Assembly: GCA_017429325.1 (NCBI GenBank)
Contig: JAFRPC010000037.1
Span: forward strand, 1-55,317
Source: Oscillospiraceae bacterium
GTDB taxonomy: Bacteria > Bacillota > Clostridia > Oscillospirales > Oscillospiraceae
Direction: 5' to 3'
Length of the DNA: 55,317 nucleotides
Position numbers and translations under genes: made by a program. The notes below the pieces were generated by a model. The model did no database searches. It was not told where the DNA came from and saw only the letters and a list, made by a program, of their open reading frames with translations. Of the stretch, positions 1 through 55,317 are shown in pieces (position 1 is the first letter of the stretch; each line of letters opens with the position of its first letter).

Positions 1-165
1 ACAAATGGCGATTACGAGCAAGAGACTCGCACAAGCCGGATATTACAGTCTATCCGACAGGTACGAGTCCCTGCACTTATGCGATTGAACCGCCGTGTAC
101 CGAACGGTACGCACGGTGGTGTGGGAGGTCGCTCACTCAACGAATGGGTGAGCTCCTACCCGATT
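1..165 (+). mobile_element. 3' end of a bacterial group II intron (domains V and VI)
   Basis: The stretch from about 86 has the form of intron domain V: the arms CCGCCGTGTACC and GGTACGCACGGTGG pair around a GAAC loop. It is followed by a domain VI-like hairpin (GCTCACTC / GGGTGAGC, 131-152) and the terminal CCTACCCGATT. This arrangement is typical of bacterial group II intron 3' ends. The reverse transcriptase/maturase would lie to the left of the window. The intron ends about 5 bp from the stop codon of the minus-strand anti-sigma gene, so it inserted just past that gene without breaking it. The boundary at about 165 is estimated from the conserved end. Confidence 0.65.
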
Positions 166-170
166 TTGGC

Positions 171-1361
171 TCAGCCCTGAGAGAGGCCGGTGAATTCCAG
201 AGGCGCTTCCGCTGTGATCTCCACCGCTGCCGTCTCCAATTCTGACGACAGGGTTTTCAGAAACGCTTCCGCAGCTTCGCCCCGCTGATTGATGTACAGG
301 GCGATCTGGAAGCCTTCGGGGTCCTGACAGAACAGGGCCGTACCGTCCGGGGTCGTTTCAAACCAAAGGTCGGTGCGCTCGCCCTGGGCTTCGCGCCGGG
401 TCAGCTGAAAGCCGCCGACGTTCTCATAGTCGTCGCAGTAGTCCTCGATCCAGAGCTGGACCGTCACGCCGTCCGCTTCCCGCGTATACGCGAGGTCCCG
501 GTACAGGCCGGTCAGATCTGTTTCGGGATCCGCGAGCTGCTGCGCGGACAGGTTCATGCCGTATTTTTCCCTACATGTAAAGCCCAGCGCTTCCAGGCGA
601 TCCGGGAGTTTGAGGACGCGGACGGTGCTTGTGGCCCTGCGCTCGATGGGCACGCCGGAATCCGCCAGGGTCACGTGGGAAGCAGCCTCCTCCGCCCGGG
701 CAAAGCTCCGGTCAGAGCTGACGACCAGGATGCAGTGCAGGGCCTCGCTGCGGCAGAACAGGTGGAAGGTCTCGCCGAGGGATGGCTCCTGCACCCGCAG
801 CCACACCGTCTCCATGCCGTTGAGTTTCCCTTCCCGGACCAGCTCTGTCTCATAGCGGGTATAATAGTCCCGATAGCCCAGCCCGTCCCGGTCCAGGACC
901 TCGATGCAGAGCAGCTCGTTTTCCTCTGTGATGGGGAAGTACCGGACGTAGGCTGACTCCAGCGTTTCCGCATCCAGAGTGGACTGGCTCTCAGGGCTCC
1001 GGGTCTCCAGGAGCTCCTTCAGCGTCAGACTGCCGCCGTCCTTGCGCTGGGGCAGGGACCAGCCGTTCAGGGTGAAGCCGATATAGTTTCCGGCGCCCTG
1101 GTCTTCCAGTTGGATGTCATTTTGTGAGATCACCGTGCCGTTCTCGGACTGCGCTGTGCGCGACAGCCGGAACCAGCTGGCTGCGGCATAGGCGGCGCCG
1201 GAGAGCAGCAGCACCGTAAGGGCTGCCGCGGCGGCCCAAACGCCCCACCGAATGGAGCGCCGGGCCTTTTCCTGCCCGTTTGGAATGTTCAGCAGACGGT
1301 CTTCGGCTTCGGCAGAGGGCTGAAGCCGGGAAAACGCCCGGCGATATTGCTCGTTTGTCAT
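171..1361 (-). CDS. membrane-anchored anti-sigma-like protein
   Basis: A 396-residue protein with a short cytoplasmic N-terminus (about 37 residues), one membrane segment at about 38-61, and a large extracytoplasmic part with no enzyme motif that I recognise. Its start codon overlaps the stop of the ECF sigma gene by 4 bp, so the two are translationally coupled. This layout is typical of an ECF sigma factor with its membrane-bound anti-sigma partner, where the N-terminal segment would hold the sigma factor at the membrane. The function is inferred from context and topology. The N-terminus does not show a clear zinc-binding anti-sigma motif, so it could instead be a general DUF-type membrane sensor. 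Confidence 0.6.
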   Translation of the reverse strand: MTNEQYRRAFSRLQPSAEAEDRLLNIPNGQEKARRSIRWGVWAAAAALTVLLLSGAAYAAASWFRLSRTAQSENGTVISQNDIQLEDQGAGNYIGFTLNGWSLPQRKDGGSLTLKELLETRSPESQSTLDAETLESAYVRYFPITEENELLCIEVLDRDGLGYRDYYTRYETELVREGKLNGMETVWLRVQEPSLGETFHLFCRSEALHCILVVSSDRSFARAEEAASHVTLADSGVPIERRATSTVRVLKLPDRLEALGFTCREKYGMNLSAQQLADPETDLTGLYRDLAYTREADGVTVQLWIEDYCDDYENVGGFQLTRREAQGERTDLWFETTPDGTALFCQDPEGFQIALYINQRGEAAEAFLKTLSSELETAAVEITAEAPLEFTGLSQG

Positions 1362-1834
1362 GATTTGGTTTCCTCCGTTAATTCAGATTTTAGTTGGTTC
1401 CGGCCCCGGAACAAGCGCATTTTGACTGCGGCCTGGCTGATGTGCAGCAGGCTCGCGATCTCCTTGATGGACAGGTCCTCATAGTAGTGCATGTGAATGA
1501 CTGTCCGCAGGGCTTCGGGCAGCCGCATCACGGCGGACACCAGCTCGCGGTCCTCCGGCTGCGCCGCCGCGGCGAGGGCCTCCGGGTCCTCTAAGGAGAG
1601 AGGTCCCCTTGCCCTGCTACGGAGCAGACTGCGGCTCTCGTTGACTGTCACCTTTGTCAGCCATTTGTCAATGTGTACAGCGTCACGAAAGGCCGCGGGA
1701 TGCTTCCAGAGCTTCAGGAAAACGTTCTGCATCACGTCCTCCGCGTCCTGCCGCTGCCGGGTAAAGGACAGGGCCAGCAAAAATACCCGGCGGCTGTTGC
1801 GGTCAACGGCCTCAAGATAGACTTGTCTGTCCAA
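1358..1834 (-). CDS. ECF-type RNA polymerase sigma factor
   Basis: Sigma-70 region 2 is seen in SFTRQRQDAEDVMQNVFLKL and region 4 in the helix-turn-helix around LSIKEIASLLHISQAAVKMR. There is no region 3, as expected for the ECF class. The frame opens at a GTG at 1900 (180 residues). However, the best promoter -10 (TATAAT, 1903-1908) would start transcription near 1896, downstream of that GTG. I therefore prefer the TTG at 1834, which has AGGTGG seven bases upstream and gives a 158-residue protein starting MDRQVYLEAV. It would direct polymerase to a small regulon controlled by the downstream membrane protein. The start remains uncertain; the family assignment is firm. Confidence 0.85.
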   Translation of the reverse strand: MDRQVYLEAVDRNSRRVFLLALSFTRQRQDAEDVMQNVFLKLWKHPAAFRDAVHIDKWLTKVTVNESRSLLRSRARGPLSLEDPEALAAAAQPEDRELVSAVMRLPEALRTVIHMHYYEDLSIKEIASLLHISQAAVKMRLFRGRNQLKSELTEETKS

Positions 1835-1883
1835 GTCGGCGCCACCTGCCTTTGTTTGGATTATGGGTCTGCTTGAATCAATC

Positions 1884-1908
1884 GTGAAAGGTCCTTTCAC
1901 CTATTATA
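1884..1908 (-). promoter_or_regulatory. promoter -10 and 17-bp palindrome before the ECF sigma gene
   Basis: On the minus strand a perfect TATAAT lies at 1903-1908, with only a weak -35 around 1927-1932. Directly downstream, covering the expected start of transcription, is a perfect 17-bp palindrome (GTGAAAGG-T-CCTTTCAC, 1884-1900). It may be an operator or a 5' hairpin in the leader. Confidence 0.45.
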
Positions 1909-2015
1909 ACGCAGAAAGGCGGAAAAAGGTAACAGGGCGAAATCGTTTTTCAACGAAAACGGCCCTCTGTGTTCTGAACCATAAGGTCAACACAGAGAGC
2001 CGTGAAACGATACGC

Positions 2016-2117
2016 TTCTCAATTCTCAATTTCGCACGGGGACGGGGGACGCGGATTCTTCGCTCCGCTCAGAATGACCCGCCGTAGGGGCCGCTCTTAC
2101 CCGAAGGGTGAGGCTGT
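2016..2117. repeat. composite dispersed repeat (7-bp units plus palindromic modules)
   Basis: Two 7-bp units (TCTCAAT) are followed by a GC-rich module containing GGATTCTTCGCTCCGCTCAG. A shorter version of that module recurs at 23928-23955, next to other 7-bp repeats. A GTAGGGGC module start follows at 2084. It lies between the sigma gene and the DUF4272 remnant and carries no gene. Confidence 0.55.
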
Positions 2118-2126
2118 TCGCCGGGC

Positions 2127-2496
2127 TCAGGTATCGAGGCTGATATTAAACCAGTCGTCCTCGGTGGAGATTAGCCATTCCAGGCCTCTTTTGCGTTCCA
2201 CTACGTTGCTGGGGATCAGGCCGCCGATGTTTGTTTCGGGCTTGATGCGCTGCTCCGTCACCGCCCAGTCATAGCGGTAGTACAGGTCCAGCATATCCAG
2301 GATCTCTTCAATATCCCGCAGCTTACACTTGCTTTTGAAGTCCTCCACGTCCTTGCAGGAGGCGATGGTCTGGATGATGAAATTGCAGTCGCACAGCGCT
2401 CCGCCGTCCCGGATGTCGTCCACAAGTCCCAGGGCATTGGATATACTCGTTGTTCTTTTCTCTTCGCTCCAACTGCTTTTGGGTGCTGGCGTCCAT
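2127..2496 (-). pseudogene. DUF4272 protein, internally deleted and frameshifted
   Basis: The C-terminal part (from NALGLVDDIRDGG through EILDMLDLYYRYDWAV to WFNISLDT) matches the end of DUF4272 proteins, whose role is unknown. A well-placed AGGAGG followed 10 bases later by ATG at 2496 starts a different frame (MDASTQKQLERREKNNEYI), which looks like the N-terminus of the same family. The two meet near 2435 in different frames, with roughly 80 or more residues of the usual ~200-residue protein missing. The simplest reading is an internal deletion with loss of frame. A TTG at 2501 opens a 124-residue frame through the C-terminal part, but its first 25 residues are not family-like. Confidence 0.5.
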
Positions 2497-2513
2497 CGCA
2501 AATCCGCCTCCTT

Positions 2514-2541
2514 TTACTTCTCACTTCTTACTTCTCAATTC
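2514..2541. repeat. 7-bp tandem repeat, four units
   Basis: The units are TTACTTC, TCACTTC, TTACTTC and TCAATTC, with strict 7-bp spacing. They lie between the ftsZ terminator and the DUF4272 remnant and belong to the dispersed heptamer family of this window. Confidence 0.7.
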
Positions 2542-2548
2542 TTCGCGT

Positions 2549-2591
2549 AAAAAATCCCTCCGCGGGCGGTGCGCCTGCGGAGAGATTTTTT
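2549..2591 (-). terminator. terminator after ftsZ
   Basis: A strong hairpin (stem TCTCCGCAGGC pairing with GCCCGCGGAGGGA on the minus strand) is flanked by A6 and T6 runs, so it can work in both directions. It ends the division and wall cluster. Confidence 0.8.
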
Positions 2592-2594
2592 GCC

Positions 2595-3731
<1,137 letters not shown>

Positions 3732-3881
3732 GCGATTCATCCTCCTATGTATCTGTAATCCATAATGGTAATGTATGATGTAGTCTGCGCACAAAGGGCG
3801 CTTTTATACTGTTCTATTCTATCGTGATTTTGCTCATTGGTCAATAGAAAAATCTGTTTTTTTGCAAAATTTTTATTTTTT

Positions 3882-5342
3882 TTACTGGAATTCCATGAAA
3901 TGGGCTTTTTTGTCCTCGTTGAAGGTCAGGTCGATGGTGCCGGAGCGGCGCTGGATCTCCTTCTCCTCCAGGGCGGCCTCTAAGAAGCGGAGCTTGTAGT
4001 CCAGCTCCTCCACGGTGCCCAGGCGGATCTCGTAGCGGGTCCCATACCAGAGGGTCAGGTCGTAGGATGTGCTCACGTCCACCCGGACGATCTCCTTGGC
4101 AAAGGGCGTCTGCTCCAGGGCCGGGATGAGCTCCAGGATCACCTTCTGCTTGGCGGCGATCTCCGACAGGTCCGCGCCGTCGGCGGCGGAGGGCTTGAGC
4201 CAGTCGCCGGGCTGGGGGACCTGGATGGGCATTCCGGTGACGACCAGATGGGAGCGGACCGCCTGCTCGGAGGCGGCCTCCAAAATGCGCCCCTCCCGGC
4301 TCATGAGCCACCAGCCGCCGGTCTCGTCCTGGATGCCGTAGGTGACTTCAAACTCCGAGACGGTGATGACGACGGTGCCGGGAAACTGAATTTTGATTTG
4401 GATCTCGTTGACATAGGGCAGGGCGGCGTGGATGCGGGAGGCCACGGTGGCCTTGCTGAGGCTCAGCAGGTTGTCGTCCAGATGGATGCCGGAGGCCTTG
4501 ATGATGTCCCCCGCCGTGTAGCAGCTGTGGCCCTCCACCAGGGCCGGAGCCGTCTCCGGGGGAGTGGGCTGGGCGGTCTCAGGCGCTTCGGTCTCAGACG
4601 GGGCGGTCTCGCCGCCCTCAGTCTCAGGCGCCGCGGTCTCACCCTCGCCCGTAGGGAGCTCCCCGGTGCCGGTGGGGGCGGTCTCGCCGGAGGCAAGGGA
4701 CGCGGCCTCGCTGACGGGCGGGGCTGTGGTCTCCAGGGGGACCGGGACGGCGGGCTCCACGCCCGTGAACACGACCTCAATGTGCTTGACCTTGAAGAAG
4801 ATGACCATGCTCAGGACGATGACCGCCACCACAGCCAGCATCGTGACGAATTTGAAGCCAAAGTTCGTGTTGTAGACCCGGTGGGGCTTCTTCTTCCGGT
4901 GCTTTTTTGCGGCCTCCGGCTCCGGTTCTTCTGTCCGCTGGCGCTGGCGCTGCTCCGCCTGACGGCGCTTGCGCTGCTCGGCCTGCTGGCGCTTACGTTC
5001 GTCGGCCTGCTGGCGCTTGCGCTCGTCGGCCTGCTTCCGGGCCGCCTTCGCGGCTGCGCGGTCCCTGGCGGGAGCCTGCCGTTCGGCGGCGGCGCTCCGG
5101 GTCTGCCGGGCCGTGCCCCTGTCCCGGGCCGGAGCTGCGTCCCGGCTCCGGGTCTGCTCCGGCGAGCGGGTCCGGGTCTGCTCTGGCGAGCGCATCCGTT
5201 CCCGGCGCTCCGCCTCCCGGGTGGAGGCGCTGCCGGTGCGGGGACGGCTGTCCCTGGGCCGGGAGGCCGGGGTCCGGGGCTTTTCCCGCGTGACGGCGGC
5301 CCGACCGCGTTCCGCCGGGCGTCTGTTGTTGTCGTGTTCCAT
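3882..5342 (-). CDS. ftsQ: cell division protein FtsQ/DivIB with long basic N-terminus
   Basis: Single-pass division protein that links FtsZ-directed assembly to septal wall synthesis. It has a ~160-residue cytoplasmic N-terminus made of Arg/Gln/Ala-rich repeats (QADERKRQ-like units and SPEQTR repeats). A membrane helix at about 162-183 follows, then an outer POTRA-like region with a FtsQ/DivIB beta domain. Between the first POTRA strand (KHIEVVFTG) and the next helix (CYTAGDIIKASGI) sits a ~75-residue Thr/Pro/Glu-rich insert, which is unusual. The start at ATG 5342 has GGAG 8 bases upstream; the open frame to 5444 runs into repeat sequence. The protein is 486 residues, about twice the family's usual length. 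Its position between murA and ftsZ supports the call. Confidence 0.85.
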   Translation of the reverse strand: MEHDNNRRPAERGRAAVTREKPRTPASRPRDSRPRTGSASTREAERRERMRSPEQTRTRSPEQTRSRDAAPARDRGTARQTRSAAAERQAPARDRAAAKAARKQADERKRQQADERKRQQAEQRKRRQAEQRQRQRTEEPEPEAAKKHRKKKPHRVYNTNFGFKFVTMLAVVAVIVLSMVIFFKVKHIEVVFTGVEPAVPVPLETTAPPVSEAASLASGETAPTGTGELPTGEGETAAPETEGGETAPSETEAPETAQPTPPETAPALVEGHSCYTAGDIIKASGIHLDDNLLSLSKATVASRIHAALPYVNEIQIKIQFPGTVVITVSEFEVTYGIQDETGGWWLMSREGRILEAASEQAVRSHLVVTGMPIQVPQPGDWLKPSAADGADLSEIAAKQKVILELIPALEQTPFAKEIVRVDVSTSYDLTLWYGTRYEIRLGTVEELDYKLRFLEAALEEKEIQRRSGTIDLTFNEDKKAHFMEFQ

Positions 5343-5433
5343 CGTATTATCTCCAGTTTTGTCTGTCAAATATTTACAGGGAAGTGAGGCCGGCTGATAG
5401 CCGGCGCTACAGGCGGGGCACGGCGGCGGACGG

Positions 5434-5495
5434 CGGGCGGCCAATGACCGCCCCTACAGGCGGGTCTGTTGCCTGTTGCCCGTTGCCTGTTGCCT
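5434..5495. repeat. palindromic module plus four 7-bp GTTGCCY units
   Basis: A GGGCGG-CCAATGA-CCGCCC palindrome with CTACAGGCGGG is followed by GTTGCCT, GTTGCCC, GTTGCCT and GTTGCCT (5468-5495). The same composite recurs at 44780-44837 and, in reverse order, twice at 23818-24020. It fills the ftsQ-murA gap. Confidence 0.8.
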
Positions 5496-5542
5496 CGTCC
5501 GGGCGGGGCACGGCGGCCAGAGGTCTGGCCGCCCTTGATCGC

Positions 5543-6787
5543 TTATGCTTCCACCCGAACCTCTGCGCCCAAGGCGCGGAGGCGTGCTGCGAAGTCGGCG
5601 TAGCCCCGGTCCAGGTGCCAGGCCTGGGTGATGCGGCTCTCGCCCTCAGCGCCTAAGGCGGCGCAGACCATGGCCGCGGCCCCCCGCAGGTCGGTGGCGG
5701 CCATTTCCGCGCCGTGGAGCTTCGCCGTCCCGTGGACGACGGCCCGGCGGCCTGACAGCTCGATCTGTGCGCCCATGGCCCGCAGGGCGGGGACGTGGCG
5801 GAAGCGGTCCTCGAAGACCGTCTCAGAGAAGAGCGTCCGCCCTTGGGCCCGGAGCAGGGCCGCCATCATGGGGGCCTGGGCGTCGGTGGGGAAGGCGGGG
5901 TAGGGGCCCGTGACGACGGGCTCCGGGGCCTGCAGGGCTCCGGCCCGAAGACTCAGGGCGGCGGGTTCACGGGTCAGCTCGCAGCCCGCCTGCTCCAAGG
6001 TCCGGAGCACGGGCTCTAACTGGGCGGGGCAGAGCCCCGTCAGCCGCAGGGTCCCGCCCGCGGCGGCCACGGCGCAGAGCCAGGTGGCGGCCTCCATCCG
6101 GTCCGGGAGGACCCGGTGGACGGCCCCGTGGAGCGGGGCGGGGGTGATGCGGACGCAGGCGCTTCCGGCCCCGGTGACGCGAGCCCCGCAGGCGTTCAGG
6201 AAGGCGGCCAGGTCCCGGATTTCCGGCTCCCGGGCCGCGCCGCAGATGCGGACGGGTCCCGAGGCCCCCAGGGCGGCCAGCATCAGGTTTTCGGTGGCGC
6301 CGACGCTGGGGTAGGGGAGACGGACCGTACCGGCGCGGGGCCTGCCCCGGCAGCGGAGCAGGCAGTCCTCCCGGCGGACCTCCACCCCTAAGGCCTCCAG
6401 GCCCTTAAGATGCAGGTCCAGGGGCCGGGCCCCTAAGACGCAGCCCCCCGGCAGGGGGATCTCCGCCTGACCGCAGCGGCCCAGCAGAGCCCCCAGCAGC
6501 AGCACCGAGGAGCGGAGCTGCCCCGCCAGGGCGGGGTCCGGGTCCGTCCGGGGCGGGGCGGCGGCATCGAGGAAAAGCGTATCTCCCGCCGCCCGGCAGG
6601 AGAGCCCTAAGCCCTCCAGCAAGGCGCAGCTCACGCGCAGGTCCCGGATAGACGGACAGCCCAGCAGGACGCTTCGCCCCGGCACCGCCGCAGCGGCGGC
6701 CAGCAGGGGCAGCACGGCGTTCTTGCTCCCCTGGACGGCGAGCGTCCCGTGGAGCGGCTGCCCGCCGGTGATACAGAGCGTTTCCAA
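5543..6787 (-). CDS. murA: UDP-N-acetylglucosamine 1-carboxyvinyltransferase MurA
   Basis: First committed step of peptidoglycan synthesis: transfers enolpyruvate from PEP to UDP-GlcNAc in the cytoplasm. The catalytic-loop cysteine is in GGCVLGARPLDLH at residue 116, matching the fosfomycin-target Cys of the family. The N-terminal SKNAVLPLLAA holds the conserved Lys-Asn. The ATG at 6817 has no ribosome site, whereas a TTG at 6787 has GGGAGGG seven bases before it and starts METLCITGG. I chose the TTG, which gives 414 residues. It lies in the dcw cluster between murG and ftsQ, a common Gram-positive order. The sequence is very Ala/Leu/Arg-rich. Confidence 0.93.
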   Translation of the reverse strand: METLCITGGQPLHGTLAVQGSKNAVLPLLAAAAAVPGRSVLLGCPSIRDLRVSCALLEGLGLSCRAAGDTLFLDAAAPPRTDPDPALAGQLRSSVLLLGALLGRCGQAEIPLPGGCVLGARPLDLHLKGLEALGVEVRREDCLLRCRGRPRAGTVRLPYPSVGATENLMLAALGASGPVRICGAAREPEIRDLAAFLNACGARVTGAGSACVRITPAPLHGAVHRVLPDRMEAATWLCAVAAAGGTLRLTGLCPAQLEPVLRTLEQAGCELTREPAALSLRAGALQAPEPVVTGPYPAFPTDAQAPMMAALLRAQGRTLFSETVFEDRFRHVPALRAMGAQIELSGRRAVVHGTAKLHGAEMAATDLRGAAAMVCAALGAEGESRITQAWHLDRGYADFAARLRALGAEVRVEA

Positions 6788-6877
6788 TGACCGTCCCTCC
6801 CGCACAGTTTTTTCCATTCTATGCGGCGGGGGCGGAGAAAGTGCAGGGTCCAGGATCCGTTTATTTGCCTTCGGCCA

Positions 6878-6903
6878 GTAGGGGCCGATGCCTACATCGG
6901 CCC
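6878..6903. repeat. GTAGGGGC palindromic module (GGGCCGATG stem)
   Basis: GGGCCGATG-CCTA-CATCGGCCC behind GTAG. It is identical to the copy at 18758-18783, and variants lie at 19086, 35854 and 44736. It sits just after the murG stop codon. Confidence 0.8.
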
Positions 6904-6906
6904 TTT

Positions 6907-8034
6907 CTATTTGCTTTCGGCCAGTTCCAGGATGGTGTTGAGGATGCGCTCGGCGCTGTCCACCACGGCCATTTTCTGCAGGGCCTCCCGCATGGCCTGA
7001 CGCCGGGGGGCGTCCTGCATCAGCGCCCGGACGGTCTCATAGAGAGCCTCGGCGGTGAGGCCCTGCTCGTTCAGCACCAGGGCCGCGCCCTGGCGCTCCA
7101 GCACCCGGGCGTTCTTGTCCTGGTGGTTGTCGGTGACGTTGGGGGAGGGGACGATGATGCAGGGGGTCCCGGCGGCCTCGATCTCGTTGAGGGAGGAGGC
7201 CCCGGCCCGGGTGATGATGAGGTCCGCCGCGGCCATCAGGTCCGGCATGTTGTGGATGTACTCCCGCATGTCCAGCTCCGGGTGGGCTTTCAGGTCCACG
7301 CCCTTCTCGGCCACCAGCTCCGGCATCCAGCGCCAGCCGTAGGAGCCGGTGGCGTGGACGTGGCGCCAGGGACAGCCGTCCCGGACCTCCAAGGCCAGGA
7401 AGTCGGCCATACGCTTGTTCATCTCCCGGGCCCCTAAGCTGCCCCAGGCGGAGACCAAAAGGGGCTCCTCGCCGAGGCCCAGCCTGGCCCGGGCCTCGGC
7501 CCGGGTGGTGTAGAGGAATTCCTGACGCACCGGCATCCCTACCACCTGCACCCGCTCCGGGTGCTTGTAGTAGGCCCGGCTCTCCTCGAAGCAGACCATG
7601 ATGCGGCTGGCACTGTCGGCCACCATGCGGGTGGTGAGACCGGGCAGGGCGTTGGCCTCGTGGACCGCCGTGGGGACGCCTCGCTTGGCCCCCTGCCGCA
7701 GCATGGGGTAGGAGGCGTAGCCGCCGGTGCCGACGATGACGTCGGGCCGGAACTCCTTGAGGATGCGGTCAGCCTTCCGCAGAGAGCCCCGCAGGTTTTT
7801 CAGGGTGACAAGATTGTGCCAGACGCCCTTGGGTGTCAGCTTGCGGGCGTAGCTGGAGACCTTCAGGGTCTCCAGCCGGTAGCCCTCCCGGGGCACCAGC
7901 TTGGTCTCCATTTCCCCCTCGGCGCCGACAAATAAAATTTCGGCGTCGGGGCGGCGGGCCTTCAAAAGCTTGGCGACGGAAATGGCCGGGTTGATGTGTC
8001 CCGCGGTCCCGCCGCAGGTAAAGATAACATTCAT
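6907..8034 (-). CDS. murG: UDP-GlcNAc:undecaprenyl-PP-MurNAc-pentapeptide GlcNAc transferase MurG
   Basis: Converts lipid I to lipid II at the inner face of the membrane. The N-terminal glycine-rich loop CGGTAGHINPAI and the C-terminal TRAGASSLNEIEAAGTP donor-site region are both clear. The protein is 375 residues, normal for the family. The start at ATG 8034 has GGAAGGAG six bases upstream and overlaps the ftsW stop by 4 bp, so the two are coupled. The longer frame to 8073 lies inside ftsW and is not needed. Confidence 0.96.
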   Translation of the reverse strand: MNVIFTCGGTAGHINPAISVAKLLKARRPDAEILFVGAEGEMETKLVPREGYRLETLKVSSYARKLTPKGVWHNLVTLKNLRGSLRKADRILKEFRPDVIVGTGGYASYPMLRQGAKRGVPTAVHEANALPGLTTRMVADSASRIMVCFEESRAYYKHPERVQVVGMPVRQEFLYTTRAEARARLGLGEEPLLVSAWGSLGAREMNKRMADFLALEVRDGCPWRHVHATGSYGWRWMPELVAEKGVDLKAHPELDMREYIHNMPDLMAAADLIITRAGASSLNEIEAAGTPCIIVPSPNVTDNHQDKNARVLERQGAALVLNEQGLTAEALYETVRALMQDAPRRQAMREALQKMAVVDSAERILNTILELAESK

Positions 8035-9200
8035 AGCGCTCTCCTTCCCACGGTTTCCTTGTTGGTACACCATCTGGAGATGGACAGGATGACGCCCATC
8101 TCAAAGAGCTGGATCAGCAGCGCCGTTCCGCCGGAGGAGAAGAAGGGCAGGGAAATGCCCGTGGGCGGGGTCAGGCCGGTGACGACGCAGACGTTCAGGA
8201 AGACCTGAAGCGCCAGCTTTGTGGTCAGGCCCACCGCCAGCAGGGTGCCGAAGCGGTCCCTGGCGTGGATGGCGATCCAGTAGCCCCGGAGGATGAGCAG
8301 GGCGAAGAGCAGCAGAATGCCCACCGCGCCCACCAGACCCAGCTCCTCGCAGACGATGGCGAAAATGCAGTCGTTGACGGTTTCGGGCAGATAGAGATAT
8401 TTCTGACGGCTGCGGCCCAGGCCGAGACCCAGCAGGCCGCCGGAGCCGATGGCGTTCTTGGATTGGATGATCTGGTAGCCGGAGCCCAGGGCGTCGGCCT
8501 CCGGGTCCAGCCAGGAGCTGAAGCGGCCCCCCGCATAGCCCTTGATGATGAGGTAGGCGCCCAGAAAGGCGGCGGCCAGGACGACGCCCAGCAGCAGCCA
8601 GCGCTTGGGCGTGCCGCCCACCAGCATCATGACGCCGCCCACCACGAAGAAGATGATGGTGGCGGACAGGTGCTGCTCGATGTAGAGCAGGCCCGCGATC
8701 AGGACGAGGATCCCGGCGTAGGGCAGCACTCCGTAGCGGAAGGTCCCCATCTTATCCTGCCAGGCGGCCATCATCGCCGCGAAGGAGAAGACCATGCCCA
8801 GCTTCACCAGCTCCGAGGGCTGGAAGAGGACGCCCAGCTGGAGCCAGCGCTTTGCGCCGTTGACCTCGACGCCGATGACGGGCACCAGGGCCAGCAGGAA
8901 GAGGGAGCCGCCCAAAATAACCAGGGCCAGCCGATACCAGATGAAGTAGCTAAAGCGGCCTGCCAGCAGCATCGCCGCGAGACCGCCCACGGCAAAGTAG
9001 ACCTGGCGGCGGAAATAGAAGGCGGAGTCGCCGTTCTTTTCCCAGTTGGCCGTGACGAAGCTGGCGGAGAAGAGCATCAGCAGACCCACCAGCGTCAGGA
9101 GCACCACCAGGAGCAGAAAGGCGAGGTCCATGAGACCGGAGGTGTTTTCCTGGAGCGGCGTCCCTTCGGCCTGTTTTCGATTGTGTTTGAATAAGGCCAT
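8031..9200 (-). CDS. ftsW: lipid II polymerase FtsW (SEDS family)
   Basis: Polytopic SEDS glycosyltransferase that polymerises septal peptidoglycan together with its class B PBP. There are about ten membrane helices, with the family segments KRWLQLGVLFQPSELVKLG and PPTGISLPFFSSGGT near the C-terminus. The length is 389 residues. The start has AAAGGAGG five bases upstream. The gene overlaps murG by 4 bp and follows mraY with a 19-bp gap. The cluster partner is the penicillin-binding protein at 13137-15485. RodA is a related alternative, but the dcw context supports FtsW. Confidence 0.94.
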   Translation of the reverse strand: MALFKHNRKQAEGTPLQENTSGLMDLAFLLLVVLLTLVGLLMLFSASFVTANWEKNGDSAFYFRRQVYFAVGGLAAMLLAGRFSYFIWYRLALVILGGSLFLLALVPVIGVEVNGAKRWLQLGVLFQPSELVKLGMVFSFAAMMAAWQDKMGTFRYGVLPYAGILVLIAGLLYIEQHLSATIIFFVVGGVMMLVGGTPKRWLLLGVVLAAAFLGAYLIIKGYAGGRFSSWLDPEADALGSGYQIIQSKNAIGSGGLLGLGLGRSRQKYLYLPETVNDCIFAIVCEELGLVGAVGILLLFALLILRGYWIAIHARDRFGTLLAVGLTTKLALQVFLNVCVVTGLTPPTGISLPFFSSGGTALLIQLFEMGVILSISRWCTNKETVGRRAL

Positions 9201-9219
9201 AGCGGCCTCCTTTCATGGT

Positions 9220-10230
9220 TCAGCGCAGAGGCGCGGTGCCGAGCCAGGCGAGCACTGCCATTAAAATGCTGATGCTGACAAACACGACCCAGATCTTGAC
9301 CTCGGACCAGCTGCACATCTCAAAGTGGTGGTGGATGGGGGTCATTTTGAAGATGCGCTTCCCCTCGTGCTGGGGGGAGCGGGCCTTGGTGTACTTGAAA
9401 TAGCCGACCTGCATAATGACGGAGAGGGTCTCGACGATGTAGACCAGACCGACGAGGATCAAAATCAGGGGCATATCCAGGGCGAAGGCCAGGCCGCAGA
9501 CCGCGCCGCCCAAAAACAGGGAGCCGGTATCGCCCATGAAGGCCTTGGCCGGGTGGAAGTTGTAGCAGAGGAAGCCGCCCAGGCCCCCCAGCAGGGCGGC
9601 GGGGAAGATGGCGAGCTCCGCCTTTTTGAGGGCGAGGGACGTCACCAGGAAGAAGACCATCACCGGCATGGTGACGCCGGTGGCGAGGCCGTCAATGCCG
9701 TCGGTGAGGTTCACCGCGTTGACGCAGCCCACGATGACAAAGACGGAGAAGAGAATGTAGAGCCAGAGGGGGAGCTTCCAGGTGATGTGGGTGAAGGGCA
9801 GCCAGATGGCGGCGGACAGGTGGCCCATCCGGGAGAGGAGCCAGAGATAGAGGGCGGAGGCCACCAGCTGGAGCAGGAGCTTCTGCTTCGCCGTCAGGCC
9901 CTCGTTCTGCTTCTTCTTGACCTTGAAGAAGTCGTCCAGGAAGCCGATGGCGCCGAAGATCAGCGCAAAGCCGAAGATCAGCATGGAGCTCCAGCTTTTC
10001 GTCAGCAGGCAGAGGACCAGGGTCCCCACGAAGGCCGCTGAGATGAACACCAGACCGCCCATCGCCGGGGTCCCGGCCTTGGACTTGTGCCAGTTTGGGC
10101 CCACCTCCCGGATGCTCTGCCCGGCCTTCATAGCCCGCAGCCAGGGGATGATGAAGCTGCCCGCCAGCAGCGCCAGCAAAAAGCAGGAGACGATCGCGAT
10201 CAGAATGGTGGTGATTTGGGTCTGTGTCAT
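9220..10230 (-). CDS. mraY: phospho-MurNAc-pentapeptide transferase MraY
   Basis: Integral membrane enzyme that attaches phospho-MurNAc-pentapeptide to undecaprenyl phosphate, making lipid I. It shows about ten membrane helices and the family motifs: GTPAMGGLVFI, FLDDFFKV (Asp pair), NLTDGIDGLA and the C-terminal MTPIHHHFE. The length is 336 residues. CGGAGG lies before the ATG at 10230. The usual downstream neighbour murD is absent; ftsW follows directly. Confidence 0.97.
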   Translation of the reverse strand: MTQTQITTILIAIVSCFLLALLAGSFIIPWLRAMKAGQSIREVGPNWHKSKAGTPAMGGLVFISAAFVGTLVLCLLTKSWSSMLIFGFALIFGAIGFLDDFFKVKKKQNEGLTAKQKLLLQLVASALYLWLLSRMGHLSAAIWLPFTHITWKLPLWLYILFSVFVIVGCVNAVNLTDGIDGLATGVTMPVMVFFLVTSLALKKAELAIFPAALLGGLGGFLCYNFHPAKAFMGDTGSLFLGGAVCGLAFALDMPLILILVGLVYIVETLSVIMQVGYFKYTKARSPQHEGKRIFKMTPIHHHFEMCSWSEVKIWVVFVSISILMAVLAWLGTAPLR

Positions 10231-10266
10231 AGGGATTCCTCCGTTTCTCTGTCAGGGGTTGGGGGT

Positions 10267-10287
10267 AGTGGTCAGTGGTCAGGGACG
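10267..10287. repeat. short 7-bp tandem repeat (AGTGGTC units)
   Basis: AGTGGTC, AGTGGTC and AGGGACG in strict 7-bp register in the mraY-murF gap, overlapping the murF stop. It is a minor member of the heptamer family. Confidence 0.5.
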
Positions 10288-11616
10288 GTTGAAAAAGGCG
10301 TCCCGCACGGTCTCTAATTTCATGCCGCGGCTGCCTTTGAAGAGCAGGGCGTCGCCGGGGCGGGCTTCGGCCCGCAGGGCCTCCACCAGGACCTCCCGGC
10401 TGTCGAAGCAGCGGGCCTTGGATCCGGCGCCCCGGGCGGTGTCCGCCCGGTGCTCGCCCACCAGCAAAATCAGGTCTGCCACGGCGGCGGCCTGCTCGCC
10501 CACCTGCCGGTGGAGCTCCGGCGCGTTCTCGCCCAGCTCCAGCATGTCGCCCAAGACGGCGATGCGGCGGCCCTGGGTGGGCTGGAGCCGGAAGACCTCG
10601 AAGGCCGCTTTCATGGAGCGGGGGCCGGCGTTGTAGCTGTCGGCCACGACTGTGTAGCCGTCCTGCGCATAGATGCGCATCCGGTCTCCGGTGTTCTGAA
10701 AGTCCGCCAGGGCCTCCGGCGCGGCGGCCAGGGGCACCCCGGCGCAGCGGGCGGCCAGCATGGCGGCCAGGGCGTTCAGGACGTTGTGCTCTCCCGGCAC
10801 GGGGAGGGTGACGGGCACCCGCTGACCGAAGCCCACGGCGGTGAAGCTGACGCTGGCGGGGCCTTCTGCGATGTCCTCCGCCCGCAAATCGTTGTCTGGG
10901 CTGAGGCCGAACCACAGGACCGGACAGGACAGCGCCGCCTGCCGCAGCAGGGGCTCGGCGCCGTGGAGCACGGCGACGCCGCCGGGGGCCAGACCCCGGA
11001 CGATGTTCAGCTTCTCTTTGCAGATGTTTTCCCGGGTGCCGAGGTTTTCCAGGTGCATGTCGCCGATGTTGGTGATGACGGCCACGTCGGGCCGGGCCAT
11101 ATCGGCCAGGGGAGCGATCTCCCCGGCGTGGTTCATGCCCATCTCCACCACGGCCAGCTCCGTCTCGGGGCCCTGGTCCAGCAGGGTCACAGGCACGCCG
11201 ATGTCGTTGTTGAAATTCTTTTGGGTGCAGCCGGTCCGATAGACGCAGGCGCAGAGCTTCGCCAGCATCTCCTTGGTGGTGGTCTTGCCGTAGCTGCCGG
11301 TGAGGGCAATGACCTTCATCCCGCGCAGCTCCTGCCGCCAGCCCTTTGCCAGGGCCTGGAGCCCCGCCAGACTGTCGGGGACCAGCACGGTGGGGACGCC
11401 GGGGAGCTGCTGCTCCGCCAGCACGGCGGCGGCTCCCGCCTGGAGGGCGTTGGGGATGTATTTGTGGCCGTCGTTGGTTTCTCCGCGCAGAGCCGCGAAG
11501 AGCTGGCCGGGTTTCAGCGTCCGGGAGTCGAAGGCGGCCCCGGCGAATTCCACTGCCTCATATTCGGGCAGGACCGTCCCGCCGCAGAGGCGGGCGGCTT
11601 CTTTCAGTGTCATCAT
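10279..11616 (-). CDS. murF: UDP-MurNAc-tripeptide:D-Ala-D-Ala ligase MurF
   Basis: ATP-dependent ligase that completes the UDP-MurNAc-pentapeptide. The Mur-ligase P-loop is GSYGKTTTKEM near residue 107, and the central and C-terminal domains carry NYNAGPRSMKAAFE (DSYNAGP) and the GD(A)LLFKGSRGMKLE end typical of MurF. The length is 445 residues. The start overlaps the murE stop (ATGA) with a second in-frame ATG three bases on; either may be used. It lies between murE and mraY in the canonical order. Confidence 0.95.
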   Translation of the reverse strand: MMTLKEAARLCGGTVLPEYEAVEFAGAAFDSRTLKPGQLFAALRGETNDGHKYIPNALQAGAAAVLAEQQLPGVPTVLVPDSLAGLQALAKGWRQELRGMKVIALTGSYGKTTTKEMLAKLCACVYRTGCTQKNFNNDIGVPVTLLDQGPETELAVVEMGMNHAGEIAPLADMARPDVAVITNIGDMHLENLGTRENICKEKLNIVRGLAPGGVAVLHGAEPLLRQAALSCPVLWFGLSPDNDLRAEDIAEGPASVSFTAVGFGQRVPVTLPVPGEHNVLNALAAMLAARCAGVPLAAAPEALADFQNTGDRMRIYAQDGYTVVADSYNAGPRSMKAAFEVFRLQPTQGRRIAVLGDMLELGENAPELHRQVGEQAAAVADLILLVGEHRADTARGAGSKARCFDSREVLVEALRAEARPGDALLFKGSRGMKLETVRDAFFNRP

Positions 11617-13052
11617 AAGTTTTTCGCAACCTCTTCCCGTTCGTCCAGGTGGGTGACTTCCGTTCCTAAGATTTGATAGGTCTCATGTCCCTTGCCGCAG
11701 AGGATGACCACGTCCCCCTGCTTGGCCTCGGCCATCGCCCAGGCGATGGCCTGGCGGCGGTTCTCAATGACCACATAGGGATTGCAGGGCTCCTTGATCT
11801 CCCGGAGGATGTCGGCGATGATCTTGTTGGGGTCCTCGGTCCGGGGATTGTCGGAGGTGATGACGGACAGGTCCGCCAGGCGCACGCCGGTCCGGCCCAT
11901 GATGGGCCGCTTGGCGGCGTCCCGGTCCCCGCCGCAGCCGAAGACCGCGATGAGCCGCCCGGTGCAGAAGCCCCGGGCGGTCTTCAGGGCCTTTTCCAGG
12001 GCGTCGGGGGTGTGGGCGTAGTCGATGATGACGGTGTAGTCCTTGCCGGGGGTGGGGACCACCTCCATCCGGCCCTTGACGCCGACGGCGGAGCTCAGGG
12101 CCCAGGCGGCGGCGTCCAGGGGGATCTCCAGGCCGATGGCCATACCCAGCACGGTCAGGGCGTTGTAGACGGTAAAGCTGCCGGGGATGGCCACCTGAAC
12201 GGGACAGCTGCGGCCCTTGTAGTGGGCATTGAAGGCGACGTGGTCTGTGTACAGCTCCATGTCGGTGGCGGTGAGCTCCGCGTTCCGGCCCTTGGCGGAG
12301 TAGGTCAGGGCCCAGCCCGCGGCCTCGTCCACGGTCTTCGCCACCAGCTCGTCGTCGATGTTGAAGACGCTGAAGCCGCAGCGGCGGAAGAGCAGGGCCT
12401 TGGCCTGCCGATAGGCCTCCATGGTCTTGTGGAAGTCCAGGTGGTCCTCCGTCAGGTTGGTGAAGGCGCCCACGGCAAAGGGAATGCAGTCCACCCGATG
12501 CAGGAAGAGGGCGTGGGAGGAGACCTCCATGACCACGTGGGTACAGCCCGCAGCCGCCATCTTCGCAAAGAGGCCCTGGAGCTCGAAGCTCTCCGGCGTG
12601 GTGCGCTCGGTGTCGAAGACCTCGTCGCCGATCATATTCTGGATGGTGCCGATGAGGCCCACCTTGGCCTTCAGCACATGCTCCAGCACGGATTTGAGCA
12701 GGTAGGTAACGGTGGTCTTGCCGTTGGTGCCGGTGACGCCCAGGATGGTCATTTTGTCCGCCGGGTGGTCATACCAGTTGGCCCCCATGGCCGCCAGAGC
12801 GGTGCGGGAGTCGGGAACGAGAACAAAGGGGATGTCTCCCTCCGGACGCCGCTCGCAGACGATGCAGACGGCCCCGTTGTGCAGGGCGTCGGGAATAAAG
12901 CGGTGGCCGTCGGAGTTGTAGCCCGAGATGGCCACAAAGACGTGGCCCGGCTTCACCTCCCGGGAGTCATAGCTGACTCCGGCGATCTCCAGCTCCGGAG
13001 AAGCGGTCGTTTCGAGTATGGGAATATCTTTTATTAATTCTGAGAGTTTCAT
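11613..13052 (-). CDS. murE: UDP-MurNAc-tripeptide synthetase MurE (meso-diaminopimelate type)
   Basis: Adds the third residue of the stem peptide. The P-loop GTNGKTT is at residues 108-114. The substrate-selecting motif DNPR is at 401-404; family knowledge ties DNPR to meso-diaminopimelate, whereas lysine enzymes differ here. This suggests an A1-gamma type wall. The length is 479 residues. AGGAGG lies five bases before ATG 13052. The 84-bp gap to the upstream PBP gene holds a 7-bp tandem repeat. Confidence 0.96.
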   Translation of the reverse strand: MKLSELIKDIPILETTASPELEIAGVSYDSREVKPGHVFVAISGYNSDGHRFIPDALHNGAVCIVCERRPEGDIPFVLVPDSRTALAAMGANWYDHPADKMTILGVTGTNGKTTVTYLLKSVLEHVLKAKVGLIGTIQNMIGDEVFDTERTTPESFELQGLFAKMAAAGCTHVVMEVSSHALFLHRVDCIPFAVGAFTNLTEDHLDFHKTMEAYRQAKALLFRRCGFSVFNIDDELVAKTVDEAAGWALTYSAKGRNAELTATDMELYTDHVAFNAHYKGRSCPVQVAIPGSFTVYNALTVLGMAIGLEIPLDAAAWALSSAVGVKGRMEVVPTPGKDYTVIIDYAHTPDALEKALKTARGFCTGRLIAVFGCGGDRDAAKRPIMGRTGVRLADLSVITSDNPRTEDPNKIIADILREIKEPCNPYVVIENRRQAIAWAMAEAKQGDVVILCGKGHETYQILGTEVTHLDEREEVAKNL

Positions 13053-13080
13053 AGTACCTCCTGCGCGGCAGATTGCTTCA

Positions 13081-13132
13081 GTTGAAAATTGAAAATTGAA
13101 AGTTGAAAGTTATGGTATCGTTCAAATTGCGC
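13081..13132. repeat. 7-bp tandem repeat with palindromic neighbour module
   Basis: TTGAAAA, TTGAAAA, TTGAAAG and TTGAAAG (13082-13109) are followed by TGGTATCGTTCAAATTGCG. The same two-part element occurs in the opposite orientation at 25291-25352, including the GTATCGTTCAAATTGCG half. Confidence 0.75.
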
Positions 13133-13136
13133 TTTC

Positions 13137-15485
13137 TTAGTCGAGCGCTGTCTGGTCCGTCAGCTCCACCGTGACGGTGGTGCCTCTGGGCACCTCGGCG
13201 CCGGGCTCGTAGTCCTGGTCTGTCACCACGGAGTAGTATTGGTAGGAGCCCTTGGTCTGCAAATACAGCCCACTGTTCTCCATGCGGGACCTTGCCTGGG
13301 CGGGGCTCAGATTTCGCAGGTCGGGGACCGTCACCTTGTCGGTGGGGACCTCCTCGCCCAGATAGAGGATGACCTTGGAGTTGCCGGGAAGGGCTTCGCC
13401 GGGGGCGGGGATCTGACCCGTGACGGTCTCGCCGCTGCCCACCGTGGTATAGCTCAGGCTCTGCTCCTTCAGCAGCTCGGCGGCCTCCGCCTCCTCCAGG
13501 TCCCGCACGTCGGGCATCTGGATGTTGACGGTGCTCATGTCCACGTCCCGGTAGTCCGGCTGGACGCCCAAATAGAGCAGGGTGTCGGCAAAGATGTCCC
13601 GGACCACCGGGGCGGCCATCACGCCGCCGGAGACGTAGAAGCCGGAGCTGCGGCTGGGGGTGTCCAGGGCCACCAGGCAGATGTACTGGGGGTCCGTCAT
13701 GGGCGCGACGCCCACAAAGGACACGATGCGGTCCTGGGTCTGGACGCCGTTGACGAAGACGTCCAGCTTCTCGGAGGTGCCGGTCTTGCCGCCCACGTGG
13801 AAGCCGGGAAGCTTGGCGTTGCCCGCGGTGCCCTCATTGACCACGGATTCCATCAGACTGCACATGAGCTTGGAGGTCTCGGCGCTGATGGCCTGGCGGA
13901 TGACGGTCTTGCCGTTCTTTTGGATGACGTTGCCGTTCTCGTCCAGGATCTCCGAGACCACGTAGGGCTTGAGCACGTAGCCGCCGTTCACCACCGCGGC
14001 AATGGCCCGGACCATCTGGATGGGGGTGGGCTTGACGGACTGGCCGAAGGCGACGGTGGTGAGCTGGGCGTTCTCCATGAGCTTGGCCCGGGTGTGGAAG
14101 ACGCCGGTGGCCTCGCCTGCCATATCCACGCCGGTCTTTTCCAGCAGACCCAGGGCGTCGATGTAGTCATAGAGCTTGTCGCCGCCCAGCAGGATGCCGA
14201 TGTCGGCAAAGGCAATGTTGCAGGAGTTTTGCAGGGCCTGGGCCAGCTTTTCATAGCCGTGGCCCTCCTCCTTCCAGCAGTGCAGGGTGGAGTCGCGGTC
14301 CTTGTAGTCCTTTTCGCCGCTGCAGTAGAAGGTGGTGTCCAGGCTGACGGCGCCTTCCTCCAGGGCCGCGGCCAGGGTGATGGTCTTGAAGGTGGAGCCG
14401 GGCTCGTAGCCGTCGGAGACGCAGCGGTTCCGCCACTGCTGGAGCCGCGCCAAGGTCTGAAGCTCGTTGTACTGCTTGGCAAGGGCGGCGTACTCGTCGC
14501 TGTCCTTGCTCAGGCGGGACAGCTCCGAGGACAGTTCCTCCAGCTCCTCCAGCACCGAGAGGTCGATGATCTCCAGATAGTTGTTGGGGTCGTAGCTGCC
14601 CTCGATGGCCATACCGAGGATGGCGCCGGTGTTGACGTCCATCATGATGGCAAAGGCGCCGTTCTGCACGTCATATTTCTCAATGGCGGCCTTCAGGTTC
14701 TTCTCTAAATACATCTGCACCGTGGAGTCCAGGGTCAGCACCAGAGAATTGCCGTCGGTGGCCTCGTAGTATTTCTCGTAGGAAAAGAGCATCTCGATCT
14801 CGTGATTGCCCTTGGTGGTAATGACGGCGCCCGCCGTGCCCTGGAGCACGTCGTCGTAGTAGGCCTCCAGCCCCTCGCCGCCGCGGTTTTCCGCGTTGGT
14901 GAAGCCCAGGACCTGGGCCGCCGTGGTGCCGGAGGGATAGTAGCGCTTGGAGTTGGTTTCCAGGTGGATGCCCACCAAATCGTTCTCGTTGATGAATTCC
15001 CGGACTGCCGCCGCCTGCTCCGGCTCCTGCTTGTAGGCCACGACCTCATAGCGGCGGTCCAGCTTGGCGGCCTTGCTGCGGATGCTGTCGGCGTCCACGT
15101 TCAGGATGCGGGCCAGATTCTCGGCGATAAAGTCCACGTCCTCTTTCTGGTTGTGGATCTCCAGCGGGTCGATGAAAACGTCCTCCACGGTCTTGGAGGC
15201 CGCCAGGATGTTCATGTTGCAGTCGTAGATGGTGCCCCGGTCCGCAGGCACGACGGCTGAGCGGGTCTGTACGTCAATGGCCTGGGATTCGTACTTGTCG
15301 TGGTCCAGGATCATGAGCTTGAACAGACGGGCAAACAGGGGCAGGAAGAGCAGGACCCCAAAGAACACCATGATAACGGTGGTGCGCCGCAGGACCCCGT
15401 GGCCCTCCTTCTGCCGGTCATAGGCCGGGGCGGGCTTCGGCGTTTTCAGCAGCTTGATTCGCTTTTTTCCGAGCAAGTTTGTCAC
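13137..15485 (-). CDS. class B penicillin-binding protein with PASTA domains (FtsI/SpoVD-like)
   Basis: Septal transpeptidase that cross-links new wall in partnership with FtsW. A short basic cytoplasmic tail precedes a membrane anchor at about 32-55 and a PBP dimerisation domain. The transpeptidase domain has S364-T-F-K367 (active serine), S421-C-N423 and K567-T-G-T570. Two PASTA domains follow at about 657-710 and 718-778. The length is 782 residues. Between the N-domain and STFK is a charged coiled-coil-like insert (LEELEELSSELSRLSKDSDE). Vegetative PBP2B and sporulation-specific SpoVD share this layout; as the only such gene in the cluster it probably serves division. The start is GTG 15485 or, with better spacing to GGGGGTG, TTG 15476. 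Confidence 0.9.
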   Translation of the reverse strand: MTNLLGKKRIKLLKTPKPAPAYDRQKEGHGVLRRTTVIMVFFGVLLFLPLFARLFKLMILDHDKYESQAIDVQTRSAVVPADRGTIYDCNMNILAASKTVEDVFIDPLEIHNQKEDVDFIAENLARILNVDADSIRSKAAKLDRRYEVVAYKQEPEQAAAVREFINENDLVGIHLETNSKRYYPSGTTAAQVLGFTNAENRGGEGLEAYYDDVLQGTAGAVITTKGNHEIEMLFSYEKYYEATDGNSLVLTLDSTVQMYLEKNLKAAIEKYDVQNGAFAIMMDVNTGAILGMAIEGSYDPNNYLEIIDLSVLEELEELSSELSRLSKDSDEYAALAKQYNELQTLARLQQWRNRCVSDGYEPGSTFKTITLAAALEEGAVSLDTTFYCSGEKDYKDRDSTLHCWKEEGHGYEKLAQALQNSCNIAFADIGILLGGDKLYDYIDALGLLEKTGVDMAGEATGVFHTRAKLMENAQLTTVAFGQSVKPTPIQMVRAIAAVVNGGYVLKPYVVSEILDENGNVIQKNGKTVIRQAISAETSKLMCSLMESVVNEGTAGNAKLPGFHVGGKTGTSEKLDVFVNGVQTQDRIVSFVGVAPMTDPQYICLVALDTPSRSSGFYVSGGVMAAPVVRDIFADTLLYLGVQPDYRDVDMSTVNIQMPDVRDLEEAEAAELLKEQSLSYTTVGSGETVTGQIPAPGEALPGNSKVILYLGEEVPTDKVTVPDLRNLSPAQARSRMENSGLYLQTKGSYQYYSVVTDQDYEPGAEVPRGTTVTVELTDQTALD

Positions 15486-15550
15486 CCCCTGTGTTGGGAA
15501 AAAGGGGCGGCACCGGGTGCGCGCCCCTTTTGGTTCGGTATATGGTTCGC

Positions 15551-16063
15551 TCAGTGAAAATATTCCAGCACACCGCTGAAGCCGCCGGAAATGGCGTCCA
15601 CCGCCTTCTCGGAGAAGCTTCTGTCGTCCACGTGAAGGACCTCCGCGTGGTCGGCCCCGGCGATGTTGAGATAGACCGTCTGCCGGGACGAGGGCTGGCT
15701 CATGCCCAGCTCCCGGGCTCTGGCCTCGATTTGGGCCAGGTCGATGCGGCTCTCATAGGTGGAGCGCAGCTTGGCGGTGTTGGCCTGGGCGGTGCTGAGC
15801 TCCTGCTCCAGCTCACCGGCCCGGGCGGTGGTCTCAAAGAGGACCACATAGCTGTGGACCACCAGCATCAGCAAAATCGCAACGATGGTCAGTCCGATGA
15901 CAGCCAGCGGGGCCACGCTGGGCTTCGCCGCGGGGATGTGCCGGGGCTTCGGGGCCTGTTTCTCCTCGGGGAGGGCTGCAGGCCGCGGTTTGGGAACGGC
16001 GGTGCCGCGGACCGCGTAGGCCGCGCTGCCGTTATAAGAATAGGTTTTGAATTCGTCTGCCAT
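15551..16063 (-). CDS. ftsL: FtsL-like septum formation protein
   Basis: A small bitopic protein of 170 residues: a Pro/Lys-rich cytoplasmic part, one membrane helix at about 51-73 (VAPLAVIGLTIVAILLMLVV), then a leucine-zipper-like coiled coil (ELEQELSTAQANTAKLRSTYE). It ends with the LGM motif of FtsL proteins (ARELGMSQPS). Sequence conservation in this family is low, so the call rests on topology and position between rsmH and the PBP gene. It would form a complex with FtsQ/DivIB and activate FtsW and the PBP. Confidence 0.8.
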   Translation of the reverse strand: MADEFKTYSYNGSAAYAVRGTAVPKPRPAALPEEKQAPKPRHIPAAKPSVAPLAVIGLTIVAILLMLVVHSYVVLFETTARAGELEQELSTAQANTAKLRSTYESRIDLAQIEARARELGMSQPSSRQTVYLNIAGADHAEVLHVDDRSFSEKAVDAISGGFSGVLEYFH

Positions 16064-16095
16064 AGTAGTTCCCTCAATTCATGCGACGCTGTTGG

Positions 16096-17031
16096 TTACA
16101 GCTTCTCTCCCACGCGCAGCTTGGCGCTGCGGGCGCGGGGGTTTTCCTTCAGTTCCGTTTCGCCCGCGGTAACGGGCTTGCGGCTCACCAGCCGCAGGGT
16201 GGGCGTCTTGCCGCAGACGCACACGGGAAATTCCGGGGGACAGGTGCAGCCCCGGGCCGCTTCGGCCATTGCGTTCTTGACGATGCGGTCCTCCAGGGAG
16301 TGGAAGGTGATGACCGCCAGCCGTCCGCCTGGCTTCAGCCTATCGATGGCCCGGCGCATGACGCTGTCCACCGCGCCTAACTCGTCGTTGACGGCGATGC
16401 GAAGGGCCTGGAAGCTGCGCTTGGCCGGGTGCTGCTTCTCCCGCAGGGCCTTTTGGGGCATGGCCCCGCGGATCACGTCCACCAGTTCCAAGGTGGTCCG
16501 GAGGGGCGCCTGCTCCCGCCGCCGGACAATGGCCGCGGCGATCAGGGGGGCGTAGCGCTCCTCGCCGTAGGCGAAGAGGATGCGGCGCAGCTCCTCCTGG
16601 GACCAGGTATTGACGATCTCACAGGCGGTCAGCTTGTCGCCGGGGTCCATTCGCATGTCCAGGGGGGCGTCGGCCATATAGCTGAAGCCCCGGTCCGCCT
16701 CGTCCAATTGGGGCGAGGAGACGCCCAGGTCCAGCAGGATCCCGTCCACGGCTGGGATGCCGAGGCGGTCCAAGATCCCGTCCAGCTCCCGGAAGTTGGC
16801 GTGGACCAGCCGCACCCGCTCCGCCCAGGGGGCCAGCCGCGCTTCGGCGGCGGCCAGGGCCTTGGGGTCCCGGTCCACGCCGATCAGCAGGCCGGTGCTG
16901 AGCTGGGCCGCAATGCGGGCGGAGTGGCCCGCGCCGCCCAAGGTCCCGTCCAGATAGATGCCGTCGGGCCGGAGCTTCAGAGCCTCTAAGCTCTCCTCCA
17001 GCAGGACGGAGACGTGATGAAAGTCCGTCAT
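16096..17031 (-). CDS. rsmH: 16S rRNA (cytosine1402-N4)-methyltransferase RsmH
   Basis: S-adenosylmethionine-dependent methylation of 16S rRNA C1402, the same base that RsmI (34238-35065) modifies on the ribose. The motifs YLDGTLGGAGHS, DGILLDLGVSSPQLD and the C-terminal VITFHSLEDRIVKN are diagnostic. The length is 311 residues. ATG 17031 overlaps the mraZ stop by 4 bp, so the pair is translationally coupled. A longer open frame upstream runs antisense-free through mraZ and is spurious. Confidence 0.97.
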   Translation of the reverse strand: MTDFHHVSVLLEESLEALKLRPDGIYLDGTLGGAGHSARIAAQLSTGLLIGVDRDPKALAAAEARLAPWAERVRLVHANFRELDGILDRLGIPAVDGILLDLGVSSPQLDEADRGFSYMADAPLDMRMDPGDKLTACEIVNTWSQEELRRILFAYGEERYAPLIAAAIVRRREQAPLRTTLELVDVIRGAMPQKALREKQHPAKRSFQALRIAVNDELGAVDSVMRRAIDRLKPGGRLAVITFHSLEDRIVKNAMAEAARGCTCPPEFPVCVCGKTPTLRLVSRKPVTAGETELKENPRARSAKLRVGEKL

Positions 17032-17447
17032 AGCGAGAGTTCCTTCATGGTGGCGAGGAGCTGCTCCCTGGAGCTCAGGAAGTCGGACTCGCCGCCCTTG
17101 TAGGTGGCGGTATCCCAAATCTCCGCGTGGTCGCCCTGGCCTAAGAAGGTCACGTCGCCGGAGAGGTTGGCCCAGGCCCGCAGCACGGGGGGCACCACAA
17201 AGCGGCCCTGCTTGTCGGGCTCCACCTTGGCGACGTTGGCCAGGATGTAGCGCTTGGCCCGGGCGTCGGAGAGGGAGGCGGCGTTGAAGCGCTCGGTGAT
17301 CTGCTGCCACTTGGCCTCGGGGAACACATAGAGGTTGTTGTCCGGGGCGATCATCAGGTAGAAGGAGTCGCCCAGCTCCTCCCGCAGCTTGGTGGGCACG
17401 AAGAGCCGGCCCTTGGCGTCTACGCTGTGGGTATATTGACCGATCAT
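17028..17447 (-). CDS. mraZ: transcriptional regulator MraZ
   Basis: AbrB-fold DNA-binding protein that usually represses its own division cluster. Two MraZ repeats are visible (HSVDAKGRLFVPTKLREEL and the second around VEPDKQGRFVVPPVLRAWA), each with the DxKGR-type core. The length is 139 residues. The start at ATG 17447 has GGAGGT seven bases upstream; the open frame to 17495 starts inside the operator. It is the first gene of the cluster, with a promoter at 17525-17553 and three 10-bp-spaced TGGRR repeats between promoter and start. Confidence 0.97.
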   Translation of the reverse strand: MIGQYTHSVDAKGRLFVPTKLREELGDSFYLMIAPDNNLYVFPEAKWQQITERFNAASLSDARAKRYILANVAKVEPDKQGRFVVPPVLRAWANLSGDVTFLGQGDHAEIWDTATYKGGESDFLSSREQLLATMKELSL

Positions 17448-17489
17448 CCGGCTCACCTCCTCCAAACCGCGGATTTTTGTGGGAATTGC

Positions 17490-17514
17490 TCCCATTGATT
17501 TCCATTTAGCTCCA
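17490..17514 (-). promoter_or_regulatory. MraZ box (three 10-bp-spaced repeats)
   Basis: On the minus strand TGGAG (17510-17514), TGGAA (17500-17504) and TGGGA (17490-17494) recur at exactly 10 bp. This matches the known MraZ operator plan of three TGGGN pentamers separated by 5 bp. It lies just downstream of the expected transcription start, consistent with autorepression. Confidence 0.75.
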
Positions 17515-17524
17515 CTTTGCTCTT

Positions 17525-17553
17525 AGTATAACCGCTTTGTAACGAAAATGCAA
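17525..17553 (-). promoter_or_regulatory. mraZ/dcw promoter
   Basis: TTGCAT (-35, 17548-17553) and TATACT (-10, 17525-17530) are separated by 17 bp on the minus strand. This sigma-A-type promoter probably drives the whole division and wall cluster; no comparably clear promoter is seen inside it. Confidence 0.75.
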
Positions 17554-17608
17554 TCATTTTCTGAGATTTTTTTTGAGATTTTTTTGTGATTTTTTCAAGG
17601 ATTTTTCG

Positions 17609-17637
17609 TTGACTTCCACAGGCAATGGGACTATGAT
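17609..17637 (+). promoter_or_regulatory. promoter for the HAD hydrolase gene
   Basis: TTGACT (17609-17614) and TATGAT (17632-17637) with a 17-bp spacer. It is preceded by a T-rich tract that could act as an UP-like element. It is divergent from the mraZ promoter. Confidence 0.65.
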
Positions 17638-17675
17638 AGACAAAACACAAACAAATGGATGACAGAGGCGAACAT

Positions 17676-18530
17676 ATGAACGATTTTTCCAGGATCCTCA
17701 TGGTTTCCGACTTTGACCGGACCCTGACGGGCCCCGACAGCCGGGTGCCCGCAGCCAACATTGAGGCCATCCGCCGCTTCATGGAGAAGGGCGGACGCTT
17801 CACCGTGGGCACCGGGCGCAGCGCCCCCATGTTCCGGCCCCACCACGACAAGGTCCCCACCAACGCGCCGTTGATCCTCTACAACGGGGCGGCGGCCTAC
17901 GACTACGCCACCGAGACGCTCTCCGGGGCGGTGTGGATGTCCACGGGCCGGGAGCTGCTGGAATATATCACCGAGAACTTCCCGGAGCTCTGGCTGGAGG
18001 TCCAGGGGGTGGATGTCCATTACCTCATCGGCGAGAACCCCGTCCGGGAGGCCTTCTACACCGCCCAGGGCGTGGCCCACAGGACCGTCACCGTGGCCGA
18101 GGCTCCGGCCCGCTATCACAAGCTTGCCATCTTCGGGGAGTTCCACGGCCTGGACGTGGGGCAGTTCTACAGCGGCACCCCCGAGGAGATCGAGCGATTC
18201 GGGCTCTGCTGCGAGAAGATCATGCGGGACTGGCCGGGCCTGATCGCCGACCGGGCCGCGCCGCGCATCATCGACCTCCAGGCCAGCCGGGGCGGAAAGG
18301 GCCGGGCCGCCCGGGACCTGGCGAAGCGCTTGGGCCGCCCGATCCTGGTCTGCGTGGGGGACGCGATGAACGACGCCTCCATGCTGCTGGAGGCGGACCT
18401 GGCCTTTGCCCCGTCGGACTGCGCCGAGGAGATCAAGGCCCTGGGCTGCTGCCGCCTGGTGCGCCCCTGCGCCGAGGGCAGCCTCGCAGGCGTCGTGGAA
18501 GCCCTGGAAGAGATGGAAATTGACAATTGA
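17676..18530 (+). CDS. HAD superfamily hydrolase (Cof/IIB type)
   Basis: Predicted cytosolic phosphatase of unknown substrate. HAD motif I is DFDRTLTG (nucleophile Asp and acid Asp), motif II is in GTGRS, and motif IV is GDAMNDASML. The ~150-residue insert between motifs II and III is typical of the IIB (Cof) cap. The length is 284 residues from ATG 17676. The ATG at 17655 lacks a ribosome site. The last residues (EIDN-stop) are encoded by 7-bp repeats starting at 18520, so the repeat has formed the C-terminus. Confidence 0.85.
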   Translation: MNDFSRILMVSDFDRTLTGPDSRVPAANIEAIRRFMEKGGRFTVGTGRSAPMFRPHHDKVPTNAPLILYNGAAAYDYATETLSGAVWMSTGRELLEYITENFPELWLEVQGVDVHYLIGENPVREAFYTAQGVAHRTVTVAEAPARYHKLAIFGEFHGLDVGQFYSGTPEEIERFGLCCEKIMRDWPGLIADRAAPRIIDLQASRGGKGRAARDLAKRLGRPILVCVGDAMNDASMLLEADLAFAPSDCAEEIKALGCCRLVRPCAEGSLAGVVEALEEMEIDN

Positions 18531-18547
18531 CAATGGAGAATGGACGA
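18520..18547. repeat. 7-bp tandem repeat overlapping the end of the HAD gene
   Basis: Four units: TTGACAA, TTGACAA, TGGAGAA and TGGACGA. The HAD stop codon (18528-18530) is inside the second unit. Confidence 0.7.
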
Positions 18548-18757
18548 TGCAGCGTCTTTTGACGCGATTCATTTGCAATGTTCACAAAACTTTTATCATT
18601 TGTTTCCAACGAATTCATACCCTGTTCATAAATATCGGTTATGATGTGACCGTAAGCGATAGCGAAAGCCGCTGTACTTTTCATTTCTTCTCTTCTTTTC
18701 TCGAAGGCCCCCGGGCAACCGGGGGTCTTTGAGTTTTTTTGTTTTTATCTGGGCATC
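18548..18757 (+). other. intergenic stretch with possible small transcript and terminator
   Basis: No protein gene is seen. A TATGAT at 18640-18645 could be a -10, but no good -35 accompanies it. The stretch from there to the terminator at 18705-18740 (CCCCCGG-GCAA-CCGGGGG then T-rich) could be a ~90-nt small RNA or simply the 3' trailer of the HAD transcript. Confidence 0.3.
18705..18740 (+). terminator. terminator downstream of the HAD gene
   Basis: GGCCCCCGG-GCAA-CCGGGGGTC stem-loop followed by TTTGAGTTTTTTT. It is about 175 bp past the HAD stop. Confidence 0.7.
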
Positions 18758-18783
18758 GTAGGGGCCGATGCCTACATCGGCCC
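18758..18783. repeat. GTAGGGGC palindromic module (GGGCCGATG stem)
   Basis: Identical over 26 bp to 6878-6903. It lies directly after the terminator. Confidence 0.8.
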
Positions 18784-18833
18784 TTTGCCCGTTCCAATAT
18801 GCTAAATTGTGAACAAAATATGAAAATTGAAGC

Positions 18834-18862
18834 TTGACAAACGGCAGGGCCGGTGCTATAGT
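18834..18862 (+). promoter_or_regulatory. strong promoter upstream of rsgA leader
   Basis: Perfect TTGACA (18834-18839), a 17-bp spacer and TATAGT (18857-18862). The leader then carries a GTCCGC-AGGA-GCGGAC hairpin (about 18874-18890). Confidence 0.8.
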
Positions 18863-18908
18863 CTATAGCGGAGCGTCCGCAGGAGCGGACCGGAAAGGAG
18901 AAAACACG

Positions 18909-18944
18909 ATGCGCATAAAAAATTATGAGGTCGTTTTCACCTAA
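18909..18944 (+). CDS. possible 11-residue leader peptide
   Basis: AAAGGAG eight bases before an ATG starts the frame MRIKNYEVVFT, then TAA. A strong promoter and a hairpin precede it, and about 230 bp of leader follow before rsgA. It could be a translated leader controlling rsgA, or a chance frame behind a good ribosome site. I recognise no known leader in it. Confidence 0.35.
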   Translation: MRIKNYEVVFT

Positions 18945-19085
18945 CTGAATATGGGCGAAGCCGACGCGAAGGGAGCTTTCCCGGAGCCGGAGCGCCCCAA
19001 CAAGGAACTTTCGTTAAAATGGCAACCGCAGGATGCAGCCAGGAACGGGAGCTGCTTCGCTGCGGTATTTTTCTGCCCATTTTCG

Positions 19086-19157
19086 GTAGGGGCCGATGCC
19101 CACATCGGCCCTGTCTGCGACCGAGGGACGAGGGCGGATGTGGGCATCCGCCCCTAC
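19086..19157. repeat. pair of inverted GTAGGGGC palindromic modules
   Basis: GTAGGGGCCGATG-CCCA-CATCGGCCC is followed 21 bp later by a reversed copy with stem GGCGGATG and terminal CCCCTAC. Together they can fold into one long structure. They end only 20 bp before the rsgA start. Confidence 0.8.
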
Positions 19158-19177
19158 GGAGAATGGAGGAATATGCT

Positions 19178-20212
19178 TTGATATTATCCGATTACGGAAC
19201 AATACCGACTTTTGAAAACCTGCCGGGGATCCCGGCCCGCGTCACCGCCCAGCACAAGGAGCGCTATGAGCTGGTCTGCGAGCAGGGCGAGACCTGCGCC
19301 CGGCTGAAAACAAAGGAATACTACTGGGGGACAGAATTGTTCCCCACCGTCGGGGACTATGTAATGCTGAACTACGTCGCCGACGGGGACAGCCAGATCC
19401 TGTCTACCCTGCCCCGGCGGACCTGCTTCTCCCGCCGGGAGCCGGGTCCTGTGCCCAGAGACCAGGCTGTGGCCGCCAACTTTGACTATGTGTTCATTTT
19501 GCAGTCCCTGAACCAGGACTTCAACCCCGCCCGGCTGGAGCGCTATCTGACCCTGGCCTGGCAGTCCGGCGCGACGCCGGTGGTCCTGCTGACCAAGGCC
19601 GACCTGGCGCCGTCTTATGGGGAGTACCTGGCCCGGGCGAAGCGGAGCGCCCCCGGCGTGGAGGTCCACGCCGTCAGCGCCCGGACGGGCTTCGGCCTGG
19701 AGGGCCTCACCCCCTGGCTGCAGCCGGGAAAGACCCTGGTCTTCCTGGGCTCCTCCGGCGTGGGAAAATCCAGTCTGGTCAACGCCCTGGCCGGGAAGGA
19801 GATCATGGGCGTCGGCGGCATCCGGGAGCAGGACGGCAGGGGCCGCCACACCACCACCCACCGCCAGCTCCTCCGGCTCGACAGCGGCGTGCTGATCATC
19901 GACACGCCGGGGATGCGTGAGCTGGGGATGGCGGCGGCGGAGGAGGGTCTGGCGGACGCCTTTTCCGACGTGGAGCAGTACCTGGGCCGCTGCCGCTTTT
20001 CCGACTGCTCCCACACCAGGGAGCCCGGCTGCGCCATCCGGGCGGCTATCGCCGGCGGGGAACTGGACCACGCCCGCTGGGAGCGATACCGAAAACTGAA
20101 CGCCGAAGCCGAGGACCGGGAAGAGCTGCTCCGCCGCAAACACGACTGGTCCAAGGCCATTGCGAAAGCAAACAAACAACGGAAACGTGACATCGGGGAC
20201 GATTCTCGATGA
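19178..20212 (+). CDS. rsgA: ribosome small-subunit-dependent GTPase RsgA
   Basis: Circularly permuted GTPase that checks late 30S maturation. An OB-fold N-domain is followed by G4 (TKAD), G1 at about residue 191 (GSSGVGKSS), G3 (DTPGM) and a zinc site C-x(5)-C-x-H-x(5)-C in CRFSDCSHTREPGC. I chose the TTG at 19178 because GGAGGA lies seven bases before it and the protein then starts MILSDYG as in relatives (344 residues). The in-frame ATG at 19163 has its ribosome site after it. Frames further upstream cross the repeat and are unlikely. Confidence 0.92.
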   Translation: MILSDYGTIPTFENLPGIPARVTAQHKERYELVCEQGETCARLKTKEYYWGTELFPTVGDYVMLNYVADGDSQILSTLPRRTCFSRREPGPVPRDQAVAANFDYVFILQSLNQDFNPARLERYLTLAWQSGATPVVLLTKADLAPSYGEYLARAKRSAPGVEVHAVSARTGFGLEGLTPWLQPGKTLVFLGSSGVGKSSLVNALAGKEIMGVGGIREQDGRGRHTTTHRQLLRLDSGVLIIDTPGMRELGMAAAEEGLADAFSDVEQYLGRCRFSDCSHTREPGCAIRAAIAGGELDHARWERYRKLNAEAEDREELLRRKHDWSKAIAKANKQRKRDIGDDSR

Positions 20213-20247
20213 CATACTGAAAAACTCCCCGAAAGGAGGGAATAACT

Positions 20248-21981
20248 GTGCGAAAGCTTTTGATCTATCTCAAGCCCTACAAGGGCAAGATCGCCCTGGC
20301 GACGCTGCTGATGGCGATCTCCGCGGTCTGCGACCTGCTGCTGCCCACCCTGATGTCCAGCGTGCTGGACAAGGGCGTCTACGGCGCAGCCGAGGGCAAT
20401 ACCTTTCCTTATATCTTAAAAATCGCCGGACTGATGCTGGCGACCTCTCTGGTGAGCCTGGCCGCCGTGGCCGGAGGCTTCTGGATGGTCTTCCACGTGG
20501 TGGCCGGTTATACCTGGAGCCTGCGCTCCGCCCTCTTCCGCAAGGTCCACACCATGACCTTAGAGGAGGTGGGCCGTCAGGGCGCCTCCAACCTCGTGAC
20601 CCGGGCCTCCCATGACGTGGGGACCCTGAACTGGGTGATCTCCGCCCTCTGCGGCGAGATCCTTATCATTCCCATGATGTTCCTGGGCGCCCTCTTCCTC
20701 TGTATGCGGAAGGATTTCCGGCTCTCGCTGGTGATCCTCTGCGCTGTGCCCCTGCTGATCGGGGCCGGTCTGCTCATGAGCAAGAAAATCGAGCAGCTCT
20801 GGGAGGTCTCCGACGACTACTGCGACAAGCAGAACGACCTGGTCCGGGAGCGGCTCCGGGGCGTCCGGGTCATCCGGGCCTTCAACCGGGAGCAGTACGC
20901 CCATGAGCGCGTCACCGACGCCACCAAGGTCATGGCCGACAACATCATCCGGGCCAACGTCCGCATGGAGCTCATCGACCCCGCCGCGGCCTTCGTGCTC
21001 AACACGGCGGCCCTGCTGGTGGTCTTCCTGGGCGGCGTCCGCATGGAGCGGGGCAGCGGCCTCACTGCCGGCGACATCTTTGCGATGATCCAGTACATCA
21101 ACATCATCTTAGGCGCCATCGTCTCCGTCTCCTACGACATCGTCCTGCTGCCCCACGTCCGGGTGGCCGTCAGACGGCTGCGCCAGATCACGGAGTCCAA
21201 GGGTCTTGAGGACGAGCGGCCCGCCGAGGGCCTGCGCTTCTCCGGGGCCATCGACCTGGACCGGGCCAGCTTCACCTATCCCGGCAGCTCCCTCCCCGCC
21301 CTGGCGGACGTGGATCTCCACATCCGGGCGGGGGAGTGGGTCTCCGTCATCGGCGGCACCGGCTCCGGCAAGACCACCCTGGCCGAGCTGCTGCTGGCGT
21401 TTAGACTTCCGACGGAAGGCAGTTTGCGTTTTGACGGACGAAACTCCGTCGATATTTCCAATAAGGACATTCGGGCCAACATCTCCTGCTCTTTGCAGAA
21501 GTCCATGCTCTATTCCGGGACCGTGGCGGAGAACCTGCGCATGGGCAAGCCCGACGCCACCGACGAGGAGCTCTGGGCCGCCCTGGAGCTGGCCCAGGTG
21601 GCGGACTTCATCCGGGAACAGCCGAAGGGCCTGAATTTCAAGCTGGAACAGGCCGGGACCAACGTCTCCGGCGGCCAGAAGCAGCGCCTCGCCATCGCCC
21701 GGGCCATCCTCAAGGAGGCCCCCATCTACATCTTCGACGACTCCTTCTCCGCCCTGGACTTCCTCACCGAGGCCAAGGTCCGCAAGGCGCTGAATGAGAA
21801 GCTGGCAGGCCGGACCCGCATCGTCATCACCCAGCGGGTGGTCTCGGCGATGCACTGCGACCGCATCTTTGTCCTGGCCGACGGCGCCCTGGCAGGCGTC
21901 GGGACCCACGCGGAGCTGCTGGAAAGCTGCTCCATCTACCGGGAGATCTTCCTCTCTCAGACGGGAGGTGGGCTCGCATGA
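20248..21981 (+). CDS. ABC exporter half-transporter with degenerate site (first subunit)
   Basis: Six membrane helices (about 1-305) are fused to an ATPase domain. Walker A is GGTGSGKTT at about 369, the signature is VSGGQKQRLAIARA, and Walker B ends IFDDSFSALD. The catalytic Glu after Walker B is replaced by Asp, the hallmark of the degenerate-site half of heterodimeric exporters (BmrCD, TM287/288 type). The length is 577 residues. The start is GTG 20248 behind AAAGGAGG. It overlaps the next gene by 4 bp; the two proteins should form one multidrug- or lipid-type exporter. The substrate is not evident. Confidence 0.9.
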   Translation: MRKLLIYLKPYKGKIALATLLMAISAVCDLLLPTLMSSVLDKGVYGAAEGNTFPYILKIAGLMLATSLVSLAAVAGGFWMVFHVVAGYTWSLRSALFRKVHTMTLEEVGRQGASNLVTRASHDVGTLNWVISALCGEILIIPMMFLGALFLCMRKDFRLSLVILCAVPLLIGAGLLMSKKIEQLWEVSDDYCDKQNDLVRERLRGVRVIRAFNREQYAHERVTDATKVMADNIIRANVRMELIDPAAAFVLNTAALLVVFLGGVRMERGSGLTAGDIFAMIQYINIILGAIVSVSYDIVLLPHVRVAVRRLRQITESKGLEDERPAEGLRFSGAIDLDRASFTYPGSSLPALADVDLHIRAGEWVSVIGGTGSGKTTLAELLLAFRLPTEGSLRFDGRNSVDISNKDIRANISCSLQKSMLYSGTVAENLRMGKPDATDEELWAALELAQVADFIREQPKGLNFKLEQAGTNVSGGQKQRLAIARAILKEAPIYIFDDSFSALDFLTEAKVRKALNEKLAGRTRIVITQRVVSAMHCDRIFVLADGALAGVGTHAELLESCSIYREIFLSQTGGGLA

Positions 21982-23819
21982 CGATCTCTGAATTCAAGGA
22001 CGAACTCGACCTGAGCGAAGAGGCCGAGGAGACCGAAGAGACCGAAGAGGCCGAAGAAAAGAAGGGCAAGCGCCGCCTCTTTGACGAGACGGGCAAGCGC
22101 CTTCTGAAGGAGATCTGGCCCCTCCGAGGCTGGATCCTCCTGGCCGCCTGCATCTGCCTGCTGCTGATCGGCTGCGCCATCGCGGAACCGGAGCTCCTGG
22201 GCAAGCTCATCGACAAGCTCTACGACTGGACCAAGGACCCGGCCCCCGGCCTGGCCCGCAGCCTGCTGCCGGGCCTGGGCATCCTGCTGGCCGTCTACGC
22301 CGCCGAGGGCCTGATGACCTACGGCAAGTTCTACCTGCTGACCAACATCGTCAGCCGCTTCTTCTGCGCGGGCTTTCGCATCCGCATCTCCGAGAAGCTG
22401 CGCCGTCTGCCCGTGTCCTTCGTGGACAAGACCCCCGCCGGAGACGTCATCGATCGGATGATGGACGACGTGGGCAACATGTCCGACAGCATCTTCATCG
22501 TCGTGGACATCCTGCTCTCCGGCCTGCTGCAAATGCTGGTCATCGCCGTGATCCTCTTCCTGACGGACTGGCGCATGGCCATCCCCGTGGTGCTGCTGGC
22601 CCCCCTGTCCGTCTTCCTCTCCACCCGGATGGCGGCCCTGGGGGAGAAGCACTGGGACAAGCACTGGGACCTGGGCGGCAAGCTGACCTCCCTGGCGGAG
22701 GAGAGCTTCACCAACTATCCCACCACCAAGGCCTTCTGCCGGGAGGAGGAGATCCAGAAGAAGTACGACGCCCTCTCCCAGCGCCACCAGCGCCGGGGCA
22801 TCTTAGGCCGCTTCCTCTCCTCCATCGTGCAGCCCGTCATCGCCACGGTCAACGCTCTGGCCTACATCGCTGTCACCGTGGTAGGCGGCTGGCTGATCCT
22901 GAACCGGGGCGTCGCCATCGGCACCGTTGTTACCATTATTCTCTTCGCCCGGCGGCTGTCCTCGCCCCTGGAGCGGGTGGCCTTCGGCCTGGGCTACGTC
23001 CAGCAGATCAAGGGCGCGGCCAAGCGCGTCTTCAAGCTCCTGGACACCCCCGAGGAGGAGGACCCCGCCGGGACCGTGGAAGGCCCCACCCAGGGCCACG
23101 TGGTCTTTGAACACGTGGACTTCTCCTACGACCCGGACAAGCCCCTGATCCGGGACCTCAGCTTAGAGGTCCAACCGGGCCAGAAGGTGGCCATCGTGGG
23201 CCCCACCGGCGCGGGCAAGACCACCATCGTCAACCTGCTCATGCGCTTCTACGACATCCAGGGAGGCCGGGTGCTGATCGACGGGCAGGACGCCTCCACG
23301 CTCTCCCGGGCCGAGAACCGCAGGCTCTTCGCTATGGTCCTCCAGGACACCTGGCTCTTCAAGGGCACCGTGGCCGAAAACGTGGCCTACGGCAGCCCCG
23401 GCGTCAGCCGGGATGAGATCGAGCGGGTCTGCGACCAGGCCTACTGCGACCACTTCATCCGCCGCCTGCCCCAGGGCTACGACACCGTGATCTCTGAGGA
23501 CAGCACCGCCGTCTCCTCGGGCCAGAAGCAGCTTCTGACCATTGCCCGGGCGATGCTGGCGGGCCGCCCCCTGCTGATCCTGGACGAGGCCACCTCCAAC
23601 GTGGACACCCGGACGGAGCTGCTGATCCAGAAGGCTATGGACAGGCTCATGGGAGGCCGCACCTGCTTTGTCATCGCCCACCGGCTCTCCACCATCGTGG
23701 ACGCGGACCTGATCCTGGTCCTCCGGGACGGCCAGATCGTGGAGCAGGGCACACACAAGACCCTGCTGGCCCAAAAGGGCTTCTACTACGAGCTGTTCCA
23801 GAGTCAGTACGCGATCTAA
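21978..23819 (+). CDS. ABC exporter half-transporter with catalytic site (second subunit)
   Basis: The partner of the preceding gene, 613 residues. A Glu-rich cytoplasmic start (EEAEETEETEEAEEKKGK) precedes six membrane helices and an ATPase domain with Walker A GPTGAGKTT, signature VSSGQKQLLTIARA, and intact Walker B LLILDEATSNVD. The catalytic Glu is present, as expected of the active half of a heterodimer. It is translationally coupled to the first subunit (ATGA). Its TAA stop lies within the first bases of a repeat block that is duplicated 138 bp further on. Confidence 0.9.
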   Translation: MTISEFKDELDLSEEAEETEETEEAEEKKGKRRLFDETGKRLLKEIWPLRGWILLAACICLLLIGCAIAEPELLGKLIDKLYDWTKDPAPGLARSLLPGLGILLAVYAAEGLMTYGKFYLLTNIVSRFFCAGFRIRISEKLRRLPVSFVDKTPAGDVIDRMMDDVGNMSDSIFIVVDILLSGLLQMLVIAVILFLTDWRMAIPVVLLAPLSVFLSTRMAALGEKHWDKHWDLGGKLTSLAEESFTNYPTTKAFCREEEIQKKYDALSQRHQRRGILGRFLSSIVQPVIATVNALAYIAVTVVGGWLILNRGVAIGTVVTIILFARRLSSPLERVAFGLGYVQQIKGAAKRVFKLLDTPEEEDPAGTVEGPTQGHVVFEHVDFSYDPDKPLIRDLSLEVQPGQKVAIVGPTGAGKTTIVNLLMRFYDIQGGRVLIDGQDASTLSRAENRRLFAMVLQDTWLFKGTVAENVAYGSPGVSRDEIERVCDQAYCDHFIRRLPQGYDTVISEDSTAVSSGQKQLLTIARAMLAGRPLLILDEATSNVDTRTELLIQKAMDRLMGGRTCFVIAHRLSTIVDADLILVLRDGQIVEQGTHKTLLAQKGFYYELFQSQYAI

Positions 23820-24057
23820 GGCAACAGGCAACGGGCAACAGGCAACAGACCCGCCTGTAGGGACGGCTCTCAGCTGTCCGCGGTTCCCCGCCCGGTCGAG
23901 TGACCAGTGACCAGTGACCAGTCACCAGGGGACGGGGGAGGCGGATTCTTCGCTCTAAGGCAACAGGCAACGGGCAACAGGCAACAGACCCGCCTGTAGG
24001 GACGGCTCTCAGCCGTCCGCAGTCCCCCGCCTGTAGGGGCGGTCATTGGCCGCCCAC
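23817..24057. repeat. compound repeat block with a 62-bp direct duplication
   Basis: Two near-identical copies (23818-23881 and 23956-24020) each carry four GGCAACR 7-bp units and a GACGGCTCTCAGC palindrome behind CTGTAGG. Between them lie four AGTGACC-type units (23899-23926) and a GGATTCTTCGCTC module. A third palindrome (GGGCGGTCATTGGCCGCCC) closes the block. No gene is seen. The exporter stop codon is part of the first copy. Confidence 0.85.
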
Positions 24058-24092
24058 GTCAACGGAACGATTTTGTGATTCGGAGGTACGAT

Positions 24093-25235
24093 ATGGACCC
24101 GAAAATCAGGGAAATTGCTGAACAATACGCTGAAGGCTGCTATGGCGAGCAGTGTGAGCTGCTGCGGACCCTGGGAAGGATCCCGGCGCCCACCCGGCAG
24201 GAGGACCTGCGGGCCGCCTTTTGCCGGGACTGGCTCCTGGCCCGGGGGGCGAAGGACCTGTACATCGACGAGGCCAAAAACGTCGTCTGCCCCATTGGGC
24301 CCCAGGACGGCGAGCTCGTGGTCTTCGCCGCCCACACGGACGTGGTCTTCCCGGACCTGGAGCCCCTGCCCATGACGGAGGCGGACGGGCGCCTCTATGC
24401 CCCCGGCATCGGGGACGACACCGCGAACTTAGTGAACCTGCTGCTGGCGGCGGGATACCTGCTGCAAACCGGGCTGACGGGCCGCCGCGGGCTCCTGGTC
24501 GTCGCCAACGCCTGCGAGGAGGGGCTGGGGAATTTAGACGGGACCAAGGCCCTGTTCGCCGCATACGGGGACCGCATCAAGGCCTTCTATTCCTTCGACT
24601 GCACCATGCCCCAGTGCATCTGCCGCGCCGTGGGCTCCTACCGCTACCGCGTGACCTGCCGTACCCAGGGGGGCCACTCCTACGGGGCCTTCGGCGCACC
24701 CAACGCCATCGAGCTCCTCTGCCGCCTGGTGGAAAAGCTCTACGCCATCGAGCCGCCGAAGGGGGAGAAGACCACCTACAACGTGGGCCGCTTCGAGGGC
24801 GGCACCACCGTCAACTCCATCGCGCAGGAGGCCTCGATGCTCTATGAGTTCCGCTCCGCCTCCCAGGCCTGCCTGGAGGAGATGGAGGCCCTCTTCCGCC
24901 GGGCGGTGGAGAGCTGCCGGGGCCTTGGCGGGGAGCTGAGCGTGGAGCTGCTGGGCGTCCGGCCCGGCAGCGGCCCTGTGGACCCGGAGACCCTGCGGAG
25001 CTTCACGGAGACCAGCGCCGACGTGATCAAGACCTTCTGCGGCGAGGAGGCGGCGCTGCTGGCCGCCTCCACCGACAGCAACGTGCCCCTCTCCATAGGC
25101 GTCGTCGCCAACACCATCGGCGCGGTCCGGGGAGGCCTCTCCCACACCCGGCAGGAGTGGGTGGAGCTGGAAAGCCTCAAGGCCGGTCTGAAGATCGTCC
25201 TGTCCCTGATGCTGGGCTACGTGGACGGGCTGTAG
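24093..25235 (+). CDS. M20-family metallopeptidase (dipeptidase/deacetylase-like)
   Basis: Zinc-dependent hydrolase of peptides or acylated amino acids. Metal ligands and catalytic residues are seen in order: AAHTDVV (His, Asp), GIGDDTANL (Asp), NACEEGLGN (Glu pair), a later Asp in FSFDCT, and a C-terminal GGLSHTRQEWVEL (His). The dimerisation insert lies between about residues 185 and 290. The length is 380 residues from ATG 24093, with GGAGG six bases upstream. The substrate cannot be read from the sequence. It stands alone and ends at a clear terminator. Confidence 0.85.
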   Translation: MDPKIREIAEQYAEGCYGEQCELLRTLGRIPAPTRQEDLRAAFCRDWLLARGAKDLYIDEAKNVVCPIGPQDGELVVFAAHTDVVFPDLEPLPMTEADGRLYAPGIGDDTANLVNLLLAAGYLLQTGLTGRRGLLVVANACEEGLGNLDGTKALFAAYGDRIKAFYSFDCTMPQCICRAVGSYRYRVTCRTQGGHSYGAFGAPNAIELLCRLVEKLYAIEPPKGEKTTYNVGRFEGGTTVNSIAQEASMLYEFRSASQACLEEMEALFRRAVESCRGLGGELSVELLGVRPGSGPVDPETLRSFTETSADVIKTFCGEEAALLAASTDSNVPLSIGVVANTIGAVRGGLSHTRQEWVELESLKAGLKIVLSLMLGYVDGL

Positions 25236-25248
25236 AAAAACGAAAATC

Positions 25249-25287
25249 GCCTGCAAGCACTCCCGCGGGAGCGCTTGCAGGCTTTTT
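25249..25287 (+). terminator. terminator after the M20 peptidase gene
   Basis: GCCTGCAAGC and GCTTGCAGGC form a strong stem with the ACTCCCGCGGGAGC loop region, followed by TTTTT. Confidence 0.85.
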
Positions 25288-25290
25288 CTC

Positions 25291-25352
25291 ATCGTTCAAA
25301 TCGCAATTTGAACGATACCACAACTTTCAACTTTTCACTTTCAACTTTCAAC
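25291..25352. repeat. palindrome plus 7-bp tandem repeat
   Basis: ATCGTTCAAAT-CGCA-ATTTGAACGAT is followed by CAACTTT, CAACTTT, TCACTTT, CAACTTT and a partial unit (25321-25352). It is the reversed counterpart of 13081-13132 and lies just after the copA stop. Confidence 0.75.
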
Positions 25353-25365
25353 AGTTCCTCGGGGC

Positions 25366-27906
<2,541 letters not shown>

Positions 27907-27925
27907 ATCCGCTTCGCCTCTTTCG

Positions 27926-28237
27926 TCACTTCATCAGTTTTTTCAGGGTGTCCAGCAGCTCATCCACCGCGTCCTCCCGGCCCGCCCGGATGTCCTCCGT
28001 CACGCAGCTCCGGAGGTGGCTGGCCAGCAGGGTCCGGCAGAACCCGTTCAGCGCCGACTGGACCGCGGAGGCCTGGGTCAGGATGTCCGGGCAGTAGGCG
28101 TCCTCCTCCAGCATCCGCTGGAGGCCCCGCACCTGGCCCTCGATGCGCTTGAGCCGGTTCGTCAGCTCCCGGCGCTCGTCCTCGCTCCGCAGCTTTTTCC
28201 GCTCGCAGCAGCAATGCAGCTCTTCGCAGCCGTCCAT
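27926..28237 (-). CDS. csoR: copper-sensing repressor CsoR
   Basis: All-helical metal-responsive repressor. The Cys-x-His-x(3)-Cys set of Cu(I) sensors is present: Cys in AYCPDILTQ, then His and Cys in LLASHLRSCV. The N-terminus has an extra His/Cys-rich segment (CEELHCCCERKK). The length is 103 residues from ATG 28237, with AAGGAGG eight bases upstream; the longer frame runs into its own operator. It heads the csoR-copA operon. Copper binding would release it from the two palindromes at 28254-28308. Confidence 0.92.
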   Translation of the reverse strand: MDGCEELHCCCERKKLRSEDERRELTNRLKRIEGQVRGLQRMLEEDAYCPDILTQASAVQSALNGFCRTLLASHLRSCVTEDIRAGREDAVDELLDTLKKLMK

Positions 28238-28253
28238 GGATAAAACCTCCTTG

Positions 28254-28270
28254 ATACCCCTCCAGGGTAT
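28254..28270 (-). promoter_or_regulatory. CsoR operator 2 (leader)
   Basis: A palindromic ATACCCC-TCC-AGGGTAT, one base short of symmetry, lies between the transcription start and csoR. It is centred 38 bp from the promoter operator. Confidence 0.75.
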
Positions 28271-28286
28271 TTGTCTTTCTGTCCGT

Positions 28287-28315
28287 ATTATATACCCCGG
28301 AGGGGTATTTGTCAA
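28287..28315 (-). promoter_or_regulatory. csoR-copA promoter with operator in its spacer
   Basis: TTGACA (28310-28315), a 17-bp spacer and TATAAT (28287-28292) on the minus strand: a near-perfect sigma-A promoter. The spacer contains the palindrome ATACCCC-GGA-GGGGTAT (28292-28308), the G/C-tract form bound by CsoR. Repressor binding would cover the promoter fully. Confidence 0.85.
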
Positions 28316-28335
28316 GCGGAAAAATAACTTCTATG

Positions 28336-28365
28336 GTATAAAGAGCAGAAAACCGGTCCATACTC
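28336..28365 (+). promoter_or_regulatory. candidate sigma-F promoter of spoIIR
   Basis: GTATA (28336-28340), exactly 15 bp, then GTCCATACTC. This fits the spacing and several key bases of the Bacillus sigma-F consensus. spoIIR is a known sigma-F target, and sigF itself is encoded at 48973. Confidence 0.5.
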
Positions 28366-28398
28366 GGTACAAACGCATAGAATGGAACGGTGAAGAAT

Positions 28399-28998
28399 AT
28401 GGAATTAGTCAAACGCTTTCTTGCCCTGATGCTGGTGGCGCTGCTGGTCACGGCGGCGGCCTTTTCCCTCCGGGTGTCTATGGAGCAGCGGCGGCTGGCG
28501 GAGAAGCTGATCCGCCTCCACGTGGTGGCGGCCTCGGACGACGCGGCGGACCAGGCCCGGAAGCTCCGGGTCCGGGACGCTCTGCTGCCCCAGATCGCGG
28601 TCCTCACCGCGGGCTGCGCCGACGCGGAAGAAGCGGAGGCGGCCCTGCGGGCGGGCCTGCCCGCCCTGGAGCGGACTGCCGCCGAGACCTTAGGCACCGG
28701 GGAGGCCGCTGCGGCGAGCCTGACCGAGGAGGCCTTTCCCCGGCGGGACTACGAGAGCTTTTCCCTGCCCGCCGGGACCTACCGGGCCCTGCGGGTGACG
28801 CTGGGGGCGGGGCAGGGCCACAACTGGTGGTGCGTGGCCTTCCCGGCCCTCTGCCTGCCCGCCGCCGAGGACTTTCAGCAGGCGGCGGAGCAGGCCGGGC
28901 TGAGCGACGAGGAAATCGGGCTCATGAACGCCGGGACCCCCACGGTGGAGCTCAAGTTCCGTCTGTTGGATTGGTTGACGGAACTGTTCACAAAATGA
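28399..28998 (+). CDS. spoIIR: stage II sporulation protein R (SpoIIR)
   Basis: Secreted forespore signal that activates SpoIIGA, which in turn matures sigma-E in the mother cell. An N-terminal membrane or signal segment (FLALMLVALLVTAAAFSL) is followed by the family blocks LIRLHVVAASDDAADQARKL and FSLPAGTYRALRV...GHNWWCVAFPALC. The length is 199 residues from ATG 28399; a GTG at 28390 would add three residues. The gene is alone, behind a sigma-F-like promoter. It marks the organism as an endospore former. Confidence 0.93.
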   Translation: MELVKRFLALMLVALLVTAAAFSLRVSMEQRRLAEKLIRLHVVAASDDAADQARKLRVRDALLPQIAVLTAGCADAEEAEAALRAGLPALERTAAETLGTGEAAAASLTEEAFPRRDYESFSLPAGTYRALRVTLGAGQGHNWWCVAFPALCLPAAEDFQQAAEQAGLSDEEIGLMNAGTPTVELKFRLLDWLTELFTK

Positions 28999-29020
28999 TA
29001 ACAAAAGGTTCACGGATATT

Positions 29021-29047
29021 TTAGCACTCTCCTCTTGACAGTGCTAA
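29021..29047 (+). promoter_or_regulatory. CIRCE element (HrcA operator)
   Basis: TTAGCACTC, nine bases, CAGTGCTAA: the CIRCE inverted repeat with a single mismatch (GAGTGCTAA is usual). It overlaps the -35 of the hsp20 promoter. Confidence 0.88.
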
Positions 29048-29062
29048 AAATGGTGGTATAAT
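29035..29062 (+). promoter_or_regulatory. hsp20 promoter
   Basis: TTGACA (29035-29040) and TATAAT (29057-29062) with a 16-bp spacer. The -35 lies in the right arm of the CIRCE element, so HrcA would block it until heat shock. The leader is about 160 nt long and includes a GGGAGC-N6-GCTCCC hairpin (29081-29098). Confidence 0.88.
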
Positions 29063-29149
29063 GAAGCCAGAACAAAGGAAGGGAGCACAAAAGCTCCCGA
29101 CACCTTGCTCAGTTACATAGGCAAACAACAAAGCGGCCAAAGTAGTAGC

Positions 29150-29178
29150 GGCGCACAGTGTGCGCCACACAGTGTGCG
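29150..29178. repeat. GGCGCACAGTGTGCGCC palindrome with partial second copy
   Basis: A 17-bp perfect palindrome is followed by a repeated ACAGTGTGCGCCAC. It lies in the hsp20 leader and resembles the GTAG-headed modules elsewhere (preceded by GTAGC). Confidence 0.6.
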
Positions 29179-29225
29179 CCACCGATGAGGCCCAAAATGT
29201 AAATGAGTGAAAGGAGAAATGACTT

Positions 29226-29675
29226 ATGTTGATGCCCAGAATTTTTGACGATGATTTCTTTGACGATTGGATGCGCTGGCCCGTGAGCCACAGCCTGGCC
29301 GATACCGAAAAGCAGCTCTACGGCAAGCACGCCCCCCATGTGATGCGCACCGACATCCACGAGCACGACGACCACTACGACGTGGACATCGACCTGCCCG
29401 GCTTCAAGAAGGACGAGATCGAGCTGAACCTGGAGAAGGGCTACCTGACTGTCAGCGCCACCAAGGGCCTGGACAAGGACGAGACCGACAAGAAGGGCCG
29501 CGTGATCCGTCAGGAGCGCTACGCCGGGGCCATGCAGCGGAGCTTCTACGTGGGCACCGCCCTCACCGAGGAGGAGATCAAGGCCCGCTTCGAGGACGGC
29601 GTGCTGAAGCTGAACGTCCCCAAGAAGACTGCCCCCAAGCTTCCTGAGAAGCGCACCATCCTGATCGAAGGATAA
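29226..29675 (+). CDS. Hsp20/alpha-crystallin small heat-shock protein
   Basis: ATP-independent holdase chaperone that keeps unfolded proteins soluble. The alpha-crystallin domain runs from about residue 42 (HVMRTDIHEHDDHYDVDIDL) to the GVLKLNVPKK signature near the C-terminus, and the tail RTILIEG carries the I-x-I motif used for oligomer assembly. The length is 149 residues. The ribosome site is AAAGGAG. Control by HrcA is indicated by the CIRCE element at 29021-29047. Confidence 0.95.
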   Translation: MLMPRIFDDDFFDDWMRWPVSHSLADTEKQLYGKHAPHVMRTDIHEHDDHYDVDIDLPGFKKDEIELNLEKGYLTVSATKGLDKDETDKKGRVIRQERYAGAMQRSFYVGTALTEEEIKARFEDGVLKLNVPKKTAPKLPEKRTILIEG

Positions 29676-29690
29676 CGAAATGTCCCGACA

Positions 29691-29728
29691 GCCCCCCGGA
29701 GCCCCGCTCCGGGGGGCCGCTGGTTTTG
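29691..29728 (+). terminator. terminator after hsp20
   Basis: CCCCCCGGAGC and GCTCCGGGGGG form a very stable hairpin, followed by a modest TTTTG tail. Confidence 0.7.
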
Positions 29729-30026
29729 TAGGGTTAACATAATTTTTTCGACAGAAGCAGACATAATATCGCCGCGAAATGAGTACTTATCCGTATAGAA
29801 TGAAAAGCAGACGGGAAAAAACAGGGGCGAAACCGGGAAAACCCGCGAGTTTTCCAAGGTTTTTCACACAATCCACAGGGTTTTCCACCGCTGAAAAATA
29901 TGCAGAGAATATTCGACAAAAACAGAGATGTTTACATAACGCAGTTACATCTTGCCCAATATGGGAAACTGCTCAAAATTTTTCGGGATTTTTCAAAAAA
30001 ATTCCGGGGATTTTCAAAAAAATAGC
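29729..30026. other. gene-free AT-rich intergenic region
   Basis: About 300 bp between the hsp20 terminator and the rpsT promoter. It is clearly AT-richer than the neighbours and contains repeated GGGATTTTTCAAAAAAATTC-like tracts at 29985-30022. No coding region, RNA gene or convincing operator is seen. The tract next to the promoter may act as an UP element. Confidence 0.5.
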
Positions 30027-30055
30027 TTGATTTTATGAACAAAAGCATGTATAAT
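30027..30055 (+). promoter_or_regulatory. rpsT promoter
   Basis: TTGATT (30027-30032), a 17-bp spacer and TATAAT (30050-30055). An A/T-rich tract lies directly upstream. Confidence 0.8.
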
Positions 30056-30113
30056 GTCTCACTGCATGAGTGTCAATCTGATACCCACGATTTCATGTCA
30101 AGGAGGTGTAACT

Positions 30114-30377
30114 GTGCCCAACATCAAGTCCGCTAAGAAGAGAGTCGAGCTTTCCAAGGTCTCCAATGCCAGAAACAAGGCTGGCAAGTCCGCCCTCAAG
30201 ACCGATATCAAGAAGTTCGACGCCGCTGTCCTTGAAGGTAATCGCGAGGCGGCTGACGCAGCCTACAAGACTGCTGTCAAGGCCGTGGACCAGGCTGTGA
30301 ACAAGGGTCTTCTTCACAAGAATACCGCTGCCAGAAAGAAGAGCAGCATGACCCTGAAGCTCAACAAGCTTGCGTAA
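30114..30377 (+). CDS. rpsT: 30S ribosomal protein S20
   Basis: Small-subunit protein that binds 16S rRNA early in assembly. The family start PNIKSAKKRV and the basic helical body are clear, and the end is NTAARKKSSMTLKLNKLA. The length is 87 residues, as usual. The start is a GTG at 30114 with AAGGAGG seven bases upstream; rpsT often uses a non-ATG start, which fits its autoregulation in other bacteria. It is monocistronic, with its own promoter and terminator. Confidence 0.96.
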   Translation: MPNIKSAKKRVELSKVSNARNKAGKSALKTDIKKFDAAVLEGNREAADAAYKTAVKAVDQAVNKGLLHKNTAARKKSSMTLKLNKLA

Positions 30378-30395
30378 TTCGCGTTCGAAAATATT

Positions 30396-30426
30396 CCCTT
30401 CCGGCCCAGACCGGAAGGGGTTTTTT
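30396..30426 (+). terminator. terminator after rpsT
   Basis: CCCTTCCGG-CCCAGA-CCGGAAGGG stem-loop followed by T6. Confidence 0.92.
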
Positions 30427-30431
30427 CGTTT

Positions 30432-30489
30432 TGTGAGAGCAAAAGACGGAAAAAGCTGCTCGCAGCTTTTTCCGTCTTTTGCTCTCACA
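30432..30489. repeat. 58-bp perfect inverted repeat
   Basis: Two 28-bp arms (TGTGAGAGCAAAAGACGG at the outside, GGAAAAAGCTGC at the inside) face each other across a 2-bp centre with no mismatch. It abuts the hairpin array at 30490. No gene lies within it. In RNA it would be an exceptionally stable hairpin. Confidence 0.95.
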
Positions 30490-30572
30490 ATATACGCCGA
30501 AGGCGTATATCACCGCCCGAAGGGCGATATCATGCCGAAGGCATATCACCCGTTCCGCCAGGAACGGATATC
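30490..30572 (-). repeat. left hairpin array: four abutting GATAT-headed units
   Basis: Read on the minus strand, units at 30548-30572, 30532-30547, 30512-30531 and 30490-30511 follow each other without a spare base. Each starts GATAT, then has a GC-rich stem with a TTC or TGGC loop. The stems differ in sequence but keep perfect pairing; several make C-UUCG-G loops in RNA. The array lies downstream of the four-helix-bundle gene, in the same orientation. Confidence 0.9.
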
Positions 30573-30603
30573 ATTCCCACCGCGACACGGCTCTCTTGGG
30601 AGG

Positions 30604-30966
30604 TCAGGATGAACCCTTTTGGTTCTCCTTCGCAGTCCTGCACGATGCGATCAGAAGCCGTTGAATGGTCCCGCGTTCCCGCTCCAGAAGCTGATACTGT
30701 GCCTGGTCGATGCGTCCTGTCCGGGCCAAAAGCTTCAGCCAGAAGCCGGTTTCGTTGGTCTCCTTCAGCGCGATCTCCAGCTTTGAAATAAAGTCCTTTT
30801 TCCCGTGGGCGTACTGCGCCTCGTGGATATTCGCACTGATAGACGTTCCCGCCCGTCCCAATTGGTCGGTCATATAGGCGCTTTTCGGTATGGTGATACT
30901 GTCTACCAGCTCGACGATTTGAACTGCGAATTCAAAAGAAAGGTCCAGCAGTTTGTTGTCGGACAT
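30604..30966 (-). CDS. four-helix-bundle protein (23S rRNA intervening-sequence / Avd-like family)
   Basis: A 120-residue all-helical protein of the S23/IVP family (relatives sit in 23S rRNA intervening sequences, and the Avd subunit of diversity-generating retroelements has the same fold). The conserved block TSISANIHEAQYAHGKKDFISKLEIALKE is present (middle given in part: NIHEAQYAHGKKDF, then ETGFWL). GAGG precedes the ATG by seven bases. There is no rRNA and no reverse transcriptase in the window. Instead the gene stands between two arrays of short hairpins that share a unit (30490-30572 and 31078-31239). Its role is unknown; binding to the structured repeats as RNA or DNA is a hypothesis. 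Confidence 0.88.
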   Translation of the reverse strand: MSDNKLLDLSFEFAVQIVELVDSITIPKSAYMTDQLGRAGTSISANIHEAQYAHGKKDFISKLEIALKETNETGFWLKLLARTGRIDQAQYQLLERERGTIQRLLIASCRTAKENQKGSS

Positions 30967-31077
30967 AGGATCGCCTCACAATTACAAAATCAAACGGTAA
31001 AATCAAACGGGAAAACCAAACGGCAGAGATATTGCCATTCACCGGGACCCGGATGCAAACTTCATAAGCTTGAATGA
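30967..31077 (-). promoter_or_regulatory. leader of the four-helix-bundle gene with direct repeats
   Basis: Contains three imperfect direct repeats on the plus strand (AAAATCAAACGG-like, 30984-31023) at about 13-bp spacing, just upstream of the gene. No convincing sigma-A promoter is seen on the minus strand. The repeats may be a binding site. Confidence 0.35.
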
Positions 31078-31239
31078 TATATCGCTGACGCGATAGGATA
31101 TACGGCCAAGGCCGTATGATATATTTGCTGACTCAAATATGATATGATATCCGTTCCTGCATACGCGCAGCGTATATCATTCGCAAAGCGGATATCATTT
31201 GCGAAGCAAATATCATCCGTTCCGCCAGGAACGGATATC
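31078..31239 (-). repeat. right hairpin array: GATAT-headed units, four perfect plus degenerate ones
   Basis: On the minus strand, abutting units lie at 31215-31239, 31197-31214, 31179-31196 and 31161-31178. The first is the same as the first unit of the left array apart from one base. Three looser hairpins follow (ATATTTG/CAAATAT, ATACGGCC/GGCCGTAT and TATCGC/GCGATA). The array lies upstream of the four-helix-bundle gene. Confidence 0.88.
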
Positions 31240-31242
31240 ATT

Positions 31243-31274
31243 GCAAAAAAGCAGCCTTTCGGCTGCTTTTTTGC
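31243..31274. terminator. bidirectional terminator
   Basis: GCAAAAAAGCAGCC-TTTC-GGCTGCTTTTTTGC, a perfect 14-bp stem with T6 on either strand. It ends the phosphotransferase-like transcript and isolates the hairpin array. Confidence 0.85.
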
Positions 31275-31344
31275 TGTGTAAGAGCGCGCAAAAGTTCACC
31301 AAACCATAGAAAGACCGCCTAAAAGTGCACCAGTTGCACGCCTT

Positions 31345-32337
31345 CTATTTGAACCACCGTTTCAAATGCCGTTTGATACTATCTTCCATGTGGAATAGAT
31401 ACTGTATTCTTTCGACGGTAAGCCGCACCTGTGCAGTCCCCATCTCGCGCTCTGCCTCATCCGCGCATTGTCCGATTGCCCGCTTGATGTTGTATTCAAG
31501 CCATTCGATCCAGGTATATGCCAGCCCAAAAACCGCAGCGTAATCCCTGAATCCGTTATCATAAGCGTCAAGATAACCGTCGAAGAAAGCCTTAATCTTG
31601 GTAAAATCAAGATTGCAGATCGTCGCTCCGGCCCATTGAAGGGAGAGCTGAAGCGCGCTTGAAACGGGATTGCCGCACTCCAAACATTCAAGATCAATTA
31701 CCTTGGGCTGCCCTTCGTCCCACATGACGTTTTTGGGGTCCATATCTTCATCGACAATGCACTCGATCCCGGGAAGCGCGGCGCGAGCCTTGTTCATCTC
31801 GTTTTCGGCATGGATCAGCAGATCCTTGTTTTCTTCTATAACAGTCCCGATGTCGGGATTTTGCCCGAAAGCTGCCTCTGTAAGCCCGCTCCAATCCACG
31901 CAACTAAACTCCGGTTCGGGCTTCGGTATCTGCGCGGGAGCGATGGCATGTATCCTTCCCTGAATGCTTCCCGCTGCTCGGCATTGATCTGCGGAAATGT
32001 TGTAAAAATCTGTTGTTTGCCCATTCTGCCAAGGATAGATGTAGAAATACCCGCCGCCGTATTCTTGCAGTTTGCTGCCATTGATTGTTATTGCCGGCAC
32101 GATAGGAATCCCGGCGTCTTCCAACACCTTTTCCAAAGCGTCTGCCCGTTTGAAGTTCCCAAGGGCGTCAGGGCGTTTCATGATGTTCGGATTGAGGTGT
32201 TTTACCGCGAAGGAGCCGTTTTCTGTGTTGACTTTGTACATCCTGTGCAGATAACCTCCGGATACCGGCGTAATCGGGAGCAGCACCAATCCCAACGCTT
32301 TATCTGTAAACAGTTTTACGATTATTTTCTCTATCAT
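31345..32337 (-). CDS. aminoglycoside-phosphotransferase-fold protein
   Basis: A kinase-like fold protein of 330 residues. The N-lobe has FAVKHLNPNIMKRP (Lys of the ATP site), and the C-lobe has DEDMDPKNVMW followed by PKVIDLECLECGNP, corresponding to the catalytic and Mg-binding loops. The usual His-Arg before the catalytic Asp (HRDxDPKN) is replaced by Asp-Glu, an odd change that could lower or alter activity. Relatives include aminoglycoside and choline/homoserine kinases; the substrate cannot be told and resistance should not be assumed. The gene is alone and AT-richer than the core genes nearby. Confidence 0.75.
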   Translation of the reverse strand: MIEKIIVKLFTDKALGLVLLPITPVSGGYLHRMYKVNTENGSFAVKHLNPNIMKRPDALGNFKRADALEKVLEDAGIPIVPAITINGSKLQEYGGGYFYIYPWQNGQTTDFYNISADQCRAAGSIQGRIHAIAPAQIPKPEPEFSCVDWSGLTEAAFGQNPDIGTVIEENKDLLIHAENEMNKARAALPGIECIVDEDMDPKNVMWDEGQPKVIDLECLECGNPVSSALQLSLQWAGATICNLDFTKIKAFFDGYLDAYDNGFRDYAAVFGLAYTWIEWLEYNIKRAIGQCADEAEREMGTAQVRLTVERIQYLFHMEDSIKRHLKRWFK

Positions 32338-32401
32338 GTCCTCAAGTCCTTATGAAATCAAAACATCTGTTGAGGGAATTATAGCAGGTTCAATCAGATA
32401 T

Positions 32402-32447
32402 GACAACAAAGAAAGCCGCCTTTGTCCTGGTAGACAAAAGCGGCTGC
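32402..32447 (-). terminator. terminator after the tRNA pair
   Basis: On the minus strand AGCCGCTTTTGTC and GACAAAGGCGGCT pair around TACCAG, followed by TTCTTTGTT. Confidence 0.75.
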
Positions 32448-32452
32448 TTTTA

Positions 32453-32527
32453 TGGTGACCCGTACGGGACTCGAACCCATGTTACCGCCGTGAAAGGGCG
32501 GTGTCTTAACCACTTGACCAACGGGCC
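32453..32527 (-). tRNA. tRNA-Glu (UUC anticodon)
   Basis: A 75-nt cloverleaf with encoded CCA: acceptor GGCCCGT/ACGGGTC, anticodon stem CCGCC with loop CTTTCAC (anticodon TTC), and T arm GGGTTCGAGTCCC. The 5' base follows the CCA of the tRNA-Met with no spacer. Confidence 0.95.
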
Positions 32528-32603
32528 TGGTAGCGGCAATCTGACTCGAACAGATGACAACACGGGTATGAACCGGGTGCTCTACCAACTGAGCTATGCC
32601 GCC
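32528..32603 (-). tRNA. tRNA-Met (CAU anticodon)
   Basis: A 76-nt cloverleaf with encoded CCA, D arm AGCTCAGTTGGTAGAGC, anticodon stem CCCGG/CCGGG with loop TTCATAC (CAT), and T-loop GTTCGAGTC. The acceptor's first pair is G-U, unlike the mismatch of initiator tRNAs, so elongator Met is most likely. A lysidine-modified Ile tRNA with the same anticodon cannot be excluded. Confidence 0.88.
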
Positions 32604-32647
32604 ATATAGACGCCGCCCGGGCAGCAAGGGCTCGGAACAGCATGGAA

Positions 32648-32676
32648 ATTATAGCGGATATCGCTCCGTTTGTCAA
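32648..32676 (-). promoter_or_regulatory. promoter of the tRNA-Met/tRNA-Glu operon
   Basis: TTGACA (32671-32676), a 17-bp spacer and TATAAT (32648-32653) on the minus strand, 45 bp before the tRNA-Met gene. Both hexamers are perfect. Confidence 0.92.
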
Positions 32677-32740
32677 GTAAAATTTTCACTTTTTTCGGGG
32701 ATTTCCAATTTCCCGGTCCCGAATTTCTCCCTTTTCGGGC

Positions 32741-32769
32741 TTGACACGGACAGCGGCATCGCCTATAAT
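32741..32769 (+). promoter_or_regulatory. promoter of the membrane-protein gene at 32820
   Basis: TTGACA (32741-32746), a 17-bp spacer and TATAAT (32764-32769), both perfect. It is divergent from the tRNA promoter. Confidence 0.92.
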
Positions 32770-32819
32770 CAGCATGGAACGCAGCCTGTTCCGCAAAAAC
32801 AGAATAGAAGGGACGAACT

Positions 32820-33812
32820 ATGAATAACAAGATTTTTGAAGCGCTGCGGCAGTACGGCTTCGAGCCTGTCAGCAATGCCGTCAGCGTGGGGACCTGGCGG
32901 AATTACGCCGTCTCCCTGCAAAAATTCAACGCGAAGACCTATTATATGCGCTGGGCCATCCGAATCCCCAAGAGCTCCCGAGACCTGGCGAAGGCCCTGC
33001 GGGCGGCGGTCAAGGCCTCCGGCGAGAAGGGTATCGCCTTGAACTCGGCATTGCCGAACTTTGTGCTCCTGACCGTGAACTTTGCCAAGGCCGGCGAGCA
33101 GCTCGAGGTTTTCCCCAGGTGGATGAACATCGTTGCGGACGCCCTGGCGCAGAACGGCATCGCCCCCGCCAACACCTGCGCCGTCACCGGCGCGGCTAAC
33201 CCGGACAGCCTCTGCCTGGTGGACGGCTTCAATTATCAGCCGGTCTGCGCCTCCGCGGTGCGGCAGAAGGACTATGACCTGCAATCCAAGGTGGAGGAAA
33301 ACGAGAACAACGGCAGCTACGTCACCGGCTTGGTAGGCGCCGTGCTGGGCGCTCTGGTGGGAGTCGCCGTCAATCTGCTGACGATTTTCTTCCTGCATTA
33401 TGTGGTCGCCTACCTGATGGCGCTGATCCCTGTCTGCGCGATGTTCGGCTACAAGCTCTTCAAGGGCAAAATGGACAAGATGGCCATCGTCATCGTCATC
33501 GTGCTGAGCCTCCTGTGCGTGCCCCTGATGATGGTGCTGGAGCTGGCCTTAGAGGCGGCGAAGGAGCTGAAGGTCTCCTTCGGCGAGGCTCTGGGCTGGG
33601 CCTTCCGAAACTTCACGAAGCCGCAGGTCTTTGACCTGGTCAAGGGCGACATCCTGAAGCTTCTGCTCTTCATGGGCCTGGGCGTGTTCGTTGCCTGGGG
33701 CTTTATGAGCCGCCAGCTCAACAGCAGCAAGACCGGGAACTCCAAGCTCCAGCTGGAGACCATGCGGCCCAATCCCAACTGCCAGCCGACGCAGCAGCCG
33801 ATGCAGCAGTAA
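32820..33812 (+). CDS. membrane protein of unknown function
   Basis: A 330-residue protein that I do not recognise. The first ~160 residues look like a soluble mixed alpha/beta domain with a basic start. Then come three or four membrane helices (GLVGAVLGALVGVAVNLL, FFLHYVVAYLMALIPVCAMF, MAIVIVIVLSLLCVPLMMV, and LLLFMGLGVFVAWGFM near the end). The C-terminus is a Gln/Pro-rich tail (PTQQPMQQ). A very strong promoter drives it alone. The ribosome site is AGAAGGGA. Confidence 0.8.
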   Translation: MNNKIFEALRQYGFEPVSNAVSVGTWRNYAVSLQKFNAKTYYMRWAIRIPKSSRDLAKALRAAVKASGEKGIALNSALPNFVLLTVNFAKAGEQLEVFPRWMNIVADALAQNGIAPANTCAVTGAANPDSLCLVDGFNYQPVCASAVRQKDYDLQSKVEENENNGSYVTGLVGAVLGALVGVAVNLLTIFFLHYVVAYLMALIPVCAMFGYKLFKGKMDKMAIVIVIVLSLLCVPLMMVLELALEAAKELKVSFGEALGWAFRNFTKPQVFDLVKGDILKLLLFMGLGVFVAWGFMSRQLNSSKTGNSKLQLETMRPNPNCQPTQQPMQQ

Positions 33813-33835
33813 AGGCCCGGTCAGACAGAAAACCA

Positions 33836-33870
33836 AGAGGCAGCGGAGATCCTTGCTCCGCTGCCTCTTC
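33836..33870 (+). terminator. hairpin after the membrane-protein gene
   Basis: GAGGCAGCGGAG-ATCCTTG-CTCCGCTGCCTC, a strong stem with a weak T tail, so termination may depend on other factors. Confidence 0.55.
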
Positions 33871-34205
33871 AGACTGTCAATGAACTTGAATCGAGATTTG
33901 TCGCGGGAAAGCCACGAATGACACAAGTGAAGAATGCAAAGTGAAGAGTGAAGAGTTTCGGAATTTTTAATATCTGCGATATTAAAAATATATCATATTA
34001 TTTTTTCTCCGCTGTCGGCGCTAAACGCGCTTGCATCCTGCGGAAAAAGCGACCCCTACAAGCAGTTGCTGTGCGAGATATGTAAGTTCAAAATACATTT
34101 CATTCTGCAATTGGCAAATTGCAGAATCCCTTAACTTTTCACTCTTCACTCTTCACTTTTCATTGGTACAAATCGATTTCCCATTGGCATATTTGACATA
34201 CTGAC
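33871..34205. repeat. gene-free region flanked by inverted 7-bp repeat tracts
   Basis: No gene is seen. AGTGAAG-type units (33926-33953) and their reverse, CTCTTCA-type units (34135-34162), four units each, flank about 180 bp of AT-rich sequence. That sequence contains a CTGCAATT-GGCA-AATTGCAG palindrome (34105-34124) and a TTTAATATC-TGC-GATATTAAA palindrome (33965-33985). The whole could fold into one large structure. Confidence 0.65.
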
Positions 34206-34207
34206 CA

Positions 34208-34236
34208 AGAGGCAGCGCTGCCGCTGCCTCTCGATC
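34208..34236 (-). terminator. terminator after rsmI
   Basis: GAGGCAGCG-GCAG-CGCTGCCTC hairpin. On the minus strand it is followed by TTGGTCAG, a weak tail. It shares its arm sequence with the hairpin at 33836-33870. Confidence 0.5.
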
Positions 34237-34237
34237 T

Positions 34238-35065
34238 TTATCCCGTCACCGCCGCGGCGTAGAGGGCGTTTTTGGAGACGCCGGTTTCCTCGGCGACCTG
34301 CTTCACCGCATCCTTGGTGCGCAGGCCGCTGTCCGTCAGCCTCTGGACCAGGGCCAGGGCCTGCTCCAGGCTGACGGTCTCGGTCCGCGGCTCCGCCCCG
34401 GCGACCACTAAGACGTACTCGCCCCGGGGCTCGTTGGCCTCGTAGTACCGCAGCGCCTCCTCCAGCGTCAGGCGCAGGACCTCCTCGTGGAGCTTCGTCA
34501 GTTCCCGGCAGAGGCTTACGGCCCGGTCCGGCCCGAAGGCCTCCAGCAGCTCCCCTAAGGTCCCCCGCAGGTGGTGGGGGGCCTCGTAGAAGAGCATGGT
34601 CCGCTCCTCGGTCTTCAGCCGCTCCAGCCGCTCCCGGCGCTCCTTTTTCTGGGCCGGGAGGAAGCCCTCGAAAGTGAAGCGCCCGGTGGGCAGGGCGGAG
34701 ACAGACAGGGCCGTAATGGCGGCGCAGGGACCCGGCAGAGCGCAGACCGGCACCCCGGCCTGGGCGCAGAGCCGCACTAAGTCCTCGCCGGGGTCGGAGA
34801 TGGCGGGGCAGCCCGCGTCCGTCACCAGGGCGCAGCTCTCCCCGGCCAGCAGCCGCTCTAAGATGCGGGGGCCGCTCTCCTTCTTGTTGTGCTCGTGGTA
34901 GCTGACCAGGGGCTTTTTCAGCTCTAAGTGGTTCAGCAGCTTCACGGACACGCGGGTGTCCTCGGCGGCAATGAAATCCGCCGCCGCCAGGGTCTCGGCG
35001 CAGCGCCGGGAGATGTCCCCCAAATTCCCAATGGGCGTGGGGACCAGGTACAAGGTTCCGGTCAT
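34238..35065 (-). CDS. rsmI: 16S rRNA (cytidine1402-2'-O)-methyltransferase RsmI
   Basis: SAM-dependent ribose methylation of 16S C1402, complementing RsmH (16096-17031). The tetrapyrrole-methylase fold begins LYLVPTPIGNLGDISRRC, and the conserved VTDAGCPAISDPG and FYEAPHHLRGTL segments are present. The length is 275 residues, normal. The C-terminal LTDSGLRTKDAVKQVAEETG segment is the usual RsmI helical tail. It is on the minus strand behind the trmN6-like gene, with a repeat module in the 94-bp gap. Confidence 0.94.
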   Translation of the reverse strand: MTGTLYLVPTPIGNLGDISRRCAETLAAADFIAAEDTRVSVKLLNHLELKKPLVSYHEHNKKESGPRILERLLAGESCALVTDAGCPAISDPGEDLVRLCAQAGVPVCALPGPCAAITALSVSALPTGRFTFEGFLPAQKKERRERLERLKTEERTMLFYEAPHHLRGTLGELLEAFGPDRAVSLCRELTKLHEEVLRLTLEEALRYYEANEPRGEYVLVVAGAEPRTETVSLEQALALVQRLTDSGLRTKDAVKQVAEETGVSKNALYAAAVTG

Positions 35066-35106
35066 GGTTCCTCCAAAAATATTTGAGACGTTGGGTGGGG
35101 AAGATT

Positions 35107-35163
35107 GTAGGGGGCGGCGGCCCCTACAGCGCGGGAACGCGGGCGGTCAATGACCGCCCCTAC
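35107..35163. repeat. two GTAGGG palindromic modules
   Basis: GTAGGGGGCGGCGGCCCCTAC and a GGGCGGTCA-ATGACCGCCC module ending CCTAC. The trmN6-like stop codon (35160-35162) lies in the last bases of the second module. Confidence 0.7.
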
Positions 35164-35822
35164 GGCGCGGGGACCAGCGGCGCGTCCCAGGTCAGGCCGG
35201 GTTTGCCGCCCTTGACGGCCTTCACCAGCAGCAGGGAGGGCGCAGCGCCGGGGCGGGGGCAGACGGGCCGAAGGACTTTCGGCTCGAGATCGTGCGCCCG
35301 GAGGGAGCAGCAGAGGTCCGTCAGCCGCTCCGGTCGGTGGACCATCCAGAGGCAGCCGCCGGTGCGCAGCAGCCAGGCCGCCGCGGCGCAGACCTCGTCC
35401 AGGGTGCAGCAGAGCTCCGTCCGGGCCACGGCCCGGGCCTCGTCCTCCGGGACGCAGCCGCTGCCCACGGGGTAGTAGGGCGGATTGCAGACCGCGTACC
35501 GGAAGGAGCCAGCGGGCAGCAGTTCCCGGATGGCCCGAAGGTCCCCTCGCAGGACCGTGAAGCGGTCCCCGAGCCGGTTTTGGGCGGCGGTCCGCTCCAT
35601 GGCGGCGCAGGCCTCGGCCCGGAGCTCCACCGCCGTGATATGCAGGCCGGGCTCCCGGGCCAGCAGCAGCAGGCCCACTGCCCCGCTCCCGGCGCAGAGG
35701 TCGCAGACCGCGGCGGACCGGGGCGGGCGGGCAAAGTCGGCCAGGGCCACGGCGTCGGTCCCCAGGGGGAAGCCCTCCTCCGGCTCCAGCTCCAGCCAGC
35801 CGTTCAGCGTTTCAAGTTTCAT
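35160..35822 (-). CDS. TrmN6-like tRNA (adenine-N6) methyltransferase
   Basis: Class I SAM-dependent methyltransferase resembling the enzyme that modifies A37 of valine tRNA. The start LNGWLELEPEEGFPLGTDAVALADF, cut here to its recognisable core GFPLGTDAVALADF, fits the family. Motif I is CDLCAGSGAVGLLLL and the catalytic motif IV is CNPPYYPVGSG. The length is 220 residues from ATG 35822, with GGAGG five bases upstream. The C-terminal end is encoded in a repeat module. Neighbouring rsmI is another RNA methylase and often follows it in Firmicutes. Confidence 0.85.
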   Translation of the reverse strand: MKLETLNGWLELEPEEGFPLGTDAVALADFARPPRSAAVCDLCAGSGAVGLLLLAREPGLHITAVELRAEACAAMERTAAQNRLGDRFTVLRGDLRAIRELLPAGSFRYAVCNPPYYPVGSGCVPEDEARAVARTELCCTLDEVCAAAAWLLRTGGCLWMVHRPERLTDLCCSLRAHDLEPKVLRPVCPRPGAAPSLLLVKAVKGGKPGLTWDAPLVPAP

Positions 35823-35853
35823 AGGACCCTCCGACGGCAGTATCTTTTCATCC

Positions 35854-35879
35854 GTAGGGGCCGATGCCCACATCGGCCC
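35854..35879. repeat. GTAGGGGC palindromic module (GGGCCGATG stem)
   Basis: GTAGGGGCCGATG-CCCA-CATCGGCCC, the same stem as at 6878 and 18758. It lies between the trmN6-like start and the ferredoxin terminator. Confidence 0.8.
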
Positions 35880-35923
35880 TGCTTTCCGACGAAACGGGAC
35901 TGTTGAATAGAGACATTGGATGA

Positions 35924-35957
35924 AAAAAGGACCTGTGCAGCGCACAGGCCCTTTTTG
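35924..35957 (-). terminator. terminator after the ferredoxin gene
   Basis: GGCCTGTGC-GCTG-CACAGGTCC type stem flanked by A6 and T5, suitable for both directions. Confidence 0.85.
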
Positions 35958-35965
35958 TCGTTACA

Positions 35966-36133
35966 TTACAGCTCGATGGCCTCGACGGGGCAGGCAGCCG
36001 CGCAGGAGCCGCACTCCACGCACTGCTCGGCGTCGATGACGTACTTGTCCTCGCCCTCGGTGATGATGCCCAGGGGGCAGGTGTCGGCGCAGGTGCCGCA
36101 CTTCACGCAATTGTCGGTAATGGTGTAAGCCAT
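35966..36133 (-). CDS. 2[4Fe-4S] ferredoxin
   Basis: A 55-residue clostridial-type electron carrier. Two CxxCxxCxxxCP motifs (CVKCGTCADTCP and CVECGSCAAACP) bind two [4Fe-4S] clusters. The acidic, small form suits low-potential electron transfer in an anaerobe. The start is ATG 36133 with AGAAGGAGG upstream; the longer open frame crosses the promoter. It has its own promoter and terminator. Confidence 0.95.
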   Translation of the reverse strand: MAYTITDNCVKCGTCADTCPLGIITEGEDKYVIDAEQCVECGSCAAACPVEAIEL

Positions 36134-36185
36134 GGTCGTTCCTCCTTCTGTTCTGTGTGGGGTGGGTTCTTTGCTTGCTGTCCCT

Positions 36186-36213
36186 ATCATAGCATGTTTT
36201 TTGAAAAATGCAA
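36186..36213 (-). promoter_or_regulatory. ferredoxin promoter
   Basis: TTGCAT (36208-36213), a 16-bp spacer and TATGAT (36186-36191) on the minus strand. Confidence 0.65.
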
Positions 36214-36317
36214 TGGGCAAATGAAAAATATCTGTGAATTTTTTGTTCATGTTGGGCTCTTTTTCGCCGCCGGTGGATATACTTTCTATATTTGATTACA
36301 GAAAGGAAGCCGATGCA

Positions 36318-38024
36318 ATGCGATTGCTGGAACAGTTCGCCTTCCCCCTGGACCGCCGCCTGCCCCCGGACCCGGTGCTCTGCCGGGAAAAAGAGCTGGC
36401 GGAGCTGGTCCGTGTGCTCTGCCGCCGGGGGAAAAACAGTCCGGCCCTGGTGGGGCCGCCGGGGGTGGGGAAGACTGCCATCGTGGAGGAGCTGGCCCGG
36501 CGGCTGGAGCGGGGCCAGGTCCCGGTCCAGTTGGCCGGGAAGCGGATCTGGAGCCTGAATATGGCGGCGCTGGTGGCCGGGACCAAGTACCGGGGCGAGT
36601 TCGAGGAGCGGGTGCGGGACCTGCTGCAGGAGACGGCACAGGCGGGGAACGTCATCCTGTTTTTGGACGAGCTGCACACCCTGATGGGGGCGGGCGGGGC
36701 CGAAGGCGCCATCGATGCGGCGAATCTGCTGAAGCCCGCCCTGGGCCGGGGCGGGGTCCAGGTCATCGGGGCCTCCACCCGGGAGGAGTACAGCCGCCGC
36801 GTCGAGGCGGACCCGGCCCTGGCCCGGCGCTTCCGGGTGGTGGCGGTGGAGCCCGCGACGCCGGAGCAGAGCTTAGAGATGCTGCGGGGCGCGGTCGCGG
36901 GGCTGGAGCGGCACCACCGGGTCTGCATCCTCTCCCAGGCCCTGGAGGCCGCGGTACAGCTCAGCGATTGCTATCTCCCGGAGCGCTTTCTGCCGGACAA
37001 GGCCCTGGACCTGCTGGACGAGAGCGCCGCGGCGGTCTCCCTCCGGGGCGGTGCTCTGGTGGACCGGCAGGCGGTGACGCTCTGCCTCCAGCGGGCCACG
37101 GGCATCCCCCTGCGCCGCCTCTGCGAGGGGGAGCAGGCGGCCCTGCGGGACCTGGAGGCCCGGCTGGGCGCCGCCGTCTTCGGCCAGCCGGAGGCGGTGC
37201 GGGCCGCTGCCGCGGCCGTGCGCCGGGGCAGACTGGGCTTGGGGGAGCCGGGACGGCCCTGCGCCGCCCTGCTCTTCACCGGCCCCACCGGCGTGGGGAA
37301 GACCGCCCTCTGCAAGGCTCTGGCCCGGGAGGTCTACGGGAGCGAGGCCGCCCTGCTGCGGCTGGATATGACGGAATACGCCCAGGAGCACACGGCGGCC
37401 CGCCTGCTGGGCGCGCCGCCGGGCTATGTGGGCTACGGCAAGGGCGGGGAGCTGACGGAGCGGGTGCGGGCCAGGCCCCACAGCCTCATCCTCCTGGACG
37501 AGCTGGAGAAGGCCCACCCCAGCGTGGCCGCCCTGCTGCTGCAAATTCTGGAGGACGGCAGACTGACCGACAGCTTAGGCCGGACGGCGGACTTCCGGAA
37601 CACCCTGCTGGTGATGACCACCAACGCGGGGAGCCTGGGAGCCAAGGCGCGGGCGGGCTTCGAGGCGGAGGCCGCCCCGGAGGACCGGGTCTCGGGGGCC
37701 TTTTCCCCGGAGCTGCTGGGCCGGATGGACGCGGTGATCCCCTTCCGGCCTCTGCCGGAGCCCGTGCTGGCCCAAATCGCCGCGGCGGAGCTCCGGGCGG
37801 CCCTGGATAGGGTGGCGGCGGCGGGCCTGCGGGTGGAGTGGGCCCCGGAGCTCCCGGCGGCTCTGGCCCGGGCCTGTGCCAGGGACCCGGCAGGGGCCAG
37901 AGCCCTCCGCCGCCTGCTGCGGATCCAGGTCCTGGACCCGGCGGCGGACCTGATCCTGCAAGGCGTGACCCGCGCCGCCCTGGGCCCCAGCGGCCTGCGC
38001 CCGGCGCTGCTAATGCGCCCGTAG
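36318..38024 (+). CDS. Clp/Hsp100-type AAA+ ATPase without N-domain
   Basis: Two AAA+ modules: D1 with Walker A GPPGVGKT at residues 46-53 and Walker B LFLDELHTL, and D2 with Walker A GPTGVGKT, LLDELEKAH and the pore loop GYVGYGKGG. It lacks the double Clp_N repeat and a ClpC/ClpB-type middle domain, so at 568 residues it is much shorter than ClpC (about 810). I see no IGF/LGF-type loop for docking to ClpP. It may be an unfoldase or disaggregase with its own partner. The start at ATG 36318 follows AAGGA; the frame upstream contains the promoter. The sequence is extremely GC-rich. Confidence 0.82.
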   Translation: MRLLEQFAFPLDRRLPPDPVLCREKELAELVRVLCRRGKNSPALVGPPGVGKTAIVEELARRLERGQVPVQLAGKRIWSLNMAALVAGTKYRGEFEERVRDLLQETAQAGNVILFLDELHTLMGAGGAEGAIDAANLLKPALGRGGVQVIGASTREEYSRRVEADPALARRFRVVAVEPATPEQSLEMLRGAVAGLERHHRVCILSQALEAAVQLSDCYLPERFLPDKALDLLDESAAAVSLRGGALVDRQAVTLCLQRATGIPLRRLCEGEQAALRDLEARLGAAVFGQPEAVRAAAAAVRRGRLGLGEPGRPCAALLFTGPTGVGKTALCKALAREVYGSEAALLRLDMTEYAQEHTAARLLGAPPGYVGYGKGGELTERVRARPHSLILLDELEKAHPSVAALLLQILEDGRLTDSLGRTADFRNTLLVMTTNAGSLGAKARAGFEAEAAPEDRVSGAFSPELLGRMDAVIPFRPLPEPVLAQIAAAELRAALDRVAAAGLRVEWAPELPAALARACARDPAGARALRRLLRIQVLDPAADLILQGVTRAALGPSGLRPALLMRP

Positions 38025-38029
38025 GGCGA

Positions 38030-38060
38030 AAAATCCGCAGCCGGGAACGGCTGCGGATTA
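38030..38060. terminator. bidirectional terminator between the Clp-type gene and fba
   Basis: AATCCGCAGCC-GGGAAC-GGCTGCGGATT with flanking A and T tracts, between convergent genes. Confidence 0.8.
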
Positions 38061-38076
38061 TTCAATATTATTGCGC

Positions 38077-39045
38077 TCAGGCCTTTCCGGCGCAGCCCAG
38101 CACGTCGATGAGCTTGTGGCGAACCAGCTCCTTGATGTTGGCGCGGGCGGGCTTCAGGTACTCTCTGGGGTCAAACTTCTCGGGGTGCTCGTTGAAGAAC
38201 TGCCGGATGGTGCCGGTCATGGCAAGACGCAGGTCGGAGTCGATGTTGATCTTGCAGACGGCGGAACGGGCGGCCTCACGCAGCTGCTCCTCGGGGATGC
38301 CCACGGCGTCGGGCATCTTGCCGCCGTTGGCGTTGATCATGGCGACGTAGTTCTGGGGCACGGAGGAGGAGCCGTGGAGCACGATGGGGAAGCCGGGCAG
38401 ACGCTTGGTGATCTCCTCCAGCACGTCGAAGCGCAGGGGAGGCGGCACCAGGATGCCCTTCTCGTTGCGGGTGCACTGGGCGGCGGTGAACTTGTAGGCG
38501 CCGTGGGAGGTGCCGATGGCAATGGCCAGGGAGTCGCAGCCGGTCTTGGAGACGAACTCCTCGACCTCCTCGGGGCGGGTGTAGGAGGCGGCGTGGGCCG
38601 CGACCTTCACGTCGTCCTCGATGCCGGCCAGGGTGCCCAGCTCGGCCTCGACCACCACGCCGTGGTCGTGGGCGTACTCGACGACCTTGCGGGTGATCTC
38701 GATGTTCTCGGCAAAGGGCTTGGAGGAGGCGTCGATCATGACGGAGGTGAAGCCGCCGTCGATGCAGGCCTTGCAGGTCTCAAAGTCGGGGCCGTGGTCC
38801 AGATGGAGGGCAATGGGGATCTCAGGGCATTCGATGACGGCGGCCTCCACTAACTTCACCAGATAGGTGTGGTTGGCGTAGGCGCGGGCGCCCTTGGAGA
38901 CCTGGAGGATAACGGGAGCGTGCTCTTCCTTGCAGGCTTCGGTGATGCCCTGCACAATCTCCATGTTGTTGACGTTGAAGGCGCCGATGGCGTAGCCGCC
39001 GTCATAGGCCTTCTTGAACATTTCAGTGGTCGTTACCAGAGGCAT
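38077..39045 (-). CDS. fba: class II fructose-1,6-bisphosphate aldolase
   Basis: Zinc-dependent glycolytic aldolase that splits fructose-1,6-bisphosphate into DHAP and glyceraldehyde-3-phosphate. Zinc ligands and the catalytic region are in ALHLDHGPDFE and in the later SHGAYK and IVLHGSSSVP segments. The length is 322 residues. The start is ATG 39045 behind AAGGAG; a GTG at 39057 lies inside the ribosome site. It has its own promoter at 39085-39112. Codon use is strongly biased, as for a highly expressed gene. Confidence 0.96.
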   Translation of the reverse strand: MPLVTTTEMFKKAYDGGYAIGAFNVNNMEIVQGITEACKEEHAPVILQVSKGARAYANHTYLVKLVEAAVIECPEIPIALHLDHGPDFETCKACIDGGFTSVMIDASSKPFAENIEITRKVVEYAHDHGVVVEAELGTLAGIEDDVKVAAHAASYTRPEEVEEFVSKTGCDSLAIAIGTSHGAYKFTAAQCTRNEKGILVPPPLRFDVLEEITKRLPGFPIVLHGSSSVPQNYVAMINANGGKMPDAVGIPEEQLREAARSAVCKINIDSDLRLAMTGTIRQFFNEHPEKFDPREYLKPARANIKELVRHKLIDVLGCAGKA

Positions 39046-39084
39046 ATTGTTCGTCACTCCTTATCAGTTTTTTTGGACGATTTG

Positions 39085-39112
39085 ATTATACCATATTTCC
39101 GAAGAAATACAA
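39085..39112 (-). promoter_or_regulatory. fba promoter
   Basis: TTGTAT (39107-39112), a 16-bp spacer and TATAAT (39085-39090) on the minus strand. Confidence 0.7.
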
Positions 39113-39169
39113 GCCTTATTTTCCGGCAATCTCTGCCGACAACTGCAAATCATGCAGAGCCGCGTCATG

Positions 39170-40090
39170 CTACAGCACCGTCACGTAGCGCTCCAGCTGG
39201 CGCTTCAGCTTTTCCACGGCGGCCAGAGCGGCCTCGGGGAAGGCCGTGCCCTCCTGCTCCCGCCAGGCTCCGATGACGGAGCGGGAGACGCAGAGAGCGG
39301 CTCCGTGGCCCAGCCGGTCAAAGGCGCAGGCGGCGTGCTTCACGGCGCAGCCCTGGGCGCCGCAGCCGGGGACCAGGAAGAAGAGGGTGTCGTAGCGCTT
39401 GCGGAGCTCCTGTACTGCGCCGGGGGAGGCAGCGCCTACCACCGCGCCTACCTCGCCGTAGCCGCATTTGCCGAAGAGGTCCATGCTCCAGCGGAGGGTC
39501 AGGTCGGCCATAGCCCGGTGCACCACCCGGTCGCCGGAGATCAGGTCCTGCACCTCGGCGGCGGAGCGGTTGGAGGACCGGACCACCACGAAAATGTTTT
39601 TGGCGTTCTCCCCCTTGAGCCAGGGCAGATAGGGCTTGATGCCGTCGCTGCCCAGGTAGCCGTTGAGCACCAGGGCGTCGCAGGGGTAGGGGATGCTCCG
39701 CACCCCGTCGAATTCCAGCCCGCCGAAGACGCTCTCGGCGGTCAGGGCTGCGATGTGGCCCACGTCGGAGCGCATGGTCTCCAAAAGGACGTAGTAGCCG
39801 AGCTTTTTGGCGGAGGCCAGGACCTCCTGCATGACCTTCACCCCCTGCCAGCCCAGGGCAGAGAAGCAGGCGGTCTGGACCTTGACGGCGGGGACGGCCT
39901 TTTTCAGCCCGTCCAGCAGGGTTTTACAGAAAAGTCCATAGCTCTCGGCCAAGGCCTCGGGGGTCTTGCCCAGCCGGGCTTCGCATTCGGCCAGCAGCTC
40001 CGGCGGGATCAGCTCCGGCGTCGGGTCCAGCCCCACGACAATGGGGGTCTTGAGCTTGCGGATCTTGCTTTGCAGCAGGTCAATGGACAT
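39170..40090 (-). CDS. pyrF: orotidine 5'-phosphate decarboxylase (PyrF, type 2)
   Basis: Last step of UMP synthesis: decarboxylates OMP. The start TPIVVGLDPTPELIP, the VKVQTACFSALGW segment (substrate Lys) and the C-terminal SRSVIGAW identify the longer type 2 subfamily (306 residues against about 240 for type 1). The start is ATG 40090 with GAGGTG six bases upstream; a GTG nine bases earlier is inside that site. No other pyr gene is in the window. Confidence 0.94.
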   Translation of the reverse strand: MSIDLLQSKIRKLKTPIVVGLDPTPELIPPELLAECEARLGKTPEALAESYGLFCKTLLDGLKKAVPAVKVQTACFSALGWQGVKVMQEVLASAKKLGYYVLLETMRSDVGHIAALTAESVFGGLEFDGVRSIPYPCDALVLNGYLGSDGIKPYLPWLKGENAKNIFVVVRSSNRSAAEVQDLISGDRVVHRAMADLTLRWSMDLFGKCGYGEVGAVVGAASPGAVQELRKRYDTLFFLVPGCGAQGCAVKHAACAFDRLGHGAALCVSRSVIGAWREQEGTAFPEAALAAVEKLKRQLERYVTVL

Positions 40091-40210
40091 GGTGCGCACC
40101 TCGTTTCTTAGAGTCTATACGGTTTTATCTATTATACCAGAAGTCGGGAAAAAATAACAGTCTTTTTTCTCGAAAATTGGAGATAATAGGGACGAAAGGA
40201 GGCGAAGAAC

Positions 40211-40375
40211 ATGACGGTCAAAGGCTTTGCTCTGACCTTGGGGCTTGGCATGGTGGGCGGCGCGGTGGCCGCGGCGGTCCTGCCGAAGCAGCCGCAGGTC
40301 CGCCGTGCGGTCTCCAAGGCGGCGGACACCGTGGAAGGCGCGGTGGAAACCGCAAAAACCGCGATTTGCGGGTAA
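40211..40375 (+). CDS. small protein of unknown function (54 residues)
   Basis: AGGAGG lies eight bases before the ATG. The product MTVKGFALTLGLGMVGGAVA continues as an Ala/Val-rich membrane-like segment, then an amphipathic tail ending VETAKTAICG. The pattern of a glycine-rich helix plus an Ala/Lys helix resembles YtxH-type small proteins. It is followed by a hairpin at 40382-40411. It is too short for firm assignment, but the ribosome site and composition favour a real gene. Confidence 0.65.
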   Translation: MTVKGFALTLGLGMVGGAVAAAVLPKQPQVRRAVSKAADTVEGAVETAKTAICG

Positions 40376-40381
40376 AAGGCA

Positions 40382-40411
40382 GCGGGAAGCGTCCGGAAGG
40401 GCGCTTCCCGT
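40382..40411 (+). terminator. hairpin after the small gene
   Basis: GCGGGAAGCG-TCCGGAAGGG-CGCTTCCCGT, a strong stem but with a poor T tail. Confidence 0.55.
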
Positions 40412-40455
40412 TCCGCGTTTGCAAGAATACGAAAAAGGTATTTGATATTTTGTTG

Positions 40456-40479
40456 GTTATGATGCTTAGACTTCATAAC
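40456..40479 (+). promoter_or_regulatory. inverted repeat upstream of the restriction-modification genes
   Basis: GTTATGA-N10-TCATAAC. It may be an operator; no controller protein gene is seen nearby. Confidence 0.35.
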
Positions 40480-40552
40480 AACCGCTTTTTATCTGGAAAT
40501 GTGGACGGATATCTTCTGATTGTTTTCTTGCAGATTTTATTATAAACAATCC

Positions 40553-40581
40553 TTGCAGAAAAAGAAAAAATACGATATAAT
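40553..40581 (+). promoter_or_regulatory. promoter of the restriction-modification operon
   Basis: TTGCAG (40553-40558), a 17-bp A-rich spacer and TATAAT (40576-40581), 42 bp before the methyltransferase start. Confidence 0.75.
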
Positions 40582-40622
40582 TAATTTGGAAGCTGAAAGC
40601 GTTTTAGATTGTAGGTAATGCC

Positions 40623-42017
40623 ATGAAAACCAAAATACAAGAAATCATAACAACGATCCTTCGGAAAACTGAAATATATAAAACAGGCCAGAGCAAGGAA
40701 TCTCGCAAGCAAAAGGGACAGTTTTTTTCGTCGCTTGCAATTGCACAGTTTATGGCAAATCAGCTTGCTGCACCGGAACTGACCGAAGTGAGTATTCTCG
40801 ATCCCGGAGCGGGGAATGGTCTTCTCGGTTTCATGGCGTTAGCAAAGTGCCTTGAGTGGAAAACAGCAAAGAGCATTTCCTTGACATATATTGAGAATGA
40901 CCCGGAGGTTCTTCCAATACTACAATGGCTAAAAATCGAGGTAGAAAACTGTCTCTCAACGACAGAAGTAAAAATTCAAGTACATATTCTTCAGGACAAT
41001 TTTATCTTGAAGTCTTTTGCTGATAAAAGATTTGACATTCTGATTAGCAATCCACCATTTGTAAAAATCGCAAGAAAGTCGGCTGAAGCGGCGGCAATGT
41101 CTGAATATGTTTTCGGCCAACCAAACATGTATGCACTGTTTTCCTTAAAAGGGCTGTCTTTGCTTAAATCTGACGCACAATTTGTTTTGATAACGCCGCG
41201 CTCATGGACATCCGGCAATTACTTTGTACGAATGCGTGAATATGTAGCAGAGAATGTAAGTATAGAAAAAATACATCTGTTTGATTCCAGAGACAGGGTA
41301 TTCTCTGATGAAGACGTTTTGCAGGAAACAATGATTTGGACAGGCAGAATCGCAGAGCAAAAGAGGAGCATAACTGTTTCAATCAGCAAAAACGACCAAT
41401 TCGCTGATGTGACAACTTTCTCCGGGAATTCAAGTATGCTGCTCTCTGATAATCCAGACAAAAACATTTTCCTTCCATCTTCATATCAAGACTATTGTTT
41501 GCTTGCCAAAATGAGAGAACAGAAAAACACCTTTGATAGCCTTGGGTATATATTTAAGACCGGCCCTGTAGTTGAGTTTCGATGCAAGAATGCGCTTTCC
41601 AAGCAAAAACGAGATAATTATATTCCAATGTTAAGACCTTCAAATATCCAAAAGGGCGGATTTTGCTTTCCGCTTGATATCGGAAAAGCACAGTATGTAG
41701 ACGTACAGAATAATCCTGCTTTTGTAATTCCAAACACACCAACCGTCCTGGTTCGCCGTCTGTCGGCAAAAGAAGAACCCCGAAGGCTTCAATGTTGTGC
41801 GTATCGACCAATCCCAGACGAAAATAACATTTCAGTTGAAAACCATGTAAATTATCTGATCCGGAAGGATGGTAAGCCTATCTCCGAGGAAGAGATGTAT
41901 TGGGCCTGCAATCTATTAACGTCAGACCAATATGAGTGCTATTTCAGAATGCTGAGTGGAAGTACACAAGTAAACGCCAGAGAACTTAACATGCTTCCGG
42001 TAGAAGGGAGATTATAA
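40623..42017 (+). CDS. N6-adenine DNA methyltransferase of a BsuBI/PstI-like type II system
   Basis: SAM-dependent DNA adenine methylase. Motif I is ILDPGAGNGLLGF and the catalytic NPPF motif is in ILISNPPFVKIAR, an order typical of the gamma class. The C-terminal half is a target-recognition region. The length is 464 residues. The gene is AT-rich compared with the GC-rich core on both sides, a sign of transfer. The endonuclease gene begins 5 bp after its stop. By family resemblance of the partner, the target is probably CTGCAG; several such sites exist in this window (for example near 5930, 6974 and 15966). Confidence 0.88.
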   Translation: MKTKIQEIITTILRKTEIYKTGQSKESRKQKGQFFSSLAIAQFMANQLAAPELTEVSILDPGAGNGLLGFMALAKCLEWKTAKSISLTYIENDPEVLPILQWLKIEVENCLSTTEVKIQVHILQDNFILKSFADKRFDILISNPPFVKIARKSAEAAAMSEYVFGQPNMYALFSLKGLSLLKSDAQFVLITPRSWTSGNYFVRMREYVAENVSIEKIHLFDSRDRVFSDEDVLQETMIWTGRIAEQKRSITVSISKNDQFADVTTFSGNSSMLLSDNPDKNIFLPSSYQDYCLLAKMREQKNTFDSLGYIFKTGPVVEFRCKNALSKQKRDNYIPMLRPSNIQKGGFCFPLDIGKAQYVDVQNNPAFVIPNTPTVLVRRLSAKEEPRRLQCCAYRPIPDENNISVENHVNYLIRKDGKPISEEEMYWACNLLTSDQYECYFRMLSGSTQVNARELNMLPVEGRL

Positions 42018-42022
42018 GGAAA

Positions 42023-43003
42023 ATGAAGCAAAAGGTAGAACATTATCAATATGCAGTTCTCGAAGAAGCAGCAAGCATTTTGGCTTCGATAGACATGCCG
42101 GCACATTTAAGAAACCCACGATGCGTAATGACCCTTGCAGCATGTGCCGGTCTCAGCAAACAAGGGGATTGGAAGCATACATCGGAGAACTATAAAGGGA
42201 CTCACGAAATTATTGAGTTTATCAACAAGCATTTCCCGAATAAAGCATCGCTTGACACGCAGGGATATCAGGAGAACTCGAGAGAGACGTTTCGCGATGA
42301 AACACTGAAAAAATGGATCTCGGCGGGAATCATGGAAGACAAGCCGGGATTGTCAACAAACTCGAAGGATAATGCCTACAGATTTACTTCTCAATTTGCT
42401 GCCCTTCTCCGGTCGTATGGGACAAAAAGCTGGGATGATGCTTTGAAAGAGTATCGAAAAACCCATACAAGCTATGCAGACATCCTGAAGCAAGCAAAAG
42501 AGCTTCAGCGAGGATATGAAATAAACTTCGACGATTATGAAATTAACCTGAAACAAACCGCACACAACAAACTGCAAATTGAAGTGCTCAAGACATTTGT
42601 CCCCAATTTCACAGAGGAAGCAGTCTTGCTCTATATAGCCGATGCGAAAGAACGCAAAGGCAAAGGCAATGAAAAACTGCGCAAAGAGTTGGGGATAGAT
42701 ATTTTCGATAAGTCTACGCTAATGCCGGACATTGTTCTTTATGATAAACCAAGAAAGAGGATTCTTTTTATCGAGGCTTATAACAGTACAGGGGAATTTA
42801 CAGTTGATCGTGTAAACAGCATAAAAGCACTTTGTCATTGCCCGCCAGGAACCGAAGTCGCTTTCATCACAGCTTTTTGGGACCTGAAAACAGCACTTCG
42901 CGTATTCTCAAAAATTGCATGGGACACAGATATTTGGATTGTGGAAGATGAAACGCATATGATTCATAAAAACGGCGATAGATTTTTGGGCCGTCCCCTT
43001 TGA
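42023..43003 (+). CDS. BsuBI/PstI-family type II restriction endonuclease
   Basis: A 326-residue protein. The C-terminal domain carries MPDIVLYDKPRKRILFIEAY (metal-binding Asp and Glu of a PD-(D/E)xK-like core), then EVAFITAFWDLKTA and IAWDTDIWIVEDETHMIHKN with the GDRFLG end, all typical of BsuBI/PstI endonucleases. The N-terminal ~170 residues form the helical DNA-binding part. Relatives cut CTGCAG. It shares one transcript with the preceding methyltransferase and has the same low GC content. Confidence 0.9.
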   Translation: MKQKVEHYQYAVLEEAASILASIDMPAHLRNPRCVMTLAACAGLSKQGDWKHTSENYKGTHEIIEFINKHFPNKASLDTQGYQENSRETFRDETLKKWISAGIMEDKPGLSTNSKDNAYRFTSQFAALLRSYGTKSWDDALKEYRKTHTSYADILKQAKELQRGYEINFDDYEINLKQTAHNKLQIEVLKTFVPNFTEEAVLLYIADAKERKGKGNEKLRKELGIDIFDKSTLMPDIVLYDKPRKRILFIEAYNSTGEFTVDRVNSIKALCHCPPGTEVAFITAFWDLKTALRVFSKIAWDTDIWIVEDETHMIHKNGDRFLGRPL

Positions 43004-43041
43004 CACGCCTCAAAATACCCTGAAAAAACAGAAAAAAGTTC

Positions 43042-43070
43042 TTGCATTTTTGCGGCTTCTGTGCTATCAT
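43042..43070 (+). promoter_or_regulatory. secG promoter
   Basis: TTGCAT (43042-43047), a 17-bp spacer and TATCAT (43065-43070). Confidence 0.65.
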
Positions 43071-43137
43071 ACATTTTGCTCTGCAATAGAACTACGGCTG
43101 CCGTGTGCCGTGAACTGCGGCATTGGGAGGTTTGAAT

Positions 43138-43392
43138 ATGCAAACTCTGAAAACCATCGTTCTGGTGCTGGATCTGCTCAGCGCCGTTGTGCTTACTGCC
43201 ACCATCCTCATCCAGTCCGGCAAGTCCGCCGGTCTGTCCGGCGCCATCGCCGGTGCTTCCGACTCCTTCATGTCCAAGGGCGGCAGCAAGACCCTGGACG
43301 CCAAGCTGGCGAAGGCAACCAAGTGGATCGGCCTGGCCTTCGTGCTTCTGAGCCTGCTGGCCGTCATCCTGGTCAGCGCCACCAAGGCCTGA
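43138..43392 (+). CDS. secG: preprotein translocase subunit SecG
   Basis: A small accessory subunit of the SecYEG channel: 84 residues with two membrane helices (about 3-22 and 60-80). The conserved ILIQSGKSAGLSGAIAG stretch lies between them and SFMSKGG follows. ATG 43138 has GGGAGG seven bases upstream. The gene is alone, with its own promoter and terminator. It often stands next to rnr/smpB in other Firmicutes, which is not the case here. Confidence 0.93.
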   Translation: MQTLKTIVLVLDLLSAVVLTATILIQSGKSAGLSGAIAGASDSFMSKGGSKTLDAKLAKATKWIGLAFVLLSLLAVILVSATKA

Positions 43393-43405
43393 GCAGCGCA
43401 GACGC

Positions 43406-43447
43406 AAAGCTCCCCCGCTTTCCAAAGGGAAGGCGGGGGAGCTTTGG
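43406..43447. terminator. terminator after secG
   Basis: AAAGCTCCCCCGC and GCGGGGGAGCTTT pair around TTTCCAAAGGGAAG. It lies between convergent secG and prfB and can serve both. Confidence 0.85.
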
Positions 43448-43469
43448 TTTCTCCGGCAGGCTGCTTTGC

Positions 43470-44600
43470 TCAGCCCTGGCCCTTTCCGGCCCAGTTGCCG
43501 GTGGCGGCGGCGGTGAGGTAGGCGTTGATGAAGCCGTCGATGTTGCCGTCCATGACGGCGTTGATGTTGGTGTTCTCAAAGCCAGTGCGGGCGTCCTTTG
43601 CCAGGGTGTAGGGCATGAAGACGTAGTTCCGGATCTGGGAGCCCCATTCGATCTTCTGCTGGACGCCCTTGATGTCGGAGATCTTGTCGTAGTGCTCCCG
43701 CTCCTTGATTTCGACGAGCTTGGACTTCAGCATCCGCAGACAGGTCTCCTTGTTCTGGAACTGGCTGCGCTCCTGCTGGCAGGCCACCACAATGCCCGTG
43801 GGCTTGTGGATCAGCCGGACCGCGGAGGAGGTCTTGTTGATGTGCTGGCCGCCGGCGCCGGAGGAGCGGTAGACCTGCATCTCGATGTCCTCGGGGCGGA
43901 TTTCCACGTCCACGTCGTCGGTGATCTCGGGGATCACCTCCACGGCGGAGAAGGAGGTGTGCCGCCGGGCGTTGGCGTCGAAGGGGGAGATGCGCACCAG
44001 CCGGTGGACGCCGTGCTCGGACTTCAAAAAGCCGTAGGCGTTGGGCCCTTCGACCAAAATGTCGGCGGATTTCAGCCCGGCCTCGTCGCCCTCGATGTAG
44101 TCCAGGATCTTGTAGCTGAAGCCGTGGCGCTCCGCCCAGCGGGTGTACATCCGGTAGAGCATCTGGCACCAGTCCTGGGCCTCGGTGCCGCCGGCCCCGG
44201 CGTGGAAGCTCATGAGGGCGTTGTTGCCGTCGTAGGCCCCGGTCAGCAGGGTCTCGAGCCGGGCGTCCTCCATTTCGGCCTGGAGCTCGTCAAAGCCCTG
44301 GGTCAGCTCCTCCAGCATGGACTCGTCGCCCTCCTCTAAGGCCATCTCGCAGAGGGTGTAGAGGTCCTCCCACTGGCCCTGCATTTTGGCGAAGCGGGCG
44401 CACTTGGCCTCCAGCTGCTTGGTCTTGACCATGATCTTCTGGGACTTCTCGGGGTCGTCCCAGAAGCCGGGGGCCTCGGCCATCGCGTGCAGCCGCTCCA
44501 ACTCCTCGTTGGCCCCGTCGATGTTCAGAGAGGCCCGCAGGTCCGTCAGCTTCGGCTCCAGGTCGTTCAGTTTGACTTTGTATTCCTCAAATTCAATCAT
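43470..44600 (-). CDS. prfB: peptide chain release factor 2 (no programmed frameshift)
   Basis: Recognises UGA and UAA stop codons and releases the peptide. The SPF anticodon-like motif is in RISPFDANARRH, and the GGQ catalytic motif is in SSGAGGQHINKTSSA. The length is 376 residues. Most prfB genes contain an in-frame UGA and a +1 shift near codon 25. Here the frame runs unbroken from MIEFEEYKVKL through RASLNIDGANEELERL, so that autoregulation is missing. It is monocistronic. Confidence 0.95.
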   Translation of the reverse strand: MIEFEEYKVKLNDLEPKLTDLRASLNIDGANEELERLHAMAEAPGFWDDPEKSQKIMVKTKQLEAKCARFAKMQGQWEDLYTLCEMALEEGDESMLEELTQGFDELQAEMEDARLETLLTGAYDGNNALMSFHAGAGGTEAQDWCQMLYRMYTRWAERHGFSYKILDYIEGDEAGLKSADILVEGPNAYGFLKSEHGVHRLVRISPFDANARRHTSFSAVEVIPEITDDVDVEIRPEDIEMQVYRSSGAGGQHINKTSSAVRLIHKPTGIVVACQQERSQFQNKETCLRMLKSKLVEIKEREHYDKISDIKGVQQKIEWGSQIRNYVFMPYTLAKDARTGFENTNINAVMDGNIDGFINAYLTAAATGNWAGKGQG

Positions 44601-44697
44601 ACTATCGTCTCCGTGTTGAAATTTCCTATCTATTATAATGGAAGGGAGGCGGTTTGTAAAGGATTATTTTGGAGACAAGGTTGCTGGCGGGGACCGG

Positions 44698-44837
44698 CGG
44701 GCGGCCAATGACCGCCCCTACGGGCGGGGGAAAGAGGGCCGATGTGGGCATCGGCCCCTACGGGCGGGGAACGGCGGACGGCTGAGAGCCGTCCCTACAG
44801 GCGGGTCTGTTGCCTGTTGCCCGTTGCCTGTTGCCTG
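44698..44837. repeat. composite of three palindromic modules and a 7-bp tandem repeat
   Basis: GGGCGGCCAATGACCGCCC, then GGGCCGATG-TGGG-CATCGGCCC, then GGACGGCTGAGAGCCGTCC, each joined by CTACGGGCGGG-type links. Four GTTGCCY units follow (44810-44837). It is the fullest composite in the window and lies between prfB and the GntR promoter. Confidence 0.88.
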
Positions 44838-44847
44838 AAAAAAACCC

Positions 44848-44876
44848 TTGACAACTGCTGTGTCATGTGCTATAAC
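44848..44876 (+). promoter_or_regulatory. promoter of the GntR-ABC operon
   Basis: TTGACA (44848-44853), a 17-bp spacer and TATAAC (44871-44876). It starts ten bases after the 7-bp repeat tract. Confidence 0.8.
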
Positions 44877-44907
44877 TGTATTAGCACAAGCGATACAGAT
44901 AATACAG
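44876..44907 (+). promoter_or_regulatory. putative operator of the YtrA-type regulator
   Basis: CTGTATT (44876-44882) and AATACAG (44901-44907) form a 7-bp inverted repeat, with another ATACAG inside (44893-44898). It covers the transcription start, as expected for autorepression. Confidence 0.5.
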
Positions 44908-44927
44908 AACGAAAGGAGCGTGGTCGT

Positions 44928-45377
44928 TTGATCAGTCTGAACTACCGGGACCCCAGGCCCATCTACGAGCAGTTGGAGGAAAAGCTGCGTCGGCTGATCC
45001 TCTCCGGGGCCATCGCCGAGGGGGAGCGTCTGCCCTCGGTGCGGGAGCTGGCGAGCCAGCTCGCCATCAATCCCAACACCATCCAGCGGGCCTATCGGGA
45101 GCTGGAGCAGGCGGGCTTTCTCTATTCCGTTCCGGGCAAGGGCTCCTTCGCCGGAAAGCTCTCCGGCGTGGACGAGAGCCGCCGCCGGGAGCTGCGGGAG
45201 AAGCTGGTAAACGTCTGGACCGAGCTGCTGCAGTTGGGAGAGGCCCCCGAGGAACTGCAAACCCTTTTGAAAGACACTGTAGGGGGCGGCCCCCGGACGC
45301 CCCGTGCCAGCGATGCAGACACGGAAAGCGGGCCGTCGAAGGCGCCGGCCCCTACAGAAGGAGGAAACGAGAAATGA
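44928..45377 (+). CDS. GntR-family regulator, YtrA subfamily
   Basis: Small DNA-binding repressor of ABC transporter operons. The winged helix is clear in RDPRPIYEQLEEKLRRLI...LPSVRELASQLAINPNTIQ and AYRELEQAGF. YtrA proteins have only a short C-terminal dimerisation helix, and that fits here. The start is TTG 44928 with AAAGGAG nine bases upstream; no better in-frame start exists. After about residue 117 the sequence (VGGGPRTPRASDADTESG and on) is translated from a repeat module at 45279-45355, so the tail is acquired. It overlaps the next gene by 4 bp. The length is 149 residues. Confidence 0.88.
   Translation: MISLNYRDPRPIYEQLEEKLRRLILSGAIAEGERLPSVRELASQLAINPNTIQRAYRELEQAGFLYSVPGKGSFAGKLSGVDESRRRELREKLVNVWTELLQLGEAPEELQTLLKDTVGGGPRTPRASDADTESGPSKAPAPTEGGNEK
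45279..45355. repeat. GTAGGGGGCGGC module inside the GntR coding end
   Basis: The same bipartite module as 48099-48174: GTAGGGGGCGGC, ACGCCCCGTG, then GGAAARCGGGCCGTC and GGCCCCTAC-like end. Here it is read in frame as the last ~30 residues of the regulator. Confidence 0.8.
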
Positions 45378-46267
45378 TTGAAGTGCGCAATCTGCGGAAG
45401 ACCTTTGACAGCTTTGTGGCCCTGGACGATTTGAGCATGACCGTTCCCGAGGGCGCGGTCTACGGTCTGGTGGGCCCCAACGGCGCGGGCAAATCCACCG
45501 TGATCCGCCACATCACCGGCATTTTCCGGCCCGACAGCGGCACCATCACCGTGGACGGCCAGCCGGTCTACGAGAACCCGGCGGTGAAGGCCGGGATCGC
45601 CTACATCCCCGACGACATCTTCTATTTCCCCTCCGCCAGTCTCACGGACATGGCGAATTTCTACGCCGGGATCTACCCGAACTTTGACAGGAAGCTCTGC
45701 GAGGAGCTGCGCGAGAGCTTCAACCTGGACCCCAAGAGCCAGCTCCGCCGCTTCTCCAAGGGAATGCAGAAGCAGGCCGCCTTCCTGCTGGCTGTGGCCA
45801 GCCGTCCGAAGCTCCTGGTGCTGGATGAGCCCGTGGACGGCCTGGACCCCGTCATGCGCCGCCAGGTCTGGGGCCTGCTGCTCCAGGACGTGGCCCAGCG
45901 GGGCGTCACGGTGCTGGTCAGCTCCCACAACCTGCGGGAGCTGGAGGACGTGTGCGACCACGTGGGCATCCTCCACAAGGGCAAGATGCTGCTGGAGCGG
46001 ACCTTAGACGAGCTCCAGGACAATGTGGTGAAGGCCCAGATCGTCTTCCGGGAGGGGACCGACCTGCCCGAGAGCCTGAAGGTCCTCCACCGCAGCCGCA
46101 GCGGCAAGGTGGAAACCATCATCATCCGAGGCAGTCAGGAGGCTGTCAGCGCGGCCCTGGCCGCCGTCAATCCGATCTTCTACGACCTGGTGCCTCTGAC
46201 CTTAGAGGAGGTCTTCGTCTATGAGCTGGGAGGTGTGGACTATGAAGTCAAAAATGTCATTCTTTGA
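45374..46267 (+). CDS. ABC transporter ATP-binding protein (YtrB-like)
   Basis: A cytoplasmic ATPase of 297 residues. Walker A is GPNGAGKST, the signature is FSKGMQKQAAF, and Walker B is LLVLDEPVDGLD. The ~60-residue C-terminal extension after the ATPase core is usual for exporters of this class. It lies between the regulator (4-bp overlap) and the permease (26-bp overlap), so the three should be co-expressed and form one system. Related Ytr-type operons respond to wall-active compounds; that role is only inferred here. Confidence 0.92.
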   Translation: MIEVRNLRKTFDSFVALDDLSMTVPEGAVYGLVGPNGAGKSTVIRHITGIFRPDSGTITVDGQPVYENPAVKAGIAYIPDDIFYFPSASLTDMANFYAGIYPNFDRKLCEELRESFNLDPKSQLRRFSKGMQKQAAFLLAVASRPKLLVLDEPVDGLDPVMRRQVWGLLLQDVAQRGVTVLVSSHNLRELEDVCDHVGILHKGKMLLERTLDELQDNVVKAQIVFREGTDLPESLKVLHRSRSGKVETIIIRGSQEAVSAALAAVNPIFYDLVPLTLEEVFVYELGGVDYEVKNVIL

Positions 46268-47996
46268 TGCGACCCTGCTGAAAAAGAACATCAGCCGCTT
46301 CGCCCCGGCCTGGGGCCTGCTGACCCTGTTCCTGTTCCTGTCCATGCCCCTGAGTCTGATGCGGGCGCTGACCGACCTGTCTTCCTACATGCGAAGCGTC
46401 ACGGCCTCGGACCGGCTGAGCGCGATGGTCCCCATGGGGATCCTCTACAGCTTCGGTACGGCTATCATTTTTGCGGCCCTGCTCTTCAAGTACCTGCACA
46501 AGACCCAGTCCGCCTATATGATGCACGCCTTCCCCATGACCCGCACTTGTCTCTTTGTCACCAACGCGGTCTCCGGCCTGCTGTTTTGGGTGGTTCCGAC
46601 CCTGTTCATCACCCTCTGCAATCTGACGGTGCTGGCGGCCTTCGGCGTCACAAGCTGCACCGGCCTGGTCTGGGCCGCCTTTGGGAAATGGCTGCTGGCC
46701 TTCCTCTGCTTCTACGGCCTCGCGGTCTTCACCATGCACATCTCGGGCCGGACCGTCATCGCCATTCTGAGCTATGCCGCCCTGAACTTCATCTTCCTGC
46801 TGGTGCCCCTGCTGGTCCTGCTGCTGGTGGACTTCTACTTCATGGGCTTTGACTACAGCGTCCCGGATCTCTTCTTCTGGCTGTCTCCCATTGTGGCGAT
46901 GCTGCGGAGCTGGACCGAACTGAAAACGGTCATGGCGGTGGTTTACGCCGTCCTGGGTCTGGTCCTGCTGGTCCTGGCCTGGGTCCACTACCGCTTCCGC
47001 CAGGTGGAGCGGGCCGGAGACCCCATGGTCTTCCAGTGGGCTCGCATTGCCTTCCGGGTGGTCTTCACCCTCTGCTGTGCCCTGGGCTTCGGCTGGATCC
47101 TGGCCGCCTTCTTCGGCCTCCTCGATGCGGGCCGGAACGGCGTCTTCCTGCCCTACGCCCTGATCGGCTGCTTCCTGGGCTGGTTCAGCTCCTCCATGAT
47201 GCTTGAGCGCACCGTCAAAGTCTTCCGGAACAAGAAGGTCTGGCTGGGCTTCGCCGTCTTTGCCGGGGTCCTGGCCCTGGCAGTGCTGGGCCTGAAGTAC
47301 GACCTGCTGGGCCTCCAGCGCCGGGTCCCCGAGACCGCCCAGGTGGAATCGGTGGAGATCTGGACCGCCGGCAATTACGATTCCCCCAACACCGACTGCA
47401 TCAGCCTGACCGAGGCCGAGCAGATCGACGTGGTGCGGGCCTTCCATCAGAAGGCCCTCGAGGACCCGAACAATCAGTCCGGCGCCCGGAGGAGCGTCTT
47501 TGACGGCGGCTACTATGATTCCCTGCACGTCTGCTACCACCTCTCCGGCGGCGGGACCCTGCAGCGGGTCTACCGCGTCCCCGAGCGCGACTACAAGGCC
47601 CTGGCGCAGCTCTATGCCGACCCGGAGATCGCCGCGGCCTGGTATGAGAAGGCCCTGCCGGAGAAGTTCTCCCGCGTGACCCTCGATGGCATGGAGGAAT
47701 ATGAAGTGGACCAGTACGGAAACGAGACCTACGGGACCAGGGAGCGTGCCTGCAAAGATCCCGCCGCCCTGCGGGAGGCGGTGCTGGCCGACGCCGGAGC
47801 AGGCCGCCTGCCCGTGGTCAACTTCCTGACCCGAAACGTGATCCTCCAGACAGAGGGCTCATACTACCAGATCAGAAACGAGCTGTACCTCTATTTTGAC
47901 AATGGGGTCTGGCCGGACGGAACAAAGTACTCCTACATGTCCATCCCCATTGCGAGCACCGCCGTCGAGACCCTCGCCCTGTTCGAGGAGCAATAA
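46242..47996 (+). CDS. ABC transporter permease
   Basis: A 584-residue membrane protein: six or seven helices in the first ~330 residues, one more at about 335-352, then a large ~230-residue outer domain rich in acidic and aromatic residues with no membrane segment. ATG 46242 follows GGAGG by eight bases and lies inside the ATPase gene; the earlier ATG at 46221 lacks a ribosome site. It is the partner of the preceding ATPase. The big C-terminal outer domain may bind the substrate; the substrate is not evident. Confidence 0.85.
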   Translation: MKSKMSFFDATLLKKNISRFAPAWGLLTLFLFLSMPLSLMRALTDLSSYMRSVTASDRLSAMVPMGILYSFGTAIIFAALLFKYLHKTQSAYMMHAFPMTRTCLFVTNAVSGLLFWVVPTLFITLCNLTVLAAFGVTSCTGLVWAAFGKWLLAFLCFYGLAVFTMHISGRTVIAILSYAALNFIFLLVPLLVLLLVDFYFMGFDYSVPDLFFWLSPIVAMLRSWTELKTVMAVVYAVLGLVLLVLAWVHYRFRQVERAGDPMVFQWARIAFRVVFTLCCALGFGWILAAFFGLLDAGRNGVFLPYALIGCFLGWFSSSMMLERTVKVFRNKKVWLGFAVFAGVLALAVLGLKYDLLGLQRRVPETAQVESVEIWTAGNYDSPNTDCISLTEAEQIDVVRAFHQKALEDPNNQSGARRSVFDGGYYDSLHVCYHLSGGGTLQRVYRVPERDYKALAQLYADPEIAAAWYEKALPEKFSRVTLDGMEEYEVDQYGNETYGTRERACKDPAALREAVLADAGAGRLPVVNFLTRNVILQTEGSYYQIRNELYLYFDNGVWPDGTKYSYMSIPIASTAVETLALFEEQ

Positions 47997-48052
47997 TAAT
48001 CCGCCGACGGGACGGCGTTTCGACGCCTTTCCAAAGCAAAAACCGATATAAT

Positions 48053-48085
48053 AGACGCACGTGGGACAACCGCGTGCGTCTTTCT
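48053..48085 (+). terminator. terminator after the permease gene
   Basis: AGACGCACG-TGGGACAACCG-CGTGCGTCT followed by TTCTT. Confidence 0.75.
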
Positions 48086-48098
48086 TATGGATCGGGCT

Positions 48099-48174
48099 GT
48101 AGGGGGCGGCGCCTTCGACGCCCCGTGCTATCGTAACGAAACGGAAAACGGGCCGTCCAGGGGCCAGCCCCTAC
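48099..48174. repeat. GTAGGGGGCGGC bipartite module
   Basis: GTAGGGGGCGGCGCCTTCGA with ACGCCCCGTG, then GGAAAACGGGCCGTCC and CAGCCCCTAC. It occupies most of the gap before spoIIAA; a close copy lies inside the GntR gene. Confidence 0.8.
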
Positions 48175-48215
48175 GGTGCAAACGAGACATAATCCACACA
48201 AAGGAGTGACTCAAT

Positions 48216-48539
48216 ATGCAATACACCAGCCTCTTGCAGGACAAGCGCCTGACCGTGCTGCTGACGGGGGAGATCGATCACCACTCGGCCCGGCAGGCCA
48301 TGGAGGCCATCACTGCCAAGATCAACGTCTATCTGCCCCGCCGCTGCGTGCTGGACTTCGGCGGCGTGACCTTCATGGACTCCAGCGGCATCGCCGTCGT
48401 CATCCACACCCTTCGGGCCATGGAGGAGTTGGAGGGGGAGGTCTGCCTCGCCAACGTCCCGGCCCAGCCCATGAAGGTCCTCCGGGCCGGGGGCATTGAA
48501 AAATTGGTGCGCTGCGGCGCGGAAAGGAGCCCCGCATGA
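48216..48539 (+). CDS. spoIIAA: anti-sigma F factor antagonist SpoIIAA
   Basis: A STAS-domain protein of 107 residues. The phosphorylation site is in VTFMDSSGIAVV (Ser56 or Ser57). In its unphosphorylated form it frees sigma-F from SpoIIAB in the forespore. AAAGGAG precedes ATG 48216. The stop overlaps the spoIIAB start by 4 bp. I could not find a clear sigma-H promoter in the 40 bp between the repeat module and the gene. Confidence 0.94.
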   Translation: MQYTSLLQDKRLTVLLTGEIDHHSARQAMEAITAKINVYLPRRCVLDFGGVTFMDSSGIAVVIHTLRAMEELEGEVCLANVPAQPMKVLRAGGIEKLVRCGAERSPA

Positions 48540-48976
48540 AGCCGGAAAATGAAGCCCTCGTGCAGTTTCCCTCCCTGTCCGCCAACGAGGCCCTGGCCCG
48601 GCAGATCGCCGCGGCCTTCGCCGCCCAGATGGACCCCACCTTAGAGGAGCTGGGGGACGTGAAGACCGCCGTCTCCGAGGCCGTCACCAACGCCATCGTC
48701 CACGCCTACCCGGACCGTATCGGCCCCGTGAGCCTCCGTCTGCGCCGTCTGCCGGGGAACGTGTTGGAGCTCACCGTCAAGGACAAGGGCCTGGGCATCG
48801 CCGACGTGGCGAAGGCCCGGGAGCCCCTGTTCACCACCGGCGGCGCGGAGCGCTCCGGCATGGGCATCACCATCATGGAGAGCTTTATGAACAGCTTTTC
48901 CCTGCGCTCCACGCCGGGCAAGGGCACCGTCGTCCGGATGCGGAAAAAACTACAGGGCCGCGGAGGCGCAGAGTGA
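48536..48976 (+). CDS. spoIIAB: anti-sigma F factor and serine kinase SpoIIAB
   Basis: GHKL-fold kinase of 146 residues. It binds sigma-F with ATP and phosphorylates SpoIIAA. The N-box is VSEAVTNAIVHAY, and the G1 and G2 boxes are VKDKGLGIADV and GMGITIMES. It overlaps both neighbours (4 bp each), which keeps the stoichiometry of the three proteins fixed. Confidence 0.96.
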   Translation: MKPENEALVQFPSLSANEALARQIAAAFAAQMDPTLEELGDVKTAVSEAVTNAIVHAYPDRIGPVSLRLRRLPGNVLELTVKDKGLGIADVAKAREPLFTTGGAERSGMGITIMESFMNSFSLRSTPGKGTVVRMRKKLQGRGGAE

Positions 48977-49719
48977 AGGTCTGTAGGGACAAGCATTGCT
49001 TGTCCGCCGCTCCCTCGCAGACCGTTGACCTGATCGCCCGTGCCCAGGCCGGGGACAGAGAAGCGACGGAACGGCTGGTGGAGGAGAACGCGGGCCTGAT
49101 CCGGGCCGTGGCCCGGCGCTACCAGGGCCGGGGGGTGGAGCCGGAGGACCTCTTTCAGCTGGGCAGCTTAGGCTTTCTGAAGGCTGTGGCGGGCTTCGAC
49201 ACTGGCTTCGGCACCCGCTTCTCCACCTACGCCGTGCCCAAGATCGCCGGGGAGATCCGCCGCTTCCTCCGGGACGACGGAGCCGTGAAAGTCAGCCGGA
49301 CCCTGAAGGAGCGGGCCGTCGCCCTCCGGCAGACCCGGGAGCGGCTGGCAAAGGAGCTGGGCCGGGAGCCGGTGCTCTCAGAGCTGGCGGAGGCGTTGGA
49401 ACTCACGCCGGAGGAGGCAGCCGAGGCGGAGACCGCCGCAGACCCCGTGGCCTCCATTCAGCAGCCCGCGGGAGACACGGGCCTGACCTTAGAGGCCGTG
49501 CTGGCCGACGGCCCCATGGAGGAACGTGTCGTGGAGCGGCTGGCCCTGCGCCAGGCCCTGGCCCAGCTCCCGGAGCGGGAGGCCCGGGTGGTGGCCCTGC
49601 GCTACTACCACGACCTGACCCAGGACCGGGTCGCCCGCATCGTCGGTGTGTCGCAGGTGCAGGTGAGTCGCATCGAAAAAAAGGCCCTGGCGCATTTACG
49701 GGAGCTGCTGGAAGGATAA
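48973..49719 (+). CDS. sigF: forespore sigma factor SigF
   Basis: First compartment-specific sporulation sigma factor. Regions 2 (EDLFQLGSLGFLKAVAGFD, FSTYAVPKIAGEIRRFLRD), 3 and 4 (LTQDRVARIVGVSQVQVSRI) are present. The length is 248 residues. GTG 48973 overlaps the spoIIAB stop. Codons 4-11 fall in a palindromic module (GTAGGGACAAGCATTGCTTG, 48983-49005), so the first residues (VCRDKHCLSAAP) are probably acquired and differ from relatives. It is expected to read the sigma-F-like promoter of spoIIR at 28336. Confidence 0.95.
   Translation: MKVCRDKHCLSAAPSQTVDLIARAQAGDREATERLVEENAGLIRAVARRYQGRGVEPEDLFQLGSLGFLKAVAGFDTGFGTRFSTYAVPKIAGEIRRFLRDDGAVKVSRTLKERAVALRQTRERLAKELGREPVLSELAEALELTPEEAAEAETAADPVASIQQPAGDTGLTLEAVLADGPMEERVVERLALRQALAQLPEREARVVALRYYHDLTQDRVARIVGVSQVQVSRIEKKALAHLRELLEG
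48983..49005. repeat. GTAGGG module inside the start of sigF
   Basis: GTAGGGACAAGCATTGCTTGTCC: the GTAGGG head of the family with stem GGACAAGCA/TGCTTGTCC. It lies within the sigF reading frame. Confidence 0.65.
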
Positions 49720-49721
49720 AG

Positions 49722-49803
49722 TAAGAAGTAAGAAGTAAAAAGTAAGAAGCAGGAAGTGAGGAAGGGCAACCTCTTACTTCTTACTTCTTACTTTTTTACT
49801 TAC
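49722..49803. repeat. inverted pair of 7-bp tandem repeats
   Basis: AGTAAGA-type units (four or more, to about 49750) face ACTTCTT-type units (49771-49803) across 20 bp. The pair can form a long hairpin between convergent sigF and ychF and may act as their terminator. Confidence 0.75.
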
Positions 49804-49811
49804 CGAACCGA

Positions 49812-50885
49812 TTATACGTTAAATAAGAAATTAACGATGTCTCCGTCCTTCATGACGTAGTCCTTGCCCTCCAGGCGGAAGAGGCCCTTGGCCTTGGCGT
49901 TGGCCATGGTGCCGCAGGCCTTCAGGTCCTCGAAGGCCACCACCTCGGCCCGGATGAAGCCCCGCTCGATGTCGGAGTGGATCTTTCCGGCGGCCCTGGG
50001 GGCCTTGGTGCCCCGGGTGATGGTCCAGGCGTGCACGTCGTCAGGACCCGCCGTCAGGAAGGAGATATAGCCCAAAAGCTCATAGGAGGTCTTGATGAGC
50101 CGGTCCAGGCCCCGCTCCGTGAGCCCTAACTCCTCCATGAACATCTGGGCGTCCTCGGCGTCCATGTCCATGATGTCCTCCTCGAACTTGGCGGCCACGG
50201 GCAGGACCGCGGCGCCCTGGGCGGCGGCCAGCTCCGAGAGGGCCAGATACTGGGGATGCTCCCGGTAGTTCGCCATGCCGTCCTCGTCCAGATTGGCGGC
50301 GTAGATCACGGGCTTGGTGGACAGCAGGCCGCCGTCCTGCAAAATATCCTTGTCCTCGTCGGTGAAGGGGAAGGTCCGGGCGGGCTGCCCCTCAGACAGG
50401 TGGGCCAGCAGGCTCTCGCACATCTCGGCCTCCCGCTTGTACTTCTTGTCGCCGCCCTTGAGGTTCTTTTTGGCCTTTTCCAGACGGCGCTCCACCACCT
50501 CGATGTCCGCTAAGATCAGCTCCAGCTCCAGGGTCTCGGCGTCGGAGCGGGCGTCGGCGGGGTCGGGGAAGAGGTTGGTGTTGTCAAAGCAGCGGACCAC
50601 GTGGACCAGAGCGTCCGTCTGGCGGATGTTCTGGAGCACGGAGTTGCCCCGGCCCTGGCCCTTGCTGACGCCGGACACGTCCACAAAATCGATGCTGGCG
50701 GGGGAGTACTTCTTGGGGTGATAGTATTCCGCCAGCCAGTCCAGCCGCTCGTCGGGGACCTTGGCCTGGCCAATGTTGGCCTTGCCGGAGCCGCCGTAGC
50801 CGCCGGTCTCAGCCTTCGAGCCGGTCAGCGCGTTGTAAAGGGTCGTCTTGCCCACCCCGGGCAGACCCACGATACCTAATTTCAT
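49812..50885 (-). CDS. ychF: redox-regulated ATPase/GTPase YchF
   Basis: An Obg-family P-loop protein that binds ribosomes and prefers ATP. G1 is GLPGVGKTT at residues 7-15, and the family's NxxE replacement region (YAANLDED) and the C-terminal TGS domain (IERGFIRAEVVAFEDL) are present. The length is 357 residues. The start is ATG 50885 with GGAG upstream. Mobile-element remnants begin only 65 bp before it, so its promoter region borders an insertion site. Confidence 0.95.
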   Translation of the reverse strand: MKLGIVGLPGVGKTTLYNALTGSKAETGGYGGSGKANIGQAKVPDERLDWLAEYYHPKKYSPASIDFVDVSGVSKGQGRGNSVLQNIRQTDALVHVVRCFDNTNLFPDPADARSDAETLELELILADIEVVERRLEKAKKNLKGGDKKYKREAEMCESLLAHLSEGQPARTFPFTDEDKDILQDGGLLSTKPVIYAANLDEDGMANYREHPQYLALSELAAAQGAAVLPVAAKFEEDIMDMDAEDAQMFMEELGLTERGLDRLIKTSYELLGYISFLTAGPDDVHAWTITRGTKAPRAAGKIHSDIERGFIRAEVVAFEDLKACGTMANAKAKGLFRLEGKDYVMKDGDIVNFLFNV

Positions 50886-50950
50886 ATTTGGTCACTTCTC
50901 CTTCATTTTTTCAGTATTTTCAAGGGTTTCCGGGCACCCCCATTTTGCGT

Positions 50951-51905
50951 TTACGCACTTTTTACGCGGGTTTGCGCGTTGGGAGCGGAAACCGAGGGCT
51001 GACAAGCCTCGAACTGCCGGATGGCCTTGTCCAGAGATTCGTCAGTGACATGGACGTACCGGTCCATGGTGGTTTTGATGCTTGCGTGGCCAAGAAGCTT
51101 TTGCAGCACCTTGGGCTGCATTCCGCTTTCTATGGCTCTGGTTGCGTAGGTGTGGCGGAGGGCGTGCATACAAAAGTGGTCGATACCGGCTTCGTCGCAC
51201 AGCTTATACAGATGTGTGTCGTAAGAGCTGTTCTTCGCCGGTTCACCGGTCCGAAAGTTGATAAAAACAAGATCACGCATGACAAGCGTCGAGGCAGCAC
51301 CCGTCCGTCTGTCGATATACTCCAGGGTTCTTGAAAGTAGCGGAGATTCCTTGCGGTCAACACTTTTTGCCTTTACTTCCTGCAAGATTTCAACGGCGCG
51401 ATTCGTGAGAGGAATCGTGCGGTAGCTCTGCCGGGTCTTAGGAGGACCGGCCCGCCATTCCGTCTGCTTGTGGCGGTATTCCAGGGTCTTGTTGACCGTC
51501 AGAGTGCGCTTCTCGAAATCAATCGCGTCCCAGGTCAATCCAATCAATTCCCCGGTACGAAGCCCGGTTTCCAGGATCAGAGCGTACTGATAATAGTTGT
51601 GCGACCGAGCAGCGGTCTCCAAAAACTTGATTTGCTCTTCTACCATTCGGAGAGAGATCAGATACAAGGTTCTCAAGCCAAAAATTGAACCACTCATCAA
51701 CGGTCAAATCCTCTGAGGGGAGGAACGTGCTGCCGTGTTTATCTCTGTACTTAGCTTCCTCCAGCCAGTTTCGAGCTTCAGGAAGTGTCGTGAAGTATTT
51801 TCCGTGTGATTTGCCAAATCGGTCATCGAACCTGGCGTGATATTTACCGTCCTTTCTTTGGTAAATGCCCTTTCCGCATTCCTTGCCTTTCAGACTTTTA
51901 CCCAT
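50951..51905 (-). pseudogene. tyrosine integrase of a Tn916-like element, internally deleted
   Basis: The N-terminal arm-binding part (MGKSLKGKECGKGIYQRKDG to [15 protein letters not shown]) starts at ATG 51905. The C-terminal catalytic part has Arg in [23 protein letters not shown] and the catalytic Tyr in [14 protein letters not shown]. The two halves meet near 51640-51660 in different frames, and about 75 residues of the core-binding domain are missing. The integrase is therefore inactive. Relatives of this ICE type are about 390-400 residues. The order integrase-excisionase on this strand matches Tn916-like modules. Confidence 0.85.
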
Positions 51906-51928
51906 TTTGAGCCCCTTTCTCCAGGCGA

Positions 51929-51981
51929 GAAAAAGACCCTGCTGTAACGGTGTTAGTGTAGCACAGCAGGACCTTTTTTTC
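51929..51981 (-). terminator. hairpin in the integrase leader
   Basis: On the minus strand GGTCCTGCTGT and ACAGCAGGGTC pair across about 20 bases, followed by TTTTTCTC. It lies between the excisionase stump and the integrase. Confidence 0.6.
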
Positions 51982-51994
51982 AAGACTGCGTTTT

Positions 51995-52121
51995 TCAAAT
52001 TACCAGATTGCTGCTGATATATGCTTCAAATTCTTTGCGCTTCACCAGCTTCTTGGTGCCGACAAAAAGGACGAACGTGCAGCCGGGAGAGCGAAGCATA
52101 CTGTCGATTTTATTTATCCCT
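51995..52121 (-). pseudogene. C-terminal stump of a Tn916-type excisionase
   Basis: The minus-strand frame reads LGINKIDSMLRSPGCTFVLF, then VGTKKLVKRKEFEAYI and ends at TGA 51995-51997. It fits the end of winged-helix excisionases of Tn916-like elements (the L-KRK-FE-Y pattern), and it lies directly upstream of the integrase as expected. The N-terminal half is gone; at about 52120 the sequence switches to NRPS coding on the other strand. Confidence 0.65.
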
Positions 52122-54951
52122 AGAGTATCTGGGACGAATCGACCAGCAGGTGAAGATCCGGGGCTTCCGAATTGAACTTGGGGAGATCGAAAGCTGTCTG
52201 AGACAGATTCCAGGCGTCAAAGACTGTGCCGTTATCGTGCGAAAGGATAAAAACGGAGACAGCATTCTTTGTGCATTTATTGTATATGCGGGAGATGCTT
52301 TGACGAATGAAACCGTTCGGGACAATCTTGAGAAAAAATTGCCGGATTATATGATACCTTCGCACATCGCAGCAATAGACGCGATCCCAGTCAATAAAAA
52401 CGGCAAAGTGGACATCAAAGCGCTGCCTGAGATAGAGACGTCAAGTTCAAAGGAATACGCAGCTCCGCGCAGTGAGACGGAGCGCATCGTCTGTGACGCG
52501 TTTGTCCAGGTGCTCGGGGCAGAACAGGTTGGTATCCATGACAGCTTCTTTGAATTGGGCGGTCATTCGCTGAAGGCAACGCGGCTTGTAAATGAGATAG
52601 AGTCTTTATGTGGCTTGCGAATCGCATTGAAGGAAGTCTTTGGCAATCAGACGCCCGAAAAGCTGGCAAAACTGATTGAAGGAGCAGCCGGGGAAAGCTA
52701 CAAGCCGATCCCGGAGGCGGAGGAGAAAGAATCCTATGAGATGACGCCGACCCAGCGCAGGACCTATCTCATCGCCTGCATGGACGAAGGAAGCACCGCC
52801 TACAACATGCCGCAGATCCTCCGACTGGAAGGAAAGGTGGATGCCGAGAAGGTCAGAAGCGCCTTGCAGCAGATGATAGACCGCCATGAAATTCTGCGGA
52901 CGCAGTTCCTGATGGCAGACGGACGGCCTGTGCAGCATATTTTAGAGCATGTAGAGGCAGAATTTGAAGCGGTCCGGGACAATGAGACGGACACACAGAG
53001 CATCATGGACGAGTTCATGCGTCCGTTTGACCTGTCAAAACCGCCGCTGGTCAGGATGAAGCTTGTCGAGCGCGCTGCGTGGAGCCTTCTGTTTATGGAC
53101 ATGCACCATATCGTATCAGACGGCGCCAGCGATACGATTTTTACAAACGAATTCACAGCGTTGTATAACGGAGAGGAATTGGAGGCACCGCGGCAGTTCA
53201 AAGATTACAGCGAATGGCTGAACGCCCGGGACCTGAGCGCACAGGAGAAGTTCTGGACCGACACCTTCAGCGGCGAGATACCGGTGCTGGAGATGCCGCT
53301 GGATCACCCGCGGCCAATCGAGCAAAGTCATGCGGGAAATGCAATCGTCAAATCCCTGGATCCGGAGCTTTTACAGGGAGTCAGGCAGCTTGCCGCGGAT
53401 ACCGGCGCGACGGAGTACATGGTCTTCCTGTCAGCAATTATGATTCTGCTGAGTAAGTACAGTCGGCAGGAAGATATCGTGGTGGGCAGTCCGATCACCG
53501 GACGAATCCACCGGGATACCGAGAAAATGCTGGGCATGTTCGTCAACACCCTGGCGATGCGCGGACATCCCGCAGCCGGGAAGCGCTATTGTGATTTCTT
53601 GAAAGAGGTCAAGGAAACCTGCCTGAAGGCCTACGAAAACCAGGAGTATCCGTTTGACGAGCTGGTTGAAAAGGTGAATGTGCGCCGCGACCTTTCCCGG
53701 AATCCACTGTTCGACGTCATGTTTGCCCTGCAAAATAACGAGCTGACTACCATGGAGTTGACCGGCACAAAAGCCGAAGAAGAAATGTTCAGAAACGACT
53801 GCATGGCAAAGTTTGACCTGACGTTTAATGTTCTGATACAGGAGGACAAATACTCCGTAGAACTTGAGTATTGCACGGCGATATTTGAAAAGGAAAGCGC
53901 AGAACTTTTGATTCAGCATTTAGAGGCGATACTTGAAGCAATCGCCAGGGAGCCTGAAAGAAAGCTCGGAGAATTGAGCACGGCGGTCGGAAGCGAAAGA
54001 GAACGAGTGCTGAAAGAATTCAATGCGACCGACTGGGCATACGAAGAAAAGACGATCACCGAGTTGTTCGAGGAGCAGGTCAGAAAGACGCCGGACAACA
54101 AAGCGGTGATGTTCGGGGAGACAGAACTCAGTTATCAGCAGCTGAATGAGAGAGCGAATGCGGTGGCCTGCCGGCTAAGAGAGCTTGGCGTCGGACCGGA
54201 TGATTTTGTGGCGATCCTGGCACGCCGCAGCATTGAGATGATTGCCGCGATCTACGGCGTTTTGAAGTCCGGCGGCGCCTATGTGCCCATAGACCCGGAT
54301 TATCCGGAGTACAGAAAACAGTACATCCTCGGCGACTGCAAGCCGAAAGCGATCCTGGTTTCCGGAGTGGAAATCGAGACAGACATCCCCCAGATAGACC
54401 TCTCTGACCGTGAGGTCTGGCTTGGTGCGGCTCAAAATCCCGAACACGTGAACAAACCCGGCGACCTGGCCTATGTCATCTATACCTCCGGCACGACCGG
54501 ACGGCCAAAGGGCGTTCTGGTAGAGCATGGAGGAATCAGCAGTCTAAAGGTCTATTTTGATCAAAAATTCTCACTTGGGAATGGAGATAAGGTACAGCAG
54601 TTTGCGAATTACGTGTTTGACGGGTCCGTATCCATTCTGCATACCCTTCATTTCTGCATGATGAACATGATTTGCATCTTCATGGGCTTTGTTCTGAAGA
54701 AGAAAGTGAATGCGACTGCCGTCTGCTTGTTTATTGTCGTTCTGCTGTCCTCGCTGATCGGTACACTTTGCACAAAGGTTGAAAAGCTGACCCCGCTGTA
54801 CCTGAAAACTGTACCGGTAATCACATATACAATGTTCGGAGGAACTGAGAAAGCTCTTACCGTGGCAGGAAGCACACTGGTCTTTCTGCTCATAACCGCT
54901 GCGATTTTCTATGCGACTGGGAAGGTTTTTGAGAAGGAAGAGCTTGCGTAA
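52021..54951 (+). CDS. chimeric relic: NRPS fragment (A end-PCP-C-A start) fused to ABC permease end
   Basis: An open frame of 976 codons joined from three sources. Residues 1-33 are the antisense of the excisionase stump. From Leu34 the end of an adenylation domain begins (YLGRIDQQVKIRGFRIELGE, NKNGKV Lys129). A carrier domain (FELGGHSLKAT, Ser183), a condensation domain (MHHIVSDG) and the first half of another adenylation domain (YTSGTTGRPKG, then FDGSVS) follow. Near residue 875 it switches to about 100 residues of membrane helices ending GKVFEKEELA, like the C-terminus of an ABC-2 permease. No complete module remains. It has no ribosome site of its own. It is almost certainly non-functional in peptide synthesis. 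Confidence 0.85.
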   Translation: MLQILCASPASWCRQKGRTCSRESEAYCRFYLSLEYLGRIDQQVKIRGFRIELGEIESCLRQIPGVKDCAVIVRKDKNGDSILCAFIVYAGDALTNETVRDNLEKKLPDYMIPSHIAAIDAIPVNKNGKVDIKALPEIETSSSKEYAAPRSETERIVCDAFVQVLGAEQVGIHDSFFELGGHSLKATRLVNEIESLCGLRIALKEVFGNQTPEKLAKLIEGAAGESYKPIPEAEEKESYEMTPTQRRTYLIACMDEGSTAYNMPQILRLEGKVDAEKVRSALQQMIDRHEILRTQFLMADGRPVQHILEHVEAEFEAVRDNETDTQSIMDEFMRPFDLSKPPLVRMKLVERAAWSLLFMDMHHIVSDGASDTIFTNEFTALYNGEELEAPRQFKDYSEWLNARDLSAQEKFWTDTFSGEIPVLEMPLDHPRPIEQSHAGNAIVKSLDPELLQGVRQLAADTGATEYMVFLSAIMILLSKYSRQEDIVVGSPITGRIHRDTEKMLGMFVNTLAMRGHPAAGKRYCDFLKEVKETCLKAYENQEYPFDELVEKVNVRRDLSRNPLFDVMFALQNNELTTMELTGTKAEEEMFRNDCMAKFDLTFNVLIQEDKYSVELEYCTAIFEKESAELLIQHLEAILEAIAREPERKLGELSTAVGSERERVLKEFNATDWAYEEKTITELFEEQVRKTPDNKAVMFGETELSYQQLNERANAVACRLRELGVGPDDFVAILARRSIEMIAAIYGVLKSGGAYVPIDPDYPEYRKQYILGDCKPKAILVSGVEIETDIPQIDLSDREVWLGAAQNPEHVNKPGDLAYVIYTSGTTGRPKGVLVEHGGISSLKVYFDQKFSLGNGDKVQQFANYVFDGSVSILHTLHFCMMNMICIFMGFVLKKKVNATAVCLFIVVLLSSLIGTLCTKVEKLTPLYLKTVPVITYTMFGGTEKALTVAGSTLVFLLITAAIFYATGKVFEKEELA

Positions 54952-55032
54952 TAAACAATCATGATTTGACCCGACAGGATTGCGCGGGCGCTGATTGGCA
55001 ACGTTCTAAAAGTAAGCGTCAAATGAGCATAG

Positions 55033-55059
55033 AAAAGGAGCCTGCCAAGCGCAGGCTCC
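55033..55059 (-). terminator. terminator of the gene at the right edge
   Basis: On the minus strand GGAGCCTGC-GCTTG-GCAGGCTCC followed by TTTTC. Confidence 0.75.
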
Positions 55060-55075
55060 ACGTATAAGGTGCGGT

Positions 55076-55317
55076 TTAGCGGCATTCCGGCGGGGCGTTT
55101 TGCGGGATCAGCGTCTGCGCCCAATCCGGGTCAGAGCAGCTGCGCTTCGGCGCTTCCTTCAGGACCCAGGTCAGGTACTCAGCCTTGAAGGGGATTCCCT
55201 GCATCTGGCTGTGGCGGCAGGCGGGACAGTAGTACCGAGACTTCTCGAAGCAGACGCAACTCAGCTTGCCGCCGAAGTTTAAGTGCCGAAGGCAGGTCGG
55301 ATAGTTGCCGTGGACGT
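55076..55317 (-). CDS. partial gene with zinc-ribbon-like cysteines
   Basis: The last 79 codons of a minus-strand gene that enters from the right. Cysteines and histidines recur in metal-binding spacing: YPTCLRHLNFGGKLSCVCFE, then YYCPACRHSQMQGIPFKAEY. The pattern resembles the N-terminal zinc ribbon of some transposases. The end (NAPPECR-stop) is followed by a clear terminator. Because only the C-terminal part is visible, the call is tentative. Confidence 0.5.
   Translation of the reverse strand, partial: VHGNYPTCLRHLNFGGKLSCVCFEKSRYYCPACRHSQMQGIPFKAEYLTWVLKEAPKRSCSDPDWAQTLIPQNAPPECR

What the first reader, a model, noticed from the sequence alone, without database searches (positions are those of the whole stretch)
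30432..31274. Four-helix-bundle gene framed by two arrays of abutting GATAT hairpins
Eight hairpin units (four per side) are packed with no spare base, each headed by GATAT on the gene's strand. Stem sequences vary freely while pairing is kept, many loops form C-UUCG-G, and the first units of both arrays are the same apart from one base. A 58-bp perfect inverted repeat abuts one array and a 14-bp-stem terminator follows the other. The gene belongs to the S23/IVP/Avd fold, known from rRNA intervening sequences and retroelements, but neither rRNA nor a reverse transcriptase is here. The covariation suggests that the structure itself is selected. This could be a small mobile unit, or a structured RNA with its binding protein.
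Basis: partly seen in the sequence, partly recalled or inferred. Interest (0 to 1): 0.85.

Follow-up and report, generated by a model that had tools for sequence, protein, structure and literature searches.

The report
Mobile S23 gene with hairpin-repeat arrays
A small bacterial gene of unknown function sits beside arrays of RNA-like hairpins, and many of its relatives in several phyla sit between matching arrays of short repeats, which suggests that gene and repeats together form an overlooked kind of mobile element.

Summary
The gene 30604-30966(-) is an S23/IVP four-helix-bundle gene. Both arrays pass Rfam's cut-off for Gut-1 RNA (RF01706), a described motif without known function. In related genomes such genes usually lie beside repeat arrays: 85 of 112 loci, against 15 of 194 control positions and 0 of 17 rpsT loci. 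Layouts: a compound hairpin array upstream, often after a tRNA; or short tandem repeats upstream with their reverse complement downstream, mostly inside co-directional operons. Similar proteins have similar arrays in different contexts. At speA-speE seven species have a 12-20-nt gap and four carry the element. The inverted-repeat layout also occurs in cyanobacteria, Bacteroidota and a spirochaete. Arrays without the gene are common. Best reading: a selfish mobile unit built like a REP/RAYT element, with an S23 protein in place of the transposase. Mobility is inferred from presence/absence; array binding, RNA or DNA action and the copying enzyme are unknown. My searches of an open-licence library found no paper linking S23 genes with these repeats.

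The parts
30604..30966 (-). S23/IVP four-helix-bundle protein gene, 120 aa (PF05635, TIGR02436)
   Evidence: PDB 2rld sequence match E 3e-25
31160..31243 (-). upstream array, forward half: CAAT plus four GAT-headed hairpins (31215-31236, 31197-31211, 31179-31193, 31161-31175); Gut-1 match 31169-31243, 53.1 bits (cut-off 50)
   Evidence: unit borders set by eye
31144..31159 (-). centre of upstream array: CAGGAACGGATATCAT, exact complement of head plus 5' arm of unit 1 (alternative pairing)
31073..31140 (-). upstream array, reversed half: three hairpins followed by ATC-type heads; weak Gut-1 match on the other strand (31072-31150, 27.4 bits, below cut-off)
30488..30576 (-). downstream half array: four forward GAT-headed hairpins; Gut-1 match 30502-30576, 60.8 bits
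30431..30490 (.). 29-bp perfect inverted repeat with 2-nt loop, abuts the downstream half array
31243..31274 (-). 14-bp-stem terminator-like hairpin that heads the upstream array; such hairpins head related arrays too (by eye)
30986..31022 (-). roughly 13-nt direct repeats between array and gene (two reported by the tool, a third by eye)
   Evidence: (D4)
31345..32337 (-). APH-family phosphotransferase gene between tRNA-Glu and the array; not seen at the corresponding place in G016; possible cargo
32412..32449 (-). hairpin with TTTGTCTACC...GACAAA after tRNA-Glu, like left-end hairpins seen by eye in some related elements

Best explanation
The locus is one copy of a mobile, probably selfish unit: an S23/IVP gene together with its own palindromic array (Rfam Gut-1 type), behind a terminator-like hairpin. 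Shown here: S23/IVP genes lie next to such arrays or between inverted short-repeat arrays far more often than controls; similar proteins have similar arrays in different contexts; a related unit is present in some species and absent in others at one operon junction; array-only copies are common. Inferred: the S23 protein, a pentamer in a solved relative, recognises the repeated heads and hairpins of its own element in single-stranded form, more likely in the transcript than in DNA, and marks the element for copying to new gene ends by an enzyme supplied in trans; gene-less arrays are passengers of the same machinery. In operons the inverted arrays would fold the insert out of the message as a stem, much as rRNA intervening sequences do, which would make insertion tolerable.
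For: Arrays by any of four criteria: 85 of 112 IVP loci vs 15 of 194 tiled window positions vs 0 of 17 rpsT loci; inverted flanking arrays alone 51 of 112 vs 1 of 194 vs 0 of 17. Flank complementarity score >=40 in 45 of 110 true pairs vs 3 of 531 swapped and 0 of 92 far flanks. Array similarity follows protein similarity in different contexts: 86 of 120 pairs at >=65% protein identity vs 37 of 1646 below 45%. Blocks of about 0.6-0.7 kb shared between different sites. speA-speE junction: 7 empty, 4 filled, 3 other of 14. Co-directional insertion: 32 ++, 2 --, 2 +- of the 36 resolved among 51 inverted-array loci. Window IVP groups with L076, L093 and L099 (starred branch), all with GATAT-type heads (by eye). 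A long-range exact inverted repeat of 10 bp or more in 47 of 57 hairpin arrays, 38 different arm sequences, 0 of 57 shuffles. Inverted short-repeat arrays in 9 of 9 fetched plasmid loci of cyanobacteria, Treponema, Bernardetia and Monoglobus and in Chryseobacterium.
Against: No transposition was observed. The window's own insertion has only a rough empty site (G016), because flanks diverge within the genus. The window's downstream array is in direct, not inverted, orientation (direct score 78, inverted 32), so the gene is not enclosed in one simple stem. In the upstream layout the array lies between a terminator-like hairpin and a promoter-like sequence (by eye), which argues against an RNA role. 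24 of 64 IVP genomes show neither RVT_1 nor Y1_Tnp, so no copying enzyme is identified. Of 30 fetched Gut-1 loci 28 lack the gene nearby. The four filled speA-speE sites have the same type of unit and may descend from one insertion. In 5 of 9 picked pairs IVP identity is below TyrS identity. Tiled controls are mostly coding DNA, so part of the contrast may be intergenic against coding; and one rpsT locus, G006, has a gene-less inverted short-repeat array about 250 nt downstream that my criteria do not score. Of G000's three IVP genes one, L002, fails all criteria.
Confidence: 0.7

Rival explanations
1. Passenger model: the arrays are a REP-like repeat family moved by some other enzyme (RAYT/Y1 or another), inserted near terminators and gene ends; the S23 gene is only one of several passenger genes, like the GNAT genes, and has no part in movement.
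For: Only 2 of 30 fetched Gut-1 loci have an IVP gene near; a Y1/RAYT-like gene with REP-like palindromes occupies the same speA-speE junction in G001 and G006 (G006's match is below the Pfam cut-off); varied genes follow the IVP gene.
Against: Array similarity follows the S23 protein; inverted short-repeat arrays lie directly beside the S23 gene in several phyla; Y1_Tnp was found in 33 of 64 IVP genomes and 29 of 84 others.
Confidence: 0.15
2. Regulatory model: Gut-1 is a structured RNA and the S23 protein its RNA-binding partner; together they regulate neighbouring genes or processing, and are not a mobile element.
For: Compensatory pairs, recurrent alternative pairing, original description of Gut-1 as most likely a noncoding RNA (PMC2864571, passages).
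Against: Presence/absence in one operon junction, no constant neighbour gene, and different units at the three IVP genes of the window's own genome.
Confidence: 0.1
3. Decayed remnant of an rRNA intervening sequence or of a diversity-generating retroelement.
For: S23 family; L001's IVP matches PHROG 3206 'Avd protein of DGR', E 8e-12.
Against: Window IVP has no PHROG match; no rRNA in 29149-32460; no RVT_1 match on this contig; the gene is an open ORF with 70-73% identical relatives in the same upstream arrangement.
Confidence: 0.03

Closest known systems
Gut-1 RNA (Rfam RF01706; Weinberg et al. 2010, PMC2864571, passages seen)
   Same: Both window arrays score above the gathering cut-off; same row of headed hairpins.
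   Different: The Gut-1 model covers three hairpins of the forward half. Here it is part of a longer array with centre and reversed half, beside an S23/IVP gene. In the passages seen it is listed as human gut only, most likely a noncoding RNA, with no partner named.
Intervening sequences of 23S rRNA with an S23p ORF, e.g. Coxiella burnetii (Warrier et al. 2016, PMC4990558, passages seen)
   Same: S23-family gene in an element that folds as a stem; 2-3 tandem heptamers (GACAGAT) just upstream of the ORF, with variation between strains.
   Different: These lie in rRNA and are cut out by RNase III. The window element lies beside rpsT, with hairpin arrays and no rRNA.
REPtrons: RAYT (Y1/HUH) genes flanked by REP palindromes (PMC3733652, passages seen)
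   Same: Gene flanked by tagged palindromes; gene-less palindromes elsewhere; sites close to gene ends. In the genus studied here a RAYT-like gene uses the same speA-speE gap.
   Different: The protein is an S23 four-helix bundle, not a tyrosine transposase; arrays of several units with variable stems, or tandem short repeats without hairpins.
Bacterial heptameric repeats: TAACTGA in Beggiatoaceae, cyanobacteria and Bacteroidetes (PMC4679880) and GGGAATC in Xanthomonas/Nostoc (PMC4692102); passages seen
   Same: Tandem 7-mers, mostly intergenic; [quoted passage not shown]
   Different: Neither main text contains 'S23', 'four helix' or 'intervening' (0 occurrences). I did not test those particular repeats.
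Avd, accessory protein of diversity-generating retroelements
   Same: Sequence-related to a heptamer-type IVP of this genome (L001, PHROG 3206).
   Different: Works with a reverse transcriptase and template/variable repeats (recalled); no RT is on this contig; the window's own IVP has no PHROG match.

Membership tests
PF05635 / TIGR02436 (S23/IVP four helix bundle) | Score above curated cut-off over the domain | tested here: met
   78.5 bits vs 33.8; 88.3 vs 24
Gut-1 RNA RF01706 | Covariance-model score above gathering threshold | tested here: met
   60.8 and 53.1 bits vs 50
Gut-1 RNA RF01706 | Expressed as an RNA | not testable with these tools
   No expression data
rRNA intervening sequence (IVS) | Inserted in an rRNA gene | tested here: not met
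   No rRNA match in 29149-32460
rRNA intervening sequence (IVS) | Whole element closed by complementary ends | tested here: not met
   In the window the flank arrays are mainly in direct orientation (direct 78, inverted 32); complementary flanks in 51 of 112 IVP loci
rRNA intervening sequence (IVS) | Excised by RNase III | not testable with these tools
   Needs bench work
REPtron (RAYT plus REP) | Tagged palindromes on both sides of the gene | tested here: met
   GAT/GATAT-tagged hairpins on both sides
REPtron (RAYT plus REP) | Y1 tyrosine transposase gene | tested here: not met
   Gene is PF05635; the genome's one weak Y1_Tnp match (E 2.5e-4, below cut-off) is on contig C31
Diversity-generating retroelement | Reverse transcriptase next to the Avd-like gene | tested here: not met
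   Only RVT_1 match of the genome is on contig C2
Diversity-generating retroelement | Template/variable repeat pair with adenine-specific changes | not tested
   -
Mobile genetic element (general) | Filled and empty versions of one site | tested here: inconclusive
   Met for relatives at speA-speE and recN-tyrS; for the window itself only a rough empty site in G016

The most novel reading that the evidence does not exclude
S23/IVP elements are an unrecognised class of mobile elements, spread over at least four phyla, in which a four-helix-bundle pentamer and its own inverted repeat arrays take the place of a transposase or reverse transcriptase with its ends. They gave rise to Gut-1 RNAs and to many of the heptameric repeat arrays of bacteria, and rRNA intervening sequences are those copies that landed in rRNA genes.
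Probability: 0.45. Interest if true: 0.95.

Novelty: new variant of a known kind. Interest (0 to 1): 0.84.

Why it matters
Three unexplained things would come under one roof: a protein family of unknown function (S23/IVP), an RNA family with no known function (Gut-1), and short tandem heptamer repeats in bacterial genomes. It gives a direct test for each: does the S23 protein bind the array that accompanies it, and do arrays spread only where the protein is present? It would also suggest what rRNA intervening sequences are and where they come from.

Tried and rejected
A motif for the right end (GACAAATC...GATTTG) looked promising by eye but is present downstream in only 7 of 34 upstream-array loci, 2 of 51 inverted-array loci and 3 of 27 others, so I do not claim it. 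A first orientation test by longest ORF left most loci unresolved and was replaced by a codon-usage caller trained on nine window ORFs, which still leaves 15 of 51 inverted-array loci unresolved. A resident reverse transcriptase or Y1 transposase as obligate mover: not supported as a general rule, 24 of 64 IVP genomes show neither (incomplete genomes may hide some). Target-site duplication: a TA|TA duplication at speA-speE is possible by eye but not shown. Empty site of the window in the genus: of 18 other rpsT loci one (L153) has only 54 nt downstream; in the other 17 I saw by eye no IVP gene and no GATAT array within 520 nt, but flanks differ too much for exact borders. PADLOC gave no match for the IVP or the APH protein. 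In the 14 control genomes of the genome search PF05635 is found in none and Gut-1 in one, below cut-off.

Selections: 112 IVP loci were examined, mostly the best-scoring of those listed, one of them; weaker listed and unlisted ones were not. 'None' in the array count includes at least 10 loci with arrays visible by eye, so 85 of 112 is conservative; some others, e.g. L098 and L107, show none by eye. The 57 arrays were picked by me as hairpin-type, and in some the best inverted repeat may not be the unit-1/centre pair (28 of the 47 also have a local partner). For one search I picked 9 of 41 downstream ORFs, several because they looked like GNATs, so the 7 GNATs are no frequency. For plasmids I fetched 9 of 24 records with a match. 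The pairs were picked.

Full report
1. What is in the window. The ORF 30604-30966(-), 120 aa, belongs to PF05635 (E 5.1e-22) and TIGR02436 'four helix bundle protein' (E 3.7e-25); its best PDB relative by sequence is 2rld, 5 chains (E 3.1e-25). Two arrays flank it. Read on the gene strand, the upstream array starts right after a 14-bp-stem terminator-like hairpin (31243-31274) and consists of four forward hairpins joined by GAT, a 16-nt centre (31144-31159) and three reversed hairpins joined by ATC-type linkers; the downstream array has four forward hairpins (30488-30576) and runs into a 29-bp perfect inverted repeat (30431-30490). The centre is the exact complement of head plus 5' arm of unit 1, so that arm can pair locally or over 66 nt; the minimum-energy fold of 31100-31243 uses the long-range stem.

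2. The arrays are a known RNA motif. Rfam's Gut-1 model (RF01706, gathering score 50) matches 30502-30576 with 60.8 bits and 31169-31243 with 53.1 bits, both on the gene strand. Gut-1 was published from metagenomes; the passages I saw list it as 'human gut only' and as most likely a noncoding RNA (PMC2864571). Seven arrays of the window's type (window, L201-L204, L076 and the gene-less L135) show two-sided compensatory changes in 13 of 56 consensus pairs. Over 57 hairpin arrays picked by me, with and without an IVP gene, an exact inverted repeat of at least 10 bp at 45-130 nt is present in 47, with 38 different arm sequences; 0 of 57 mononucleotide shuffles have one; in 28 of the 47 the arm also has a local partner. 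The structure is therefore maintained, by selection or by copying.

3. The association with S23/IVP genes. PF05635 is found in 64 of 148 genomes (the window's and its relatives) and Gut-1 in 61 of 148; both in 53, IVP only 11, Gut-1 only 8, neither 76 (genomes are related to one another, so the test is not independent). I examined 112 IVP loci. Four criteria (upstream flank complementary to downstream flank; upstream flank self-complementary at a distance; three or more headed hairpins upstream; the same downstream) were applied with fixed thresholds: 85 of 112 IVP loci meet at least one, 15 of 194 tiled positions of the window, 0 of 17 rpsT loci. The complementary-flank criterion alone is met by 51 of 112, 1 of 194 and 0 of 17. 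Tiled positions are mostly coding DNA, and G006's rpsT has a gene-less short-repeat array about 250 nt downstream that these criteria do not score. A control free of the coding/intergenic difference: 45 of 110 loci reach score 40 between upstream flank and reversed downstream flank, against 3 of 531 pairs with flanks swapped between loci of different genomes and 0 of 92 pairs of far flanks. At least ten of the 27 loci that failed all criteria show arrays by eye; some show none.

4. Two layouts. (a) Inverted tandem arrays of short units, often about 7 nt, beside the gene on both sides, for example GGGATCA, GGCAATA, GCATAAT, GTCACTA, GCAAATT, or the same with hairpins between the heads. Of 51 such loci 36 have both neighbours resolved: 32 have both in the IVP's direction, 2 both opposite, 2 mixed. 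(b) A compound hairpin array upstream, mostly after a terminator-like hairpin, then a promoter-like sequence, the IVP gene and often another gene (by eye in 27 loci viewed, most of them of this kind). A co-directional tRNA gene lies within 520 nt upstream in 32 of 61 loci outside class (a) and 3 of 51 in it. The window has the array of (b) with an additional forward half array downstream, so it also passes the criterion of (a), just (score 32). Of its closest relatives in named genomes, L201-L204 (70-73% identity; Clostridia and Oscillospiraceae MAGs, goat rectum for two of them), all four have the CAATGATATCCGTTCC array behind a terminator-like hairpin, three have a tRNA match within 200 nt before the array, and none shows a second array in the 330 nt downstream. 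L202's gene has an in-frame stop.

5. Gene and array travel together. For 81 array-bearing loci, pairs in different genomic context share a similar array (score >=30) in 86 of 120 cases at protein identity 65% or more, 84 of 306 at 55-65%, 93 of 1141 at 45-55% and 37 of 1646 below; 27 pairs in the same context were left out. In most pairs compared, blocks shared between different sites run from the region of the terminator-like hairpin to 20-75 nt past the matched part of the gene; some go further, e.g. L061/L067 for 399 nt. On a FastTree tree of 108 proteins (short, many open forks) the two layouts need 13 changes against 25.9 on shuffled labels, 0 of 500 as low, 27 rows unlabelled; the window's IVP is in a starred branch with L076, L093 and L099, all of which have GATAT-type heads by eye. 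In 4 of 9 picked pairs the IVPs are more alike than TyrS from the same genomes, e.g. 88 vs 65% and 88 vs 73%; in 5 they are less alike. Horizontal transfer is thus likely for some.

6. Presence and absence. In the genus, 14 of 23 genomes gave a speE locus. Seven have a gap of 12-20 nt after the stop codon of the upstream decarboxylase-like gene (called speA here, by recall); four (G007, G009, G010, G021) have the IVP element with GGCAATA-type arrays there; the stop codon is TAG at the element's border in these four and TAA (TGA in G018) in the seven, and an AGGAG-type ribosome-binding site is kept; G021 has a further small ORF between the arrays and G010's IVP is cut short (by eye); two (G001, G006) have a Y1/RAYT-like gene with REP-like palindromes and one (G005) palindromes only. 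At recN-tyrS, two of 18 loci (G019, G004) carry an IVP element, G016 has a gene-less inverted heptamer array, and the others have no array by eye or a different upstream neighbour. At the window's own site, G016 has rpsT followed by the tRNA-Glu/tRNA-Met pair with no IVP gene or APH gene between; the other rpsT flanks have diverged. These patterns show gain or loss, not the act of transposition.

7. Breadth. Of 13 loci from named genomes, 12 have usable upstream sequence and all 12 show arrays by eye, including three Bacteroidota MAGs and Chryseobacterium populi (inverted scores 143, 38, 33, 30, 59 for L209-L213; L212 is just under my cut of 32). Of 24 plasmid records with a relative I fetched 9: all 9 have inverted arrays, scores 38-72 (three Nostoc, Dolichospermum, Anabaena, Euhalothece, Treponema, Bernardetia, Monoglobus); the two fecal scaffolds recorded as phage, unverified and unannotated, have upstream hairpin arrays by eye. 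In Anabaena cylindrica the element lies between cas2 and cas1, in Monoglobus between hsdS and hsdR.

8. Arrays without the gene. Of 30 fetched Gut-1 loci (the best of their genomes) 2 have an IVP gene within about 1.5 kb, as far as the contig reaches; of 16 viewed about 10 look like complete arrays, mostly behind terminator-like hairpins. This is the pattern of non-autonomous copies, or of an array family for which the S23 gene is only an occasional passenger; the data do not decide.

9. Mechanism. Shown: association, co-inheritance of gene and array, presence/absence, structure. Inferred: the S23 protein binds its own heads and hairpins. RNA action is favoured by the co-directional insertion, by the relation to Avd (L001's IVP matches PHROG 3206, E 8e-12) and by the rRNA intervening sequences, which in Coxiella are excised by RNase III and carry 2-3 tandem heptamers just upstream of the S23 ORF (PMC4990558, passages). 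DNA action is favoured by class (b), where the array lies between terminator-like hairpin and promoter-like sequence. The copying enzyme is unknown: RVT_1 is found in 26 of 64 IVP genomes and 24 of 84 others, Y1_Tnp in 33 of 64 and 29 of 84, neither in 24 of 64.

10. Known or new. The parts are known; I did not find their connection. Paper searches (open-licence PMC only). Two papers on heptameric repeats contain none of 'S23', 'four helix', 'intervening' in their main text; [quoted passage not shown] Subscription papers could not be searched.

Noticed in passing
window 31345-32337: APH-family phosphotransferase gene between tRNA-Glu and the array, preceded by a TTTGTCTACC hairpin; neither it nor the IVP gene is at the corresponding place in G016 (L149).
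   Followed up: partly
window 30431-30490: The rpsT-side arm of the 29-bp inverted repeat weakly resembles the rpsT flank of G016, as if the repeat arose by fold-back copying of host sequence.
   Followed up: partly
window 30986-31022: Roughly 13-nt direct repeats (AAAATCAAACGG-like) between array and gene, of unknown role.
   Followed up: no
L190 and L193 (speA-speE junction of G001 and G006): Y1/RAYT-like genes with REP-like palindromes occupy the same operon gap that IVP elements use in other species.
   Followed up: partly
L156 (G006, downstream of rpsT): Gene-less inverted array of AATGAATA-type short repeats about 250 nt after rpsT.
   Followed up: no
L007 1-240 (G000:C4): A roughly 95-bp tandem repeat at the contig end next to another IVP gene of the same genome.
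   Followed up: no
L220: IVP element between cas2 and cas1 on an Anabaena cylindrica plasmid.
   Followed up: no
L221: IVP gene with inverted arrays between hsdS and hsdR of a type I restriction operon (Monoglobus); the gene is not in the annotation table shown.
   Followed up: no
L179: Gene-less inverted heptamer array (GTTGAAA...TTTCAAC) between recN and tyrS in G016.
   Followed up: partly
G129:C28 12718-13530 and L059 (G006:C139): Two IVP genes close together on one strand; tandem duplication of the element seems possible.
   Followed up: no
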